Source of the DNA: Ruegeria atlantica
Lineage (GTDB): Bacteria; Pseudomonadota; Alphaproteobacteria; Rhodobacterales; Rhodobacteraceae
Assembly: GCF_013033965.1 (NCBI RefSeq)
Contig: NZ_WQFE01000002.1
Coordinates: 186,001-250,000, forward strand
Direction: 5' to 3'
Length of the DNA: 64,000 nucleotides
The translations under genes and the position numbers were made by a program. The notes beneath the pieces were generated by a model. That model made no database searches and was not told the origin of the DNA. It was given only the letters and a program-made list of their open reading frames with translations. Positions within the stretch are counted from its first letter, which is position 1. Every line of letters begins with the position of its first letter. Shown in pieces: positions 1 through 64,000 of this stretch.

Positions 1-591
1 GGAATCATAAAGGCACCGGGCGAAAACACTATCGCTTATGATATTGGATCAGGTCGCGGCAACCTTTTGGCCGCATTGCTTGCCAAAGGTTATGATGCCT
101 ACGGATGTGAACCATCGGCCGAGTTAAGTCATCGTGCGCGCGCAGCTTTTGATCTGCCGGGTGATCGATTGATAACGACCTCGGCTTTGGATTTTCTGGC
201 GCAGCGCTCTGAAGAACAGGGACGCGTGAACATTATCTTCCTTTGGCATGTCATCGAGCACTTTGAGAATCCGATGGAAATCCTAAGGGAAGCCGTTAAG
301 TCTCTTGCTCCGGATGGCGTGCTTATCTGTCAGGGCCCGATGCTTTCGCCTGGTTATGTGTATCCGGCGCACCGGTTCTTCCATAGCGAGTCCAATATAG
401 CGTGGATTGCACGTGAGCTTGGACTGAAGGTCATCTTTTTGGATGGTTTCACGAAAGAGAGATTTATCTCGTTTGCGCTGGCTAAAGAAGAGCATCCTAA
501 GCCAGGGATCGATACTGTTTTTCTGACATCTCCGGAAGATGCCGTCGGCAGCTTGTACTATACGCTTTCGAAAGCGCTGGCGAATAACTAA
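1..591 (+). CDS. SAM-dependent methyltransferase, 5'-truncated by window edge
   Basis: The reading frame is open from base 1, so the N-terminus lies outside the window; an internal TTG at 67 is not the real start. The first visible residues contain a class I SAM-binding glycine loop (DIGSGRGN) followed by an acidic residue at the end of strand 2 (YGCEPS). Further on are FLWHVIEHFENP, typical of the Methyltransf_23/UbiE-like motif, and LAPDGVLICQGP. A small-molecule or glycan methyltransferase is likely, but the substrate cannot be inferred. It ends just before a strong hairpin terminator and converges on the metalloprotease gene. Confidence 0.8.
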   Translation, partial: GIIKAPGENTIAYDIGSGRGNLLAALLAKGYDAYGCEPSAELSHRARAAFDLPGDRLITTSALDFLAQRSEEQGRVNIIFLWHVIEHFENPMEILREAVKSLAPDGVLICQGPMLSPGYVYPAHRFFHSESNIAWIARELGLKVIFLDGFTKERFISFALAKEEHPKPGIDTVFLTSPEDAVGSLYYTLSKALANN

Positions 592-613
592 GTTTTGACG
601 GCAAGAATGAACT

Positions 614-650
614 AAAATGGCGGAATGCACTTTTCGTTCCGCCATTTTTT
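614..650. terminator. Bidirectional Rho-independent terminator
   Basis: A 12-bp arm at 614-625 (AAAATGGCGGAA) pairs with 637-648 around an 11-nt loop. The right arm runs into T residues and the left arm supplies the A-tract that reads as T on the minus strand. It sits between the 3' ends of the methyltransferase (+) and the metalloprotease (-), so it can end both transcripts. Confidence 0.85.
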
Positions 651-691
651 CGACCTATGGCAATGTTGGGATCCTGCTGGGCCCTTGCGCA

Positions 692-3607
692 TCACAGCCA
701 GAAAGCGTCCTCCTCGAGCAAGCTTTCAAGGATAACCTCTTCCGGCATCATTTCCTGATCAATACCGGCGCTGCCATTGGCGGCAACACGGAGCGCTTCA
801 TGCGGGGCGCTGATCAGAACATCAAGATCGCCGGCTTCAGCCCTTTCGGAGGAATTGGAATTTGCCAGTCTTTCCATTGATTCCGCGTGGAATTGGAAGT
901 CGTCTTCATCGTCATTCCCGGGCAAGGATGCCTGACGCCCTTCCGCGATTTTGGACTTCTGATTGTCGCTCGGCTGTAGCGCCAGTCTAGGCTCATTGAA
1001 CCCGACAGTTCCGCTCCCGTCGATATCATATCCATAAAAGCTCTCGACACTTACAACGTCGTCCACTTGAGCGTGGCTTACGTAATTGCCGTCGCCATCA
1101 AGGGTCCATTCAGTGTAGTTACGGTCGCCATCTTTCCACAGGACACGGTAGCCGCCTGCGGTAGCCTCGACGTGAATGGCGACCCAGCCTTCAAAACTGC
1201 TGGGGCTGACGTCTTGACCGTTAAATTTGATCCGTGTCGCGCCATCAATCAGGTAGAAACCCTGACGCGCAATTGCCAATGACGTTGATCCGTTTGTCTC
1301 GACCGTGGTGGTTTCATACCCAGTTGTCCCATTGTCATTCAGATCAACGCCGAAGAGAATTTCAGCATCTTCAATGACTCCGACGGGAGCATGAGACACA
1401 TACTCACCGTCGCCGTTCAGGGTCCAATCCGTGTATTCACCAGCTTCGTTCTTCCAGAGAACGCGGTACCCGCCATCCTTGGCTTCGACCTGTACGGCCT
1501 GCCAGCCAGCAAAGCTGCTTGGTCCGACATCTTCATCGTTGAACTTGATCCGTGTATCCGCGCCAATCAGGTAATACCCGTGGGTCGATTCCGACAGGGT
1601 TGTAGATCCGTTTGACTCGATGGTTCTGGTGGTATGGCCGATCGTACCATCGTTGTTAAAATCGACGTCGAACACGGTTTCAACATCAACAATGTTGTCG
1701 ACAGTCGTATGACTTACATATGAACCGCTTCCGTCCACGGTCCAATCCGTGTATTCCCCCGCGCCGTTTGTCCACAGAACCCGGTAACCATCGCCATCGG
1801 CCTCAACGTGAGTGGCTTTCCAGCCGGCAAAGCTGTTGGGTCCGACATCCTGACCGTTGAATTTGATCCGGGTATCCGTGCCGATCAAGTAGTACCCTTG
1901 AGTGGCTTCGCGGAGATTGGTCGAGCCATCTGTTTCGACGATGTTGATCGTGTGCCCGATTGTCCCGTCATCGTTCAGATCAGCATTAAAAAAGGTTTCC
2001 AGGTCGACAATGTTTTCAATGCGGTCAAATGTGATGAAATCACCTGAAGAATGTACGACCCAATTCACGTATTGACCGTCGGATTTTTTCCACAAAACCC
2101 GATAACCACCGTTGGAAGCCTGGGCTTGTACAGCCTGCCACCCTGCGAAGGTTTGGTCGCCGACGATTTGGTCTTTGTACTTCAAGCCAATGTTCAATGT
2201 GCCGCCGTCCAAAATGTAAGCGCCTTGCGCGGTGTGCTGCAGAACAGTGCCGTTCGTTTCGATATTCTGAACGGCCACTGCAGGGGTCAGGTCCGCCAGA
2301 TCGTAGGTCCATACTCCATTCTGGAACTGAAACAGTTCGACATCAGTGCCGACCGTGAATGTGAGGCGAGTGATCAGGTTAAGAAACTCGTAATTTCCGC
2401 CGTTGTTCAGGAACAGAAAATTGCTTAACGCGCTGGCAAATCTGACCGTATCATGCCCGGCGCCGCCAAAAAACGAACCCGCGTTGCTTGATACAAGGGC
2501 AATGTCGTCATCGTTTTCGCCATAAACGGTATCCGCACCACGCCCGTCCGCGAGGTGAATGACGTCATTGCCATTCCCGCCGTAGATTGTGTTGTTGTTG
2601 TATCCGTTTGATGCCGAGAAAATCGTATCGTGGCCATTGTGACCCCGCAGATCATTCACGGCACTGTTGCCGTGGATCGTGTCGTCGCCCCATCCGCCTG
2701 CAGCGTTTTCAATCACGACGCCATGGGCGATCGTGAATCCACCTTTGACCCCAGCGGCATGAGAAACGACACCACCGCCGGTACTTGAATAATCCAGAGT
2801 GGCTGATCGCAGATCGATAGTAGCCCCCTGATGGCCATTATGGGCAATGATGTCGATGCCGCCGGTATCCCAGATGGCTTGGTAACCTACGCCAGCAACA
2901 TTCGCGGCCGAAAGGATATAAACGTTGTCGCCAGAATTGGTTGACGTGTTTGCGCCATACATTTCCTGCAAGGCGGCAATATCCAGTGCGCCCAGTCCGG
3001 TTGACCCGCCATAAGTTGCCGAAGTCGAGAGCAGACCATTTTGCTGGGTCCAGCCGTCATTATAGGACATGACGGTGTAAACACCCTGATTCAAGTTTCC
3101 GGCCCCGAAAGAATCGAAAGGGGAGGTCACTCCGGTCATGACAGATGTGCCAAGTCCGTTGTCATGCGGGTGCGCCAAACCCAAGGCATGCCCAATTTCA
3201 TGAACGATTGTGGTGAAGAAAAACCCGCCGGGATCTCCATTACTCTGAGTGCCCGGTCTCCAAAAATCAGTGCTGTATACACCTGCGGATGGACCGAAAA
3301 AGTTTATTTGATGTGAACCTAGTGTGCTTGGTCCTCCGAAGACCGAACTAGGCGCAATAAATTCGACCAGGTCAGCCGACGGGCTGCCAGATTCAACAAA
3401 TCTGATGTTTGCTACAGCTTCAATGACGGCGAGCGCTGCCCTGAATTCCGCTTTGTATGCTTCAGTCCAGGTCTGCGAGTCGACGGCTTTGCCGAAGTGA
3501 TACGTAAGTACGGTCGCCGTGCTGTCAATTCCATCACCATAGGCCACAGACCCTTGAATTGAGTGAAGTGGTGAAGAGGAGGAGGGCCTCGAAACACTGG
3601 TGACCAT
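692..3607 (-). CDS. Secreted M10 (serralysin/matrixin-like) metalloprotease with RTX-like motifs and four W-rich repeats
   Basis: This 971-aa protein is probably a secreted zinc protease. Residues 136-147 carry the zinc motif HEIGHALGLAHP (H136, H140, H146) and the Met-turn VMSYND lies near residue 180. Weak calcium-binding RTX-like nonapeptides follow around 305-390 (GGNGNDVI, GGAGHDTV). Residues about 448-870 are four repeats of about 106 aa, each a tryptophan-rich domain resembling Pfam W_rich_C followed by an EF-hand-like loop (DLNDDGTIG). There is no N-terminal signal peptide, and the acidic C-terminus ending DAFWL fits type I secretion. The ATG start is preceded by GAGG. The ABC exporter upstream is on the same strand, but no membrane-fusion protein or TolC homologue is present. 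Confidence 0.88.
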   Translation of the reverse strand: MVTSVSRPSSSSPLHSIQGSVAYGDGIDSTATVLTYHFGKAVDSQTWTEAYKAEFRAALAVIEAVANIRFVESGSPSADLVEFIAPSSVFGGPSTLGSHQINFFGPSAGVYSTDFWRPGTQSNGDPGGFFFTTIVHEIGHALGLAHPHDNGLGTSVMTGVTSPFDSFGAGNLNQGVYTVMSYNDGWTQQNGLLSTSATYGGSTGLGALDIAALQEMYGANTSTNSGDNVYILSAANVAGVGYQAIWDTGGIDIIAHNGHQGATIDLRSATLDYSSTGGGVVSHAAGVKGGFTIAHGVVIENAAGGWGDDTIHGNSAVNDLRGHNGHDTIFSASNGYNNNTIYGGNGNDVIHLADGRGADTVYGENDDDIALVSSNAGSFFGGAGHDTVRFASALSNFLFLNNGGNYEFLNLITRLTFTVGTDVELFQFQNGVWTYDLADLTPAVAVQNIETNGTVLQHTAQGAYILDGGTLNIGLKYKDQIVGDQTFAGWQAVQAQASNGGYRVLWKKSDGQYVNWVVHSSGDFITFDRIENIVDLETFFNADLNDDGTIGHTINIVETDGSTNLREATQGYYLIGTDTRIKFNGQDVGPNSFAGWKATHVEADGDGYRVLWTNGAGEYTDWTVDGSGSYVSHTTVDNIVDVETVFDVDFNNDGTIGHTTRTIESNGSTTLSESTHGYYLIGADTRIKFNDEDVGPSSFAGWQAVQVEAKDGGYRVLWKNEAGEYTDWTLNGDGEYVSHAPVGVIEDAEILFGVDLNDNGTTGYETTTVETNGSTSLAIARQGFYLIDGATRIKFNGQDVSPSSFEGWVAIHVEATAGGYRVLWKDGDRNYTEWTLDGDGNYVSHAQVDDVVSVESFYGYDIDGSGTVGFNEPRLALQPSDNQKSKIAEGRQASLPGNDDEDDFQFHAESMERLANSNSSERAEAGDLDVLISAPHEALRVAANGSAGIDQEMMPEEVILESLLEEDAFWL
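998..2266 (-). repeat. Four tandem coding repeats of about 106 codons
   Basis: The translated repeats start at ETNG-, VETDG-, IESNG- and VETNG-type segments (near residues 450, 558, 664 and 770). Each contains GYYLI or AYILD, a KFNGQDV-like strand, GW, GYRVLW, a Y-x-x-W turn and a final D-x-[ND]-x-[DS]-G calcium-loop-like motif. Repeats 2-4 are more alike than repeat 1, consistent with recent tandem duplication. Confidence 0.85.
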
Positions 3608-3893
3608 ATTTTAGCCTCAAGATGAGATGTTGTAATTTACGCGGCAATGTCATTCCGCAACTTGTCATTTTCATGGCGGAGAAGAAGTCTCTGAATTTTT
3701 TAATTAAATCTCTGGTTGTGAGAGTTTAAGTCTCAAATTCAAAGTTTTCAAAGATGATGGGACACAAATGCAACAACTTTCTGGCGGTTCCCAGCGCGCC
3801 TTAATCCGGTACCGCATCTCCGCCATGAACCCAGTTGCCACGCCGCCCCTGCCGCGGTGGGGTGACGCGTCTATACAATCAGCGTCGCGAAGA

Positions 3894-5690
3894 TCAATCC
3901 GCGATTTCGGTCTGTGCGCTGGCTGCAGGTTCGCGTTTCTTGAACTGCCGGTCGAACAGATTGCGGAACTGGCCATTGAGTTCCATAAGCTCGTCCAAAT
4001 TGCCTTGTTCGACAACGGCCCCATCCTGAACGACCATGATCTTATCGGCTTCAAGAACGGTCGAAAGACGGTGCGCAATAACAATCACAGTCATGTTCTG
4101 CGTCAACGCGTCCAGGGCCGACTTCACCAGCGCTTCGGATTCTGCGTCCAATGCGCTGGTGGCTTCGTCCAGCAACAAGATCTCGGCATTGCGTAGGATC
4201 GCGCGGGCGATGGCGATGCGTTGCTTCTGACCACCGGACAGGAATGTTCCGTTTTCCCCGACATGTGTGTCATAGCCGTTGGACAGTTCACAAATAAAGT
4301 CATGCGCATGTGCGGCCTTCGCAGCCTCGATGACCTCTTCATCCGTTGCATCTGGTGCCGAGCAGCGCAGGTTTTCCATTACCGAAGCGGAAAACAGGAA
4401 CGTGTCTTGGCCCACGTAAGAAATCTTGCGCCTCAGCGAAGAGTAGCTGGCTTCCCGGAGGTTTTGACCGTCAATTTCGACACTTCCCCCATCGGGGTCG
4501 TAGAACCGCATTATCAGACCGAAAATTGTCGACTTACCGCCGCCCGATTGGCCGACCAGCGCAGTGGTTTTTCCGGCTTCGAAAACCAAATTCATGTCTT
4601 CGATCACTGGCATTGAACCTTGATAGCCGAAGGTGACATTGCGCAGAGCTATTTCGCCGGGCCCATCAAGCAGATCGCGTGCCTCGGGATTTTCCTGCAT
4701 CGTGTCTTCCTGATCCAGCAGGCCGAACAAAAGACCAACACCCACCATTGCGGTCTCGATTTGAACGCGCATTCTCGACAAGCGTTTTGCCGGCTCATAT
4801 GCCATCAGCAGGGCGGTAATAAACGACATCAACTGGCCTGCAGTTGGCTGTTCACTGCCCGCAATCCCAAGTGTGCTGACGACCAGAACACCTGCAACGG
4901 CCAAGCCGGCCAGAAACTCCATCAACGGGCTGGCAATGGATTGCAGTCTTGCAATGTCGTTCGAACGCTCTTCGACCTTGCGGATAGCTGTGTCCATGCG
5001 GGTGATCATCCGATCTTCAAGCGAGAAGACCTTGATTACCTTGATACCGACCGTCGTCTCCTGCAGGACGCGGATGATTTCAGCCAAAGACTTGAACTCG
5101 GCCTGCATGATTGCGCGAACGCTTTTTAGAAGGTGCCGCACGCCCAGCAAAGCGATAGGTCCGACGACGAAGAACATGATCGAAAGTACAGGTTGCTGGT
5201 ACACCATGACGATCACAAGGCCCACCAACGTCAATGCATCCCGAACGAATCCGGTGACAAGAACATCGATAAGTTGCCGGGCTGCCTGAGCACCATGAGT
5301 CGTTCGCATCAGCAAATCTGCAGATTCGTTTTCAGCGAAGAAGGAAACGCCGTGCCGCAACAGTTTGCGATACACGCGGTCTTGTTGTGTCGCGACGATC
5401 CGGTTGCCCGCACGCGCCAGGTAGATGGCTTGGATGTAAGAGGCGACCGCCTTGGTCAGGAAGAGCAGAACAACGCCCAGAGCGATCACGGCTGCCCAGT
5501 CACGCATTTCAGGGCTGGTCATCGCATCAACGATGTACTCCATCATGAAAGCGGAGCCTGCGGTGGTCGCAGCGACGGCGATCATTGCAACGATGGCAAC
5601 GGCATAAAGAGGACCCTGAGCGAAAAAACTCTCGGAAATGAGGCGGCCCATATAGCCTGATCGCCATTCGGTCCAGGCACGCTTAATCAT
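3894..5690 (-). CDS. MsbA-like ABC exporter (fused permease and ATPase)
   Basis: This 598-aa half-transporter is expected to act as a homodimeric inner-membrane exporter. The N-terminal half has about six hydrophobic segments (residues about 25-320). The ATPase half has Walker A GQSGGGKST, the ABC signature LSGGQKQRIAIARA, Walker B ILLLDEATSAL and the switch His in VIAHRLS. It most resembles lipid/polysaccharide exporters (MsbA type) and lacks the N-terminal C39-like domain of many type I secretion ATPases. It lies 286 bp upstream of the metalloprotease on the same strand and diverges from the glycan genes, so it could serve either; the cargo is unknown. Confidence 0.85.
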   Translation of the reverse strand: MIKRAWTEWRSGYMGRLISESFFAQGPLYAVAIVAMIAVAATTAGSAFMMEYIVDAMTSPEMRDWAAVIALGVVLLFLTKAVASYIQAIYLARAGNRIVATQQDRVYRKLLRHGVSFFAENESADLLMRTTHGAQAARQLIDVLVTGFVRDALTLVGLVIVMVYQQPVLSIMFFVVGPIALLGVRHLLKSVRAIMQAEFKSLAEIIRVLQETTVGIKVIKVFSLEDRMITRMDTAIRKVEERSNDIARLQSIASPLMEFLAGLAVAGVLVVSTLGIAGSEQPTAGQLMSFITALLMAYEPAKRLSRMRVQIETAMVGVGLLFGLLDQEDTMQENPEARDLLDGPGEIALRNVTFGYQGSMPVIEDMNLVFEAGKTTALVGQSGGGKSTIFGLIMRFYDPDGGSVEIDGQNLREASYSSLRRKISYVGQDTFLFSASVMENLRCSAPDATDEEVIEAAKAAHAHDFICELSNGYDTHVGENGTFLSGGQKQRIAIARAILRNAEILLLDEATSALDAESEALVKSALDALTQNMTVIVIAHRLSTVLEADKIMVVQDGAVVEQGNLDELMELNGQFRNLFDRQFKKREPAASAQTEIAD

Positions 5691-6275
5691 TGCATTCTCC
5701 AGATCATGAAATCATGCGCTCGCTCAGATAACCTATAATCGTTCCTGCCTAAAGGGCAGATCAAATGACGCGACAGAGTTGCCCAATCGAACGGTTGCGC
5801 AGAGAGTCCGCCAAATAGGGAGTGCCAAAGCGTTGTGCAAGGTACTGACGTTCGCATTGAGCGGGGTGGCACAGTATACTGCGAGTTTTCCCGCGCCGAC
5901 CATACCAGCACTTTTTGGGTCGAGGCCCGCAGTTGTTTGCTCAACTTTAAGGGGTTCTGTGTGGAAAATATTGCGCCGAAAAACTCCTGAAATCTGATAA
6001 AAAACATAGCTGTTGGCAAAATCTCGCGCTACCGCTATCGGTGCTGTCAAACGATTTTCATTTTGGTTTCATTGTGATATGTATATGCGGGGAAGAATGG
6101 AAGCTCTGATTTTGTAGGGCTGAGAGCTGTAGTGTGAGTATAACGATTGAAATTCGGCGGTTTTTTGCCGCAGTAAGTCCTCGTCGCGTAGTGGGAAAAG
6201 AACAGACCTTTTACCCTTGTGCTTGGTAAATGCGGCCCATAATTACGCGGTGCAAAAATTATTGGTAATGGAACA
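5691..6275. other. Divergent intergenic region, no gene recognised
   Basis: This 585-bp region lies between the start codons of the ABC exporter (-) and the GT25 gene (+). No credible coding sequence, tRNA or strong terminator was found; the part after about 6050 is AT-richer. It presumably holds both promoters, but no confident -35/-10 pair was assigned. Confidence 0.5.
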
Positions 6276-7072
6276 GTGTCGATTAAGACCGTCATTCTGA
6301 GTTTGCCGAAAGATGTAGAACGGCGACGTTTCTGCGAAAGCGAATTTGCCCGCTTTGGCTTGAACCATGAGTTTTGCGACGCCATCCCCGGTGAGCAGCT
6401 GAACAACTCGGAGTTGCATCACCTTTACGATGCCGACATGAACCGGACCAAATTCAAACGTCCGCTCAGCCGCAATGAAGTCGCCTGTACCTTGGGGCAT
6501 CGCCAGATATGGCAGGAAATTGCTGACTCGTCCGACTATGTGAATCTTGTTTTGGAAGACGACGCAACTTTCGTGCAGGACCCCAGACCATTTTTTAATG
6601 AGCTGACCGAATGCGGAGAATGTTTCGAAGACGTTATGATCAAGATTGATGGTGTGTCGGGAAACAACGGGCAGGTTATCAAATCTGTTGCAGATCAAGA
6701 GCTTGTGCTGTCTGATCGCCTGCCACCCAGAACCACAGGCTATATCATCGGCCGTCGTGCCGCCGCTCGGCTCTTGGCGCTCGAAGCCCCTATTGCGCGC
6801 CCTATCGACATAGACCTCAAGTTCTATTGGGAACACAACGTGCCTATTCTCACTCTTGCCGAGCAGATGGTTGCAGAGCGCAAAGAGACAGACAGCACAA
6901 TTGACCCCTGCCGCAGTAAAATGAAACCCGGCTCACCCATGGCCAGATTTGTCCGAAACATAATGTACCAGACAAAGTACACCTACGGGCGGTTGAGCCA
7001 TCCTCTGAATCCAGACATGATTGAAGGGCTCGGCCCCTTGATGCAGGCCGGTAATCGGGTTCGGAACCGCGT

Positions 7073-7076
<4 letters not shown>
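6276..7076 (+). CDS. Glycosyltransferase family 25 (LPS glycosyltransferase-like)
   Basis: This 266-aa protein matches the GT25 pattern. The N-terminus SIKTVILSLPKDVERR is followed by an LSRNEVACTLGH segment and the acidic LVLEDDATF motif, which supplies the metal/nucleotide-sugar aspartates. These enzymes usually transfer galactose or similar sugars to lipooligosaccharide or glycan. The GTG start at 6276 is used because no better in-frame ATG with a ribosome site was seen. It overlaps the DUF707 gene by 4 bp and is followed by UDP-galactopyranose mutase, suggesting one glycan operon. Donor and acceptor are not known. Confidence 0.82.
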
Positions 7077-10132
<3,056 letters not shown>

Positions 10133-10136
<4 letters not shown>

Positions 10137-11398
10137 GAATATGCCTCACGCGGCTGAGAGGTCAGCTTGCCGGATGCCATGGCGGCCAGCGCGACCATGG
10201 CGGCTGCGGTGCCCAGAACCAGTGGAAGCCCACCGATTTGGTAGGTCAGGCCGGACAGAACTGTCCCGATAAGACGGCCCGCCGCGTTGGCCATGTAGTA
10301 GAAGCCCACATCCATCGTCACCCGCTCGGACTTGGTGAAAGCCAGGATCAGGTAGGAATGCAGCGATGAGTTGACCGCGAAGACGGCCCCGAAGACCAAC
10401 AAGCCCAACACAAGCGTAACGGTCAGCCAGGTTGCGGGTCCGGAGGAGAACAGAACCGCCACGGCCAGGGCAGCAGGCACACAGAACAGGGCAGCAGCCC
10501 AGTTTCGGGCAGCGTGGATCAGGTCATCTTCCGTGCGTTCTTTGGCACGCAGGATGTTCGGCGCGCTGGCCTGAACAGCCCCGTAAAGGATAACCCAGAC
10601 GGCCATGAAGGTTCCGATCAGGAAAAATGCCGCGTGGTTGCCCGCCTCGGTGCCGTCGGACAGGACGGCGTAGAAATAGATCGGGATGCCGACCACGAAC
10701 CACACGTCCCGCGCACCGAACAGGAACACGCGTGCGGCTGAAAGCCAGTTCACATTGGCGGATTTCGAAAAAACCTCGGAGAATTCCGCGCCCTTGCGCC
10801 CTTTGGGCAGGCCAGGCGGCATCAAAACGAAGACAGCGACCAGAATGACCGCCAGCACAATCGCCATGGCCAGTGTCGCCCACATAAAACCAACGGTCGC
10901 CAGCAGGCCTGCCCCCAAAAGGAACCCCAACCCTTTGACCGCATTCTTAGACCCGGTCAGCACGGCAACCCAGCGAAACAGTCCGCCGCCCTCGGTCGGT
11001 GCCAGCAGTTTCACAGCTGATTTCGAGGACATCTTGGCCAGATCCTTGGCTACCCCGCTGGCCCCTTGAACAACCATCACAAAAGCAACTTTTGCCGGAA
11101 TCGGCCAGTTAGGATCTAGTTGGGTAAGAACCAGCAACGCCCCAACCTGCAACGCCAGCCCCGCATACAGCGTCGAGGTCAGCCCGAACCGCGCGGCGAT
11201 CCATCCGGCGGCCAGGTTCGTACCCATGCCGGCGATCTCATACAGAACAAACAGGTATGCCAGCTGAACCGGTGAGAATCCCATCGTGTGAAAGTGCAAC
11301 AGCACCAGCATACGAAGCGCCCCGTCGGTCAGCATAAAGGCCCAGTAGGCTGCCGTGACCGCGACATAGGCCGACAAACCTTCGGGCCGCCGGGTCAC
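10133..11398 (-). CDS. arsJ: Organoarsenical efflux MFS transporter ArsJ
   Basis: This 421-aa MFS protein has about twelve hydrophobic segments. ArsJ family members export 1-arseno-3-phosphoglycerate, the unstable arsenylated product made by a partner GAPDH; extrusion and hydrolysis outside amounts to arsenate export. The identification rests on MFS character plus direct coupling to a GAPDH gene (4-bp overlap at 11395-11398) inside an ars operon. Recognisable segments include [18 protein letters not shown] and [18 protein letters not shown]. Confidence 0.9.
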
Positions 11399-12393
11399 AG
11401 CGAGGCACCAACCATCAGTGCAACATCGACCAGCCGATGCGCATAGCCCATTTCATTGTCGTACCAGGCATAGATCTTCACCTGGGTGCCATTCACCACC
11501 ATGGTCGAGGGCGCATCGACAATCGAAGAGCGTTCGTCATTGGTGTAGTCGGTCGAAACCAGCGGCCGCGTTTCATAACCCAGGATGCCCTTCAACTCAG
11601 CCTCAGAAGCGGCTTTGAACAGCGCGTTGACCTCTTCGACAGTGGTTTCACGTTCGACTTCGAACACACAATCGGTCAGCGACGCGTTCAGCAGCGGTAC
11701 GCGAACCGCGTGACCGTTCAGCCGCCCCTTGAGGTCCGGGTAGATCAGTGTGATCGCCGTGGCCGATCCGGTGGTGGTCGGGATCAGCGAGTTCAAGGCG
11801 GACCGCGCCCGGCGCAGGTCTTTGGCGGGGCGGTCCACTATGGTTTGTGTATTGGTCACGTCGTGGATCGTGGTCATCGACCCATGGCGAATGCCAAGGT
11901 TCTCATGGATGACCTTGACGACCGGGGCCAGACAATTCGTGGTGCAGGACGCCGCCGTCACGATACGGTGGACAGCCGGATCATATGTGTCCTCATTCAC
12001 GCCCATGACGATGTTGGCGGTCGGCCCATCTTTGACCGGGGCCGAGACAACAACCTTCTTCACTCCGGCTTCGAAGTAAGGTGCCAGTTTGGCCCCGGTC
12101 TTGAAGACGCCGGTGCAGTCGATCACCACATCGACACCCTCCAGCGGCAGGGCTTTCAGATCCTTGGTGCCGATAAAGGGCAGGCGGGTGCCGTTGATCG
12201 TAACGCTGTTGGCGTCATGCCCGAAGCTGGTGTCCCAGCGCCCATGCACGGTGTCAAATTCCAACAGATGCGCGTGCATTTCCGGGTCGCCGACTGCGTC
12301 ATTGATCCAGGCGATCTTAGCGCCCTTGTCCAGCAGCGGTTTCAGGGCCAGCTTTCCCATCCGGCCCAGCCCGTTCACAGCGTAGGTTGTCAT
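11395..12393 (-). CDS. ArsJ-associated glyceraldehyde-3-phosphate dehydrogenase
   Basis: This 332-aa GAPDH has the catalytic cysteine motif [11 protein letters not shown] and the C-terminal segment [16 protein letters not shown]. With arsenate in place of phosphate, the enzyme yields 1-arseno-3-phosphoglycerate, the ArsJ substrate. It overlaps both neighbours by 4 bp, showing it is an operon member and not the glycolytic copy. The N-terminal NAD-binding glycine motif reads [14 protein letters not shown], with Leu where glycolytic enzymes usually have Phe (GFGRIGR). Confidence 0.92.
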
Positions 12394-13223
12394 TTCATAT
12401 CCTCGGGTGACGTTCTGCCGATTTCATCGACAGCAGATTGCAGGGCAATCCGGTCAAGGCTTTCGACCGGCAAAGACGTAAAGGCTTCGATCCGGCGCTT
12501 GAGCGCGCCGTAAGCATTTTGGAACGCAAGGCTCTTTTCGGCATCCGTACCGTCCGCCTTGACCGGGTCTGGCATGCCCCAGTGGCCACTTATTGGTTGG
12601 CCTTCCCAGGCTGGGCATTCCTCATTCGCAGCCTGATTGCAGACGGTGAAGACAAAGTCCATCTCGGGTGCGCCGGGTGCTGCGAACTCTGACATGTGCT
12701 TGGACCGAAGGACGGACGTGTCGTGCCCTTTATCACCCAGAACTTGCATGGCGAACGGGTTGAGCTTTGACGTGGGCTGCGTACCTGCCGAATAAACATT
12801 GAACCTGTCACCCCCCATCATGCGCAGCAAGGATTCGGCAAAAATCGATCGGGCGGAGTTGCCGACACACAGAAACAGAACGTTGTATTTCCGATCGGCC
12901 ACGACCTCAGTTCCCTGAGCATAAGGCATGCAGATATCGGGGCGGCCACGGCAGCAATCGACGATAAGGTAGTCAAGCATCTGCTGCACGTTCTCCATTT
13001 CAATGGAATAGAGCAAAGAGGTTCCTGAGCGTTCCTGCTTTATCAGACCAGAACGCTGAAGCGCATTCAGGTAGTTCGACAGGGTGCTGGCCTTCAGGTC
13101 GAGTTCCGCCGCCAGTTCTCCCGCAGGGACATTGTCAGGAAAACGTCGCATCAACATGCGAAACACAAGGATGCGCTGCGGATGACCAAGTATGGCTAGT
13201 TGGTCTGTTATTCGTTCTATCAT
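12390..13223 (-). CDS. ArsR repressor fused to ArsC-type arsenate reductase
   Basis: This 277-aa fusion has a winged-helix ArsR domain at residues about 1-90 ([21 protein letters not shown] as recognition region). A cysteine cluster follows (C90, C91, C98 in [10 protein letters not shown]), a plausible As(III) sensor. A low-molecular-weight phosphatase-type arsenate reductase occupies residues about 112-250. Its P-loop is CVGNSARS (C119-x5-R), and the late DPVKADG supplies the general acid Asp. Such fusions are known in proteobacterial ars operons. The start codon sits inside a perfect palindrome and no Shine-Dalgarno is visible, suggesting an autorepressed, possibly leaderless message. Confidence 0.93.
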
Positions 13224-13259
13224 ATTTCATGAAATATAGAAATAATATAGATCAGTCAA
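13222..13259 (-). promoter_or_regulatory. Probable ArsR operator and promoter of the ars operon
   Basis: ATATTTCATGAAATAT (13222-13237) is a perfect 16-bp palindrome that includes the arsRC start codon (13223-13221). Reading the minus strand, TTGACT (13259-13254) and TATATT (13238-13233) form a -35/-10 pair with a short 15-bp spacer. That places transcription start within a few bases of the ATG. The palindrome covers the -10 and start, ideal for autorepression. Confidence 0.7.
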
Positions 13260-13447
13260 TCGTAATGATGCGGTCACGAAACGCGAGGGTAACTGGCCAA
13301 AAAGGCGACGCTTTTTCGCTGGGCTTCAAAGGCGGTGCGGGTGGCCGGAGACTTTAGCGTCAGGAATCGCAACAACGCTTACAAAGGACATCCAAGGCTA
13401 TCGAGACTTGCACGCGTCAGCACTTGAGTTTAAAGGAACCATCGCTT

Positions 13448-13523
13448 GCCTCAATAGCTCAGCTGGTAGAGCAGGTCCTTCGTAAGGACAAGGTCGGGGG
13501 TTCGAGTCCCTCTTGAGGCACCA
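13448..13523 (+). tRNA. tRNA-Thr (anticodon CGT)
   Basis: A complete cloverleaf can be drawn. The acceptor GCCTCAA pairs with TTGAGGC, the D arm is GCTC/GAGC, the anticodon loop TTCGTAA has anticodon CGT, and the T-loop TTCGAGT follows a 5-bp stem. CCA is encoded. The outermost anticodon-stem pair (27-43) is a G-A mismatch; everything else is standard. Confidence 0.93.
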
Positions 13524-14038
13524 TATCTTTCAAAAATAAGAATAATTATCAAACTGTTAAGTCATGCGGTGCTCTTTGAGCCACCGGATAATCCACATAT
13601 CGAATTGAACTCTTTGGACCAAATGATTTGCTGTTCAAAATCGGCACGAGCGCCAGCTATGGTTTACAAATTTGGCTTCCCCAAAGTCTTGTGACACTTA
13701 ACTCACTGAACTGACGGTCCAATCTGTTGAAAACAAGTAGTCTGAATCTTAGGGCGCTGTGAAAAAAGCTAACGAGTTATTAGTTTTCCCTTTCGTCCAA
13801 AAATTGACTTTTTGAAATAAACATGTGTCGTGTTTTGGTGCGCCTCCAACACCGGAACTTGAATCTAACCTCGTTTCCCTCCGACACTAACCTGTCAATT
13901 AATCACCCCGAAGGCCCGCTTGCACAACAGTAGAGTGACGACACCATCGGCAGAAACCTGCTTCCATTGGCACCTTCATTCGCATTCCTCCTCGGCAGCA
14001 CGTATGCCTGACTCAAGTAGAACCGCGAGGAAGATGTT
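13524..14038. other. Intergenic region between tRNA-Thr and bactofilin
   Basis: This region of about 515 bp has no recognisable gene. It is AT-rich for this genome, with short T- and A-runs after the tRNA. A TTGACT at 13804 is a possible -35, but no convincing -10 partner was found. The ribosome site GAGG for the next gene lies at 14027-14030. Confidence 0.4.
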
Positions 14039-14353
14039 TTGACTGCAACAGTGATTCAAAAAGACCTGACGATTCAGGGTGACCTGGTCGCCAATGAAGG
14101 AACCATCTCAGTTGCCGGCAACGTGACTGGCAATGTCGACGCTAAGTCCGTTGATGTACTGGCTTCAGGAACAGTGAAGGGTGGCATTCAGGCTGAGGAA
14201 GTAAAAATTGCGGGCGGTGTCGAAGGGAGCGTAAAGAGTCGCGCTTTGGCTATCGAAGAAAAAGGTGAGTTGAAGGCAGACGTGACGACCGGAACCATGA
14301 CGATGAGCTCTGGTGCAAAGATCAGCGGTCGCGTTGACGTTCGAGGTGGTTAA
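14039..14353 (+). CDS. Bactofilin (polymer-forming cytoskeletal protein)
   Basis: This 104-aa protein consists almost entirely of short repeating beta strands with glycines (GNVTGNVDAKSVDVLASGTV, GGVEGSVKSRALAI), the right-handed beta-helix pattern of bactofilins. These self-assemble into filaments that scaffold envelope or morphogenesis proteins. It has no membrane segment. The frame closes upstream and a GAGG ribosome site stands 8 bp before a TTG, so TTG is the start; an ATG at 14034 is out of frame. It is alone on its strand and no M23 peptidase partner adjoins it. Confidence 0.85.
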   Translation: MTATVIQKDLTIQGDLVANEGTISVAGNVTGNVDAKSVDVLASGTVKGGIQAEEVKIAGGVEGSVKSRALAIEEKGELKADVTTGTMTMSSGAKISGRVDVRGG

Positions 14354-14495
14354 TTTTCGTGACTGGCTTCTACACTTTCATCGCGTATGTCGTTTGACAG
14401 CGATGTTGGGTATTGCAAATGTCTGATAGCGGCTTTTGCCGAACCAAACGCCAAAACTGATCTTGCACAAGTTGCGCAACACATCCCAGTAGGTT

Positions 14496-14999
14496 TCAGT
14501 TGCTGTACTCGACGCTCAGAAAAACCAGTGTCCGCTTTTCATTGCCTTTGTCTTTTTTGGCTGCACGATAGACGCGGTTTCCAGAGTTAAATTCTCTCAG
14601 GTCATAGCTGTCGGGGTGATTGACGGGGCTGTTGTCAGAAGTTGAGGAGCCTTCGCGACATCGAACGACTTCAGCCCATGCGTCTTCGAAATAGCTTGCG
14701 GCTTCCGCGCTTCTAAACGGAAACGTCCAATAGCATGAAACGCCTCGGGAGCTATCCAATCCCTCGAAGGCCTGGCATACGGAACCATAAGGCGCGACAC
14801 CGGTGCGATTGTAGTCTTCGACGGCGTAAATTCTTGGGCATTCGGCCGCTAATCCAATGGCTGGCTGAACGAGTGTGATTGCTACAAATGAAAGCCAAAG
14901 TGGTAGTGAAACGCCATTTTTGGGGTTGGCGTTGGGTGATGGCACTGGGAAGACAGCACCCCAGTTGCCATGCTCTTCTTTCACGCCAAAAACCCCCAT
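14496..14999 (-). CDS. Hypothetical exported protein
   Basis: A possible 167-aa product contains a signal-peptide-like stretch (LPLWLSFVAITLVQPAIGLA followed by AECP) at residues about 33-54, preceded by an unusually long N-terminus, so the true start may be further in. The mature part has four cysteines (CPRI, SVCQAF, VSCYW, VRCRE), which could form periplasmic disulfides. No family was recognised. It converges on the bactofilin gene and lies just upstream of the end of tdm. It may or may not be expressed. Confidence 0.5.
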   Translation of the reverse strand: MGVFGVKEEHGNWGAVFPVPSPNANPKNGVSLPLWLSFVAITLVQPAIGLAAECPRIYAVEDYNRTGVAPYGSVCQAFEGLDSSRGVSCYWTFPFRSAEAASYFEDAWAEVVRCREGSSTSDNSPVNHPDSYDLREFNSGNRVYRAAKKDKGNEKRTLVFLSVEYSN

Positions 15000-15053
15000 A
15001 CGTTTCGCCAGGGCGTGAATATCCCTTTGATCAAACCGGTTGTGACAGAGTTT

Positions 15054-17453
15054 TCATTCCGCGGCATCAGGAACATCAGCTTGTGAATAGTTACCCTTCA
15101 CTCGTTCCTTTGTCGGATCAAAATGCGGGAAGGGCACAATTTTGGCTTTCAGGCGCTTTTGTTGTCCATCCAACTGGCCGATTTCGATGTCGCTGCCGAC
15201 GTTAGCATGTGTGGTTGCAATGCGACCCAACGCAATGACTTTCCCGAGAATGGGAGACTTCATTGCGCTGGTGATTTCTCCAACTTGGGCTTTACCAACA
15301 CGCACGCAGTCACCGGGTGAAGGAACTGTCCCTCCATCAATTTCAAAACCTACCAGTTTCCGATGAGGATGAGCCTTGCGTTCTTCAATCGCCGCGCGGC
15401 CAATAAAATCGTCAACCTTTGATTTCAGTGGCACGGTGAAACCGATGCCTGCCTCGAAGGGATCGGTTTGATCGTCGAATTCAGACCCGGCAAAAATCAA
15501 GCCGCCTTCGATCCGCAACATATCCAGCGCGGCAAGCCCCAGAGGAGCGATGCCGTACTCCTGACCAACCTCCCAGACGCGATCAAAGATCTCGACGGCG
15601 TCCTTCGGATGACAGAAGATTTCATATCCCAGCTCACCGGAATAGCCCGTCCGGGAAATCACCACGGATTTCCCCTGCAAATCACCAACCCGAGCTATGG
15701 TAAGCCGGAACCATGGCAGTTCTTCAATTGTCGGTTGTTGTGGTGGTGTCCAGAATATCCGGGACAGGATTTCACGGCTATGCCGTCCCTGAACCGCAAT
15801 GTTGTGCAACTGATCCGTGGAGTTGCGCACCCATACATTCATGTTTCGCTTTTGCGCCTGTTCCTGCAGCCACAAGCCGCTGGTGTCGTTGCCGCCAATC
15901 CAGCGGAAATTGGTCTCACCCAGCCGGTAGACCGTGCCATCGTCGATCATACCGCCATGTTCGTAACACATGGCTGTGTACACGACCTGACCGACGCTTA
16001 GTTTCTTCATGTTGCGGGTCACGCAGAGCTGCATCAACTCTTCCGCGTCGGGTCCAACCACCTCGTACTTTCGCAAAGGACTAAGATCCATCACGGCAAC
16101 CTTGTCCCGGCAGGCCCAGTATTCGGCAATGGCACCATGATTGGTCATCGTGTTGGGCAGCCAATAGCCGTTGTACTCGACAAAATCACGGGTATGCCGC
16201 GCGAAGCAGTCGTGAAATGCAGTTTTCTTGGTTTCTTCCACATCCGCCTCCGCAGATTTTCTATAGCCGTAGGATCGTGTGAAATCCTCGGTCGCCTTGT
16301 AGGTTCGCACTTGAATATCGGTTGGGTTCCAGCCATTCGCCGGATCGATGTCACAGGGACATCCGGTGCTGACGCAGACCAGATCGGTCCGCGCCCGCAG
16401 CAACACAAAGTCACCCGGTCGCGACCACGGATCGTCCATTCCAATGGCGTTGGTGTCATCCAGCATCGTGTTAAAAAAGAAGTTGATCGCAGGCCATCCA
16501 CCGCGCGGCTTGATGCCATACTGATCCAGATCCTTGTTGATGTTTTCCGAGCAGTTCACGTGGCCCGGATAGCCAAGGTCTTCGTAGTATCGTGCGGTAC
16601 AGGCGAGGCCGAATGTGTCATGGCGCCCGCACGTATCCTGTACAATCTCGACCAGAGGTTCCTGATCGACCGACCAGTATTTCGAGAATATGCCCGGTTG
16701 CGGATATAGGCTGCCCATCAGGCTGCGGGTTGTTGTCGGGTCGATCTCGCGCTCAATCCCCTGATCCAGTGCGCGGCGGCTGAACGCCTGAAAATCCGAG
16801 CACTCGCGTCCGCGGACATCCACGATCTGAATGAACTCGCCAGCCTTCACTTCGTAGGAGTGCGCATTGCCCGGCTGAATATTGAAATCCTTGAGCGGAT
16901 CGGCCAGCGGATCGGGCGGTCCTACATCGGGTTTTTCCAATCCGGGCGCAGATCGCTGAATGTACAGGATGATATCTGTGGGTGGGTTGTTGTCCTCTGG
17001 ACGCATCGCCTCACCCGGTGCGGCGACGATTAGAAGACCATCATTTTCAGCTACGAAATGTACCATGTCGCCGGGGCGCGATCCGTCTGAGAAAGCCCGG
17101 ATTGCGTCACCTTGTCCGATGTTGAACCCGGCAACCTCCAGGGCGCGCAGCACTTTCTTTCCGGACGGCGATCCGTTCGCCAGCGTCGCAATCAAACCGT
17201 CTGGTCGCCCGTGTCCCTGTGCGCCAAGCATAGCTGCATCGGAGCTTCGGTCAGGGGCAAAGAAAACCAATTCTGCCGGTTGCATCCCATCGCGGTCCAG
17301 CAGCGTAATGGTGTCGCCCTTGGACACCGGAACAGCGCGCGACCCCATTCCGGGGATCGGATGACGTTCCGTTCCATGCGGCAGGATCGGAAGACCCGGG
17401 GTCAGAACCCCGCTGCGTTCGAAAGGAACTTCGAATACCGGCTTCACGTTCAT
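15054..17453 (-). CDS. tdm: Trimethylamine N-oxide demethylase (DUF1989-GcvT fusion)
   Basis: This 799-aa protein converts TMAO to dimethylamine plus formaldehyde. Residues about 195-380 are a DUF1989-type domain. C301, C365 and C367 (HVNCSEN and GCPCD) match in spacing (64, 2) the three-cysteine zinc site reported for Tdm. Residues about 430-799 are a GcvT-like tetrahydrofolate-binding domain (GYSGELGYEIFCHP, ending with FDPTKERVKGNY), which can capture the formaldehyde. The start ATG overlaps the cupin stop (ATGA), placing it last in a tmoXWV-cupin-tdm operon. The first about 190 residues form a further DUF1989-like module, probably structural. Confidence 0.88.
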   Translation of the reverse strand: MNVKPVFEVPFERSGVLTPGLPILPHGTERHPIPGMGSRAVPVSKGDTITLLDRDGMQPAELVFFAPDRSSDAAMLGAQGHGRPDGLIATLANGSPSGKKVLRALEVAGFNIGQGDAIRAFSDGSRPGDMVHFVAENDGLLIVAAPGEAMRPEDNNPPTDIILYIQRSAPGLEKPDVGPPDPLADPLKDFNIQPGNAHSYEVKAGEFIQIVDVRGRECSDFQAFSRRALDQGIEREIDPTTTRSLMGSLYPQPGIFSKYWSVDQEPLVEIVQDTCGRHDTFGLACTARYYEDLGYPGHVNCSENINKDLDQYGIKPRGGWPAINFFFNTMLDDTNAIGMDDPWSRPGDFVLLRARTDLVCVSTGCPCDIDPANGWNPTDIQVRTYKATEDFTRSYGYRKSAEADVEETKKTAFHDCFARHTRDFVEYNGYWLPNTMTNHGAIAEYWACRDKVAVMDLSPLRKYEVVGPDAEELMQLCVTRNMKKLSVGQVVYTAMCYEHGGMIDDGTVYRLGETNFRWIGGNDTSGLWLQEQAQKRNMNVWVRNSTDQLHNIAVQGRHSREILSRIFWTPPQQPTIEELPWFRLTIARVGDLQGKSVVISRTGYSGELGYEIFCHPKDAVEIFDRVWEVGQEYGIAPLGLAALDMLRIEGGLIFAGSEFDDQTDPFEAGIGFTVPLKSKVDDFIGRAAIEERKAHPHRKLVGFEIDGGTVPSPGDCVRVGKAQVGEITSAMKSPILGKVIALGRIATTHANVGSDIEIGQLDGQQKRLKAKIVPFPHFDPTKERVKGNYSQADVPDAAE

Positions 17454-17821
17454 AGTGCATTTTCCTGAATGGCTTCGGTTTGGCCGCGGTGGGTAACGAC
17501 CAGCAGGCATCCCGCCTCGGTTCGCGAATAGTGACTTGACCCCGCTGCCAGGCTAACAAAGTCGCCGCTGCGATATTGAAACCCGTCGTTATCGGTCAGG
17601 TCGCCGTCGAGGACGAAGAACTCTTCCGGTCCGTGATGGATGTGAGGGTTCGAATGGGTACCCGGTGCCATCTTCATCAGATAGCTGCCTTGCCCGGTTT
17701 CCTCATCAAAGCTGACATTTTTCCACCAGACTTGCGCGTCAGGCAGGCCGTCCATCCGCATCCGGACGAATCCCGGGTCTTCAAAACGTGTGACGGTGCG
17801 TGTGATTTGCTGCTGTGCCAT
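17450..17821 (-). CDS. Small cupin-domain protein in the TMAO operon
   Basis: This 123-aa single-domain cupin carries metal-binding residues in motif 1 (HSNPHIHHGPEEFFVLDG: three His and a Glu). Motif 2 ends in SHYSR. The start ATG at 17821 is one base from the tmoV stop, and its own stop overlaps tdm, so it is translationally embedded between TMAO import and TMAO cleavage. Possible roles are formaldehyde or metal handling, an accessory to Tdm, or a small oxygenase; none is demonstrated by sequence. Confidence 0.8.
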   Translation of the reverse strand: MAQQQITRTVTRFEDPGFVRMRMDGLPDAQVWWKNVSFDEETGQGSYLMKMAPGTHSNPHIHHGPEEFFVLDGDLTDNDGFQYRSGDFVSLAAGSSHYSRTEAGCLLVVTHRGQTEAIQENAL

Positions 17822-17822
17822 C

Positions 17823-19808
17823 TCAATCCAACCCCAACCGCTTTTTGCGTTGCTCAGCCCAGCTGCTGATTGCCATGTCAAAGGTAAGTGCCATCAGCGA
17901 CACGTTCAGGCCCAGCACAAAATTCTTGCCCAACTCGGTTCCCGCCAGCGTTCGTTGAAGTTCCTGCCCTAGGTCTTGCGTACCGATGAACGCCGCAATG
18001 ATGACCATGAAGAAGGCGAACATGATTGCCTGATTGAATCCGACCGCCATTGTCGGCAGGGCAAGCGGAAACTGCACGGACATCAGTTTTTGCCGACGGG
18101 TCGAGCCGGACATATCAGCAGCCTCGGTCATTTCCGGCGGCACGCTGCTGAGGCCAATAATAGTGTACCGGATCAGCGGCACGGCGGCGAAAATCAGGAT
18201 CGAGAATACAACGGCCACGTCGTTGACGCCGAACAGCATGATCGCCGGGATCAGGTAGATGAAGCTGGGGAAAGTCTGTGCTGTATCGCAGGCCAACAGA
18301 ATGCTTTTGGACCAGCGGTTGGACCGGGCCGCGACAACGCCCAGCGGAATGCCGATCAGGGTCGCCAGAGCGACGGCTGAGATCACGGTGTACAGCGTGA
18401 TCACCGACCGATCCCACCAGCCTGAGAACGCGACAATCGTAAAGAAGATCGCGGCATATATTCCGGGCTTACGGCCTCCGACCCAGTAGGCAAAGGAAAC
18501 CACCAACAGGATGAAAGCGGGCGTGGGAATGGCAAGCAAAGTGTCGCGGAAGGGGATCAGAACTTTGACGTTCAGGAACCAGCGCAACCATTCGGTTGTT
18601 CCTTTGATCACATCGATGGCCAGGAACGATTTGATCACCACGTCGATTTCCTTGCCCTGGCTCAGATGCTGCTTGCGGCCAACTTCGGCCAGGATCGGGA
18701 ACACCTGCGCCAGCAAAGTAAACCCAACAAACAGAACCAGTGCGACCAGAGAAATTTGATGCCGTTTCCACCACGGCGTCCCACGTTCGAAGTGAACAGG
18801 CTGTTTGACGACCCAGGCCTTGGACATCCGGTCAAGCGTGACAGCAAGAAGGACGATGGTCACACCAATTTCGAAAGACCGGCCAAGTTTGAAGCTGCCC
18901 ATCATTGCCAACAGTTTAGCGCCAAGGCCGGGCATACCGATGAAGGCGGTTAGAACCACCATGGCCAGACACAGCATGATCACCTGATTGACGCCAACCA
19001 AAACTTCGGTTCGCGCGGCGGGAACATAGACATGGCGCAGCATCTGCCAGCGGGTGCAGCCAGACATCTGGCCTGCTTCAATCACTTCGGGGCTGACCTT
19101 TTTCAGGCCCAGAGTGGTCATCAGGATCATCGGCGGGATAGCGAAAGTAATTGTCGCGACGGCTCCTGCTGTTGGACCCACTTTGAAGAAGATCACCGCC
19201 GGCAAAAGATAAGTGAAGAAAGGCAGGGTTTGCAGCACTGAAAGAATGGGCTTCAGCATCCGTTCGAACCAGCCGTACTTCCAGGCGGCGATGCCCAAAA
19301 CCAGACCCAGTAAGAAGGCCAGAGGCGCTGCGACCACGATGACGGACATCGTCTGCATGGCGATCTTCCACTGGCCGATTGCGGCGGTCCAGATGAAGGT
19401 TCCTGCCCCCAATGCGGCAAGCCTCCAACCACCGACGGCATAGCCGACAACAGCTGCCACTGCGGCGATCGCGGACCATGGAATCGGACCCAGATAGGGC
19501 CAGCGCCGCTTGCCCTCCAAAAGATTTGCCGACGTATCCAGCAGGAACTCCAGCGGACCTTCAGCAATAAAGCGGGTGACATAGATCAGACCGAGGTCGT
19601 TTTGAATGAAGTCAAAGATTGCATCCAGAATCTGCGCGGTCGGCGGTATTGCCGCTTCGGGGATGCGGTTCAGCCATTCGGGCAAAACGCCGACGGCTTT
19701 GGCGAGGATCAGAGCAAGGGCGGTGACCAGCAGTGCGGTAAGAACCTTGGTCCGCCCCCAGGTCCCGTCTGATGTGTCCGGTATTTCGGTGGACAGCGTC
19801 GCCATCAT
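17823..19808 (-). CDS. tmoV: TMAO ABC transporter permease (two fused permease units)
   Basis: This 661-aa inner-membrane protein has two ProW-like permease modules in one chain, each with an EAA-type loop (SPEVIEAGQMSGCTRWQMLR near residue 240 and PPEMTEAADMSGSTRRQKLM in the C-terminal half). That explains the double length compared with about 300 aa for single ProW proteins. It overlaps the ATPase gene by 4 bp. Glycine betaine/proline family identity is clear; TMAO specificity is inferred from operon linkage to tdm. The V/W letters follow the Ruegeria pomeroyi order X-W-V. Confidence 0.85.
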   Translation of the reverse strand: MMATLSTEIPDTSDGTWGRTKVLTALLVTALALILAKAVGVLPEWLNRIPEAAIPPTAQILDAIFDFIQNDLGLIYVTRFIAEGPLEFLLDTSANLLEGKRRWPYLGPIPWSAIAAVAAVVGYAVGGWRLAALGAGTFIWTAAIGQWKIAMQTMSVIVVAAPLAFLLGLVLGIAAWKYGWFERMLKPILSVLQTLPFFTYLLPAVIFFKVGPTAGAVATITFAIPPMILMTTLGLKKVSPEVIEAGQMSGCTRWQMLRHVYVPAARTEVLVGVNQVIMLCLAMVVLTAFIGMPGLGAKLLAMMGSFKLGRSFEIGVTIVLLAVTLDRMSKAWVVKQPVHFERGTPWWKRHQISLVALVLFVGFTLLAQVFPILAEVGRKQHLSQGKEIDVVIKSFLAIDVIKGTTEWLRWFLNVKVLIPFRDTLLAIPTPAFILLVVSFAYWVGGRKPGIYAAIFFTIVAFSGWWDRSVITLYTVISAVALATLIGIPLGVVAARSNRWSKSILLACDTAQTFPSFIYLIPAIMLFGVNDVAVVFSILIFAAVPLIRYTIIGLSSVPPEMTEAADMSGSTRRQKLMSVQFPLALPTMAVGFNQAIMFAFFMVIIAAFIGTQDLGQELQRTLAGTELGKNFVLGLNVSLMALTFDMAISSWAEQRKKRLGLD

Positions 19809-20833
19809 TCCGCTCCAAGCAGAACGTTCAATGCGGTGTCGCGGTCCAGAACCCCGGTGACGACACCTTTGTCATTCGCAACTGGCAACAGGATCCGGTC
19901 GTCGTTGACCAATATCCGCGCCAGTTCGTGAATGGTTGAACCGCCATTGATCGGAGCACCTTCCAATGCATGTCCGTTCACGGGTTTTGCCAGGCCCTTC
20001 GCATGCACGACGCGGGCTTTGTCGATGTCCTCGGTAAACTTGGCTACATATTCGGTGGCTGGGTTCATCACGATCTGATCGGGCGTATCGCATTGTTCGA
20101 CGGCGCCGTTTCGCATGATCGCGATCCGGTCGGCCAGACGCAGTGCTTCGTCAAAATCGTGGGTGATAAAGACGATGGTCTTACCCAGCATCTCCTGCAA
20201 TCGCAGGAACTCATCCTGCATTTCGCGGCGGATCAACGGGTCCAAAGCCGAAAACGGCTCATCCAGAAACCAGATATCCGGTTCGATGGCCAGGGATCTG
20301 GCAATGCCAACTCGTTGCTGTTGGCCACCGCTGAGTTCGCGCGGGAAGTACTCCTCCCGTCCCTCGAGGCCCACCAGCTTGATGACTTCCAGCGCACGTT
20401 CGCGCCGGTCGTGGCGATCCTGCCCGCGCATTTCCAGTGGAAAGGCTACGTTGTCCAAAACCGTGCGATGCGGCAGCAATCCGAAGGACTGAAACACCAT
20501 ACCCATCTTGTTGCGGCGCAGCTCAATCAGTTCGCGCTCGCTCAGGCTCATGATGTCCTGACCGTCAACCTCAATCGTTCCGCCTGTAATATCGTGCAGT
20601 CTTGAAAAACACCGCACCAGAGTGGACTTGCCTGATCCAGACAGCCCCATGATGACAAGCATCTCGCCGCGGCCGACCTCAATCGAGACGTCCTTAACCC
20701 CAGCGATGTACCCATCGGCACGGATTTCATCGAAGCTGCGGCCCGCGGGCAGAGATTTCAGATAGCTCTCTGGCGAGGGTCCAAACAGTTTCCAGACGTT
20801 TTTTGCTGAGATGACAGGCGCTGTGGCGGACAT
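19805..20833 (-). CDS. tmoW: TMAO ABC transporter ATP-binding protein
   Basis: This 342-aa QAT-family ATPase has Walker A GLSGSGKST, signature LSGGQQQRVGIARSLA, Walker B IWFLDEPFSALD and a C-terminal CBS-like regulatory segment (residues about 280-342), as in ProV/OpuA. The N-terminal KNVWKLFGPSPE is typical of betaine transport ATPases. An upstream in-frame start at 20869 exists, but MSATAPV at 20833 is preferred. It couples to tmoV by an ATGA overlap and lies 83 bp after tmoX. Confidence 0.87.
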   Translation of the reverse strand: MSATAPVISAKNVWKLFGPSPESYLKSLPAGRSFDEIRADGYIAGVKDVSIEVGRGEMLVIMGLSGSGKSTLVRCFSRLHDITGGTIEVDGQDIMSLSERELIELRRNKMGMVFQSFGLLPHRTVLDNVAFPLEMRGQDRHDRRERALEVIKLVGLEGREEYFPRELSGGQQQRVGIARSLAIEPDIWFLDEPFSALDPLIRREMQDEFLRLQEMLGKTIVFITHDFDEALRLADRIAIMRNGAVEQCDTPDQIVMNPATEYVAKFTEDIDKARVVHAKGLAKPVNGHALEGAPINGGSTIHELARILVNDDRILLPVANDKGVVTGVLDRDTALNVLLGAE

Positions 20834-20915
20834 GGCTGCCTTTCTTTCGTGTTGAGCGCGGCCTTGCATCGCTGAGATGTGCTAGGCCGCGCCAGTTTCA
20901 GTGGATAAGGCCGGA

Positions 20916-22013
<1,098 letters not shown>

Positions 22014-22106
22014 CTATCTTAACAGGCAGTTGCCTGATCGGATGCTGACAGATGCGGGCAAATGTTTTTGATCGCGACCACATCCAGATCGGGAATCTGC
22101 GCCAAG

Positions 22107-23042
22107 ATGTCAAAAAAAGCGCCAGTCACCGGGAAAGTTCTGCCACCGCTGGACTATTTGCTGGCATTCGAGGCCGCGGCCAAGGCGCAGAGTTTTGCGC
22201 AAGCCAGCAAGGTGCTGAACATCTCAGAGACCGCGATCAGCCGCAAAGTGCGCTTACTGGAACAGCATTATGACGTGCCTTTGTTTGTGCGGGGGCATCG
22301 ATCGGTTTCCCTTACCCAACAGGGTGCGATCCTGCTGGCCACTGTAGAAAAATCGCTGGACCTGATGCGGGAGGTCAGCCGGGACATGCTGGCCAAACAT
22401 CAGGCCAATACGGTTTCGATATCTGCGACCAATTCTGTTGCGTCACTATGGTTGATGCCGCAACTTCGTAAGTTCAACAAATCCAATGGCCGTATCCGCA
22501 TCTCTTTGGTGTCTTCTGACAGTGATGCAGAATGCCTGTCGGACTCGATGAACCTGACAATTCTGCGTGGGGATGGCGACTGGCCGGGTTACGAGGCGAA
22601 ACTTCTGTTTGGCGAAACCGTTTTTCCGGTGTGCAGCCCCGAGTACCTCAAAAACAATCCCAGCGCGGCTGATATTTCTGCGCTGCCGGAACTGGACCTT
22701 ATCGAGGTCACTAGCGGCCATGCAGAATGGATGACATGGCGAACATGGTTCAGTGGAAATGGTGTGTCGACATCATCAATGGAACAAGCCGTTGCGTTCA
22801 ATACCTATCCTTTGTCGGTGCAGGCTGCGGTTGATGGATTGGGGATTGCATTGGGCTGGGCCCATCTTGTCGACCCATTGCTGGAAAGCGGCGCCTTGGT
22901 CCGGCCAGTACAAGATGCATTTGTGCGAACGCAGTCAGGATACTATCTGCTGAAAAGGCCGAGTCACAGTGCATTTCCAGAACAGCGCATTGTCGAAGGC
23001 TGGTTGTTGGGTCTCAGTGCGGGGCGAAAAAGATACGCCTGA
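22107..23042 (+). CDS. LysR-family regulator, likely of the tmo-tdm operon
   Basis: This 311-aa protein has an N-terminal winged helix ([20 protein letters not shown], then [16 protein letters not shown]) and a periplasmic-binding-like effector domain. It is transcribed divergently from tmoX across about 237 bp, the usual arrangement of a LysR activator and its target. ATG 22107 (MSKKAPV) is favoured over an upstream start. The effector is unknown; a methylated amine is an inference from position. Confidence 0.85.
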
Positions 23043-23396
23043 CCCCGATAGTCTGCACCAGATTCGGCTGCATCGCGTCTTTCAGCAGCGCGGTCATCGC
23101 CACCAAAACCGCGCTGAAAGTCGCCGACTATGTGGTCACCGAAGCGGGCTTTGGTGCCGGTTTGGGTGTGAAAAAATGTCGATGCTGTGAAATCTGGCTG
23201 TGCCAACCTGGGCCGTCACATCGAGAACGTGAAATCCTTCGGCGTGCCGGTTGTTGTCGCCATCAACCACTTTGTCACCGACCCCTCCTTGCGCGGCGCA
23301 CCCACCGGCCACTCGGTTCCGGTGCGCGAGGTGCGCCTGTCCGCGGGTGCGGGCTTCATCGTGGTTGTCTGCGGTGAGATCGAGGGCTTGTTCTAA
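23043..23396 (+). pseudogene. fhs: Remnant of formate-tetrahydrofolate ligase
   Basis: Three pieces of an Fhs-like sequence lie in order but in broken frames. An [24 protein letters not shown] segment with GFGAGLG comes first, then [20 protein letters not shown] with NHFVTD, then the C-terminal [19 protein letters not shown] and IVVVCGEI. Intervening regions of a normal protein of about 560 aa are missing. Fhs works with THF-bound one-carbon units released from methylated amines, so this is a decayed copy that once fitted the cluster; a functional copy presumably lies elsewhere. Confidence 0.85.
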
Positions 23397-23428
23397 GCCG
23401 CCGAATAGGCACTGAACTTGGTCAAAGC

Positions 23429-24274
23429 TCAGAGCGCAAGATAGCCGATACCAGCAAACGCTATGATACAACCGAGCCATTGGCTTGGGGCCATGCTCTC
23501 TCTGAGAACTGCCCATGCCAGAACGACAGTCAATAGCCCGAACACGGAGGCAGCGACAGAAGCGTACTGGGCGTTTGGAAGCCCTCCGGCGGCAACTACA
23601 CTTAGAATTGCAATGGCGTCCAAAAGACCCATCAGGCACAACAATGGCAAGGCTTGCATTCCGGGCCAGACCGAACTGCGTGACACAAATGCTATTACCG
23701 CCAGAGCAAGAATTGCCGTCAATCGACCAATCAGCGAAACCGTGTATTCATCGCTGATTTCGGTGGCATACTGACCCAAGGCAAATGCTGCCGCAAATCC
23801 GACTGCCGCCAGCAAAGATAAGACAATGGTCGGACCGAACGCGGGGTAGGTCGTGGTTGTGTCATCGGAACGTACCGCGACGATCGATACACCGATCCCG
23901 ATTGCAGCCACGGCGAGCCAATGCCAGGCGCTGATTGTCGTACCACGCCAGATTGCGGCGCTGACGGACAGGACCGGGTAGCTGGCAACAAGAGGTGCAA
24001 CCAGCCTTACAGGTCCACGATGAAACGCCTCGTACATGCTGAGACCGGCCAAGAGGTAAAAGCCACCGGTTGCCATTGCGAACGAAATCGCGCGGCCAGG
24101 TATCGGGGCGAAATCGCCCTTCGCAGCCACCAGACAAAACTGCAGCACCGCGCCGATCACCAATACAGTCATGAGCGAGGCGATTACGTTGACGGTCCGG
24201 CTGACGTAGCGGACCGACAGATCGTGGACGCCCCAGCACAACGCCGCAAGCAGCCCAAGAGTGAGAGCGCTCAT
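23429..24274 (-). CDS. EamA/DMT-family transporter
   Basis: This 281-aa protein has about ten hydrophobic helices in two five-helix halves, the drug/metabolite transporter layout. It starts MSALTLGLLAALCWGVHDLS, with the usual small, helix-initial motif of EamA domains. The substrate is unknown. It is alone on the minus strand, between the fhs remnant and the globin gene. Confidence 0.8.
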   Translation of the reverse strand: MSALTLGLLAALCWGVHDLSVRYVSRTVNVIASLMTVLVIGAVLQFCLVAAKGDFAPIPGRAISFAMATGGFYLLAGLSMYEAFHRGPVRLVAPLVASYPVLSVSAAIWRGTTISAWHWLAVAAIGIGVSIVAVRSDDTTTTYPAFGPTIVLSLLAAVGFAAAFALGQYATEISDEYTVSLIGRLTAILALAVIAFVSRSSVWPGMQALPLLCLMGLLDAIAILSVVAAGGLPNAQYASVAASVFGLLTVVLAWAVLRESMAPSQWLGCIIAFAGIGYLAL

Positions 24275-24362
24275 GCGTCAGCCAAAGGTGATCGTTTCAA
24301 TGCTGCCCACATACACTTTCTTCCACAAATTTGCAGCGCCAAGATGTCACTGTTGATAAACT

Positions 24363-24384
24363 AATATTCCTGATATGCAATATT
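24363..24384 (+). promoter_or_regulatory. Inverted repeat upstream of the globin gene
   Basis: AATATT (24363-24368) and AATATT (24379-24384) are separated by 10 bp and form a 22-bp dyad, 30 bp before the globin ATG. A TTGAT at 24354-24358 lies just upstream and could be an Fnr-like half-site. A redox or NO-responsive operator is possible, but no family consensus is met exactly. Confidence 0.35.
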
Positions 24385-24413
24385 CAGCTAGCAAAAGCTC
24401 GGAGAAATCATCA

Positions 24414-24833
24414 ATGTCTTCTGCTTTGGAACAACTTGGCGGCGAAGAACAACTACGGGCACTAGTTGAACGATTTTATGATCGCATGGAGACCGACCCG
24501 GCGGTGCATTCCCTGCACAGGCTGCATTTTCGGGGACATGGGTTAAACCACACCAGGCAGGCTCAGTTCGAGTTTCTCAGTGGGTTTCTGGGCGGACGGG
24601 CCTACTACCGCGAACGTTTTGGCCACATGGATCTGCGTGAAATCCACGCGCATATCCCTATTCGCAAAGCCGACGCAGAGTTATGGTTGGACACGTTTGA
24701 TGCTGCATTGGCTGACTGTGACATGTCGGGCCCGGTTGTCGATAAAATGCGCGCGACGTTGCGCAGGGCCGCTCTCGTGCTCGTCAACGACGTTCCGGAC
24801 TGGCGGCTAGAGACGGATGAAGGACTTGTGTAG
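24414..24833 (+). CDS. Group II-like truncated hemoglobin
   Basis: This 139-aa globin has the short 2/2 fold. The proximal His lies in REIHAHIPI, followed by a Trp (ELWLDTF) at the G8 position characteristic of group II. FYDRMETDP near the N-terminus is the usual B-helix start. ATG 24414 is chosen because GGAG at 24401-24404 gives a good ribosome site, better than ATG 24375. Such globins bind O2/NO and often support oxidative or nitrosative stress defence. It is monocistronic, near oxygen-consuming demethylation genes. Confidence 0.85.
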   Translation: MSSALEQLGGEEQLRALVERFYDRMETDPAVHSLHRLHFRGHGLNHTRQAQFEFLSGFLGGRAYYRERFGHMDLREIHAHIPIRKADAELWLDTFDAALADCDMSGPVVDKMRATLRRAALVLVNDVPDWRLETDEGLV

Positions 24834-24861
24834 AGACAATTTGCGCATCTGGCTGTTCTGA

Positions 24862-25572
24862 TCAGAGCTGGCGCATCGCAGTGTACATTCTTGATGTCAT
24901 CCTAAACTGATCAGCTGCGATTTTGTCGCTGTCACGCTCCATAGCCAACGCCGCGTCAGCCGATCCCAGCCAGTCAACAGCGCACTGATGGTTGCCTTGA
25001 TCGCCCATCCAGGCGCTGATCGTCCCCTGAACGATTTCGGGGTGAAACTGAACACCCCATGCCCGGTTCCCGACGCGTATGGCTTGCACCGCACATCCCA
25101 CTGATCCTGCAAGAACGGTCGTGCCAGGTGGCAGATCCTGAGCGCTGACCCCGTGCCATTGAAGGACGGTGAACTGCCGGGGCTGGGCGGCAAATAGGGC
25201 ATCCTGATACGCGCTGTCAGTCAGCGCGACAGGTAGCACGCCGATTTCGGGGGTCTGCATGCGCTGGCAAGTGCCGCCCAGTGCATCAACAAGCAATTGA
25301 TGTCCAAGACAGATACCGAAATACGGTCGATTGAGATCACGCACCCATGTCCTGATGGCCTGCTTTTCAAGAGTTAGCCACGGGTAGGTATTCATCTCCC
25401 AGACATCCATTGGACCACCCATCACCAGCAAAAGATCAAAATTGTCCAATTGTGGAATGGGTTGCCCTTTGTAGAGATGTACGATCTGCATATCATCCTG
25501 GTGATTGGCGATGTGGTCGCAAAATGCGCCGGGACCTTCACCTTGGGTATGTTGAAAAACCAGAACGTTCAT
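24862..25572 (-). CDS. Class I glutamine amidotransferase-like protein
   Basis: This 236-aa GATase1 domain has the nucleophile elbow GICLGHQLL and the catalytic HPE (VQFHPEIVQG). It is of the GMP-synthase-like stand-alone type. It lies 77 bp downstream of gmaS on the same strand. Members of this group hydrolyse glutamine or gamma-glutamyl amides, so acting on a gamma-glutamyl compound in the methylamine pathway is plausible but not proven. Confidence 0.85.
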   Translation of the reverse strand: MNVLVFQHTQGEGPGAFCDHIANHQDDMQIVHLYKGQPIPQLDNFDLLLVMGGPMDVWEMNTYPWLTLEKQAIRTWVRDLNRPYFGICLGHQLLVDALGGTCQRMQTPEIGVLPVALTDSAYQDALFAAQPRQFTVLQWHGVSAQDLPPGTTVLAGSVGCAVQAIRVGNRAWGVQFHPEIVQGTISAWMGDQGNHQCAVDWLGSADAALAMERDSDKIAADQFRMTSRMYTAMRQL

Positions 25573-25648
25573 GGCGTGCCTCTTGGGGCTTGAAGAAACA
25601 GGGCCGCAGCTTGTGCCACGGCCCAGAGACGCAATCCTGTAATCCGGC

Positions 25649-26977
25649 CTAGATGTCCAATGTGTTGTCTTTTTCCCAGCGCGAGAAATGAGAGACGAAA
25701 GAGTTCCACTCCTGATGTTTCATCTTGAGGAACGCGGATGAGAACTCGGCACCCATCATGGCCTTCAACTCCTTGTCCTTGTCGTATTCACGCAGGGCAT
25801 CAAGCATGTTCAAAGGCAGCTTCGGTGCGCCGCGTACCTTGTGGCCTTCTGCGTACATGTCGATGTCCCAGCGCTTGCCAGGATCCGCCTTGGACCGGAT
25901 ACCGGACAGACCTGCCGCTATGATGACGGCTTGCAGCAGATAGGGGTTGGTGGCACCGTCTGGCAGGCGCAGCTCAAACCGGCCGGGGCCGGGGACGCGC
26001 ACCATATGCGTCCGGTTGTTACCGGTCCAGGTCACGGTATTGGGCGCCCATGTTGCGCCTGACATGGTTCGCGGCGCGTTGATACGTTTATAGCTGTTCA
26101 CTGTAGGGTTGGTGATCGCTGCCAGCGCTGAGGCGTGTTTCATGATGCCGCCCAGGAAGTGTTTTCCGCGTTCGCCCAGACCGACCTCTCCGGTGGGGCC
26201 TTCGCCTTCACCAGCAAATACGTTGGTTTTTGCATCCGTGCCCGGCGCATCCCAGACCGAGATATGCGCATGACAGCCATTGCCGGTCAGTCCTTCGACT
26301 GGTTTCGGCATGAAGGTCGCCCGAAGCCCGTGTTTTTCGGCCACGGATTTGGTCATGAACTTGAAGAACGAGTGCTTGTCTGCCGTGCGCAGAACGTCGT
26401 CAAATTCCCAGTTCATCTCGAACTGGCCATTGGCGTCCTCGTGATCGTTTTGATACGGCCCCCAGCCCAGTTCCAGCATATAGTCGCAGATCTCGCGTAC
26501 CACGTCATAGCGACGCATAACCGCCTGCTGATCGTAACAGGGCTTTTCGGCTGTATCGAACGGGTCGCTGATCTGCTCTCCGTCTGGGGTCAGCAAAAAG
26601 AACTCGGCCTCGATGCCGGTTTTGACATGCAGACCTTCGGCGGCGGCCTCGTCGATCAGGCGGCGCAACACGTTGCGCGGCGCTTGCGCCACATCCTGGC
26701 CTTCCATCACGCAGTTGCCAGCGACCCAGGCCACTTCGGGCTTCCAGGGCAATTGAATGACCGAGGACGGATCAGGTACCGCCAACATGTCTGGATGTGC
26801 CGGTGTCATATCGAGCCAGGTTGCAAAGCCGGCAAAGCCAGCGCCATCTTCCTGCATCTCCGCAATTGCCTGTGCGGGCACCAGTTTGGCCCGCTGTCCG
26901 CCGAACAGGTCGGTGAACGAGATCATGAAGTATTTGACGCCTTTTTCTTTTGCGAAAGCTGCGAGATCTGTCGTCAC
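25649..26977 (-). CDS. gmaS: Gamma-glutamylmethylamide synthetase (glutamine synthetase family)
   Basis: This 442-aa protein of the glutamine synthetase fold has the catalytic EAEFFLL segment, the GNGCHAHISVW motif and the R-rich NRTHMVRVPGPGRFELR region. GmaS ligates methylamine to glutamate using ATP, the first step of the N-methylglutamate pathway. Type III-like length and the mgsABC neighbours support GmaS rather than an ammonia-assimilating GlnA. A strong terminator-like hairpin separates it from mgsC, so it may have its own promoter or be attenuated. Confidence 0.88.
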   Translation of the reverse strand: MTTDLAAFAKEKGVKYFMISFTDLFGGQRAKLVPAQAIAEMQEDGAGFAGFATWLDMTPAHPDMLAVPDPSSVIQLPWKPEVAWVAGNCVMEGQDVAQAPRNVLRRLIDEAAAEGLHVKTGIEAEFFLLTPDGEQISDPFDTAEKPCYDQQAVMRRYDVVREICDYMLELGWGPYQNDHEDANGQFEMNWEFDDVLRTADKHSFFKFMTKSVAEKHGLRATFMPKPVEGLTGNGCHAHISVWDAPGTDAKTNVFAGEGEGPTGEVGLGERGKHFLGGIMKHASALAAITNPTVNSYKRINAPRTMSGATWAPNTVTWTGNNRTHMVRVPGPGRFELRLPDGATNPYLLQAVIIAAGLSGIRSKADPGKRWDIDMYAEGHKVRGAPKLPLNMLDALREYDKDKELKAMMGAEFSSAFLKMKHQEWNSFVSHFSRWEKDNTLDI

Positions 26978-27018
26978 GATTGCTTTCCTTTCCCTGTTGA
27001 ATTTTAGTTTTTCAAAGC

Positions 27019-27047
27019 AAAAACGCGGCCCCCTTCAGGGAGCCGCG
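27019..27047 (-). terminator. Intrinsic terminator between mgsC and gmaS
   Basis: On the minus strand, CGCGGC-T-CCCT pairs with AGGG-G-GCCGCG (27047-27024), giving a 6-bp plus 4-bp stem with one mismatch and a 2-nt loop. It is followed directly by five T residues (27023-27019). The element is 30-odd bases before the gmaS start, so mgsABC transcripts probably end or are attenuated here. Confidence 0.75.
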
Positions 27048-27057
27048 CAGCATCGTT

Positions 27058-28395
27058 TCAGAACCCGTCCTTGCCCGGGTACCAACTGGTTCCCGCCAGC
27101 GGCACCCGCGCCATGGCGGCGGCCTCCATTGTCAGGGCGCACAAGTCCTCGGGCTCGAGGTTGTGCAGATGGTTGTGACCACAGGCGCGGGCGATGGTCT
27201 GCGCCTCAAGTGTCATAACTTTCAGATAGTTACGCAGCCTGCGGCCCGCATCGACCGGGTCCAGACGTGCGGCCAGATCAGGGTCTTGCGTGGTGATACC
27301 AGCCGGGTCTTGGCCTTCATGCCAGTCGTCATAGGCGCCGGTGGTTGTACCCAGCTTTTGATATTCAGATTCCCATTTCGGGTCGTTATCGCCCAGCGCC
27401 ACCAGTGCGGCCGTGCCGATGGCGACCGCATCTGCACCCAGCGCCAGCGCTTTGGCAACATCGGCCCCTGTGCGGATACCGCCCGAGATGACCAGTTGGA
27501 CCTCGCGGTGCACGCCCAGATCCTGCAGCGCTTGCACGGCCGGGCGAATGCAAGACAGCGTTGGAAGTCCGACATGTTCGATGAACACGTCCTGCGTGGC
27601 CGCCGTGCCACCTTGCATACCATCCATGACGACAACGTCGGCTCCGGCTTTCACGGCCAATGCAGTGTCATAGTAGGGGCGGGTTGCGCCAACTTTCACA
27701 TAGATCGGCACCTGCCAATCCGTGATCTCACGCAGTTCGAGGATCTTGATCTCCAGATCGTCCGGGCCGGTCCAATCCGGATGGCGACAGGCCGAACGCT
27801 GGTCGATCCCCTTGGGCAGCGTGCGCATCTCGGCCACCCGGTCACTGATCTTTTGGCCCAGCAGCATACCGCCGCCGCCGGGTTTCGCACCCTGGCCAAC
27901 CACGATCTCGATCGCGTCCGCTTTGCGCAGGTCATTGGGGTTCATACCATAGCGCGAAGGCAGGTATTGATAGACCAGCTTGGTTGAATGACCGCGTTCC
28001 TCGGGCGTCATGCCGCCATCACCGGTGGTGGTAGACGTGCCCGCCGCAGATGCGCCACGGCCCAAGGCTTCTTTTGCCGGGCCGGACAAGGCACCAAAGC
28101 TCATGCCCGCAATGGTGATCGGGATATCCAGCTCAATCGGCTTTTTGGCAAAGCGCGTGCCCAGTGTGACCGAGGTATCGCAGCGTTCGCGATAGCCCTC
28201 CAGCGGATAGCGTGACACCGACGCTCCCAGAAACAGCAGGTCGTCAAAGTGCGGAACCTTCCGTTTGGCACCACCGCCACGAATATCATAGATGCCGGTC
28301 GCAGCGGCGCGACGGATCTCTGCGTTGATCGGGTTGGAAAACGTCGCCGACTGAATCGGCAGGGTGCGGGGGATCTGATCGTCCATATCTTTCAT
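27058..28395 (-). CDS. mgsC: N-methylglutamate synthase, FMN/glutamate-synthase-like subunit
   Basis: This 445-aa protein resembles the FMN-binding synthase core of glutamate synthase (GlxD type). It contains AGMSFGALSGPAKEALGRGA, GGGMLLGQKISDRVAEMR and AGADVVVMDGMQGGTAATQD. It transfers a glutamyl group to methylamine-derived substrate to give N-methylglutamate. An 84-residue N-terminal extension to 28647 is rejected: it overlaps mgsB and is arginine-rich noise, whereas GAGGAAG precedes ATG 28395. It follows mgsB by 11 bp. Confidence 0.88.
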   Translation of the reverse strand: MKDMDDQIPRTLPIQSATFSNPINAEIRRAAATGIYDIRGGGAKRKVPHFDDLLFLGASVSRYPLEGYRERCDTSVTLGTRFAKKPIELDIPITIAGMSFGALSGPAKEALGRGASAAGTSTTTGDGGMTPEERGHSTKLVYQYLPSRYGMNPNDLRKADAIEIVVGQGAKPGGGGMLLGQKISDRVAEMRTLPKGIDQRSACRHPDWTGPDDLEIKILELREITDWQVPIYVKVGATRPYYDTALAVKAGADVVVMDGMQGGTAATQDVFIEHVGLPTLSCIRPAVQALQDLGVHREVQLVISGGIRTGADVAKALALGADAVAIGTAALVALGDNDPKWESEYQKLGTTTGAYDDWHEGQDPAGITTQDPDLAARLDPVDAGRRLRNYLKVMTLEAQTIARACGHNHLHNLEPEDLCALTMEAAAMARVPLAGTSWYPGKDGF

Positions 28396-28406
28396 ACCCT
28401 TCTTCC

Positions 28407-29090
28407 TCAGTAAGCGGCGGAATTGTCGATGTCGAAATTGTAGAGCTGACGGGCCGAGCCATAGCGTTTGAACTCTTCCGGCTTGGCGTCGCTGCCCGCA
28501 CGATCCAGCAAGTCTTTCAGGATATTCAGATGCTCGGGGCGCATTTCCTTCTCGATGCAATCGGCGCCGAGGCTTTTGACCGAACCACGCACGAATAGCC
28601 GTGCCTCGTAGAGTGAATCCCCAAGCGCATCGCCTGCGTCTCCGCAAACCACCAGATTTCCTGCTTGCGCCATGAAGGCGGACATGTGGCCGATATTGCC
28701 ATGCACCACGATGTCGATGCCTTTCATCGAGATGCCGCAGCGCGAGCTTGCATTGCCTTTGATCACAAGCAACCCGCCGTGGCCCGTGGCCCCGGCGTAC
28801 TGGCTGGCGTCGCCGTCAACAATGACCTGACCGGACATCATATTCTCGGCCACGCCCGGACCAACTGAGCCTTCGACCTTGATGGTCGCCTGCTGGTTCA
28901 TCCCGGCACAATAGTACCCGGTCGAGCCCTTGACCGTCACCTCAATGGGTGCGTCCAGCCCGACGGCAATCGCATGACTGCCCTTGGGGTTCACGATTTC
29001 CCAGCTTGTTTGATTGGTCTCAGCGTTTTGCGCCTGCAGGGACGAGTTCAATCCGCGCAGCCCGTCTGCCTCTAGATCATAGGTCTGCAT
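28407..29090 (-). CDS. mgsB: N-methylglutamate synthase, GXGXG-domain subunit
   Basis: This 227-aa protein is like the C-terminal GXGXG beta-helix domain of glutamate synthase. It shows repeated strands such as DASQYAGATGHGGLLVIKGN, GIDIVVHGNIGHMSAFM and NLVVCGDAGDALGDSLYEAR. It corresponds to GlxC and is the middle subunit of the three. It lies 1 bp after the mgsA stop and 11 bp before mgsC, so expression is tightly coupled. Confidence 0.88.
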   Translation of the reverse strand: MQTYDLEADGLRGLNSSLQAQNAETNQTSWEIVNPKGSHAIAVGLDAPIEVTVKGSTGYYCAGMNQQATIKVEGSVGPGVAENMMSGQVIVDGDASQYAGATGHGGLLVIKGNASSRCGISMKGIDIVVHGNIGHMSAFMAQAGNLVVCGDAGDALGDSLYEARLFVRGSVKSLGADCIEKEMRPEHLNILKDLLDRAGSDAKPEEFKRYGSARQLYNFDIDNSAAY

Positions 29091-29091
29091 A

Positions 29092-30021
29092 TCAGGCGGC
29101 CTTTTCGTGTGTTGTTGGGCTGTTGGTGTGCGACCAGAAATAAACAGTGGAAGGCTCAGGCTCCCAAACCCGGGCGTCTTCGATTCCGGGCAGGTTCACA
29201 AGGGCGCGGTATTCGCTGCCAAAGGCCACATATTGATCTGTTTCCGCCATCACCGCGGGTTTGCAGGCAATCGGGTCGCGCACGACGCCAAAGCCGTCTT
29301 TTGTGCCCACAACAAAAGTAAAAAATCCGTCCAGATCATCGATGCTGGTTTCCAGAGCTTCCCCCAAAGTGGCTCCGTTCATCATTTTCCAAGTGAGGTA
29401 TGCAGCACCAACTTCGGTGTCGTTCTCGGTTTGGATAACCACACCCTCGCGGCGCAGCTTTCGGCGCAACGAGTTGTGGTTGGACAGCGACCCATTATGG
29501 ACCAGACATTGATCGGATCCCGTATTGAAAGGGTGCGCGCCCATAGTCGTCACCGCAGATTCCGTGGCCATTCGGGTGTGACCAATGCCGTGGGTCCCGC
29601 TCATGCCGCTCAGGTTGAAGCGGTCCGCAACATCCTTGGGCAGGCCAACTTCCTTATAGATTTCGAGGCTGTCACCCCGGCTCATGATCCGAACCGAGGG
29701 GCGGATTTCGGCCAGTGCTGTGCGCGCGGCTTCGAACTGACCGGCGGGAACTTCCAGAACAGTATGTGTATCGTTGTCCGTCTGACCAACCATCGCACCT
29801 AGGCTTTTGCCCAGCTCATCGGCCAAGCCGACAAAGTCGGTTTCGGGGGTGGGGGACTGAACCGTTATCTTGGTTTTCCCGTCCCTTTCCGCGCCGTAGA
29901 TCGCAATACCGGCACTGTCGGGGCCACGATCTGTCATCGTGATCAGCATGTCTGTCAGCATATTGCCCAGTTGGGGCGCAAGAGACTGGTCTTTGAGGAA
30001 TAATCCAACAATTCCGCACAT
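29092..30021 (-). CDS. mgsA: N-methylglutamate synthase, class II glutamine amidotransferase subunit
   Basis: This 309-aa Ntn-hydrolase begins MCGIVGLF; Cys2 is the nucleophile after removal of Met1, as in PurF/GltB amidotransferase domains. GIGHTRMATES and the late NGSLSNH motif are the conserved glutamine-site segments. It is GlxB-like and first gene of mgsABC. It starts 150 bp after the small gene downstream of amt, with a large hairpin between them. Confidence 0.9.
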   Translation of the reverse strand: MCGIVGLFLKDQSLAPQLGNMLTDMLITMTDRGPDSAGIAIYGAERDGKTKITVQSPTPETDFVGLADELGKSLGAMVGQTDNDTHTVLEVPAGQFEAARTALAEIRPSVRIMSRGDSLEIYKEVGLPKDVADRFNLSGMSGTHGIGHTRMATESAVTTMGAHPFNTGSDQCLVHNGSLSNHNSLRRKLRREGVVIQTENDTEVGAAYLTWKMMNGATLGEALETSIDDLDGFFTFVVGTKDGFGVVRDPIACKPAVMAETDQYVAFGSEYRALVNLPGIEDARVWEPEPSTVYFWSHTNSPTTHEKAA

Positions 30022-30116
30022 GGCTGGCAGATCTCCTTGTGTGTTTCGTTATGATTCGACGGTACCAACAAATTCGCAGGACATCAATAATCATAGGAAA
30101 GTTTTTTTCCTAAGAG

Positions 30117-30151
30117 GCAATGGGCGAGACCTCTGGTTTCTCGCCCATTGC
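30117..30151. terminator. 13-bp perfect inverted repeat between amt cluster and mgsA
   Basis: GCAATGGGCGAGA (30117-30129) pairs perfectly with 30139-30151 around a 9-nt loop. There is no clean T-run directly after the stem on the minus strand; a T-run (TTCTTTTT) follows on the plus strand. A second palindromic stretch (GGAAA...TTTCC, 30096-30110) is adjacent. It may end amt transcription or act in mRNA stability/attenuation before mgsA. Confidence 0.55.
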
Positions 30152-30171
30152 AGGTTCTTTTTGAAGCTGAG

Positions 30172-30387
30172 TCAGTATCGCTCTAACTGGGCTTTCACTT
30201 TTTCTTCGTCACCAGTGTGGCGTGCCTTTTCCAGGTGTTCGCCTTCGCGGACAAACTGAATGCGATGCCAGCCAATCCAGAACACGACGCCGACAATGAC
30301 CATTAGAACTTCGTAGCCCTGGAAGGGGTAGATCGGTCCAACCTCAGCAAGATCGACAGCCCAGCTTGTGTATCCATTTGTAGACAT
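30172..30387 (-). CDS. Small single-span membrane protein linked to Amt
   Basis: This 71-aa product has one hydrophobic helix (YEVLMVIVGVVFWIGWHRIQ) and a charged, helical C-terminus (EGEHLEKARHTGDEEKVKAQ). It begins 11 bp after the amt stop on the same strand. The usual amt partner GlnK is absent, so this could be an accessory or regulatory subunit of the transporter. No family was recognised with certainty. Confidence 0.75.
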   Translation of the reverse strand: MSTNGYTSWAVDLAEVGPIYPFQGYEVLMVIVGVVFWIGWHRIQFVREGEHLEKARHTGDEEKVKAQLERY

Positions 30388-30398
30388 GTCTCTCTCCT

Positions 30399-31775
30399 TT
30401 ACTTGGCAGCCGCGCCTGCACGGGCGGCCAGTTCCTGTTTGTCAGCTTCGATGATTGCGGCCTTTGCGTCCTCGTAGGCGTGATGCTCGGCATAATCGAG
30501 GCCTTGCAGTTCAACCTCTTCCGGGATGCGCAGCACGCCCATGGAAGATTGAATCTTGGCCAGAGCCCATCCAGGCAGGAAGCCCAGAACAAAGAACATG
30601 ATGACCGCGCCGGTGATCTGCCCGATCGGGTTGATCGTTGCATAACCTTCGTAAGGCGATGACGGGACACCCCACAGGACAAACCCTGAGATCACCAGAC
30701 CAACGAACCCGGCGTAACCGTGCACCGCAACGGCACCCACCGCGTCATCCAGCTTGAACCGGCGTTCGACCCAATAGTGCAGCTTGTACACGATGACGAC
30801 ACCGATGGCGGCAATGATCATCGCCTGGATTGGGTGATACAGATCGTTACCGGCCGAGGCGGTGATGATTCCGGCAAGCCCGCCCGAGAATGTCCAGAAC
30901 GCATCACCTTTCGAGATCACATATGCTGCCATCAGACCGCCAGACAGCGACATGAGGAAGTTGAAGGTGATCGCCGACAGGGTCGTCGGAGCCAGATAGA
31001 TGTTGGTTGCTGTCCAGGTTACGCCGGTGATTTGGCCGTCAATCGCCTCGGGCGAAATGGCAGGAACGTTGCAAGCGGCATAGAAGCCCCAGAACCCGGT
31101 ATAGATCAGAAAGATTCCGATCGTCAGCAGCCATGGATTGTGCGGCGGGATGTCCCGCGGCGTGCCGTCCTTGGCGAATTTGCCGAGGCGCGGCCCCAGA
31201 ACCATAATCACGCCAAGCGCGTAGCCCCCGGCAATGGCATGGATAACCCCAGAGGCGTAAGCATCATGGTAGCCTAGGATTCGCACCATCCAGCCGCCAT
31301 AGTGCCAGCCCCAGGCGGCGTCGATGATCCACCAGACCGATCCGATCATGACCGCATGCACCCAAAGGGCCGAAGATCTGATCCGTTCGATCACAGACCC
31401 GGAAACGATTGATGCTGCAGTCCAAGAGAACAGCAGGAATGCGGCCCAGAAAACCCCTGTGATTCTATCGCCAAGGTTGGTCGCCATCGTGTCGGCCCAG
31501 GGTAGGTTTGCTGCACCCGCTTCTGTGTCGAGCCCACCCCAGAACGGAAAGTTTGGAAAAGCCCAGTAGATCCACCATCCGAAGAAGAAGAATGTGACCG
31601 TCACAAGCGGGATGATCATGATGTTTTTCATCAATGTGTGCATATGGTTACGGGCTCGGCTGGCGCCGACCTCGTACATGCAAAAGCCCACATGGATGAG
31701 GAACATGAAAACGACCGTTACCCAGTAATAAAACTCGGTAAAGACCGTCGTAAGTGCGTTTAGATTACCATCCAC
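30399..31775 (-). CDS. amt: Ammonium/methylammonium transporter (Amt family)
   Basis: This 458-aa protein has about eleven membrane helices. The conserved pore residues are visible in YHDAYASGVIHAIAGGYALG (first pore His) and GAVAVHGYAGFVG (second pore His). Position upstream of mgsABC and gmaS suggests it takes up ammonium or methylamine, or recaptures ammonia released by the pathway. It diverges from dmmD across 338 bp. Substrate choice cannot be read from the sequence. Confidence 0.9.
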   Translation of the reverse strand: MDGNLNALTTVFTEFYYWVTVVFMFLIHVGFCMYEVGASRARNHMHTLMKNIMIIPLVTVTFFFFGWWIYWAFPNFPFWGGLDTEAGAANLPWADTMATNLGDRITGVFWAAFLLFSWTAASIVSGSVIERIRSSALWVHAVMIGSVWWIIDAAWGWHYGGWMVRILGYHDAYASGVIHAIAGGYALGVIMVLGPRLGKFAKDGTPRDIPPHNPWLLTIGIFLIYTGFWGFYAACNVPAISPEAIDGQITGVTWTATNIYLAPTTLSAITFNFLMSLSGGLMAAYVISKGDAFWTFSGGLAGIITASAGNDLYHPIQAMIIAAIGVVIVYKLHYWVERRFKLDDAVGAVAVHGYAGFVGLVISGFVLWGVPSSPYEGYATINPIGQITGAVIMFFVLGFLPGWALAKIQSSMGVLRIPEEVELQGLDYAEHHAYEDAKAAIIEADKQELAARAGAAAK

Positions 31776-32113
31776 TTCGTAGTCTCCCTGTTGTTGCAGC
31801 AGGAGGTCTCTCTCCGGAGTTTTCCTGCTGGGAAATTTTATCTACTCAGGGGACAATTTCATTGACGACCTGTCAATAGATATGTGGGGCAAACATCTTT
31901 TACATGGGCGTCGCGACCGTGCCTTGATGAGAGATTTCACTATTCAAGGTACTGATAATAAAAAGTTTTATAGGAAATCTTTGGATGTTCCAGGGTGCAA
32001 AAAACGCAGGCTAATATTCCCAACAGGAAAAAATTCTGCACACAGGTGTTGATTTTGAACCCGACATCGGCCTCAATATGGGCAACAAAAGCAATCAACG
32101 GGAGACTTGAACC
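31776..32113. promoter_or_regulatory. Divergent promoter region between amt and dmmD
   Basis: This 338-bp non-coding region must hold promoters for amt (leftward) and dmmD (rightward). It is AT-rich between about 31840 and 32000. A purine-rich ribosome site (GGGAG, 32100-32104) precedes dmmD. No convincing sigma-54 -24/-12 element was found by eye, though nitrogen control would be expected. Confidence 0.45.
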
Positions 32114-33259
32114 ATGGCCATTCTTTGGAGGACGTCAGCCCTTGCGCAGCGCCATGCCGAGATCGGCGGCGAACTTGAGGACTGGAACGGAATGGGGACC
32201 GCCTGGTTCTATGACCACAGTCCTGAACGCGCCAAAGCGGACTATGAAGCGATCCGTACCAAAGCGGGTCTTATGGATGTATCGGGTCTGAAAAAGGTTC
32301 ACGTGGTTGGCGAAGATGCCGCCTATGTCATTGACCGCGTCACCACGCGGAACGTGGAAAAGATCATGCCGGGCCGGTCGACCTATGCTTCGATCCTGAA
32401 TGCCGAAGGCAAGTTTGTTGATGACTGCATCATTTATCGCTTATCGGTGAACACATGGCTTGTCGTGCATGGCACGGGGACAGGCATGGAGCAGCTGACA
32501 TCGGTTGCGGCGGGCAAGAACTGCGCGGTCATATTTGACGACGACATGCACGACATGTCGCTGCAGGGACCGGTGGCCGTTGATTTTCTGGCCAAGCACA
32601 TTCCCGGAATTCGAGACCTGGCTTATTTTGGGATTATGCAGACCAAGCTCTATGGTTGCCCGGTAATGATCTCGCGGACCGGTTATACCGGTGAACGTGG
32701 GTACGAAATTTTCTGCCAGGCCAAGCACGCTGTGCACCTTTGGGACAACATTCTGGCTGAGGGTAAAGACATGGGTATCGTCCCGGTTCAGTTCTCGACG
32801 CTCGATCTGCTGCGTACCGAAAGCTACCTGCTGTTTTACCCCGGTGATAACTCTGAAACCTATCCGTTCGACGATGAAACCTGTGGTGATACGCTGTGGG
32901 AGTTGGGTCTGGAATTCACCGTCTCACCTGGAAAAACCGGGTTCATCGGGGCCGAGAACCACTATGCCTCTCAAGGCAAGGAAAGGTTCAAGATCTATGG
33001 TGTTAAACTCGACGGCACGACCCCCGCGGACGAGGGCGCTGACCTCCTGCAGAACGGTGAAAAAGTCGGTGTTGTCACCTTCGGCATGTACTCCGAGATC
33101 AACGGACACAACGTTGGCATTGCGCGGATGCCGGTTGCCTGCGCGTCACCCGGAACCAATCTGACGGTCCGCAACGGCGATGGGACAGAAATAGCGGCGA
33201 CCGCGGAAGAGATGCCGTTCTACGATCAGGACAAATCGATCAGAACCGCAAAGGGCTGA
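32114..33259 (+). CDS. dmmD: GcvT-family protein DmmD (THF-dependent aminomethyltransferase-like)
   Basis: This 381-aa protein of the glycine-cleavage T-protein family has the fold motif ISRTGYTGERGYEIFC and ends with a T-protein C-terminal barrel. In Ruegeria, dmmD precedes dmmABC and is needed for growth on methylated amines though not for enzyme activity itself. A role in moving formaldehyde onto tetrahydrofolate is inferred. The alternative reading as DMSP demethylase (DmdA, same superfamily) is less likely because dmmABC follow directly. A terminator-like hairpin lies after its stop. Confidence 0.82.
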   Translation: MAILWRTSALAQRHAEIGGELEDWNGMGTAWFYDHSPERAKADYEAIRTKAGLMDVSGLKKVHVVGEDAAYVIDRVTTRNVEKIMPGRSTYASILNAEGKFVDDCIIYRLSVNTWLVVHGTGTGMEQLTSVAAGKNCAVIFDDDMHDMSLQGPVAVDFLAKHIPGIRDLAYFGIMQTKLYGCPVMISRTGYTGERGYEIFCQAKHAVHLWDNILAEGKDMGIVPVQFSTLDLLRTESYLLFYPGDNSETYPFDDETCGDTLWELGLEFTVSPGKTGFIGAENHYASQGKERFKIYGVKLDGTTPADEGADLLQNGEKVGVVTFGMYSEINGHNVGIARMPVACASPGTNLTVRNGDGTEIAATAEEMPFYDQDKSIRTAKG

Positions 33260-33265
33260 GTTTCA

Positions 33266-33298
33266 GGGGGCGCGACGGGCAAACCGTGGCGCCCTTTT
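33266..33298 (+). terminator. Attenuator-like hairpin between dmmD and dmmA
   Basis: GGGCGC (33268-33273) pairs with 33289-33294, and an inner ACGG/CCGT stem extends it. TTTT follows at 33295-33298. It sits 7 bp after the dmmD stop and 17 bp before the dmmA start, so dmmABC may be partly attenuated or transcribed separately. Confidence 0.65.
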
Positions 33299-33314
33299 CC
33301 TATTTGAGGGCACA

Positions 33315-33911
33315 ATGTCAAAGTTCGAATTTCCCAAGTCAATCGCAAGCCGCCCGGTCTGGGGCACGCTAGAGGTTCGCCAGGGCGAACATCATCTCAT
33401 GATCGCTGAGGCCGAAGGCGCCGAAGCCGTTCTTGACATCGCAACCTCCGACCTGATGGCCAAAACCCATCTGATCTACATTCCCAAAGGCACGGACTAC
33501 TCGGAAAAGCTGCAGGCGCTGAACCCCGCACAATTCTACGAAGGCCCGTCCTATGAAGCCGCGCTGCAGCGCATTCGCCGCGTGCTGGAGGACGCGCATA
33601 TGGGGTTGCAGGTCTATCTGACCGGTACAGAGGGCATGATGGGGCAGGCCATGAACGAGGTGATGGCCGTCGGTCTTCCACACACGGCGATCCAGACGGA
33701 ACATCGCGGCTCGACTGCGCGCCGGATGCAATGCGTCCACTGCAAGGGCATTACCGAAGACGTTGAGATTGATCCGTTTGTCTGTTCGCATTGCGGGCTG
33801 AACCTGTTCGTGCGCGATCACTATTCCCGCCGACTAGCCGCTTATCAGGGTGTTCGCGTTGATGCCGAAGATCATGGTAACGTGCCCGAGCCGAAGGGGA
33901 TCTACGAATGA
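33315..33911 (+). CDS. dmmA: Dimethylamine monooxygenase small (zinc-ribbon) subunit
   Basis: This 198-aa (about 22 kDa) protein has two CxxC pairs (CVHCKG and CSHCGLN) near residues 137-157, a zinc-ribbon-like C-terminal domain. Residues about 1-110 form a separate N-terminal domain. It matches the smallest of the three DmmABC subunits. Letters follow operon order D-A-B-C; other work may assign A to the heme subunit. It overlaps dmmB by 4 bp. Confidence 0.8.
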   Translation: MSKFEFPKSIASRPVWGTLEVRQGEHHLMIAEAEGAEAVLDIATSDLMAKTHLIYIPKGTDYSEKLQALNPAQFYEGPSYEAALQRIRRVLEDAHMGLQVYLTGTEGMMGQAMNEVMAVGLPHTAIQTEHRGSTARRMQCVHCKGITEDVEIDPFVCSHCGLNLFVRDHYSRRLAAYQGVRVDAEDHGNVPEPKGIYE

Positions 33912-34870
33912 GTGGCGCCGAAAAAATTCAGGTCAAAGTGACCGAGATCACCCCGCTGAACGAGTTGGTTACGCGGTTCCGGTTCGAACGAACCGATGGC
34001 AGTCAATTGCCAACCTTTTCGGGCGGAGCGCATACGGTTGTCGAAATGCAGGACGGAGGCATCACCCGGCTCAACCCATATTCGCTGATGTCCGACCCGT
34101 TCGATCAGTCATCCTACACCATTTCGGTTCGGCGCGATGACGAGGGCAGGGGCGGGTCGTTGTTCATGCACCGTCAGGTCAAGCTGGGCGATGAAATGAC
34201 AATCAGCTATCCGGTCAACCTGTTCTCACTCGATCTGCGTGCCCGCAAGCACCTGTTACTGGCCGGCGGCATCGGGATCACCCCGTTTCTGGCGCAAATC
34301 AAACAGTTGGAACTGCTGCACGGGCATTGGGAGCTGCACTATGCCTGCCGTAATCACACGCTGGCATCTTATGCCGAGCAATTAACAGACAGGCATCCGA
34401 ACGAAACGCACCTGTATTACGACGATCAGAACCAGCAGATCGATCTGAAGAATCTGCTCAGCGGGCAGCCTCTGGGCACACATGTCTATGTCTGCGGCCC
34501 CAAGGGTATGATCGATTGGGTGCGAAGCACCGCCGCCGCCGAAGGTTGGCCAGAAGATTGCGTACATTACGAAGAGTTTCTGGCACCTCAACCCGGCAAA
34601 CCGTTCGAGGTGCGACTGGCGAAGTCGGACAAGGTCATTCATGTGGGTGAAAATGAAAGCCTGCTCGAAGCTATTGAACGGGAAGGCGTGGATGCGCCGT
34701 ATCTGTGCCGCGGCGGGGCTTGCGGTCAGTGCGAAACCGTTGTGCTGGATCACCACGGAAACTTTGTGCACCGCGATCACTGGCTGACCGACGAAGAAAA
34801 GGCTGCGGGCAAGAAAATAATGCCCTGCGTATCGCGTTTCGAGGGCAAGTCCCTCGTGTTGGACCGCTGA
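33908..34870 (+). CDS. dmmB: Dimethylamine monooxygenase reductase subunit
   Basis: This 320-aa phthalate-dioxygenase-reductase-type protein shows its domains in order. A flavin domain has NPYSLMSDPF, an NAD(P)-binding domain has LLAGGIGITPFLAQI, and a C-terminal [2Fe-2S] plant-type ferredoxin has C-x4-C-x2-C in CRGGACGQC with the last Cys in MPCVSRF. It passes electrons from NAD(P)H to the heme subunit. Overlap with dmmA and a 13-bp gap to dmmC show one operon. Confidence 0.88.
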   Translation: MSGAEKIQVKVTEITPLNELVTRFRFERTDGSQLPTFSGGAHTVVEMQDGGITRLNPYSLMSDPFDQSSYTISVRRDDEGRGGSLFMHRQVKLGDEMTISYPVNLFSLDLRARKHLLLAGGIGITPFLAQIKQLELLHGHWELHYACRNHTLASYAEQLTDRHPNETHLYYDDQNQQIDLKNLLSGQPLGTHVYVCGPKGMIDWVRSTAAAEGWPEDCVHYEEFLAPQPGKPFEVRLAKSDKVIHVGENESLLEAIEREGVDAPYLCRGGACGQCETVVLDHHGNFVHRDHWLTDEEKAAGKKIMPCVSRFEGKSLVLDR

Positions 34871-34883
34871 GAGGAGGCCCTAC

Positions 34884-35951
34884 ATGACCATTCAATTCAA
34901 CGACGAATCCTTCCGCGACGACTATACGTTCCACAACTCGGACTGGGCGATCAAACGCTTTCCCTTCCCGTTCCACGAAGACAGCTACATGTATTCGGTC
35001 AACATGGAACAGCATCGCGGTGGACCCGAGGGCTCGGTCTATGAGATGCGGTTTGATGTCGACGAGCATTATGTGTCCGAGATGAAAGACCGGGCCATCG
35101 TTTTGGATCAGGACCCGCTGCGCTGTCAGTCGTTGCCGCATATGACATTGGCGGGTTGGGACTTGCTGGAACTGATCATGGTCAGCAAATCCGAGGACTA
35201 CCCGGACCTGTTCGAGCTGCACCGCAACGGCAACCAGTGGCGTTGGATCAACAAGCCGCTGGGGATTGATCACAGCTTTACCTTCATGGATGAAACGACG
35301 CTGCCTTACGGTCCGATGGAATACATCACGCGTCAGGCTCAGGGCGATTTCGCTGTATTGGATCAGCGTGATGAGATGCTGTGGATGGATGCCGGTATGG
35401 TCACAACTCAAGCCGACTGGAGCCTGGACTTTGACATCGGCATGAACTTTTTCGAATGGCATGCACCGGTTCCAAAAGCCCATGAGATGGGCATTTTCCA
35501 GCGTGCCCTGAAGTTCCTGCTGAATATCCAGCAAGGCGCACCTGCGCGGCGTTTGAACTGGACCATGACGGTGAATCCGCTACTAGATACCAGCCCGGAA
35601 AACTACCACAAATGGGGCATCCAGAAGACCACGCTGACACCAGAAAACATTGCGCACAAGCAGCATCTGCGCGTCGAATTGCAAACCTTCTTCCGTCTAC
35701 CGCGGTCCAATGCGCTGGTGTTTCCGATCCGTTGTTATCTGTGCAGTTTTCAGGACCTGATGACCGTTCCAAAATGGGGCCGTCGTCTGCACCGCGTTAT
35801 CCGGGACCTGCCGGTAGAACTGGCCACTTACAAAGGGTTCATCGACAACCGTCCAATGATGCTGGACTATCTCAGCCAGTTCGACGATGGGTTGCCAACT
35901 TCGCCGGGGATCTGGCCGGATCTTGAAACGGAACCGCCGTTGTCAAAGTAA
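34884..35951 (+). CDS. dmmC: Dimethylamine monooxygenase heme subunit (DUF3445/HODM alpha-like)
   Basis: This 355-aa (about 42 kDa) protein belongs to the heme-dependent oxidative N-demethylase alpha family (formerly DUF3445). Recognisable segments are NWAIKRF-like DWAIKRFPFPF, RVELQTFFRLPRS and PIRCYLCSFQDL. With dmmA and dmmB it converts dimethylamine to methylamine plus formaldehyde using O2. The stop at 35951 is followed by a GNAT gene on the same strand. The ribosome site GAGAGGAGG stands just upstream. Confidence 0.88.
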   Translation: MTIQFNDESFRDDYTFHNSDWAIKRFPFPFHEDSYMYSVNMEQHRGGPEGSVYEMRFDVDEHYVSEMKDRAIVLDQDPLRCQSLPHMTLAGWDLLELIMVSKSEDYPDLFELHRNGNQWRWINKPLGIDHSFTFMDETTLPYGPMEYITRQAQGDFAVLDQRDEMLWMDAGMVTTQADWSLDFDIGMNFFEWHAPVPKAHEMGIFQRALKFLLNIQQGAPARRLNWTMTVNPLLDTSPENYHKWGIQKTTLTPENIAHKQHLRVELQTFFRLPRSNALVFPIRCYLCSFQDLMTVPKWGRRLHRVIRDLPVELATYKGFIDNRPMMLDYLSQFDDGLPTSPGIWPDLETEPPLSK

Positions 35952-35979
35952 GCGCACGCTGCGACGTGTCTTCGCCCAA

Positions 35980-36477
35980 ATGGTTGATCCGGACAAATCA
36001 CCTTGGTTGATTCCAAGCAATGACATCGCACTTCGAGATGTGCTTGCTCTGCTGCGCGCGTCATTTCGATATATGGATGGCCGGGTCGACCCTCCGTCTT
36101 CCATCCATCGGCTGACGGTGGAAAGAATGCGCACCTTTTGTCAGGGTGGCGGTGAAATCTGGGCCATCGGCCGACCACTATTTGCGTGCATGTTCCTGAC
36201 GCGCAAGCCCGACAGCTTGTACTTGGGAAAACTGGCGGTGAATGAAGGAAGGCGGGGGCAGGGTATCTGCCGCTTGTTGGTCAATCACGCCGAAAGCCGT
36301 GCAGCAGAGCTTGGTCTGCCTGCGCTGGAACTGGAAACGCGCGTGGAGCTCACTGAAAACCATCGCGTGTTTTCAAGGCTCGGATTTACCATGGTGGGCA
36401 CGGGCAGTCATGAAGGCTATGATCGCCCCACAGATTTCTTACTGCGCAAGAAGATCAATTTGTCTGCGGATAGCTGA
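35980..36477 (+). CDS. GNAT-family N-acetyltransferase
   Basis: This 165-aa protein has the GNAT fold: the acetyl-CoA loop ends in RRGQGICRLLVNHAE, with a following strand ELETRVEL and a C-terminal FSRLGFTMVG. ATG 35980 is used because starting earlier would overlap dmmC. Its last 23 bp overlap the 3' end of the convergent XRE-cupin regulator. The substrate is unknown. Confidence 0.8.
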   Translation: MVDPDKSPWLIPSNDIALRDVLALLRASFRYMDGRVDPPSSIHRLTVERMRTFCQGGGEIWAIGRPLFACMFLTRKPDSLYLGKLAVNEGRRGQGICRLLVNHAESRAAELGLPALELETRVELTENHRVFSRLGFTMVGTGSHEGYDRPTDFLLRKKINLSADS

Positions 36478-37084
36478 TGACAGAAATGTACCGGGCTGGC
36501 AGCTTTACCAACCGTTCTGGGCCGTGCGGGGCATCAGCGTCAAAGAAAAGGGTGTCGCCGGGCTTCAATGGGTAAATCTGGTCTCCGTGGCGGTAATCCA
36601 CCTCGCCTTCCAATATGTAAATCGTCTCGATTCCGCCGTGTTGGAAAGTTGGGAACACGTCCGACTCGGCGGTTAGAGTGATCAGGTAAGGTTCTACGAT
36701 CACCCCCGATCCATTGGACCCAAGATGTCCCAATAGATTGTATTGGTGATTGGCGCGCGTTCCTTCCCGTTCCTGCTCAACGCCTTCACCGGCCTTTGTG
36801 TGAACCGCTTCGCGACGCTCTTCGAATTGTCGAAAGAAGCTTGTAAGGGGAACCGAGAGAGCATGAGCCAGCGACTGCAATGTTGTCAAAGAAGGCGACG
36901 TGTTTCCGTTTTCGATCTTCGACAGCATACCAATCGACAATCCGGTCATCTGAGCCAATTCTGCGACCGTCGTATTCTGCTGCTTGCGGAAGGCCCGAAC
37001 TTCGCGACCAATGGCAACTTCAAGAACTTTTTCTCTGTCACCCGAACGAACGGAATGTGGGTCCTGCGTTAAGTCTGTCGCCAT
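36455..37084 (-). CDS. XRE-cupin (PuuR-like) transcriptional regulator
   Basis: The product is 209 aa from ATG 37084, or 218 aa from GTG 37111; the choice is unsure. An N-terminal helix-turn-helix (VAELAQMTGLSIGMLSKIEN) is joined to a C-terminal cupin (GDTLFFDADAPHGPERL). Such regulators sense small amine or amino-acid ligands via the cupin. It lies just beyond the dmm operon, convergent with the GNAT gene, so control of methylated-amine use is a reasonable guess only. Confidence 0.85.
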   Translation of the reverse strand: MATDLTQDPHSVRSGDREKVLEVAIGREVRAFRKQQNTTVAELAQMTGLSIGMLSKIENGNTSPSLTTLQSLAHALSVPLTSFFRQFEERREAVHTKAGEGVEQEREGTRANHQYNLLGHLGSNGSGVIVEPYLITLTAESDVFPTFQHGGIETIYILEGEVDYRHGDQIYPLKPGDTLFFDADAPHGPERLVKLPARYISVISYPQTN

Positions 37085-37472
37085 TTCTTTGTCGCGTTTC
37101 TTCAATTTCACTCTTTCAATTTCTTGCTACACTTGTCGAAACCGGTTCTGCAAGCAGGCGTGGCGCAATACCCAATTCAATTCGAACCACGATAGCACAA
37201 AATTTTCCTGATAGTAAAATAATAACGCTGGCAGAATAATTGTTGAGGCCGGAATCCCGCAGTGTTCCTCCTTTGCTCTCCAGAACCAATGTGTTGAAAA
37301 TCTGCCTCCAGGTGGCACGTCCTAATTCATACGAGAATCGTCAGATAACCGGCAATTAACTGTTTCAGAACAGATATTTGTCGGCTTTGGGTTCTGCCGA
37401 TCTGGTGGTAGCCTTAAGCTTGTAAAAGTTGTTTCCACGCCAGTTTTTTAGACACAGCCAAGGAGTTTCATC
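37085..37472. other. Intergenic region between regulator and bacterioferritin
   Basis: This region of about 390 bp is AT-rich and non-coding. It must hold divergent promoters for the XRE-cupin gene and bfr. A ribosome site AAGGAG lies at 37460-37465. Palindromic fragments such as CTGTTTCAGAACAG (37361-37374) are present, but no iron or Irr/RirA box was assigned with confidence. Confidence 0.4.
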
Positions 37473-37958
37473 ATGAAGGGTGACAAAAAGGTAATCGAGT
37501 ATCTGAACAAAGCCCTGCGTCACGAACTAACCGCCGTCAGCCAATACTGGTTGCACTATCGCCTGCAAGACGATTGGGGCCTTGGCAGCATGGCCAAGAA
37601 AAGCCGTGAAGAATCCATTGAAGAGATGGAGCATGCCGACAAGCTTATTGAACGTATTATCTTTCTGGAGGGCCATCCCAACCTGCAAAAACTTGATCCC
37701 TTGCGGATCGGTGAAAACCCGCGTGAAACCCTGGAATGCGATCTGGCAGCAGAGCAAAGCGCGCGCGCGCTTTACAAGGAAGCACGGGATGTTTGCAAAG
37801 AGGCTGGCGACTATGTCTCGATGGGATTGTTCGAAAGACTGATGTCGGATGAAGAAGGTCACATCGACTTTCTTGAGACACAGATCGAGCTGTATGATCG
37901 CGTCGGACCTGAGCTTTTTGCGCATCTCAACGCAACCAAGATGGAAGATGCTGAATAG
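37473..37958 (+). CDS. bfr: Bacterioferritin
   Basis: This 161-aa ferritin-like protein forms the 24-mer iron-storage shell. The four-helix pattern with diiron ligands is present ([14 protein letters not shown] with the first Glu, [19 protein letters not shown] with the second, and [15 protein letters not shown] with the last pair). A Met in the expected heme-binding helix (EEMEHAD) suggests heme binding. Length equals the usual 155-165 aa. It is monocistronic. Heme proteins nearby (Dmm heme subunit, globin, cytochromes) create iron demand, but no functional link is implied. Confidence 0.93.
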
Positions 37959-38036
37959 GCGGTCGTGTTGGCGACGATGGTCGTGGACATTGGCGTGCGT
38001 TTCACGGGGCGACTGCGGGGTTAGTGTATCGTCGCC

Positions 38037-38471
38037 CTAGGCGCATTCCTGCACGCCAAGACCTATCAGGTACTCGCCCGTCACATACAAAAGCTCGTTG
38101 GGTCCGGCGAACCGCGCCTTGGACATGAACCAGTTTCTGACCGGTTTTGGGTAGTAGCTGGACAGGGTCGCGCTTTTTCGGTCGAACTCATCGGCCGTCA
38201 TTTTTTTGCGGTTCGGGTGATGGGGGCCGTGAAAGCCAAAGATCGTGTTGGGCGAAACGCAGACATCGTCCGCACCCAGCAGCATAGTGCAGCTGGAGTG
38301 GCAATAGTCCCCGTTGATCTGGAACTGCGCGTTGATCCGGTTGGCGATTTCGATCTGGACCATACGATCCACAATCCGCCCGCCCGGATCATTGCCAACC
38401 TGAATCTCTTTTGAACTTGCCGGCATGCTCATCAGGAAGATCGCTGCCAGCGCTGCTATCGTGTTTCTCAT
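38037..38471 (-). CDS. Exported ClpP/crotonase-fold hypothetical protein
   Basis: This 144-aa protein has a signal peptide (MRNTIAALAAIFLMSMPASS). The mature part resembles periplasmic ClpP-like serine hydrolases: GDPGG-like NDPGGRIVDRM, then CHSSCTMLL, where Ser before Cys would be the nucleophile, then GFHGPH with a possible catalytic His. Two further cysteines may form a disulfide. Function is unknown. It is convergent with bfr and stands alone. Confidence 0.7.
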   Translation of the reverse strand: MRNTIAALAAIFLMSMPASSKEIQVGNDPGGRIVDRMVQIEIANRINAQFQINGDYCHSSCTMLLGADDVCVSPNTIFGFHGPHHPNRKKMTADEFDRKSATLSSYYPKPVRNWFMSKARFAGPNELLYVTGEYLIGLGVQECA

Positions 38472-38672
38472 CCGCCCGCCTGCTCAAGGGTGGAGTTTTC
38501 GTTTTTCTTACGCTTAGCAGAAAAGCAGGGGCACCGGAATGTTGCGACAGGACGCAATCGGTCCCTGTGCCCTCAAAGACCCACCGGAAACCGGATGAAG
38601 TCTGCGGATTTCCAAAACGGCCGTTTAGAGATTTTCAAGCAACAGTGGTTTTCGAGAGCTGAGCATCCTGCC

Positions 38673-40601
38673 TCAGGCGCGTTTTTCACCGATGGATGCG
38701 ACGCCCAGTACAGATAGCACCTTGGCCTCGATCTGTTCAGCATTCAGACCCGCAACCGCATACATATCCGCAGGGCTGGCCTGGTCGATAAAGGTGTCGG
38801 GCAATACCATGGAGCGATACTTAAGACCCTGGTCAAAAACGCCTTCATCCGCCAACAATTGCGCAACATGGCTGCCAAAACCACCGATAGCACCCTCTTC
38901 AATGGTGATCAGCGCTTCGTGGTTGGCGGCCAAATCCAAGATCAGATCGCGGTCCAGAGGTTTGGCGAAACGTGCGTCGGCGATTGTGGGTGTGATGCCC
39001 CGCGCAGCCAATGCTTCCGCCGCTTTTTGCACTTCGGCCAGCCGGGTTCCGAAGGACAGAAACGCGACGCGCGCGCCTGATTGGATGATCCGGCCTTTGC
39101 CGATCTCCAAGACCTCTCCGCGTTCGGGCAGGTCAACGCCAGCTCCTTCTCCACGCGGATAACGGAAAGCGATGGGGCCATCATCATGCGCAGCAGCTGT
39201 GGCAACCATATGTACCAGTTCTGCCTCATCGGCTGCAGCCATGACCACGATGCCGGGCAAATTTGACAAATAGGCGATATCGAACGACCCCGCGTGGGTG
39301 GCGCCATCCGCGCCCACCAACCCCGCGCGGTCGATTGCAAAGCGAACCGGCAGGCGCTGAATGGCCACGTCATGCACGACCTGATCATAGCCCCGCTGCA
39401 GGAAGGTGGAGTAAATCGCACAAAACGGTTTCATCCCCCCCGCAGCCAGAGCGGCGGCGAAGGTCACGCCGTGCTGTTCGGCAATCGCCACATCGAAACA
39501 GCGCGACGGGTAGCGTTCCGCAAACAGGTTCAGCCCGGTGCCGTCGGGCATCGCGGCGGTGACCGCAACGATCTTGTCGTCCCGTGCGGCCTCTTCCACC
39601 AGCGTTTTGCCAAAGACCGACGTATAAGACGGTGCGTTTGAAGGCGCCTTCTTCTGCTCGCCCGTGACCACGTCGAATTTCGCGGTCGCATGGCCTTTGT
39701 CGCGGGCTTGCTCGGCGGGGGCATACCCCTTGCCCTTTTTTGTCAGTACGTGGATCAGGATCGGGCCGGTCGCGCGGGCTTTGACCGTGCGCAAGACCGG
39801 CAACAGCTGGTCCATATCGTGCCCGTCAATCGGGCCGAGATACGAAAAGCCCAACTCTTCGAACAAAGTGCCGCCTACGGCCATGCCCTTGAGCATCTCT
39901 TTGGCCCGTTTTGCACCTTCGCGGAATGGTTCCGGCAGCAGGGACACCGCACCTTTGGCGGCTGCCTTCAGGTCGTGAAACGGTTCTTCGGCATAGATCC
40001 GCGACAGGTAATTGGACAACGCTCCGACGGGCGGCGCGATGCTCATCTCGTTGTCGTTCAGGATGACGATCAGGCGTTTTTTCAGATGGCCGGCGTTGTT
40101 CATCGCTTCAAAGGCCATGCCGGCGGACATCGAGCCATCGCCGATCACGGCAATCGCATCACCCAATCCCTCGGGCGTCACACCGCCCAGATCGCGGGCA
40201 ACAGCAAAACCTAACGCGGCGCTGATTGAAGTTGAACTATGCGCGGCGCCAAACGGGTCATAGGGGCTTTCGCTGCGCTTGGTGAAACCGCTCAGACCGT
40301 CTTTCATCCGCAAAGTGCGAATTCGGTCGCGCCGTTCGGTCAGGATTTTATGTGGATAGCACTGGTGTCCAACGTCCCAGATGATCTTGTCGCGCGGCGT
40401 GTCGAACACCGCGTGCAGGGCGGTTGTCAGTTCAACAACGCCCAAACCCGCGCCCAGATGCCCGCCAGTGACGGATACGGCCGAGATCGTCTCGGACCGC
40501 AATTCCTGCGCCAACTGATGCAATTGCGCATCTGAGAACTGCTTGAGATCCGCAGGGCGGTTCACAAGGTCCAGCAGGGGCGTGTTCGGGCGGTCAGACA
40601 T
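38673..40601 (-). CDS. dxs: 1-deoxy-D-xylulose-5-phosphate synthase
   Basis: This 642-aa TPP enzyme condenses pyruvate and glyceraldehyde 3-phosphate, the entry step of the MEP isoprenoid pathway. The TPP motif [18 protein letters not shown] lies near residue 150, and [15 protein letters not shown] marks the transketolase-like central domain. Length is normal. It lies 14 bp after ispA on the same strand, joining MEP entry with prenyl diphosphate synthesis. Confidence 0.97.
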
Positions 40602-40615
40602 TTGGCGTTCCTGGC

Positions 40616-41482
40616 TTAGCTGTCCCGGGCAATAACGAAGCGTGCCGCGTCCTTCAAGGTTTCAGCCTTGGCACCGTACCCGTCCAGCGCGGCGCAGGCC
40701 TGATCCACCAGATCTGCGGCGCGGGATTTCGCGGCATCCAGACCCAAAAGCGAAACAAACGTGGCCTTGCCCGCCTCGGCATCCTTTTGCAATCGTTTGC
40801 CGGCCTTTTCGGCATCACCTTCAACATCCAGAATGTCATCAGTGATTTGAAAAGCAAGGCCAAGCGCTTGGGCATATTGGCGCAACGGCTCTGGATCCGC
40901 TTGCGCCAGACGGGCACCTGCACAGGCGGACCATTCAATCAGTGCTCCGGTTTTGCCTGCTTGCAGCCTGGTGATCTGCTCCAAGGTCAGAGGCGCGGCC
41001 GCTGTTTCCGCCGCCATATCCAATGCCTGGCCCAAAACCATCCCCTGCGCACCGCTGGCTTTGGCAAGCGTCAGAGCCAAATCTGCGCGAACCTCGGCAT
41101 TTCCAACCTCGGGCCGGACGCACAGCTCGAAGGCCAGCGTCTGAAGCGCGTCGCCGGCCAAAACCGCAGTGCCATCATCCCATTTCACATGCACGGTCGG
41201 GCGTCCGCGCCGCAAATCGTCATCATCCATGCAGGGAAGGTCATCATGAACCAGCGAATAGGCGTGCAGGGCTTCAATTCCCGTCGCAGGCCAGATTGCC
41301 TGCGCAGCGTCAATGCCGTGCAGTCGCGCGCTTTCCAGCACCAGAAAACCGCGCAACCGCTTGCCGCCCTGCGTGGTGTAGGCCATCGCCTTGGTCACAT
41401 CCAGATCGTCCAGCGCGCTCAGGACCAGATCGAACTGAGCCTGAATCCGCGCGGCATCCTGCGCCAGAACTTCCTTGAACAT
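40616..41482 (-). CDS. ispA: Farnesyl/geranylgeranyl diphosphate synthase (IspA type)
   Basis: This 288-aa trans-prenyltransferase has the first aspartate-rich motif [17 protein letters not shown] and the second motif in FQITDDILD. It condenses IPP with allylic diphosphates to give farnesyl diphosphate. The start ATG directly abuts the xseB stop (TAAATG), the classical xseB-ispA-dxs order. Confidence 0.94.
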
Positions 41483-41725
41483 TTACTGACCTTCGACAGG
41501 GGTCGTCCCGGTGGGTTGCCCGTCGGCATCCAGTGTGATTGCCGCCACCTTTTCCTCGGCCCGCTTCAGTTCGTCCTCACAGCGTTTCTTCAACGCCGCA
41601 CCGCGCTCGTACAGTGCAATGGACTGATCCAGCGCCACATCCCCACGCTCCAGCTGGCCAACAACGGCCTCAAGCTCTTTCATCGCTTGTTCGAATGTCA
41701 TCTGATCAACAGGAGTATCGGTCAT
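41483..41725 (-). CDS. xseB: Exodeoxyribonuclease VII small subunit
   Basis: This 80-aa protein has the XseB helical core (FEQAMKELEAVVGQLERGD, SIALYERGAALKKRCEDELK). It partners with XseA in exonuclease VII. It overlaps the deacetylase gene upstream by 4 bp and runs straight into ispA. Confidence 0.94.
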   Translation of the reverse strand: MTDTPVDQMTFEQAMKELEAVVGQLERGDVALDQSIALYERGAALKKRCEDELKRAEEKVAAITLDADGQPTGTTPVEGQ

Positions 41726-42648
41726 CGGGCTGCCTTCATCAGTTCTTCCACATGGGCACGAGTGGCCTCGGCCAGGGCGTTCAGATCATACCCGCCCTCC
41801 AGAGTCGAGACGATACGACCCTCACACAGCTCATCGGCAATCTTGCACAACTCAGCCGTGACCCAGGCAAAATCGCCTGTGGACCAGTTCAAGTTGGCCA
41901 GCGGATCGTCCTGATGCGCATCAAAACCTGCTGAAATGATGATCAGCTCCGGCTTGAATGCACGCAGGCGCGGGAAGGCCTGAGTCTCATAGGCCGTGCG
42001 CATCTCAGCCCCACCCGAACCGGGGGGTAGCGGAATATTCAGCACCGTTTCATAAGCGCCGGTCTCGTCCGGACGGCCCGAGCCAGGCCAAAGCGGCATC
42101 TGCTGGCTGGTGATCACCAGGGCGCGGGCTTCGTCCCACAGCAGATCCTGCGTGCCGTTTCCGTGGTGGACGTCGAAATCCACGACTGCCACACGCTTCA
42201 GCCCATGATGATCCAGCGCATGTTTGGCCGCCAGCGCTGCATTGCCAAACAGGCAGAAGCCCATGGCCGTCTCCGTTTCAGCATGGTGTCCGGGGGGACG
42301 GATCGCGCAAAAGGCATTCTGGACCTCGCCGCCCAAAACCATATCCACCGCACGTACGACCGCCCCGGCGGCGCGATAGGCCGCATCGACCGACCCCGGA
42401 GACATGAACGTGTCGCCGTCAATCTGCTTGAAACCGTCAGAAGGCCTGCTGTCACGGATATCGCGGATGTAGCTTTCCGGATGCACGCGTAGCAGGTCGT
42501 CATCTGCAGCCAGCGGCGCGGTAACACGTTTCAGATCCAGCCCTTCCAATGCATGCAGAATGTGCTCCAATCTTGCCACCCGCTCGGGGTGTCCCTGTGG
42601 CGTCACATGGTCAAGGCAATCGGCGTGGGTCAAAAGGGCGGTCGTCAT
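41722..42648 (-). CDS. Histone-deacetylase-family hydrolase (acetylpolyamine amidohydrolase-like)
   Basis: This 308-aa arginase/deacetylase-fold protein has the zinc site in DFDVHHGNGTQD, the catalytic His pair in RPPGHHAE, and GFDAHQDDPLA. It likely deacetylates a small acetylated amine. It is first in a run of xseB-ispA-dxs, translationally coupled by 4 bp. The substrate is unproven. Confidence 0.9.
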   Translation of the reverse strand: MTTALLTHADCLDHVTPQGHPERVARLEHILHALEGLDLKRVTAPLAADDDLLRVHPESYIRDIRDSRPSDGFKQIDGDTFMSPGSVDAAYRAAGAVVRAVDMVLGGEVQNAFCAIRPPGHHAETETAMGFCLFGNAALAAKHALDHHGLKRVAVVDFDVHHGNGTQDLLWDEARALVITSQQMPLWPGSGRPDETGAYETVLNIPLPPGSGGAEMRTAYETQAFPRLRAFKPELIIISAGFDAHQDDPLANLNWSTGDFAWVTAELCKIADELCEGRIVSTLEGGYDLNALAEATRAHVEELMKAAR

Positions 42649-42717
42649 TGGGATCCCATCTTCATCTGGCTAACAATATCCTCGCCGAAGGCACAAAAAC
42701 CCCGCGTAGCGGCTAAA

Positions 42718-43419
42718 TCAATCCGGCGCCAACATATATCCTGCACCCCGTACGGTCTGCAGATAACGCGGCTGCTTGGGGTCTTGTTCGATCTTGCGGC
42801 GCAGGCGGGTGATCTGCACGTCCACCGCGCGTTCCTGTGCCTGACCTTTGTCGCGGCCCAGATCTTCGACCAGTTTGGTCCGGCTGATCGGCTCACCCGG
42901 CTGGGCCGAGAAAATCTTCATCAACTGGCTTTCGGTCGCTGTCAGGCGTACCGGGTCCTCGCCCTGCCACATCTCGCCACGCTCGATATCGTACCGGATC
43001 GGGCCAAGGTGCAGTATCTTCGCCGTCGCATCCTGCGCGGGTGTTTCCGGCATTCGCCGCAATATCGCATTGATCCGCAGCAACAGCTCTTTGGGCTCAA
43101 ATGGTTTCGCCAGATAGTCATCCGCGCCGGCCTCAAGCCCGGCTATGCGGTGCTCGGTCTCACCGCGCGCCGTCAACAGCAGGATCGGTGTGGCATGGGT
43201 CTCGCGTAGCGCCTTGGTCAGGCTGACGCCATCCTCGCCGGGCATCATCACGTCCAGCACGATCATGTCGAAATCCAGCCCCGACAGCACCCGCCGTGCA
43301 TGCGCCGCATCCCGCGCGGCCGTCACCAGAAATCCGTTCCGCATCAGAAACTTCTTCAACAGATCGCGAATACGCTCGTCATCGTCGACGATCAGCAGAT
43401 GGGCGTCCATATCGCTCAT
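42718..43419 (-). CDS. petR: Response regulator PetR (OmpR family)
   Basis: This 233-aa protein has a receiver domain (VDDDERI acidic pocket; phosphoacceptor Asp in MIVLDVMMPGEDG; switch Lys in LAKPFEP) and an OmpR-type winged helix (RAVDVQITRLRRKIE, VRGAGYM). In Rhodobacter, petR with petP regulates cytochrome bc1 expression. Here it overlaps petP by 4 bp but lies about 10 kb from petABC. No histidine kinase is adjacent. Confidence 0.9.
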   Translation of the reverse strand: MSDMDAHLLIVDDDERIRDLLKKFLMRNGFLVTAARDAAHARRVLSGLDFDMIVLDVMMPGEDGVSLTKALRETHATPILLLTARGETEHRIAGLEAGADDYLAKPFEPKELLLRINAILRRMPETPAQDATAKILHLGPIRYDIERGEMWQGEDPVRLTATESQLMKIFSAQPGEPISRTKLVEDLGRDKGQAQERAVDVQITRLRRKIEQDPKQPRYLQTVRGAGYMLAPD

Positions 43420-43928
43420 GAGGTAGTTTCCCGCAGTTTCGTATAGGCATGACGCATATCAGCATCCATCATTGCTTCAAGCACTTTACGAAACCCCGAC
43501 ACAGCCTCGGGTCCCGCCTTTTTGTACGCTGCGCGCATTCGAACGCGCTGGGCTTCAGAGAGTTTGGCCTCCAGCGCCTTACCCTGTTCTGTCAGAAATA
43601 GGTGTCTTTCGCGTTTGTCCACTGATCCGACCCGGCTTTCGACAAGCCCGTCCTCAATCAATGTCCGCAAAACCCTGTTCAGAGACTGTTTTGTCACGCC
43701 CAGAATGGCCAGAAGGTTGTTTACCGTCGTCCCCGGTGCCCGGTTGATGAAGTGGATCGCCCGGTGATGCGCCCGTCCATAGGCCATTTCGGTCAATATG
43801 CGATCCGGATCTGCGGTAAAGCCGCGATAGGCGAAAAACATCGCCTCAATTCCTTGCCGCAACTGCTCGTCGGTCAAAAACAACAGGCTCTCGCCACCAA
43901 AGGCTGGGGCGGGGCGGGTATCCGACAT
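43416..43928 (-). CDS. petP: MarR-family regulator PetP
   Basis: This 170-aa winged-helix protein has TTVNNLLAILGVTKQSLNRV as recognition helix and KRERHLFLTEQG as wing. It pairs with petR in the known petPR arrangement. ATG 43928 is chosen because GAGG precedes it at good spacing; a start at 43940 also exists. The operon may be autoregulated, but no operator was identified. Confidence 0.88.
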   Translation of the reverse strand: MSDTRPAPAFGGESLLFLTDEQLRQGIEAMFFAYRGFTADPDRILTEMAYGRAHHRAIHFINRAPGTTVNNLLAILGVTKQSLNRVLRTLIEDGLVESRVGSVDKRERHLFLTEQGKALEAKLSEAQRVRMRAAYKKAGPEAVSGFRKVLEAMMDADMRHAYTKLRETTS

Positions 43929-44086
43929 AGTATGCCTCATTCGTTACTCGTTCCGAGTTTATGTCAGCGTTATTGACATTCCAAGAGTGGACAGGTATCG
44001 AATCGCAGTTTTTGCGCAATTTTATGTCCGATGTGGACTTAATTGACGCAACAATCGGAAAATAATCCCAGGTCTGGAGGTTTCGC

Positions 44087-44953
44087 ATGGCGGGGTATGA
44101 TGATCGTGACGGTGTCATCTGGTTGGATGGCAAACTGGTGCCCTGGCGCGAAGCCAATGTGCACATCCTGACCCATGCGATGCATTATGCGTCTTCGGTG
44201 TTCGAAGGTGAGCGTGCGTATAACGGCAAGATCTTCAAAAGTCGCGAACATTCCCAGCGTTTGATTGCCTCGGCCGAGGCTCTGGATATGCCGATGCCGT
44301 ATTCGGTGGACGACATCGAGGCCGCCAAGGAAGAAGCGCTGAAGGCCAGTGGCCTGCAGGACGCCTATGTCCGCGCGCTGGTCTGGCGCGGCTCGGGCGA
44401 CGATATGGGTGTGGCATCGGCCAAGAACCCGGTCCGGATGGCCGTGGCTGTTTGGCCATGGGGTGCCTATTATGGCGACGCCAAGATGCAGGGCGCCAAG
44501 CTGGATATCGCGGAATGGAAACGCCCCAGCCCGGAGACCATTCCGGTGCACGCCAAGGCGGCAGGTCTTTACATGATCTGCACCATCTCGAAACATAAGG
44601 CCGAGGCCAAGGGCTGCTCGGACGCGCTGTTCATGGACTGGCGCGGTTATGTGGCCGAGGCGACCGGTGCGAATGTGTTCTTCGTGAAAGATGGTGAGGT
44701 TCATACACCTCTGGCCGATTGCTTCCTGAACGGGATCACCCGCCAGACCGTCATTCAGATGCTCAAGGACAAAGGCATCACTGTTCACGAACGCCGCATC
44801 AAGCCCGAGGAAATGGCCGATTTCGAACAATGCTGGCTGACCGGCACGGCTGCCGAAGTGACCCCGGTGGGCCAGATCGGCGACTATACGTTTGAGGTCG
44901 GAGATCTGACCCGCGAGATCGCCGCCGATTACGAGGCTCTGGTCCGCGCCTGA
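44087..44953 (+). CDS. ilvE: Branched-chain amino acid aminotransferase
   Basis: This 288-aa fold-type IV PLP enzyme shows HAMHYASSVFEGERAY at the substrate entrance, the PLP lysine in VHAKAAGLYM and VAEATGANVFFVKDG for phosphate binding. It interconverts branched-chain amino acids and keto acids. A ribosome site lies in the GGTCTGGAGG upstream. A strong terminator follows. Confidence 0.93.
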   Translation: MAGYDDRDGVIWLDGKLVPWREANVHILTHAMHYASSVFEGERAYNGKIFKSREHSQRLIASAEALDMPMPYSVDDIEAAKEEALKASGLQDAYVRALVWRGSGDDMGVASAKNPVRMAVAVWPWGAYYGDAKMQGAKLDIAEWKRPSPETIPVHAKAAGLYMICTISKHKAEAKGCSDALFMDWRGYVAEATGANVFFVKDGEVHTPLADCFLNGITRQTVIQMLKDKGITVHERRIKPEEMADFEQCWLTGTAAEVTPVGQIGDYTFEVGDLTREIAADYEALVRA

Positions 44954-44978
44954 TCGAAACCGGAAACATCTAGTGAAG

Positions 44979-45008
44979 CCCTCGCGTTTTCGCGGGGGTT
45001 TTTCTTTG
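44979..45008 (+). terminator. Rho-independent terminator of ilvE
   Basis: CCCTCGCG (44979-44986) pairs with CGCGGGGG (44991-44998) around TTTT, with one G-T pair, followed by TTTTTCTTT. It lies 26 bp after the ilvE stop. Confidence 0.9.
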
Positions 45009-45080
45009 CTGGTCGTTCAAATGAAATTGCGGTTCGTTCACCGGGCTGGACGAATGCGCAACCGGATGTACGTTAAACCC

Positions 45081-46031
45081 ATGTTAGATCTACTGAGCGA
45101 TATTCTCACCCGTTTGTCTCTGCGGGGTACGTTTTACTTCCGCACGTCTTTTACTCCGCCGTTTGGCATTCAGGTGCCGGCCTTTCAGAACGTCGCTCGG
45201 TTTCACTTCGTGCAGCGCGGAGAATTGAATGTATACGTCTCTAATACAGGCGACATGCTGCGTCTGAAGCAAGGTGATCTGATCCTGATTCCGCATGGTT
45301 CTGCCCACGCGTTGTTGTGTAATGAGGTCAAGCCACTGGATGCATTGCCACTCGAACAGGTGCTGCAAGACTCCGGATACCAAGGCGATGGCGTTCTCAT
45401 TTACGGCGGCGAAGACAAAAGCCGTGATACGCAATTGATCTGCGGTCATTTCTCATTCACAGGCCCGCCAGGGCGGCAGGGTACCGGGCATATGCTGATT
45501 GACCGGCTTCCCCCGTACATCCTGATCGAAAATTATGGCGAAGAGGCCGGGGCCTGGATCGAAGCCACCCTGCGTATGATCGGGTCCGAGATCACCGGCG
45601 CGCGGATCGGTGGTGACCTTATTGCGCTGAAACTGTCCGAAGTATTGTTCGCGCAGGCCATCCGCGCCCATCTTGAACACCAAAGCCCCAGCGATACCGC
45701 GCTTGCCGGGTTCGCCGACCCGCGCATATCACGCGCATTGACTGCTTTTCATCGAGCCCCTGCGCAGGAATGGAGCGTCGAGTCCCTGGCACGTGAGGCT
45801 GGAATGTCTCGCACTGCGTTCGCGCAACTCTTTACAGAGAAGTTAGGCACAACGCCCATGCAATACTTAACCGATTGGCGAATGCAGATTGCCTGTCACG
45901 GTCTGACCGAGGCGCGCTGGAACGTGGCCGACGCGGCGGCCGAAGTCGGCTATGCCTCGGAGGCCGCCTTTTCGCGGGTGTTCAAGAAACAGGTTGGCGT
46001 ATCACCGGCTGCCTATCGCTCGATGCACTAA
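45081..46031 (+). CDS. AraC-family regulator with N-terminal cupin
   Basis: This 316-aa protein has a cupin_6-like sensor (residues about 15-170, VSNTGDMLRLKQGDLILIPH) and a C-terminal pair of helix-turn-helix motifs (VESLAREAGMSRTAFAQLF and NVADAAAEVGYASEAAFSRV). Starts at 45066 and 45081 are both possible. The small membrane protein gene 110 bp downstream on the same strand is a probable target. Confidence 0.85.
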   Translation: MLDLLSDILTRLSLRGTFYFRTSFTPPFGIQVPAFQNVARFHFVQRGELNVYVSNTGDMLRLKQGDLILIPHGSAHALLCNEVKPLDALPLEQVLQDSGYQGDGVLIYGGEDKSRDTQLICGHFSFTGPPGRQGTGHMLIDRLPPYILIENYGEEAGAWIEATLRMIGSEITGARIGGDLIALKLSEVLFAQAIRAHLEHQSPSDTALAGFADPRISRALTAFHRAPAQEWSVESLAREAGMSRTAFAQLFTEKLGTTPMQYLTDWRMQIACHGLTEARWNVADAAAEVGYASEAAFSRVFKKQVGVSPAAYRSMH

Positions 46032-46140
46032 TTGATCCGGTATTCTGAACGATCTGCAATATTTCACGAACGATCCCGAATTAAACGTTCCGATTTTCTT
46101 TCCTAACTTGTGGTCATCCCATGAAAGGAAAGGAACTCTC

Positions 46141-46506
46141 ATGTCTCTGCGATTTGTCACCCGTTCTGTTCACGCCTATCTGGATTATCCGGTTGCCTTG
46201 GCACTGATGGTGCTGCCCTTTGTGTTGGGTCTGGGCCAGTCCAACCCGATGGCCTTGTGGCTGTCTGTTGTTACCGGCATTGCGGCCTTTGTGCTTACCG
46301 TCCTGACCGATCACCACTTGGGGATCTGGCGCGTTCTTCCATACAAGTACCACCTTGCGGTCGATCTGCTGGTCGGTGTGGCGTTTCTGGCCGCGCCCAG
46401 CCTGTTTGGATTCTCGGGGCTCGATGCAGTCTATTACTGGCTGAATGGTGCTGCGGTGGTTGCCGTCATTTCGCTTAGTGCACCAGAGGAGGGTGTTACT
46501 GCCTGA
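46141..46506 (+). CDS. Small polytopic membrane protein, SPW-repeat-like
   Basis: This 121-aa protein has four hydrophobic helices (YPVALALMVLPFVLGLG; LWLSVVTGIAAFVLTVLT; DLLVGVAFLAAPSLFG; YYWLNGAAVVAVISLSA). ATG 46141 is preferred because AAGGAAAGGAA precedes it. It resembles SPW-repeat stress-related membrane proteins but no function is known. A hairpin terminator follows at 46553. Confidence 0.75.
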   Translation: MSLRFVTRSVHAYLDYPVALALMVLPFVLGLGQSNPMALWLSVVTGIAAFVLTVLTDHHLGIWRVLPYKYHLAVDLLVGVAFLAAPSLFGFSGLDAVYYWLNGAAVVAVISLSAPEEGVTA

Positions 46507-46552
46507 ACCAGAAGCATTTTTCTCCGCTTAATAACGTAAAGCCTCCTGAACC

Positions 46553-46585
46553 AATGCCGCCTGCCTAACGGACGGGCGGCATTTA
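46553..46585 (+). terminator. Terminator-like hairpin after the membrane protein gene
   Basis: AATGCCGCC (46553-46561) pairs with GGCGGCATT (46575-46583) around a 13-nt loop and is followed by a short T stretch. It separates the membrane protein gene from the small Cys-rich gene. Confidence 0.7.
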
Positions 46586-46681
46586 GCGTTCATACAGAGG
46601 CGTTGATTTTTGACCTTGCAAAGTCCGACAAAAATAGTCAGATAAAAGGCAAGGCCAGATGTGCTAGCATCCAGCACAGAA

Positions 46682-46741
46682 TTTCGAGGCGGTCTGCGTG
46701 CATAGCACATGGTAAAGTGAGGGCACGCCACCGTCTCGAAA
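46682..46741 (+). ncRNA. Long structured hairpin upstream of a Cys-rich small gene
   Basis: TTTCGAGGCGGT (46682-46693) pairs with ACCGTCTCGAAA (46730-46741) over 12 bp with one G-U pair. Inside, GCGTGC (46696-46701) pairs with GCACGC (46723-46728), leaving a 21-nt loop. It is not followed by a T-run, so it is not a plain terminator. It ends 40 bp before the small gene start and may be a leader regulatory element or a DNA-binding site. Confidence 0.5.
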
Positions 46742-46783
46742 ACGACGCGCATCGAAGGCGCGGACAGGTTACGGAGGTTGATG

Positions 46784-46981
46784 ATGGGCGATCCGCTCGA
46801 CGAAATCATGGCTCGGCACGAAGCGGCCACTGCTTGCGGGTGTTGCTGTGACGACGACTATTGCGCCTATGTCGACAAGCCGAAGGCAGCCCGGGGCAGC
46901 AGGGGTGAACAAACGTTGCCTGCCAGCGCTGCCAGCCAGCGCGGGTCGGTCCGGTTTCTCAACGAAAACCCGCAAGCGTAA
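46784..46981 (+). CDS. Small Cys-rich hypothetical protein
   Basis: This 65-aa product (66 aa if ATG 46781 is used) has a metal-site-like CGCCCDDDYC cluster at residues about 19-28. A strong ribosome site GGAGG (46773-46777) stands just before ATG 46781/46784. The gene is bracketed by a terminator-like hairpin upstream and another overlapping its stop codon, which supports a real transcript. No family was recognised. The cobO gene is convergent. Confidence 0.6.
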   Translation: MGDPLDEIMARHEAATACGCCCDDDYCAYVDKPKAARGSRGEQTLPASAASQRGSVRFLNENPQA

Positions 46982-47005
46982 CAGCCCCGGTTTGGGGCTG
47001 TTTAG
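46980..47005. terminator. Bidirectional hairpin between small Cys-rich gene and cobO
   Basis: AACAGCCCC (46980-46988) pairs perfectly with GGGGCTGTT (46994-47002) around GGTTT. The left arm begins in the stop codon of the small gene and the right end is 14 bp from the cobO stop. Confidence 0.8.
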
Positions 47006-47015
47006 TCTCTGATGT

Positions 47016-47615
47016 TTAGAAATCCACGCCGCGCTGGGCTTTGATACCGGCCTGAAACGGGTGCTTTTCTTCGGTCATTTCGGTGACCAGATCCGCATAG
47101 TCACGCAAAGCCTGCGGCGCGTCTCGACCTGTCAGGAACACGCCGGTCTTGTCAGACCGCTCATTCAGGCCGTCGATCACCTGATCGACCGTCAGGTACT
47201 CGTACCGAAGCGCGATGTTGATCTCGTCTAGCACGACCAGATCGTAGTCACCGCTGGACATCAACGCGCGTGCCTTATCGAAAGCCGAGTTCGCGGCGGC
47301 GATGTCGCGTTCCCGGTCCTGGGTATCCCAGGTGAAACCTTCACCCATCGTGTGCCAGGTCACCAGATCGCGTTCTTCGAAAAAGCGACGCTCGCCGGTT
47401 TTCCACTTGCCCTTGATGAACTGAACAACGGCGACCTTCTGACCCCAACCCAAGGCGCGGATTACAACCCCGAACGCGGCCGAGGATTTGCCCTTGCCTT
47501 TACCGGTGTTGATCAGCACCAGCCCGCGGTCCGGATCAACGGCCTCGGACACTTTCTTACGGTGCTGGGCCTGCACCTTTTGCATCTTTTCCTTGTGATC
47601 CTGTGCATCGCTCAT
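47016..47615 (-). CDS. cobO: Cob(I)alamin adenosyltransferase (CobO/BtuR type)
   Basis: This 199-aa protein adenosylates cobalamin using ATP. The P-loop is in NTGKGKGKSSAAFG, followed by VVQFIKGKWKTGER, and the C-terminal LTGRDAPQALRDYADL is typical of the family. Length is standard. It is single on its strand, 57 bp from the next gene. Confidence 0.94.
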   Translation of the reverse strand: MSDAQDHKEKMQKVQAQHRKKVSEAVDPDRGLVLINTGKGKGKSSAAFGVVIRALGWGQKVAVVQFIKGKWKTGERRFFEERDLVTWHTMGEGFTWDTQDRERDIAAANSAFDKARALMSSGDYDLVVLDEINIALRYEYLTVDQVIDGLNERSDKTGVFLTGRDAPQALRDYADLVTEMTEEKHPFQAGIKAQRGVDF

Positions 47616-47672
47616 GGGAAACCCTCATCTTGTGTTGGGCACACCCTAGGGGAAGTTTTGCAAAGGTAAAGA

Positions 47673-48608
47673 TCAGGCTTTGGGATCGGTGACCGAGCGT
47701 GCCTTGCCGCGCTCCAATCCCAGTTGGTGTTCCCGCCAGATCACCACGATATTACCTGCAATCACCAGTGCTGCCCCGGCCAACATCACCGCCGTCGGCA
47801 GTTCACTGAACCAGACATAGCCAATGACGATAGCAAACAGCATCGAGGTATAATCATACGGTGCCAGCATCGAGGCCTGACCAAAGCGATAGGACGAGGT
47901 CACCAGAATCTGGGCAACGCCCCCGATCAGACCAGCCAGAATCAAAAAGGTAGCCTGTTCCCAAGTGGGCATGACCCAACCCCCAAAAATTGTGAGCCCG
48001 GACAGGATGGTCGCCGTCATCGAGAAATAGAAAACAATCGCAGCCGGATGATCGACCTGCACCAGTTGCCGGATGTGGATCTGCACAAAGGCCCGGGCGA
48101 CAGTCGCACCCAGAATGCACAAAGCGCCTAATGTGGCCGCAGCCTCCATGTTGTTGCCACCCAGCCGCGGCCAGATCATGATCAGAACACCCAAAAGGCC
48201 GACGGATACGGCGGCGATCCTGATTTTTCGGATACGTTCTCCCAACATGGCCGCGGCAAGGATCAGGGTGAAAATAGGCGTGGCGTACCCGATCGCAGTG
48301 GCTTCGGGCAACGGGATCAGGCCAAGGCCAGTGAACGTAAGCCCCATCGCCGTGGTCCCCAGAACGCCGCGCCAGAAATGGCCCGAGGGTTTGCGGACAA
48401 CGAAACCCTGCGCCAATTCTCCACGTGCGACCAACCAGATGACAATGACGGGAATGGCAAAGAGAGATCGGAAGAATACCATTTCGCCGGGCGGAAAGTG
48501 ATCGGACTGCGCCTTGATAACGGCTGCCATCACGGTGAACAGAAACACCGCACTCACTTTCAGAGCGACAGCCAGCAAAGGTCGATGTGATGTTAAGGAT
48601 TTTGCCAT
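47673..48608 (-). CDS. EamA/DMT-family transporter
   Basis: This 311-aa membrane protein has ten predicted helices in two EamA halves (e.g. VSAVFLFTVMAAVIKAQSDH first; GLIPLPEATAIGYATPIFTL in the first half). ATG 48608 is chosen; an upstream start at 48668 adds a non-hydrophobic tail. The substrate is unknown. Confidence 0.83.
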   Translation of the reverse strand: MAKSLTSHRPLLAVALKVSAVFLFTVMAAVIKAQSDHFPPGEMVFFRSLFAIPVIVIWLVARGELAQGFVVRKPSGHFWRGVLGTTAMGLTFTGLGLIPLPEATAIGYATPIFTLILAAAMLGERIRKIRIAAVSVGLLGVLIMIWPRLGGNNMEAAATLGALCILGATVARAFVQIHIRQLVQVDHPAAIVFYFSMTATILSGLTIFGGWVMPTWEQATFLILAGLIGGVAQILVTSSYRFGQASMLAPYDYTSMLFAIVIGYVWFSELPTAVMLAGAALVIAGNIVVIWREHQLGLERGKARSVTDPKA

Positions 48609-48652
48609 CGGCGCGAACCTGCGCTTTTGGCGAGGAAAGATCAACGCGCCGT

Positions 48653-49315
48653 TTACAGATTCGTCCAATCAGGTGGCAGAGGGCTCCCGATCTCTTGCGC
48701 GAACTCTTCCAGAAACCGGATCATGCGCGAAATTCTGCGCTGTGCAATTTCTCGGCCACCCTCGGTCAACATATCACCTGGCAGGCCCAGCAGTTTGACT
48801 TTCCAGTGGTCGATCGAAAAATGCAGGTCGTCCAGTGGACGGTTGGCGGCAAAGGGATCCGCCGGATCATAAAGCGACCGTCCCAACGCGCCGGAGACCG
48901 AGAAGTTCCGGGCAACGCCAATCGCCCCCAGCGCATCCAACCTGTCCGCATCGCGCAAGATGCAGGCCTCGGGCGTCTCCGGTGTGATGTTGGCCGAAAA
49001 GCTGTGCGCTTCAATTGCGTGTTTGATCGCCTGAATCTGGTCCTCGGAATAGCCCAGATTAGCCAGAATAGACTCTGATTTCTCAGCCGATCGGCGCGAT
49101 GCCAAATGGCGGTCGGGGTCGTCCTTCGACAGGTTGACCAGATCATGCAGGTATGCGGCTGCCAGCAGCACGGGCATGTCGGTCTGATCATCGGCAATGG
49201 ACTGAGCGTTCACCCAGACCCGGTCCAGATGGGCCAGGTCATGGGCGGGGTCGGTTTCCATACGCTGCGCAACGACGGCACGCAGGCGTGTGCGCAGATC
49301 AGCCGATCCGTCCAC
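48653..49315 (-). CDS. HD-domain phosphohydrolase
   Basis: This 220-aa protein has the HD pattern: metal-binding His in [12 protein letters not shown], the HD pair in [15 protein letters not shown], and a late [12 protein letters not shown]sp. It hydrolyses phosphate esters, probably nucleotide-like, but the substrate cannot be told. Its first 17 bp overlap the 3' end of aroC, indicating co-transcription. Confidence 0.87.
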
Positions 49316-50399
49316 GGTTCTCTCCGATCTGGCCGCGATGCAGCAACAGGTGGTCGAGGATCACGCAGGCCATCATCGCTTCACCCACCGGTACGGCGCG
49401 AATACCGACGCAGGGGTCATGGCGCCCCTTGGTGATGATCTCGGTCTCTTCACCGGACTTGGTTATGGTCTTGCGTGTGGTCAGGATCGACGATGTCGGT
49501 TTGACTGCGAACCGCACAACAACGTCCTGCCCGGTTGAGATTCCGCCAAGAATACCGCCTGCGTGGTTTGAACTGTATTGTGGGCCATTCTGACCCATGA
49601 AGATCTCGTCCGCATTTGCCTCACCCGTCAATTCGGCAGCGGCCATCCCTTCACCGATCTCAACGCCCTTCACCGCATTGATCGACATCATCGCAGCGGC
49701 CAAATCAGTATCTAACTTGGCATAAACCGGCGCGCCGATCCCGGCAGGGACGCCGCGTGCCACAACCTCAACAATCGCGCCAACCGAGTTTCCGGACTTG
49801 CGCAGATCGTCCAGGTAAGCCGCCCAGTCCTCAGCCGCTTGAGCATCGGGGGTCCAGAACGGATTCTGTTCGATCTGGGACCAGTCGAAGTTGTCCCGGT
49901 CGATTTTATACGGCCCGATCTGAGTCATGTAGCCGGTGATTTGCACATTCGGGGCAATTTGCTTGATCGCTTCGCGGGCCAACCCACCAGCCGCAACACG
50001 TGAGGCAGTTTCCCGAGCCGAACTGCGCCCGCCACCGCGATAGTCGCGAATGCCGTATTTCTGCCAGTAGGTGATGTCGGCGTGACCGGGACGGAACTTG
50101 TCCATGATATCGCCGTAGTCTTTCGAGCGCTGATCGGTGTTTTCGATCATCAGCTGCACCGGCGTACCCGTTGTCTGGCCTTCAAACACGCCGGACAGGA
50201 TTTTCACCTGATCGGGTTCGCGCCGCTGAGTGGTGAATTTGTTCTGACCCGGTTTGCGCTTGTCCAGCCAGTGCTGAATCATGCCCTCATCGATCGCAAC
50301 GCCCGGAGGGCAGCCATCGACGGTCGCGCCCAACGCGGGCCCGTGGCTTTCACCCCAGGTGGTGACACGGAAGAGGTGGCCATAACTGTTCATCGACAT
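49299..50399 (-). CDS. aroC: Chorismate synthase
   Basis: This 366-aa FMN-dependent enzyme eliminates phosphate from EPSP to give chorismate, the last shikimate step. Signature motifs are [10 protein letters not shown] near the N-terminus, [15 protein letters not shown] and [17 protein letters not shown]. Length is normal. It overlaps the HD gene. Confidence 0.96.
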
Positions 50400-50461
50400 G
50401 GGGCATGCTCCTTTGAGCGTCGTGATTAGCGGGCAAGGCCCTTGGCCTCAAGCGGATTTGC

Positions 50462-50485
50462 GGTTGGGGCGTGTTTGCCCCAACC
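50462..50485. terminator. Hairpin after ribH
   Basis: GGTTGGGGC (50462-50470) pairs perfectly with GCCCCAACC (50477-50485). It lies 9 bp beyond the ribH stop on the minus strand. There is no long T-run, so this may be a weak terminator or 3' stabiliser. Confidence 0.6.
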
Positions 50486-50493
50486 CAATGACC

Positions 50494-50937
50494 TTACGCA
50501 GCAGTGGCCAGTTGTGCGCGTGTCGTGTTGATTTTCAGCGCAGCTTGTGCGGCTTCGCGGCCTTTCTCTACAAAATGCGCGCGGTAGATGGCGTTGTGGT
50601 GATCGGTCTCCTGATACTGATGCGGCGTCAGGGAAACAGACAGGACCGGTACGCCTGTATCCATGCCAGCGCGCATCAACCCGTCTACAACGGCCTGAGC
50701 CACGAAATCATGCCGGTAAATGCCACCGTCCACGACAAACGCCGCGCAGGCAACCGCAGCATAGCGGCCGGTTTGGGCCAGATCGCGGGCCAGCAGCGGC
50801 ATCTCGAACGCGCCAGGGACGTCATAAACATCAACCTGATCGACGGGGATAAGCTCCAGAAACCCTTTGAGAGCCTGGTCAACGATATCGGAATGCCAGT
50901 TGGCTTTCACAAAAGCATAGCGGGTGTGTGTCATCAT
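50494..50937 (-). CDS. ribH: 6,7-dimethyl-8-ribityllumazine synthase, RibH2-like
   Basis: This 147-aa enzyme makes lumazine, the precursor of riboflavin. VPGAFEMPLLARDL binds substrate, and the catalytic His is in DGGIYRHDFVAQAV, the short form seen in RibH2-type enzymes. ATG 50937 is preferred because AAAGGAG precedes it. It is controlled by the FMN riboswitch immediately upstream. Confidence 0.9.
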   Translation of the reverse strand: MMTHTRYAFVKANWHSDIVDQALKGFLELIPVDQVDVYDVPGAFEMPLLARDLAQTGRYAAVACAAFVVDGGIYRHDFVAQAVVDGLMRAGMDTGVPVLSVSLTPHQYQETDHHNAIYRAHFVEKGREAAQAALKINTTRAQLATAA

Positions 50938-50994
50938 GATCTCCTTTCGTAACAGACACGTCACCCAAGGCGATCACGGGCAGGCGCAGGCAAC

Positions 50995-51150
50995 AGCCGA
51001 CGCACTGCACGTTCTCTTTCATCCGGACTGTAACCGTCGGCTCTGGCATCTCACCAGATCTGCTGACACCCCGCAAACCGGGGCCGCTCGCGGGCTTACG
51101 GGTCAACGCCCGCATACCGCCGGTGGGGAATTTCGCCCCGCCCTGAGAAC
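50995..51150 (-). promoter_or_regulatory. FMN riboswitch (RFN element) controlling ribH
   Basis: On the minus strand, reading 51150 to 51011, the conserved RFN blocks are AGGGCGGGGCGAAATTCCCC, then ACCGGCGGT, AGCCCGCGAGCG, and finally AGTCCGGATGAAAGAGAAC. An expression platform is visible: AGCCGACG inside the aptamer (51042-51035) is fully complementary to CGTCGGCT just after it (51002-50995). FMN binding should release the second strand and change ribH expression. Confidence 0.93.
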
Positions 51151-51207
51151 AGCGGGACCTTGCCAAGGTGCGAAGGGTTCTGCAAGAGATTTTGCAGGAG
51201 GACCGCC

Positions 51208-51837
51208 ATGCATCCCAATCCGTCTTTTCGCGCAGAAGAGACCGCGCGACACATCACCTTTGCACTCGACCGCGCGTTCGGGGTACTGGCGGTTTCGACG
51301 GACGAAGCACCGTTGATCAGCCATGTACCGTTTCTGCTGTCTGAGGATGGCGCGCAGGCTGAGCTGCATCTCGTCAGGTCCAACCCGATCGTGCGCATAC
51401 TGAAAGACCCTAAATCAGCCCGAATCGCCGTCACGGGTCCGGACGGTTATGTGTCACCTGATTGGTATGGGATCGACGATCAGGTCCCGACCTGGAACTA
51501 CGTCGCCGTGCATCTGTCAGGTCATTTGGAGCAGCGACCTCAAGAAGAGTTGCTGGACCTGCTAAATCGCCAGTCCGCCTTCTATGAGGAACGTCTGATG
51601 CCCAAACCCCCATGGACGACCAGCAAGATGAGTTCAGACGCATTGGATCGAATGATGCGGATGATCGTTCCTTTCCGTCTGCGTATCGACGACATTCAGG
51701 GCACCTGGAAATTGAACCAGAACAAACCCGACGCAGCCCGCCTGCGCGCGGCGGAACATATTGCACATAACGGGATCGGATCCGAGCTTGAGGCTCTGCA
51801 AAAGTTGATGAGCGGTGGTGGCGAGGGCACCAATTGA
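51208..51837 (+). CDS. FMN-binding PaiB-family protein
   Basis: This 209-aa protein matches the PaiB/FMN-binding split-barrel family (MHPNPSFRAEETA start; HVPFLL; VTGPDGYVSPDWYG; VPTWNYVAVHLSG; KLNQNKPD). Members bind flavin and have been called negative regulators or oxidoreductases. ATG 51208 has an excellent AGGAGG ribosome site. It diverges from the FMN riboswitch-ribH unit, sharing an upstream region of under 60 bp. Confidence 0.87.
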   Translation: MHPNPSFRAEETARHITFALDRAFGVLAVSTDEAPLISHVPFLLSEDGAQAELHLVRSNPIVRILKDPKSARIAVTGPDGYVSPDWYGIDDQVPTWNYVAVHLSGHLEQRPQEELLDLLNRQSAFYEERLMPKPPWTTSKMSSDALDRMMRMIVPFRLRIDDIQGTWKLNQNKPDAARLRAAEHIAHNGIGSELEALQKLMSGGGEGTN

Positions 51838-51893
51838 CGGGTTTTGTTTTGCGTTTCGTCCTGTAGAGTTTCGGCAATTCAGGGAGACCGCTT

Positions 51894-52502
51894 ATGAAAC
51901 TCTATTTCAGCCCTACTTCGCCCTATGTCCGCAAAGTCATGGTTTTGTTGCATGAAACAGACCAGTTGCAGGATGTTGAGCTGGTCACTGCAGCAACTAC
52001 CCCGATTGACCCGTCAGAGGCGTTGCTGGCCAAGGTGCCATTGACGAAAGTTCCGGCATTGGAGCGTCCCGATGGCCCAACCCTGTTTGATAGCCGCGTC
52101 ATTTGCGCCTTTCTGAACAACCGCGCAAAAGCGGGGCTGTATCAAGAAGGGGCCGCGCAGTGGGATGTGCTGACGCTTGAGGCGCTGGCGGATGGTATTC
52201 TGGATGCGGCGTTGCTGATTACCTACGAGGGTCGGATGCGGCCTGAAGACAAACAGTGGGATGGCTGGGCGGATGCGCAGTGGGACAAGATCGAACGTGC
52301 CTGTGCCGCATTGAATCAGAGATGGATGGCGCACCTGTCGGGTTCGCTGGACATGGGGCAGGTTGCTGTAGCCTGCGCGCTGGGCTACCTCGATTTCCGT
52401 CACGACGCGCGCGGGTGGCGCAAAGGAAATGACGCGCTGGCCGCGTGGTGCGAGAACTTTGCCGAACGTCCCAGCATGGTTGCTACGCAGCCGCCGACTT
52501 GA
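51894..52502 (+). CDS. Glutathione S-transferase family protein
   Basis: This 202-aa GST has an N-terminal thioredoxin-like domain (MKLYFSPTSPYVRKVMVLLH, TKVPALERPDG with the cis-Pro, LFDSRVICAFLN) and an all-helical C-terminal half. GGAGA precedes the ATG. It follows paiB by 57 bp; substrate unknown. Confidence 0.9.
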   Translation: MKLYFSPTSPYVRKVMVLLHETDQLQDVELVTAATTPIDPSEALLAKVPLTKVPALERPDGPTLFDSRVICAFLNNRAKAGLYQEGAAQWDVLTLEALADGILDAALLITYEGRMRPEDKQWDGWADAQWDKIERACAALNQRWMAHLSGSLDMGQVAVACALGYLDFRHDARGWRKGNDALAAWCENFAERPSMVATQPPT

Positions 52503-52554
52503 ATTGAGACTGAAACGCTGGCCGCTCTGATATCAGAACGACCAGCAACGGCGA

Positions 52555-52998
52555 TCACTCGCTGAAGGTCGCGAGATAGGCCGCGATGTCGTCAGCGCCC
52601 TTCTTTAGCCTGACGCTCATATTGGGGCGCGCGGTTTCGTCGTCCAGATATTCCTTGATGAATACGATCGGGTCTTTGGAATACGTGGCGATATTCTCTT
52701 GCGTCCAGACCAGCCCTTCCTGACCGGCGCGGATCATGTCGTCGGTGAACATTCCGATGGGCAAACGCTCGCTTCCGTTCAGGTAATCTGACTCGGTTCC
52801 GGCGACACGCCCGACGACTCCGTAAAGATTCGGGCCGGTTATGCCGCCTTTGACCAGAACTTGGCCATCTTTGATGATTGCGTGGCAAGAAGAGCAGCGA
52901 TTGTAGAGTTTTTCACCTTTCGCCGGATCACCGGCCGCGGCGACCTGAGACGACATGGTCAGTGCGAAGGTCAGTACATGTGCAAAGAGCTTTGACAT
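52555..52998 (-). CDS. Periplasmic c-type cytochrome
   Basis: This 147-aa protein has a signal peptide (MSKLFAHVLTFALTMSSQVAA), one heme site CSSCH and a probable Met ligand in RPNMSVRL (class I, c2-like). It probably shuttles electrons in the periplasm. It is near petABC but convergent with the GST gene and separated from petA by about 490 bp. Confidence 0.87.
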   Translation of the reverse strand: MSKLFAHVLTFALTMSSQVAAAGDPAKGEKLYNRCSSCHAIIKDGQVLVKGGITGPNLYGVVGRVAGTESDYLNGSERLPIGMFTDDMIRAGQEGLVWTQENIATYSKDPIVFIKEYLDDETARPNMSVRLKKGADDIAAYLATFSE

Positions 52999-53484
52999 AG
53001 AGAACGTCCTAAAGTGGTTCGGATATCTTCAGGGCCATCGTCGATTCCCGTCAAAAGTGCAATCGAAAACAGGCATGGCTAGACCATTGTAAAATATGTA
53101 TTTTCTACTCAATTTATGCACAGTTGCGGACCTGCTGCACAATAAGGCTTAAGTGGTATAACAAGGTCAGGATTTCGCAAATCCGTACCCGATGAACTGT
53201 CTGGGACAGGAACAGATCTACAAATCTTGATCATGCATACGCAGAGCGAATCACATTAGAACTGAACAGCGGCGGTTGGCGGATTTCTTCGCATAAACGC
53301 GCCGATAGCTTGAAAATTTTGCCCTTCGTTGTGACATGAAAGCCCAGATACGGCGCACTGCGCGCCTATGACCGCTGGACGAACCGATTTCTCCCGGCTA
53401 GATAGCCGCGATGAGACGCCGCTTTGATGCGGTGCTGATGCATGTTTGCCCGCGCCCGCGGGCGCCGGAATCGGAGAAAACCTC
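52999..53484. other. Intergenic region upstream of petABC
   Basis: About 486 bp without a credible gene. It contains an AT-rich stretch (about 53080-53160) suitable for promoters and lies between divergent cytochrome c and pet genes. A PetR binding site would be expected here but none was identified. Confidence 0.4.
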
Positions 53485-54069
53485 GTGTCCCACGCAGAAG
53501 ACCACGAAGGCACCCGCAGAGATTTCCTCTACTACGTCGCAGGCGGCGCAGGTGTCGTTGCGACGGGTGCAGCCGTATGGCCCCTGATCAATCAAATGAA
53601 CCCATCGGCAGACGTTCAGGCGCTGTCCTCGATCCGCGTGGATGTGAGTGGCGTTGAACCCGGTACACAGTTGACCGTGAAATGGCTGGGTAAACCCGTG
53701 TTTGTCCGCCACCGCACAGGTGCCGAGATTCAAGAAGCACAGGAACAGGATGCCGAAGGTGTTGACGCACTGCCTGATCCGCTGGCGCGCAACTTCAACC
53801 TCAGCGCTGACGCACCGGCGACCGACGCCAACCGTGTGATGCCGTCGCCCGAAGGCGAAGCGCCGGGCGCGTGGATTGTGCAGATGGGCGTATGTACGCA
53901 CCTCGGCTGTGTGCCTCTGGGCGATGCAGGTGACTTTGGTGGCTGGTTCTGCCCCTGCCACGGATCGCACTACGATCTGGCCGGACGTATCCGCAAGGGA
54001 CCCGCACCTGAAAACCTGCCTGTTCCGCCTGCGGAATGGGTGGACAACAGCACCATCAAGCTCGGCTAA
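53485..54069 (+). CDS. petA: Ubiquinol-cytochrome c reductase Rieske iron-sulfur subunit
   Basis: This 194-aa subunit has a Tat-like membrane anchor ([20 protein letters not shown]) and the two [2Fe-2S] motifs CTHLGC and [12 protein letters not shown] 53485 is used as start because GGAG precedes it. It lies 15 bp upstream of petB in a petABC operon and carries electrons from quinol to cytochrome c1. Confidence 0.95.
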
Positions 54070-54084
54070 GGGAGACCCAAACTT

Positions 54085-55416
54085 ATGTCCGGAATTCCCC
54101 ACGATCATTACGAGCCGAAGACAAACGGCGAGAAGTGGCTGAACAGCCGCCTGCCCATCGTCGGCCTGATTTACGACACCATCATGATCCCCACCCCCAA
54201 GAACCTGAACTGGTGGTGGATCTGGGGCATCGTCCTGGCGTTCTGCCTGGCGCTGCAAATCGTCACCGGTATCGTTCTGGTGATGCACTACACCCCGCAT
54301 GTTGATCTGGCCTTTGCCAGCATTGAACACATTATGCGCAACGTGAATGGCGGCTACTTTATCCGTTATCTGCACATGAACGGCGCGTCGCTGTTCTTTG
54401 TCGCGGTCTACATTCACATGTTCCGTGGCCTGTACTATGGCTCGTACAAAGCCCCGCGTGAAATCACATGGATCATCGGTATGCTGATCTATCTGATGAT
54501 GATGGGCACCGCCTTCATGGGCTACGTTCTGCCTTGGGGGCAGATGTCCTTCTGGGGTGCGACCGTGATCACCGGCCTGTTTGGCGCGATCCCGTTTGTG
54601 GGTGACGCGATTCAGACCTGGCTGCTGGGCGGACCGGCGGTGGACAATGCCACGCTGAACCGCTTCTTCTCGCTGCACTACCTGCTGCCGTTTGTGATTG
54701 CGGCGCTGGTCATCGTGCACATCTGGGCTTTCCACACCACCGGCAACAACAACCCCACTGGTGTTGAAGTTCGCCGCACGTCGAAAGCCGAGGCCGAGAA
54801 AGACACCCTGCCTTTCTGGCCGTACTTCGTGATCAAGGACCTGTTCGCGCTGGCCGTGATCCTGGTCGTGTTCTGGGCGGTTGTCGGCTTCATGCCGAAC
54901 TATCTGGGCCACCCGGACAACTACATCGAAGCGAACCCGCTGGTCACACCTGCACACATCGTGCCCGAATGGTACTTCCTGCCGTTCTACGCGATCCTGC
55001 GCGCCTTCACCGGTGAGGTCTGGGTCGTTCAGTTCGCCAGCTTCATCACCGGCGGCATCATCGACGCCAAGTTCTTCGGTGTGATTGCGATGTTCGGTGC
55101 GATTCTGGCCATGGCGCTGGCGCCCTGGCTGGACACGTCGACCGTGCGTTCGGGCAAGTATCGCCCGATGTTCAAATGGTGGTTCTACCTGTTGATCATC
55201 GACTTCTTTGCCCTGATGTGGTTGGGAGCGATGCCCGCGGAAGAGCCCTATGCGACCTTCTCGCTGATCGCATCGGCCTACTGGTTCGCCTATTTCTTCG
55301 TGATCCTGCCGATCCTTGGTGTTATCGAAAAGCCGCTGCCGCAGCCCGAGACCATCGAGGAAGACTTCAACGCGCATTATGGCAAGGCTGACGCCGACGC
55401 CACGCCGGCCGAGTAA
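54085..55416 (+). CDS. petB: Cytochrome b of the bc1 complex
   Basis: This 443-aa membrane protein has eight or more helices, heme b histidines in the conserved helices (e.g. [20 protein letters not shown] with its Leu-His, and [19 protein letters not shown]) and the quinol-site PEWY motif ([12 protein letters not shown]). It is the catalytic core of complex III. Confidence 0.97.
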
Positions 55417-55433
55417 GAAGAGGGACCGGAAAC

Positions 55434-56219
55434 ATGTTCAAGAAACTTGCAATCGGTGCCGCGTTTGCTTTGGCCCTTACCCCTGCTGCGTCCTTCGCAG
55501 CAGGTGGCGGCGAACAGCACATCGAAGACTTCCACTTCTCGTTCGAAGGCCCCTTTGGCACCTGGGATCAAAACCAGCTGCAGCGCGGTCTTCAGATCTA
55601 TACCGAGGTTTGCGCGGCCTGCCACGGCCTGCGCTATGTGCCTCTGCGTGATCTCGAAGCGCTGGGCTATTCAGAAGAAGAAGTCATCGCCTATTCGGCA
55701 GAAAACTTCGAAGTGTTCGACCCCGAGCTGGACGACTTCCGTCCGGCCATCCCAACCGACCACTTCCCGGTCAATGACGGTGTTGGCGCACCGGACCTGA
55801 GCCTGATGGCCAAGGCCCGCGCCGGTTTCCACGGACCCTATGGTCTGGGGATCAACCAGTTTTTCAAAGGTATGGGTGGTGCAGAGTACATCGCCTCGCT
55901 GCTGGACGGCTATACCGGTGAAGAGAAAGAAGAAGCAGGCACCATCCTGTACGAGAACAAAGCCTTCCCTGGAGGCTGGATTTCGATGGCGCCGCCTCTG
56001 GCCGAAGATCAGGTTGAATTCACCGATGGCCATCCGGCCACCGTTGAAGCCATGTCCGAGGACATCGCGGCCTTCCTGATGTGGACCGCCGAGCCGAAGA
56101 TGATGGAGCGCAAATACTCGGGCTTCGTCGGTGTGATCTTCCTGTCGCTCCTGTCGGTGCTGCTGTACCTCGTCAACAAACGCTTGTGGGCTGGTGTGAA
56201 AGGTAAGCGCCAGCACTAA
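55434..56219 (+). CDS. petC: Cytochrome c1 of the bc1 complex
   Basis: This 261-aa subunit has a Sec signal ([20 protein letters not shown]), heme motif CAACHGLRY, a probable Met ligand in [10 protein letters not shown] and a C-terminal membrane anchor ([18 protein letters not shown]). It is the last gene of petABC; a terminator follows 21 bp after the stop. Confidence 0.96.
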
Positions 56220-56240
56220 GTCCGCCTGCAGACAGAATTG

Positions 56241-56276
56241 AAAACCCCCGCACCATCCGGTTGCGGGGGTTTTTTC
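56241..56276 (+). terminator. Terminator of petABC
   Basis: AACCCCCGCA (56243-56252) pairs with TGCGGGGGTT (56262-56271) around CCATCCGGT, followed by TTTTTC. Beyond it is a GGCCTGCGGCC palindrome and a CCCCGAGGTATTTTTGGCC block resembling intergenic elements common in this family. Confidence 0.93.
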
Positions 56277-56360
56277 TTGCCTGCTCGGTGAAGGGGCCAG
56301 CCCCTTCTTGGCCTGCGGCCAATTCAACCCCGAGGTATTTTTGGCCAGATGAAGAGCGGA

Positions 56361-57617
56361 TCAGGCTTTGAGTTGGGTGTCGGTTTGTCCGATGATCGTT
56401 GCAGTCACGATCTGACCCTCGGGCTGGGGGGTGTTGAACGCGACCTCGGTGAATTGCTCGGTTCGGCCCATATGCGGGTTCTCCATCAAGATGTGATGGG
56501 TATTGCCGATCTGAGCCTGCAGATGCTTTGTAACCTGTGCTTCGCCCGCTGCACGCAGGCGGGCAGCGCGATCCTTGATGAGTTTACCGTTCACCTGCTG
56601 TGGGATGCGGGCCGCCGGAGTACCTTCGCGTTTGGAATAGGGGAAGACGTGCAGCCAGGTCAGCTCGCAGTCGCTCACCAGCTTTAGCGAGTTTTCGAAA
56701 TGCGCGTCTGTTTCGGTTGGGAAACCGGCGATAATGTCGGCGCCAAAGGTCATGTCTGGGCGCAATTTTCGCGCCTCTTCGGTAAAGCGGATGGCATCGT
56801 CACGCAGGTGGCGTCTTTTCATCCGTTTCAGGATCAGGTCGTCACCATGCTGCAGTGACAGATGCAGGTGGGGCATCAGGCGCGGCTCGGTCGCAATCGC
56901 CTGCATCAGGTTCTCATCCACCTCGATCGAGTCGATCGAGCTGATCCGCAGGCGCGGTAGATCGGGCACCAGTTTGAGGATGCGCATGACCAGATCGCCC
57001 AGCTTGGGCTGTACTGGCAGGTCTGCGCCCCACGACGTCAGGTCAACGCCTGTCAGAACGACCTCGTTGTAGCCCCGGTCGACCAGCCGCTTGATCTGAT
57101 CCACCACAACGCCCGCAGGGACGCTGCGCGAGTTCCCACGACCGTAGGGAATGATGCAGAAGGTGCAGCGATGATCGCAGCCATTCTGGACCTGCACATA
57201 GGCGCGAGACCGGGTTCCGAAACCGTCGATCAGGTGGCCTGCGGTTTCGGTAACGGACATGATGTCGTCGACCTGCACCGCCTCGGTTTCGCCGATGAAA
57301 TCAGCGGCCATGCCAGTCCACGTCTCGGGTTGCATCTTTTCCATGTTGCCAATGACCGCATCGACCTCGTCCATCTGGGCAAAGGTTTCGGGCTCGGTCT
57401 GGGCCGCACAGCCGGTCACGATCAACCGTGCATCAGGGTTTTCCCGTCGCAGCTTGCGGATTTCCTGCCGGGCTTTGCGCACTGCCTCAGCTGTAACGGC
57501 GCAGGTGTTCACGATCACCGCGTCGGTCAGTCCGGCCTGCGCCGACAGCTCTTTCATCGCTTCGGTTTCATACGCATTCAGGCGGCAACCCAGCGTCGTG
57601 AATTTGGGGGCGCTCAT
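56361..57617 (-). CDS. mtaB: tRNA threonylcarbamoyladenosine methylthiotransferase MtaB
   Basis: This 418-aa radical SAM enzyme adds a methylthio group to t6A37 in tRNA. It shows TTLGCRLNAYETEAM and NTCAVTAEAV (MTTase domain cysteines), then the radical SAM CDHRCTFC and a C-terminal TRAM-like region. It overlaps dapF by 4 bp. Confidence 0.92.
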   Translation of the reverse strand: MSAPKFTTLGCRLNAYETEAMKELSAQAGLTDAVIVNTCAVTAEAVRKARQEIRKLRRENPDARLIVTGCAAQTEPETFAQMDEVDAVIGNMEKMQPETWTGMAADFIGETEAVQVDDIMSVTETAGHLIDGFGTRSRAYVQVQNGCDHRCTFCIIPYGRGNSRSVPAGVVVDQIKRLVDRGYNEVVLTGVDLTSWGADLPVQPKLGDLVMRILKLVPDLPRLRISSIDSIEVDENLMQAIATEPRLMPHLHLSLQHGDDLILKRMKRRHLRDDAIRFTEEARKLRPDMTFGADIIAGFPTETDAHFENSLKLVSDCELTWLHVFPYSKREGTPAARIPQQVNGKLIKDRAARLRAAGEAQVTKHLQAQIGNTHHILMENPHMGRTEQFTEVAFNTPQPEGQIVTATIIGQTDTQLKA

Positions 57618-58456
57618 CCCAGCGACTCCAGGAATTCCGGTGTCAGCGTGCCCGAGAAGACATGGCAGGTGGGTCCGGTCATCCAGACGCCATCGTCGCG
57701 CCAGTCGATCCAGATCGTCCCGCCATCCAGCTCAATTTGTACTTTGCGCCCGGTCAGGCCGCGACGTGCGGCCGCAACGGACGTGGCGCAAGAGGACGAG
57801 CCTGAGGCCAGAGTGACGCCTACGCCACGTTCCCACACGCGCATACGGATATGATCCGGCCCGATGATTTGCGCGACCTGCACATTGGTGCGCTCGGGGT
57901 AAAGCGGGTGATGTTCATAGCGCGAACCGAACTCGATCAGAGGGATGGCTTCCGCGTCGTCGACAAAGAATGTGCAGTGTGGGTTGCCCATCCCGGTGGC
58001 TGTCGGTGTGCCTTCGATCGGAAGCTCCAATGTGTCGACCTCTTCAGCCAGCGGAATCTCGTTCCAGTTCAGCTGTGGCTGGCCCATGTTGACCGAGGTC
58101 AGGCCGTCGCCGGCGTCTTGCGCATAAAGGGTGCCGCGTTCGGTCGTCAGTGTCAGTTCGGATTTGCCCGACTCCTCCATCAGGAAGCGGGCAATGCAGC
58201 GGGTGGCATTTCCGCATGCCGCCGAGGTGGATCCATCTGAATTATAAAACACCAGATGCGCATCCGCCTCGCCGTTTTCGATAACAGCCAGCTGGTCGAA
58301 ACCTACGCCGAATTGCCGATGCCCAATTCCCCGCGCAAGCGCTGGGGTAATCCGCGCCAAAGACGCGCGCGCATCCACAACGACAAAGTCATTGCCCAGC
58401 CCGTGCATCTTCATGAAGGGCAAACCAGTGTTCTGTAATCCTTGCATGGCGGGCAT
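57614..58456 (-). CDS. dapF: Diaminopimelate epimerase
   Basis: This 280-aa PLP-independent racemase has both catalytic cysteines (SAACGNATRC and GSSSCATSVAA) and the N-terminal MKMHGLGNDFVVVDA. It makes meso-DAP for lysine and peptidoglycan. ATG 58456 is preferred because AGGG precedes it; ATG 58447 is possible. mtaB follows by overlap. Confidence 0.95.
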   Translation of the reverse strand: MPAMQGLQNTGLPFMKMHGLGNDFVVVDARASLARITPALARGIGHRQFGVGFDQLAVIENGEADAHLVFYNSDGSTSAACGNATRCIARFLMEESGKSELTLTTERGTLYAQDAGDGLTSVNMGQPQLNWNEIPLAEEVDTLELPIEGTPTATGMGNPHCTFFVDDAEAIPLIEFGSRYEHHPLYPERTNVQVAQIIGPDHIRMRVWERGVGVTLASGSSSCATSVAAARRGLTGRKVQIELDGGTIWIDWRDDGVWMTGPTCHVFSGTLTPEFLESLG

Positions 58457-58667
58457 ATAACCCTGCGCCCGAAAGGAATCCACCCTGCGATGCAGATTCC
58501 TGAAAAAAGGGGGTTGACCCCCCTGCGCCACCTGCCTAATTAGGCCGCCTATCGGGTCGCCGGAAACACTGATTACTCTGGCGAAACGAGGTGCAATTAA
58601 GGTCTTGAACCCGGTTGGGAAAATGACTTAAAGAGCGCCACGGATCGACGAGATCCAACAAAAGAGT

Positions 58668-58743
58668 GGGCCGTTAGCTCAGTTGGTAGAGCAACTGACT
58701 TTTAATCAGTGGGTCGCAGGTTCGAATCCTGCACGGCTCACCA
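58668..58743 (+). tRNA. tRNA-Lys (anticodon TTT)
   Basis: The acceptor GGGCCGT pairs with ACGGCTC (one G-T pair), the D arm is GCTC/GAGC, the anticodon stem ACTGA/TCAGT encloses CTTTTAA, and TTCGAAT is the T-loop. CCA is encoded. It marks the left edge of a lower-GC accessory island. Confidence 0.96.
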
Positions 58744-58766
58744 CTTTAACCGATTGATCGGAAACG

Positions 58767-58806
58767 AAAAACGGGCAGCGTTGACGCTGCCCGTTTTCGG
58801 TTTTTG
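58767..58806 (+). terminator. Terminator after tRNA-Lys
   Basis: AAAACGGGCAGCG (58768-58780) pairs perfectly with CGCTGCCCGTTTT (58785-58797) around TTGA, followed by TTTTT at 58801-58805. Two partial TTTTTGCAAC repeats follow (58801-58820). Confidence 0.9.
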
Positions 58807-59104
58807 CAACATTTTTGCAACGTCTAACGTTAACTTATCGATCTCATTTTGTTGAATACCGCGCCGGATAAGATGGGGAGCCTAGCCATTTTTTTCAGCC
58901 ATGGAACAGTTCGAATGAAACAGTCCAGTTTGCGTATCAGAAAACTAGCCCAATTGGCTCACTCTGCAACGTGATTATAGGGCGTCGGCTTGGGCGGCTG
59001 GCACGAGATGTAACTCTGTGCGTTAGCGGCCTGTGAATTGTTGCAATGCATGGTTGAACTGTGTCTAGTGACAGAAAGTGCAATAACCGTTGGTTTACAA
59101 ATAG
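58807..59104. other. Island left-end intergenic region
   Basis: About 300 bp between the tRNA-Lys terminator and the first island gene. AT-rich, no gene and no integrase. No copy of the tRNA 3' end was seen here or further right in the window. Confidence 0.4.
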
Positions 59105-60037
59105 ATGATTGAGCAACCCGTAACGATTTACTTCGATCTTGAGCCTAATGCCCGACCGACAATCGGGGCGATAGGGCGTGCTATGGTTGAATTTGAGAAA
59201 ATGGCTGGTGAGGCCATCTATTTGATGGAGCCAGGCGTTGAATTTTCGCTAGTCTATGAGACATCTGGAGAGGGAAGTCTCCGTATCATAACTCTGCTTA
59301 GAGGAGTCGTGACGCGCGATAGATTGAAGACACTTGCTATCATTTTGACAACAACTCTATTCAACAACGCAGTGGGACACTTTCAAGGTAAAGCGATGGA
59401 TGAGGTGGTCGAGGCTTTGGCTGACGAGAACACAACCTTAACCGATGAGGACATTGCCCGAATTGCTGAAGCCGTGTCGAAAATTGAGCGTTCAGAAACT
59501 GTCAAAACACCTCGGAGAGAGTTCTTTAAGGCAGTCGAACAAGATCAGGCGATTTCGGGGGTTGCCGCTGTTCCAAACGATAAAGACAAAAGGCCCGAAG
59601 TAATCGTGCCACGAGATGAGTTTCTGGAGCGCGCTACTCGCCATCCTGCGATAGAAAACGAAGATGTGGCTGAGCCACGTGTGGTCCCGGAACGGTTGGA
59701 AGTGGTTCTTGTTCAGCCTCCGCTAATCGACAGCAATCGACAGTGGAAGTTGTTCGCGAATGGGCATGAGTTTGGAGCAAAAATGCTTGATGAACGCTTC
59801 AAGCATCAAATCCTTGAGGGCACAACTGATCTACGATTGGCGGGTGGAGTGATATTAGATGTTACGCTTGAGGTAACCCAAGTCAATGAAGGTGGCTTGT
59901 GGTACAATAAATCTTACGCTGTGACAGAAGTTCATAGTTGGCGGCAAAACCCACAGCAGGCTGACCTATTGCTCGCGCATGGCAGCGATGACGACGAGCA
60001 AGACGATCAGAACGACAACAAGAATGGGCCACGCTGA
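59105..60037 (+). CDS. Hypothetical island protein, 310 aa
   Basis: No family was recognised. The N-terminal 110 residues form an alpha/beta-like domain (MIEQPVTIYFDLEPNARPTI; SGEGSLRIITLLRGVVTRDR). A charged helical linker follows (residues about 110-195), then a C-terminal beta-rich domain (RQWKLFANGHEFGAKML, DLRLAGGVILDVTLEV) and an acidic tail (DDDEQDDQNDN). It is soluble, without a signal. Lower GC than the genes before tRNA-Lys suggests horizontal origin. It converges on a tiny membrane protein gene. Confidence 0.75.
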   Translation: MIEQPVTIYFDLEPNARPTIGAIGRAMVEFEKMAGEAIYLMEPGVEFSLVYETSGEGSLRIITLLRGVVTRDRLKTLAIILTTTLFNNAVGHFQGKAMDEVVEALADENTTLTDEDIARIAEAVSKIERSETVKTPRREFFKAVEQDQAISGVAAVPNDKDKRPEVIVPRDEFLERATRHPAIENEDVAEPRVVPERLEVVLVQPPLIDSNRQWKLFANGHEFGAKMLDERFKHQILEGTTDLRLAGGVILDVTLEVTQVNEGGLWYNKSYAVTEVHSWRQNPQQADLLLAHGSDDDEQDDQNDNKNGPR

Positions 60038-60145
60038 TTGGAACCCGACCCAATTGATGAACACTTGAAGGAGCACAACGGTAACGGCAATCGCGAGAAG
60101 TTCCGCGACGAGTTTTATTAGCCGTTTGACATAATCCTCGCTCAA
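59966..60145 (-). CDS. Small two-helix membrane protein (59 aa)
   Basis: A TTG-started reading frame of 59 codons encodes two hydrophobic helices (LVAELLAIAVTVVLLQVFI and WPILVVVLIVLLVVIAAM) around a short polar loop, with a charged N-terminus. AGGG stands 9 bp before the TTG. It overlaps the 3' end of the convergent 310-aa gene by 72 bp. Small membrane proteins of this shape are common effectors in phage-defence and toxin systems, but the role is unknown. Confidence 0.5.
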   Translation of the reverse strand: MSEDYVKRLIKLVAELLAIAVTVVLLQVFINWVGFQSAWPILVVVLIVLLVVIAAMREQ

Positions 60146-60271
60146 AATGTTGCACCCTGTTGTGTATTTACCCCAGCATTTGTCAAACTCACTGCAGAAA
60201 AGTAAACGCTCTTTCGGTCTTATGGTGTTTCGTCTTGAAGTCTTGGGATTCTAGGAAGGCCCACTCCCAAG

Positions 60272-60625
60272 CTATGATCTCCGCATCTTGTCGCGTCGGC
60301 CCCTTGCACAGTCGTAGCACGTATCGTCACCGGGTATTCTACGCTCCCCATGGCATTTTCGACACTTACGGTCAGGAGCAATGTAATATGCTTCTCCTCG
60401 CGCCCATGCCTCTGCCCTTGCTGGGTTAGGAGATGGTACACCAAGATCACCACGGTGATAGGCGTGCCATACTGCAATATTAGATACGCCAAGCAACTCA
60501 GCAATTTCCACACATTCGAGGGATTGGCTAAGGTGTTTTTTCTCGCGATATAGGCTTCTCGAGAGTTCAAGCGCTCTGGGAAACTCTCTCAAGTCGACCA
60601 GAGTTTTTCGTCTGTTGATGGCCAC
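60272..60625 (-). CDS. Zinc-ribbon/HTH-like small protein
   Basis: This 117-aa product starts at GTG 60625, 17 bp after the XRE gene stop. The middle part resembles a helix-turn-helix (CVEIAELLGVSNIAVWHAYH). The C-terminus has two CxxC pairs (CRKCHGERRIPGDDTCYDCA), a zinc ribbon. It is likely DNA-binding and in operon with the XRE regulator. Longer starts would overlap that gene and are rejected. Confidence 0.68.
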   Translation of the reverse strand: MAINRRKTLVDLREFPRALELSRSLYREKKHLSQSLECVEIAELLGVSNIAVWHAYHRGDLGVPSPNPARAEAWARGEAYYIAPDRKCRKCHGERRIPGDDTCYDCARGRRDKMRRS

Positions 60626-60641
60626 GTGTGTCAATCCTCGG

Positions 60642-60845
60642 TCAGTCCAGTAAAGCACCGACCTTGACACCCAGTGCTTTTGCCAGCTTGTCCACGACGG
60701 TGATCGTGGGATTGCGGGCTCCACGCTCAAGATCGCTAATATAGGTTCTGTGCAGCCCAGCTTCATGAGCAAATTCTTCCTGTGACCAGCCTTTCGACTG
60801 GCGCAGTCTGCGCATGTTTAAGCTTAACCGAGAACGAATGTCCAT
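60642..60845 (-). CDS. XRE-family transcriptional regulator
   Basis: This 67-aa single-domain helix-turn-helix protein (NMRRLRQSKGWSQEEFAHEA, GLHRTYISDLERGARNP) is like phage and mobile-element repressors. ATG 60845 is chosen over a TTG at 60863. It diverges from the HhH-like gene across 116 bp, suggesting it represses island genes. Confidence 0.85.
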   Translation of the reverse strand: MDIRSRLSLNMRRLRQSKGWSQEEFAHEAGLHRTYISDLERGARNPTITVVDKLAKALGVKVGALLD

Positions 60846-60961
60846 GCGGCAGTCAGGCCGCAATTGTCGGCAATCAGTCTACAGACGATCAGTGACATTT
60901 TACTTGACTGGCGGTAACTTAGGCGCCTACTTGATGTCACTAATCGTCGACATCTTGGGCT

Positions 60962-61690
60962 TTGACCTTGAACTTTGTCTCAATATCTTTGGTCGCAGAA
61001 CTAGCAGATCAAATTGAGAAAACTGATCTCGAGATTCCGGCCTTGGCTGGCGAGTACCGTTATGCCTCACTTCCCCTATGTGTCATTGACGCAGTTTTCT
61101 CAATCAGCGCACGCTACAGCAGCACGCAAAATACCGTGGAACGGTTTTGTCAATTTTCTGGTTGGACGCTCTTTGCTGCCGCGCGTGAAACTCGAGGTCC
61201 CGGTGAACATAGCGTTCATGAGTTCGTAGCAATTTGCGAAAACATCGTCCCCAAGGAAATGGCCGCATCTGTCTACGAAAATCGGCAAAGAACTTCTTCT
61301 CGCTCAGGCATTTTGAAGGCGGAGGCAGTCTATCTGTTTTGCCGCGCGTTATTAAGTGCTGGTATTGACGGTTTTACGGACTTGACTCAAGAACGCAGGG
61401 AATTTGCCGAGGCAATAATCTTAGGGTTACCTGGGCAGTCTAGTGGGATCGCTTTCGACTATTTTTTGATGCTTGCTGGCGACGACGATCTTGGAAAACC
61501 AGATAGGAGAGTTCAAAGTTTCATCGGCGAAGCCTTGCAAATGCAAAATCTTCCTCAGCCACGTCAAACCTCAGTGTTACTTCGACTTGCCGCCAAGGAG
61601 TTGCGAAGAAGAGGACAAAACTGGACATCGCTGACGCTGGATCGTGCAATCTGGGAGTATCATCGCACTAACGCGAATTTGGGTCTGTGA
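60962..61690 (+). CDS. HhH-GPD-like hypothetical protein
   Basis: This 242-aa product starts at TTG 60962. The segment LPGQSSGIAFDYFLMLAGDD followed by KPDRRVQSFI resembles the helix-hairpin-helix and aspartate of HhH-GPD DNA glycosylase-like proteins; AIWEYHR near the end and RNRQRT-like ENRQRTSSRSGILKAEAV belong to the same uncharacterised group. The usual KPDRM is KPDRR here. A role in DNA-base recognition is only an inference. It lies about 310 bp before the reverse transcriptase on the same strand. Confidence 0.65.
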   Translation: MTLNFVSISLVAELADQIEKTDLEIPALAGEYRYASLPLCVIDAVFSISARYSSTQNTVERFCQFSGWTLFAAARETRGPGEHSVHEFVAICENIVPKEMAASVYENRQRTSSRSGILKAEAVYLFCRALLSAGIDGFTDLTQERREFAEAIILGLPGQSSGIAFDYFLMLAGDDDLGKPDRRVQSFIGEALQMQNLPQPRQTSVLLRLAAKELRRRGQNWTSLTLDRAIWEYHRTNANLGL

Positions 61691-61841
61691 TTGTCCTCTG
61701 GCACTGCCATTCTGATAGCCACAAATGTTTTGAGTTTTCTGCGTAAAGCGTAAATGGCTGCATCATTGGAGTAGCTGTTTACAATCTAAGATTGACACCT
61801 CCCGAAGGCTTTGCTTTCTGTCTGGCATGGCGTGAAGCCTA

Positions 61842-61983
61842 GGTGGGGCGTGATCTACCTGGCCCTTATAGGGTCGATGACGACCTTTTCGGGAAACTGA
61901 ATTGGCGACAGTGGTTCGAGAGATCTACTGGATGGTATCGGCGACCAAAGGTTGCCGTTTCCCCTTACTCTATGCGCCCCACC
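61842..61983 (+). ncRNA. Candidate RT-associated structured RNA
   Basis: GGTGGGGCG (61842-61850) is perfectly complementary to CGCCCCACC (61975-61983), extendable by two G-U pairs, closing a 142-nt segment that ends 19 bp before the RT ATG. Inside are local hairpins: GGTCG-ATGA-CGACC (61872-61885), CAGT/ACTG (61909-61930) and GGCGACC-AAA-GGTTGCC (61940-61956). A further AGGCTT/AAGCCT stem (61806-61840) and a CAATCT-A-AGATTG dyad (61782-61794) lie upstream. The layout resembles retron or DRT ncRNAs placed 5' of their RT. Expression and ends are unproven. Confidence 0.6.
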
Positions 61984-62002
61984 GAAATTTAAGAGAGAAA
62001 TA

Positions 62003-63568
62003 ATGCGCAACGAATTAAGGTCAGAAATCAAACGCTTGAGCAAGAAAGCATTTGATAAAGAGCGTCAGCAGGCGGAAAAAGAGGCTAAGTACCGGGAAAA
62101 GTTTGAACGCCGAACCGGCCTATCAGCAGCGTCGCCATCTGTACGGTCACGAACTCCGCTGCACCGTCATTTTGATCCGCGACATTGCAAGCGAAATGCC
62201 AACGTTATCGCGACCGCGATTTGGCACAAGATTCTGCGAGAAGAATACGATCCCGAACCCGCCGTTCATTTCCAGATACCCAAGCCGGACGGTTCCAAGC
62301 GCGAAGTCACGGCTTTTGGAATTCCAGACGCTGCGGTGGCAAACGTTTTGCTTAGACGGACAATAAACAGAAATAAGAAACGGCTGTCCCCTCACTCATA
62401 TGCCTACCACCCGGATAAGAACGTCTTTGATGCTATTTTGGCGTTGAGAGATTTTGACAAAGGAGGGAAACTGTTCGCGGTACAAATCGACTTCGAAAAG
62501 TACTTTGACAACATCCCCGCGAACTATCTGAAAAAGAAGATCGCTGACCGGACAACGGTTAGTTTGACACCCCATGAGCGGCACATCTTTGAAGCCTTTC
62601 TTCATCACCGATATGGAGATGCCGAAGGCCACCGAACTTCGACGTTCAAGCGCAAAGTAAAGGGGACGCCGCAAGGTTCGTCAGCTTCCCTGATATTGGC
62701 GAACCTCGCAAATCATGACCTCGACAGAAAACTGTCTGCCGAGTCAGGGAAATTTGTACGGTTCGCGGATGACGTAGTGGCGATTTGTGGCAGCTACGAA
62801 GAAGCGCAGCGGCTGGAGCGATGCTTTGATCGGCATTGTGCGGAAAGCGGATTAATCGTTAACCGCAAAAAATCACCCGGCATTGCGGTGATTTCTGACT
62901 ACCAGCATGAAGTGCGGACCATCAATGATTTTACGTACCTAGGCTATGGTTTCAAAGATGCCGGCCTTACGCTTCCCAAAAAGACTGAGAAGAAACTACA
63001 GCAAAAAGTATCTCGGCTGATCAATGTTTACTTAATAAACGCGCTAAATCACGGCTTCAATCACAGAAGAGCCAATAGAAGACGAGGCTACGATTGGGAT
63101 TTGCTGGGCCTGATATATGAGCTTCGCAGAGGTTTTTATGGTGGTCTCAAGGAGCAAGATATCCAAGACTTTCTCTATAATCAGGGACAACTCAGGACGA
63201 TGCGCGGCCTGATGGGTTTCTACTGCCTGATTGAAGACCCCACGATACTGAAAGCGCTGGACGGTTGGACAGTCAACATGGTCCGTCGGGCTTGTGTTCA
63301 AAGAAGGCAAATACTGCGAAGCAGGTATGGTAGAAACTGCCCAACTCCGTCAAACGAAGAACTCATTCTAGGCAACTGGATTTCTCCGTCGGCATGGCGC
63401 GATGAAGGGGATGACGATGATGACGTCGAGGTTCAATTCCCTAGTTTGGTGAGAGGTTGGCGGGCTGCAAGGAAGCACTTTTTCACCTTTGGTTTGGAAG
63501 GTGTTCAGGCTCCCGGTTATGATTCCTCATTTGACGTTTCTGCGTTGTTTGATGCGTTTGACTATTAA
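62003..63568 (+). CDS. Reverse transcriptase of unknown group (UG/DRT-like)
   Basis: This 521-aa RT starts at ATG 62003 (AGAGAG upstream); a TTG at 61952 would read through the RNA hairpin and is rejected. Motifs in order are: motif A QIDFEKYFDNI (D163), motif B GTPQGSSASLILANLANHDL (222-240), motif C FVRFADDVV (D256, D257), a motif D-like region and a YLGYGF motif E near residue 312. The about 200-residue C-terminal domain is helical and of unknown type. Group II intron maturase/HNH domains and the retron VTG and NAxxH signatures were not seen. A stand-alone defence RT is the best guess. Confidence 0.85.
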   Translation: MRNELRSEIKRLSKKAFDKERQQAEKEAKYREKFERRTGLSAASPSVRSRTPLHRHFDPRHCKRNANVIATAIWHKILREEYDPEPAVHFQIPKPDGSKREVTAFGIPDAAVANVLLRRTINRNKKRLSPHSYAYHPDKNVFDAILALRDFDKGGKLFAVQIDFEKYFDNIPANYLKKKIADRTTVSLTPHERHIFEAFLHHRYGDAEGHRTSTFKRKVKGTPQGSSASLILANLANHDLDRKLSAESGKFVRFADDVVAICGSYEEAQRLERCFDRHCAESGLIVNRKKSPGIAVISDYQHEVRTINDFTYLGYGFKDAGLTLPKKTEKKLQQKVSRLINVYLINALNHGFNHRRANRRRGYDWDLLGLIYELRRGFYGGLKEQDIQDFLYNQGQLRTMRGLMGFYCLIEDPTILKALDGWTVNMVRRACVQRRQILRSRYGRNCPTPSNEELILGNWISPSAWRDEGDDDDDVEVQFPSLVRGWRAARKHFFTFGLEGVQAPGYDSSFDVSALFDAFDY

Positions 63569-63585
63569 TCTGGTCAGGTGGGTTT

Positions 63586-64000
63586 TCAGTACATTCCGAT
63601 TAAACTGCGGACCTGTATCGCCCGCCCGGTCAAATACTGCGAGGCGAAAGCCGCCACAATCAGCCCGATCCCAAGATCGCCGTGGCCTGACGCGTTGCGG
63701 GATTGGGTGATGATCTGATTGCCCGCTGCCGTTGTCTGCGTCGTGAACGAGGCCAGGTCTTCCTCAATCTCATCGCGCAGAGGCAGGTCGTGTGCGAACT
63801 TCAATTCACCCGATGCGAACAGCACGGCAAGGTTTTCGACCATCAGGGTTTTGGAAGCGTTGCAGTATCGGCCTTTGGTCGTGTAGTCCGAGCCGCCAGT
63901 CATCTGAATGGCTGTATGCGGGACGCTCTGTTCGAACAGCATGTCGGATACGACCCGGCCCAAACTGGTCCCGTCGATGACCAAATCCGACTTACCGCCG
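63586..64000 (-). CDS. Phage terminase-like protein, 5'-truncated by window edge
   Basis: The frame is open to base 64000, so only the C-terminal 137 residues are visible. DLVIDGTSLGRVVSD near the edge and GHGDLGIGLIVAAF near the end look like acidic motifs of the RNase H-like nuclease domain of large terminases (first and last metal aspartates). GC is back to the higher level of the chromosome. It is convergent with the RT, 17 bp away. It suggests a prophage or gene-transfer-agent-like region beyond the window. The family call is tentative. Confidence 0.55.
   Translation of the reverse strand, partial: GGKSDLVIDGTSLGRVVSDMLFEQSVPHTAIQMTGGSDYTTKGRYCNASKTLMVENLAVLFASGELKFAHDLPLRDEIEEDLASFTTQTTAAGNQIITQSRNASGHGDLGIGLIVAAFASQYLTGRAIQVRSLIGMY

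Follow-up and report, generated by a model that had tools for sequence, protein, structure and literature searches.

Near one end of a 64,000-nucleotide stretch of the Ruegeria atlantica genome (the window), a reverse transcriptase (RT) gene lies directly behind a structured RNA, which raises the question of what family of enzyme this is and what it makes from its RNA. The open reading frame runs on the forward strand from an ATG at 62003 to a stop at 63568 (positions 62003–63568) and encodes 521 residues, with the catalytic motifs DFEKYFDNI and FADD intact as originally predicted and with tyrosines Y506 and Y521 in the tail. The original prediction had left the enzyme unclassified, and this did not hold. 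PADLOC Drt9 was the top profile, with 513 bits over residues 1–507 against 118 for the runner-up model; three canonical DRT9 members score 632–735 bits on the same profile. The nearest sequences with solved structures were DRT9 RTs (E 2.9e-54), and the AlphaFold model of the window RT (mean pLDDT 88.1) matched six DRT9 chains at TM 0.80–0.84, followed by group II RTs at 0.55. Like the DRT9 enzymes of E. coli and Salmonella (9ioa, 9nlv, 9vma), this is an RT-only protein with a long N-terminal helix (residues 2–38 in the model) and C-terminal tyrosine(s), and the best of the fold matches is to 9vma (TM 0.84). Both the profile and the modelled fold thus place the window RT in the DRT9/UG28 family.

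Other identities were considered and rejected. The NCBIfam retron model St85 gave 41 bits against a cut-off of 235, and an Rfam scan of the RNA returned no match. A literal NAxxH string, which was originally reported as missing, is present as NALNH at residues 346–350, but it carries no weight for a retron because its stretch aligns with the DRT9 thumb. Placement with group II intron RTs, which the original prediction had singled out for checking, was not obtained: the TIGR04416 maturase model gave 133.8 bits against a cut-off of 300, and Rfam scans returned no intron RNA. DRT2 also combines an RT with an upstream RNA, but the NCBIfam Drt2 model reached 62.8 bits against a cut-off of 390 and the DRT2 structure matched at TM 0.47. 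Scores on the NCBIfam Drt3a and Drt4 models were under their cut-offs.

Pairwise comparison of 13 RTs separated the family into three sets with 27–38% identity between sets. The canonical set (E. coli, loci L030 and L031 and Hymenobacter L043) showed 47–60% mutual identity, the SLATT-associated set (L020, L017 and L044) 38–43%, and the six RTs compared from the window's branch 55–69%; L006, outside that comparison and the closest relative of the window RT, is 87% identical to it. Branch RTs are only 29–34% identical to E. coli DRT9, and ten RTs forming a sister subclade are 57–62% identical to the window RT. In the tree, the 23 branch rows grouped together with support of 100/99, within a topology that has very long inner branches, joins of L017, L020 and L043 flagged as unsure and an L028 row only 12% filled. 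On the basis of these sequences, the window RT most likely lies in a branch of the DRT9 family separate from both the canonical and the SLATT-associated sets. The latter share with it the Drt9 profile family (484–523 bits for the three scored) and, in L020, L017, L044 and L028, a long predicted stem that closes the upstream RNA, but a SLATT_5 gene adjoins their RT, and the RTs of L020, L017 and L044 are 31–38% identical to six branch members. No SLATT gene was found by Pfam in the three upstream window ORFs (59105–60037, 60272–60772 and 60962–61690) or in 12 of the 22 listed downstream ORFs of contig piece L059.

The branch also differs from canonical DRT9 in the active site and in the tail. 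We compared the best 120 of 649 protein matches (E <= 1e-10), a set that extends beyond this branch, leaving 118 after two fragments were removed. FADD was present in 110 of these 118 and YADD, the form found in DRT9, in four, with no match to the motif search in the remaining four. The Y-x-Y tail of E. coli DRT9 is absent from the branch, in which the tyrosines stand at another spacing: the tyrosine of a PxY motif (Y506) was invariant in 79 of 79 aligned relatives, and a tyrosine occupied one of the last three positions in 111 of 118 tails.

Most named branch members come from Alphaproteobacteria; entries from Pectobacterium and Phytobacter reach 57% identity, and Rhizobiaceae proteins of the window's own subclade 72–74%. 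Locus L032, from a genome of the same genus as the window (G1352), encodes an RT of the sister type that the tree shows as identical to protein P0056. Occurrence is sparse, as a Drt9 match (E 1e-60) was found in 10 of 394 genomes of the family, 5 of 390 drawn from the order, 2 of 385 from the class and 5 of 398 from the phylum; these sets overlap, each includes the window's genome, and the matches include canonical and SLATT-associated members. Branch relatives occur in IMG/VR contigs. Viral scans with the P0021 and L031 proteins gave no relative, and a DNA pattern scan of viral contigs, run with a pattern one N too long, gave 14 matches that look like coding sequence and lack an RT. Among phages, nothing matched the window RT at E 1e-30, plasmids yielded two remote matches at E 1e-40, and distant DNA searches (the sister type in E. 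coli, the window in plasmids) returned nothing.

The genomic setting was also considered. The RT and its RNA lie between a tRNA-Lys gene (58668–58743) and the end of the window. The 3' end of this tRNA gene forms part of a 52-bp repeat (58696–58747, forward strand) with a second copy beyond the window, at L059:10856–10907; the two copies are 98% identical and about 15.2 kb apart. A tyrosine integrase adjoins the far copy, and the element also encodes a primase-like protein. Just downstream of the RT, on the opposite strand, two overlapping ORFs (L059:587–2151) make up a terminase large subunit, of which the N-terminal part scored above its Pfam cut-off and the nuclease part under it (18.7 bits against 22.6). 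Judged from these features, the RT is cargo of an integrated, satellite-like element of about 15 kb at tRNA-Lys, which agrees with the defence-type island beside a tRNA and a terminase-like gene that had been proposed. E. coli DRT9 similarly adjoins an integrase at an RNA gene (ssrA). Between tRNA-Lys and the RT, a 310-residue ORF (59105–60037) matched the PADLOC candidate PDC-S42 (2.7e-14) and, at 88.5 bits against a cut-off of 60, NCBIfam LAPAL_fam. Four family libraries gave the 242-residue ORF directly upstream of the RNA (60962–61690) a single match, to phrog_29694 (2e-36), whose function is unknown.

The original prediction placed a structured RNA in the 142 nt before the RT gene. A covariance model (R1) built from ten relatives with the window excluded found the window RNA at 61828–61988 on the forward strand (51.4 bits, E 3.6e-10, model positions 1–137 of 137); a second, weak match at 31172–31219 (E 0.08) was taken as chance. 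The structured and conserved nature of the 142 nt was borne out, but the RNA begins earlier than predicted, at about 61828, with a GGC/GCC hairpin (61829–61839) outside the closing stem; this hairpin shows one C-G to U-A change in the window's subclade. Folding of 61828–61986 gave a minimum free energy of -70.5 kcal/mol (z -4.58), a value reached by none of 200 shuffles. The predicted 9-bp closing stem, P1, is found as nine pairs and one U-G, making 10 bp between 61842–61851 and 61974–61983; both partners change at alignment columns 18/156 and 23/151, and one of the four subclade sequences cannot form pair 20/154. Inside P1 are stem-loop a (61860–61876) and stem-loop c (61909–61930), both supported by covariation and fold, and stem-loop b (61881–61907), supported by the fold and by covariation in the subclade. 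Stem-loop b holds a UUUU at 61886–61889, which is half paired and is conserved in neither L008 nor L015. Stem-loop d (61939–61957), present only in the window's subclade, is the predicted hairpin with an AAA loop, its stem being 8 bp (61939–61946 with 61950–61957) and not 7. Rfam scans matched no known RNA family. This multi-stem RNA closed by a long stem resembles that of DRT9, except that the window lacks a terminator-like hairpin after the closing stem.

A TTGACA at 61792–61797 (forward strand) is the likely -35 promoter box for a transcript of RNA and RT. All 16 loci examined, which include some close relatives, have a TTGAC box 35–38 nt before the start of the RNA model (36 nt in the window), compared with 4 of 144 background stretches. 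This conserved spacing suggests that transcription likely starts at the first (5') hairpin. Since a consensus scan of 61690–62010 found neither a complete promoter nor a terminator, the RNA and the RT mRNA probably share one transcript.

Conservation of the stems in homologues, which the original prediction had made a test of the RNA, was examined in two alignments. In the sister subclade (ten relatives, window excluded), the alignment contains the 5' hairpin, the closing stem and three inner stem-loops, with 37 pairs in total. Both sides had changed in 17 of the 37 pairs, 97.8% of cells were paired, and none of 500 shuffles did as well on any of five measures; sliding the structure along the alignment reduced paired cells to 32–55%. 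The window's own subclade comprised the four RNAs with an intact 3' half (window, L006, L008 and L015) and showed both-side changes in 11 of 46 pairs (in P1, for instance, U-A to C-G and C-G to A-U), with a "further pair types" measure that 35 of 500 shuffles reached. Shuffle tests are inflated by kinship of the sequences, a weakness from which the slid controls and the independent R1 search are free. R1 also found L006 (E 4.9e-9), L008 (4.3e-9) and L015 (4.1e-6), as well as L009 (0.0034) and L007 (0.0065), in which the 3' half is missing. The 142 nt before the RT gene are thus part of a real, conserved structured RNA.

Several rows were left out of these comparisons. RNAs identical to a kept row (L001–L003, L022, L025, L026, L034, L035, L037 and L039), further copies (L021 of L009, L024 of L007, L036 of L033), L042 (upstream RNA equal to that of L041) and L005 (the window itself) were dropped. 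Also dropped were L018, L027, L038 and L040, which are partial or without upstream DNA, L019 for its remote RT, L007 and L009 for the missing 3' half, and L033, whose 5' half misfits the model as if chimeric and whose loop also reads CCCTGACT. L031, whose contig begins 110 nt upstream, was dropped as well, and only the first open piece of the frameshifted L016 RT was used. Alignment A5, made with the covariance model, misplaces stem c in the window clade and did not enter the counts. In L007 and L009, both metagenome-assembled genomes, the 3' half of the RNA including the loop discussed below is gone and RT-coding sequence follows directly, by true deletion or assembly collapse.

The element that may explain the function of this RNA had been overlooked by the original prediction. 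A 16-nt loop, UUUCCCCUUACUCUAU (61958–61973, forward strand), separates the last stem from the 3' arm of P1 and is unpaired except for a weak 2-bp pairing of 61961–61962. Its core, CCCUUACU (61962–61969), occurs nowhere else on the forward strand of the 64-kb window and is written CCCUKACU, or CCCU(U/G)ACU, across relatives. The loop reads UUUCCCCUUACUCUAU in the window, L006 and L008, GCUUCCCUUACUCUUA in L015 and variants of GACUCCCUGACUCU in the other branch RNAs. CCCUKACU was present in every branch RNA whose 3' half is intact (14 of 14), amounting to nine distinct loops, while the bases flanking it and the stems vary.

In canonical DRT9, the corresponding place is described as a loop near the active site that holds four uridines, U4 (positions 123–126 in Salmonella and 124–127 in E. 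coli); U4 templates poly-dA, and its change to A4 inverts the product to poly-dT (PMC12483538, PMC12489045). The upstream RNA of L041 (E. coli) serves as a true canonical reference, since its RT and the chain common to 9ioa, 9nlv and 9vma agree at 499 of 499 residues. Both loop types follow the last stem and precede the 3' arm of the closing stem, but UUUU was found in 0 of 14 branch loops against 3 of 3 assessable canonical loci, and CCCUKACU stands in the branch where DRT9 has U4. An ACU directly 3' of the run is common to both (AAU in Hymenobacter L043); when the loops are aligned on it, U4 corresponds to CCU(U/G), and the C run therefore lies two bases 5' of the U4 register. R1 does not cross over to canonical RNAs: run with filters off, it did not find them, the best of 30 matches (12.5 bits) lying elsewhere, so the loops are equated by position and a 3-nt motif and not by an alignment. 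The only upstream RNAs that came up in that search were those of L017 (9.6 bits, E 0.86) and L020 (6.4 bits, E 4.4), with scores expected by chance. The SLATT-associated loops are also unlike U4. The upstream RNA of L020, a locus with an RT of only 33% identity, contains UCCCUGACU, and the others read CCUCAUACU (L017), AUUAUCUA (L044) and AUAAUCUA (L028). Given these non-U4 loops, the template may vary over the whole DRT9 family. The canonical U4 loops themselves contain direct repeats (UUACUU-UUACUU in L041, UUACUU-UUACU in L030 and UUAAUU-UUAAUU in L043), matched by 1.3–6.4% of shuffles.

On the basis of these features, we propose that a DRT9-type RT, encoded behind its own RNA, copies a C-rich loop repeatedly into G-rich DNA linked to a tail tyrosine and thereby stops phage growth, a scheme to which we give about an even chance. 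By DRT9 precedent, the RNA would serve as both scaffold and template, an architecture of RT and adjacent RNA that the original prediction had called correctly, and the loop at 61958–61973 would be the template, given its position and the analogy with U4. C-terminal tyrosines are reported to prime DNA synthesis in DRT9 (PMC12483538, PMC12489045), and the primer here would be Y506 or Y521. The complex, probably oligomeric in keeping with the hexamer published for DRT9, would copy the same few loop bases over and over, and copying of CCCCUU or CCCU would yield G-rich DNA. This could be a G homopolymer, formed by slipping on the C run, a form that fits because CCC is invariant. Alternatively, it could be a short G-rich repeat, which in the window might be AAGGGG copied from UU-CCCC-UU; this form fits because U flanks the C run on both sides in 12 of 14 loops (not in L013 and L023). 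The expected outcome would be abortive infection. The further claim, that this large, mostly alphaproteobacterial branch swapped U4 for a C-rich template and makes long, protein-linked G-rich DNA (homopolymer or telomere-like repeats, possibly forming G-quadruplexes) and not poly-dA, is more tentative, and we hold it at somewhat less than even. In SenDRT9, an RNA with U4 changed to C4 is reported to have failed (PMC12483538), which counts against a C template and implies that the branch would have had to adapt.

Two other products appear unlikely, to a similar degree. The first is poly-dA made by an ordinary DRT9, templated by the UUU at 61958–61960 just 5' of the C run or by another U stretch. 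The family and fold are those of DRT9, and UUU occurs in the loops of the window, L006 and L008; however, it is missing from the L015 loop and from nine of ten sister loops, which have U runs of one or two, and the single UUU of L013 lies at the 3' end of the core. Deletion of a single uridine (U124) in SenDRT9 is also reported to have abolished defence (PMC12483538). The UUUU of stem-loop b was rejected as a template on account of its place in a stem-loop and its lack of conservation.

The second is a defined tandem repeat, added in the manner of DRT10 or telomerase from a loop of A-B-A' form, such as an 8-nt unit from GACUCCCU-GACUC in L010; we consider this improbable as well. DRT10 (UG17) is likewise a Class 2 UG RT with a structured RNA, in which the template is required just 3' of a stable stem and A/A' can be as short as 2 nt (PMC12632851). 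A 5-nt direct repeat is present in the loops of L010, L012, L014 and L029, with 1.4–3.5% of shuffles as good, and CU-KA-CU is kept in 14 of 14 loops. However, A does not exceed 2 nt in the window, L006, L008, L011, L004, L032 and L016, a length that 95–100% of shuffles reach, and the 3–4-nt repeats of L015, L013 and L023 are reached by 9–50%. The A side also varies while the A' side is constant. With the 5-nt repeat in only 4 of 14 loops and the window's 2 nt at chance, A-B-A' was rejected as a general rule of the branch. Furthermore, DRT10 is described as needing SLATT together with A-B-A' and as using a serine primer (PMC12632851), whereas no SLATT gene was found among the scanned ORFs around the window RT, which scored 80.7 bits on the UG17 profile. 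Finally, the least probable reading is a scaffold RNA in which the loop serves structure or protein binding and the enzyme is untemplated or copies another part: the extreme conservation of the eight nucleotides would equally fit a protein contact and the likeness to the U4 loop is positional only, but the template is reported to occupy the analogous loop in DRT9, DRT10 and DRT3, and the window RT has the DRT9 fold.

The proposal of a C-rich template bears on how DRT9 is currently described. The published mechanism is tied to poly-dA and to a poly-uridine template described as universally conserved, in a study with an RNA model built on 201 systems and a tree, from another search, of 438 homologues (PMC12483538). 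No natural DRT9 with a non-U template was found in the literature searched, which was mostly open-access text (including passages of PMC12632851, PMC13213688 and PMC13174585). The original suggestion of an undescribed group stands in part: the family is known, but the branch has a likely template loop lacking U4. If a C-rich template is confirmed, the product of DRT9-type immunity would not be fixed, and more than one DNA alphabet would be in use. It would also connect DRT9 with DRT3 and DRT10, which make a variety of repeats, and would provide a test of whether toxicity stems from poly-dA itself or from any long repetitive DNA.
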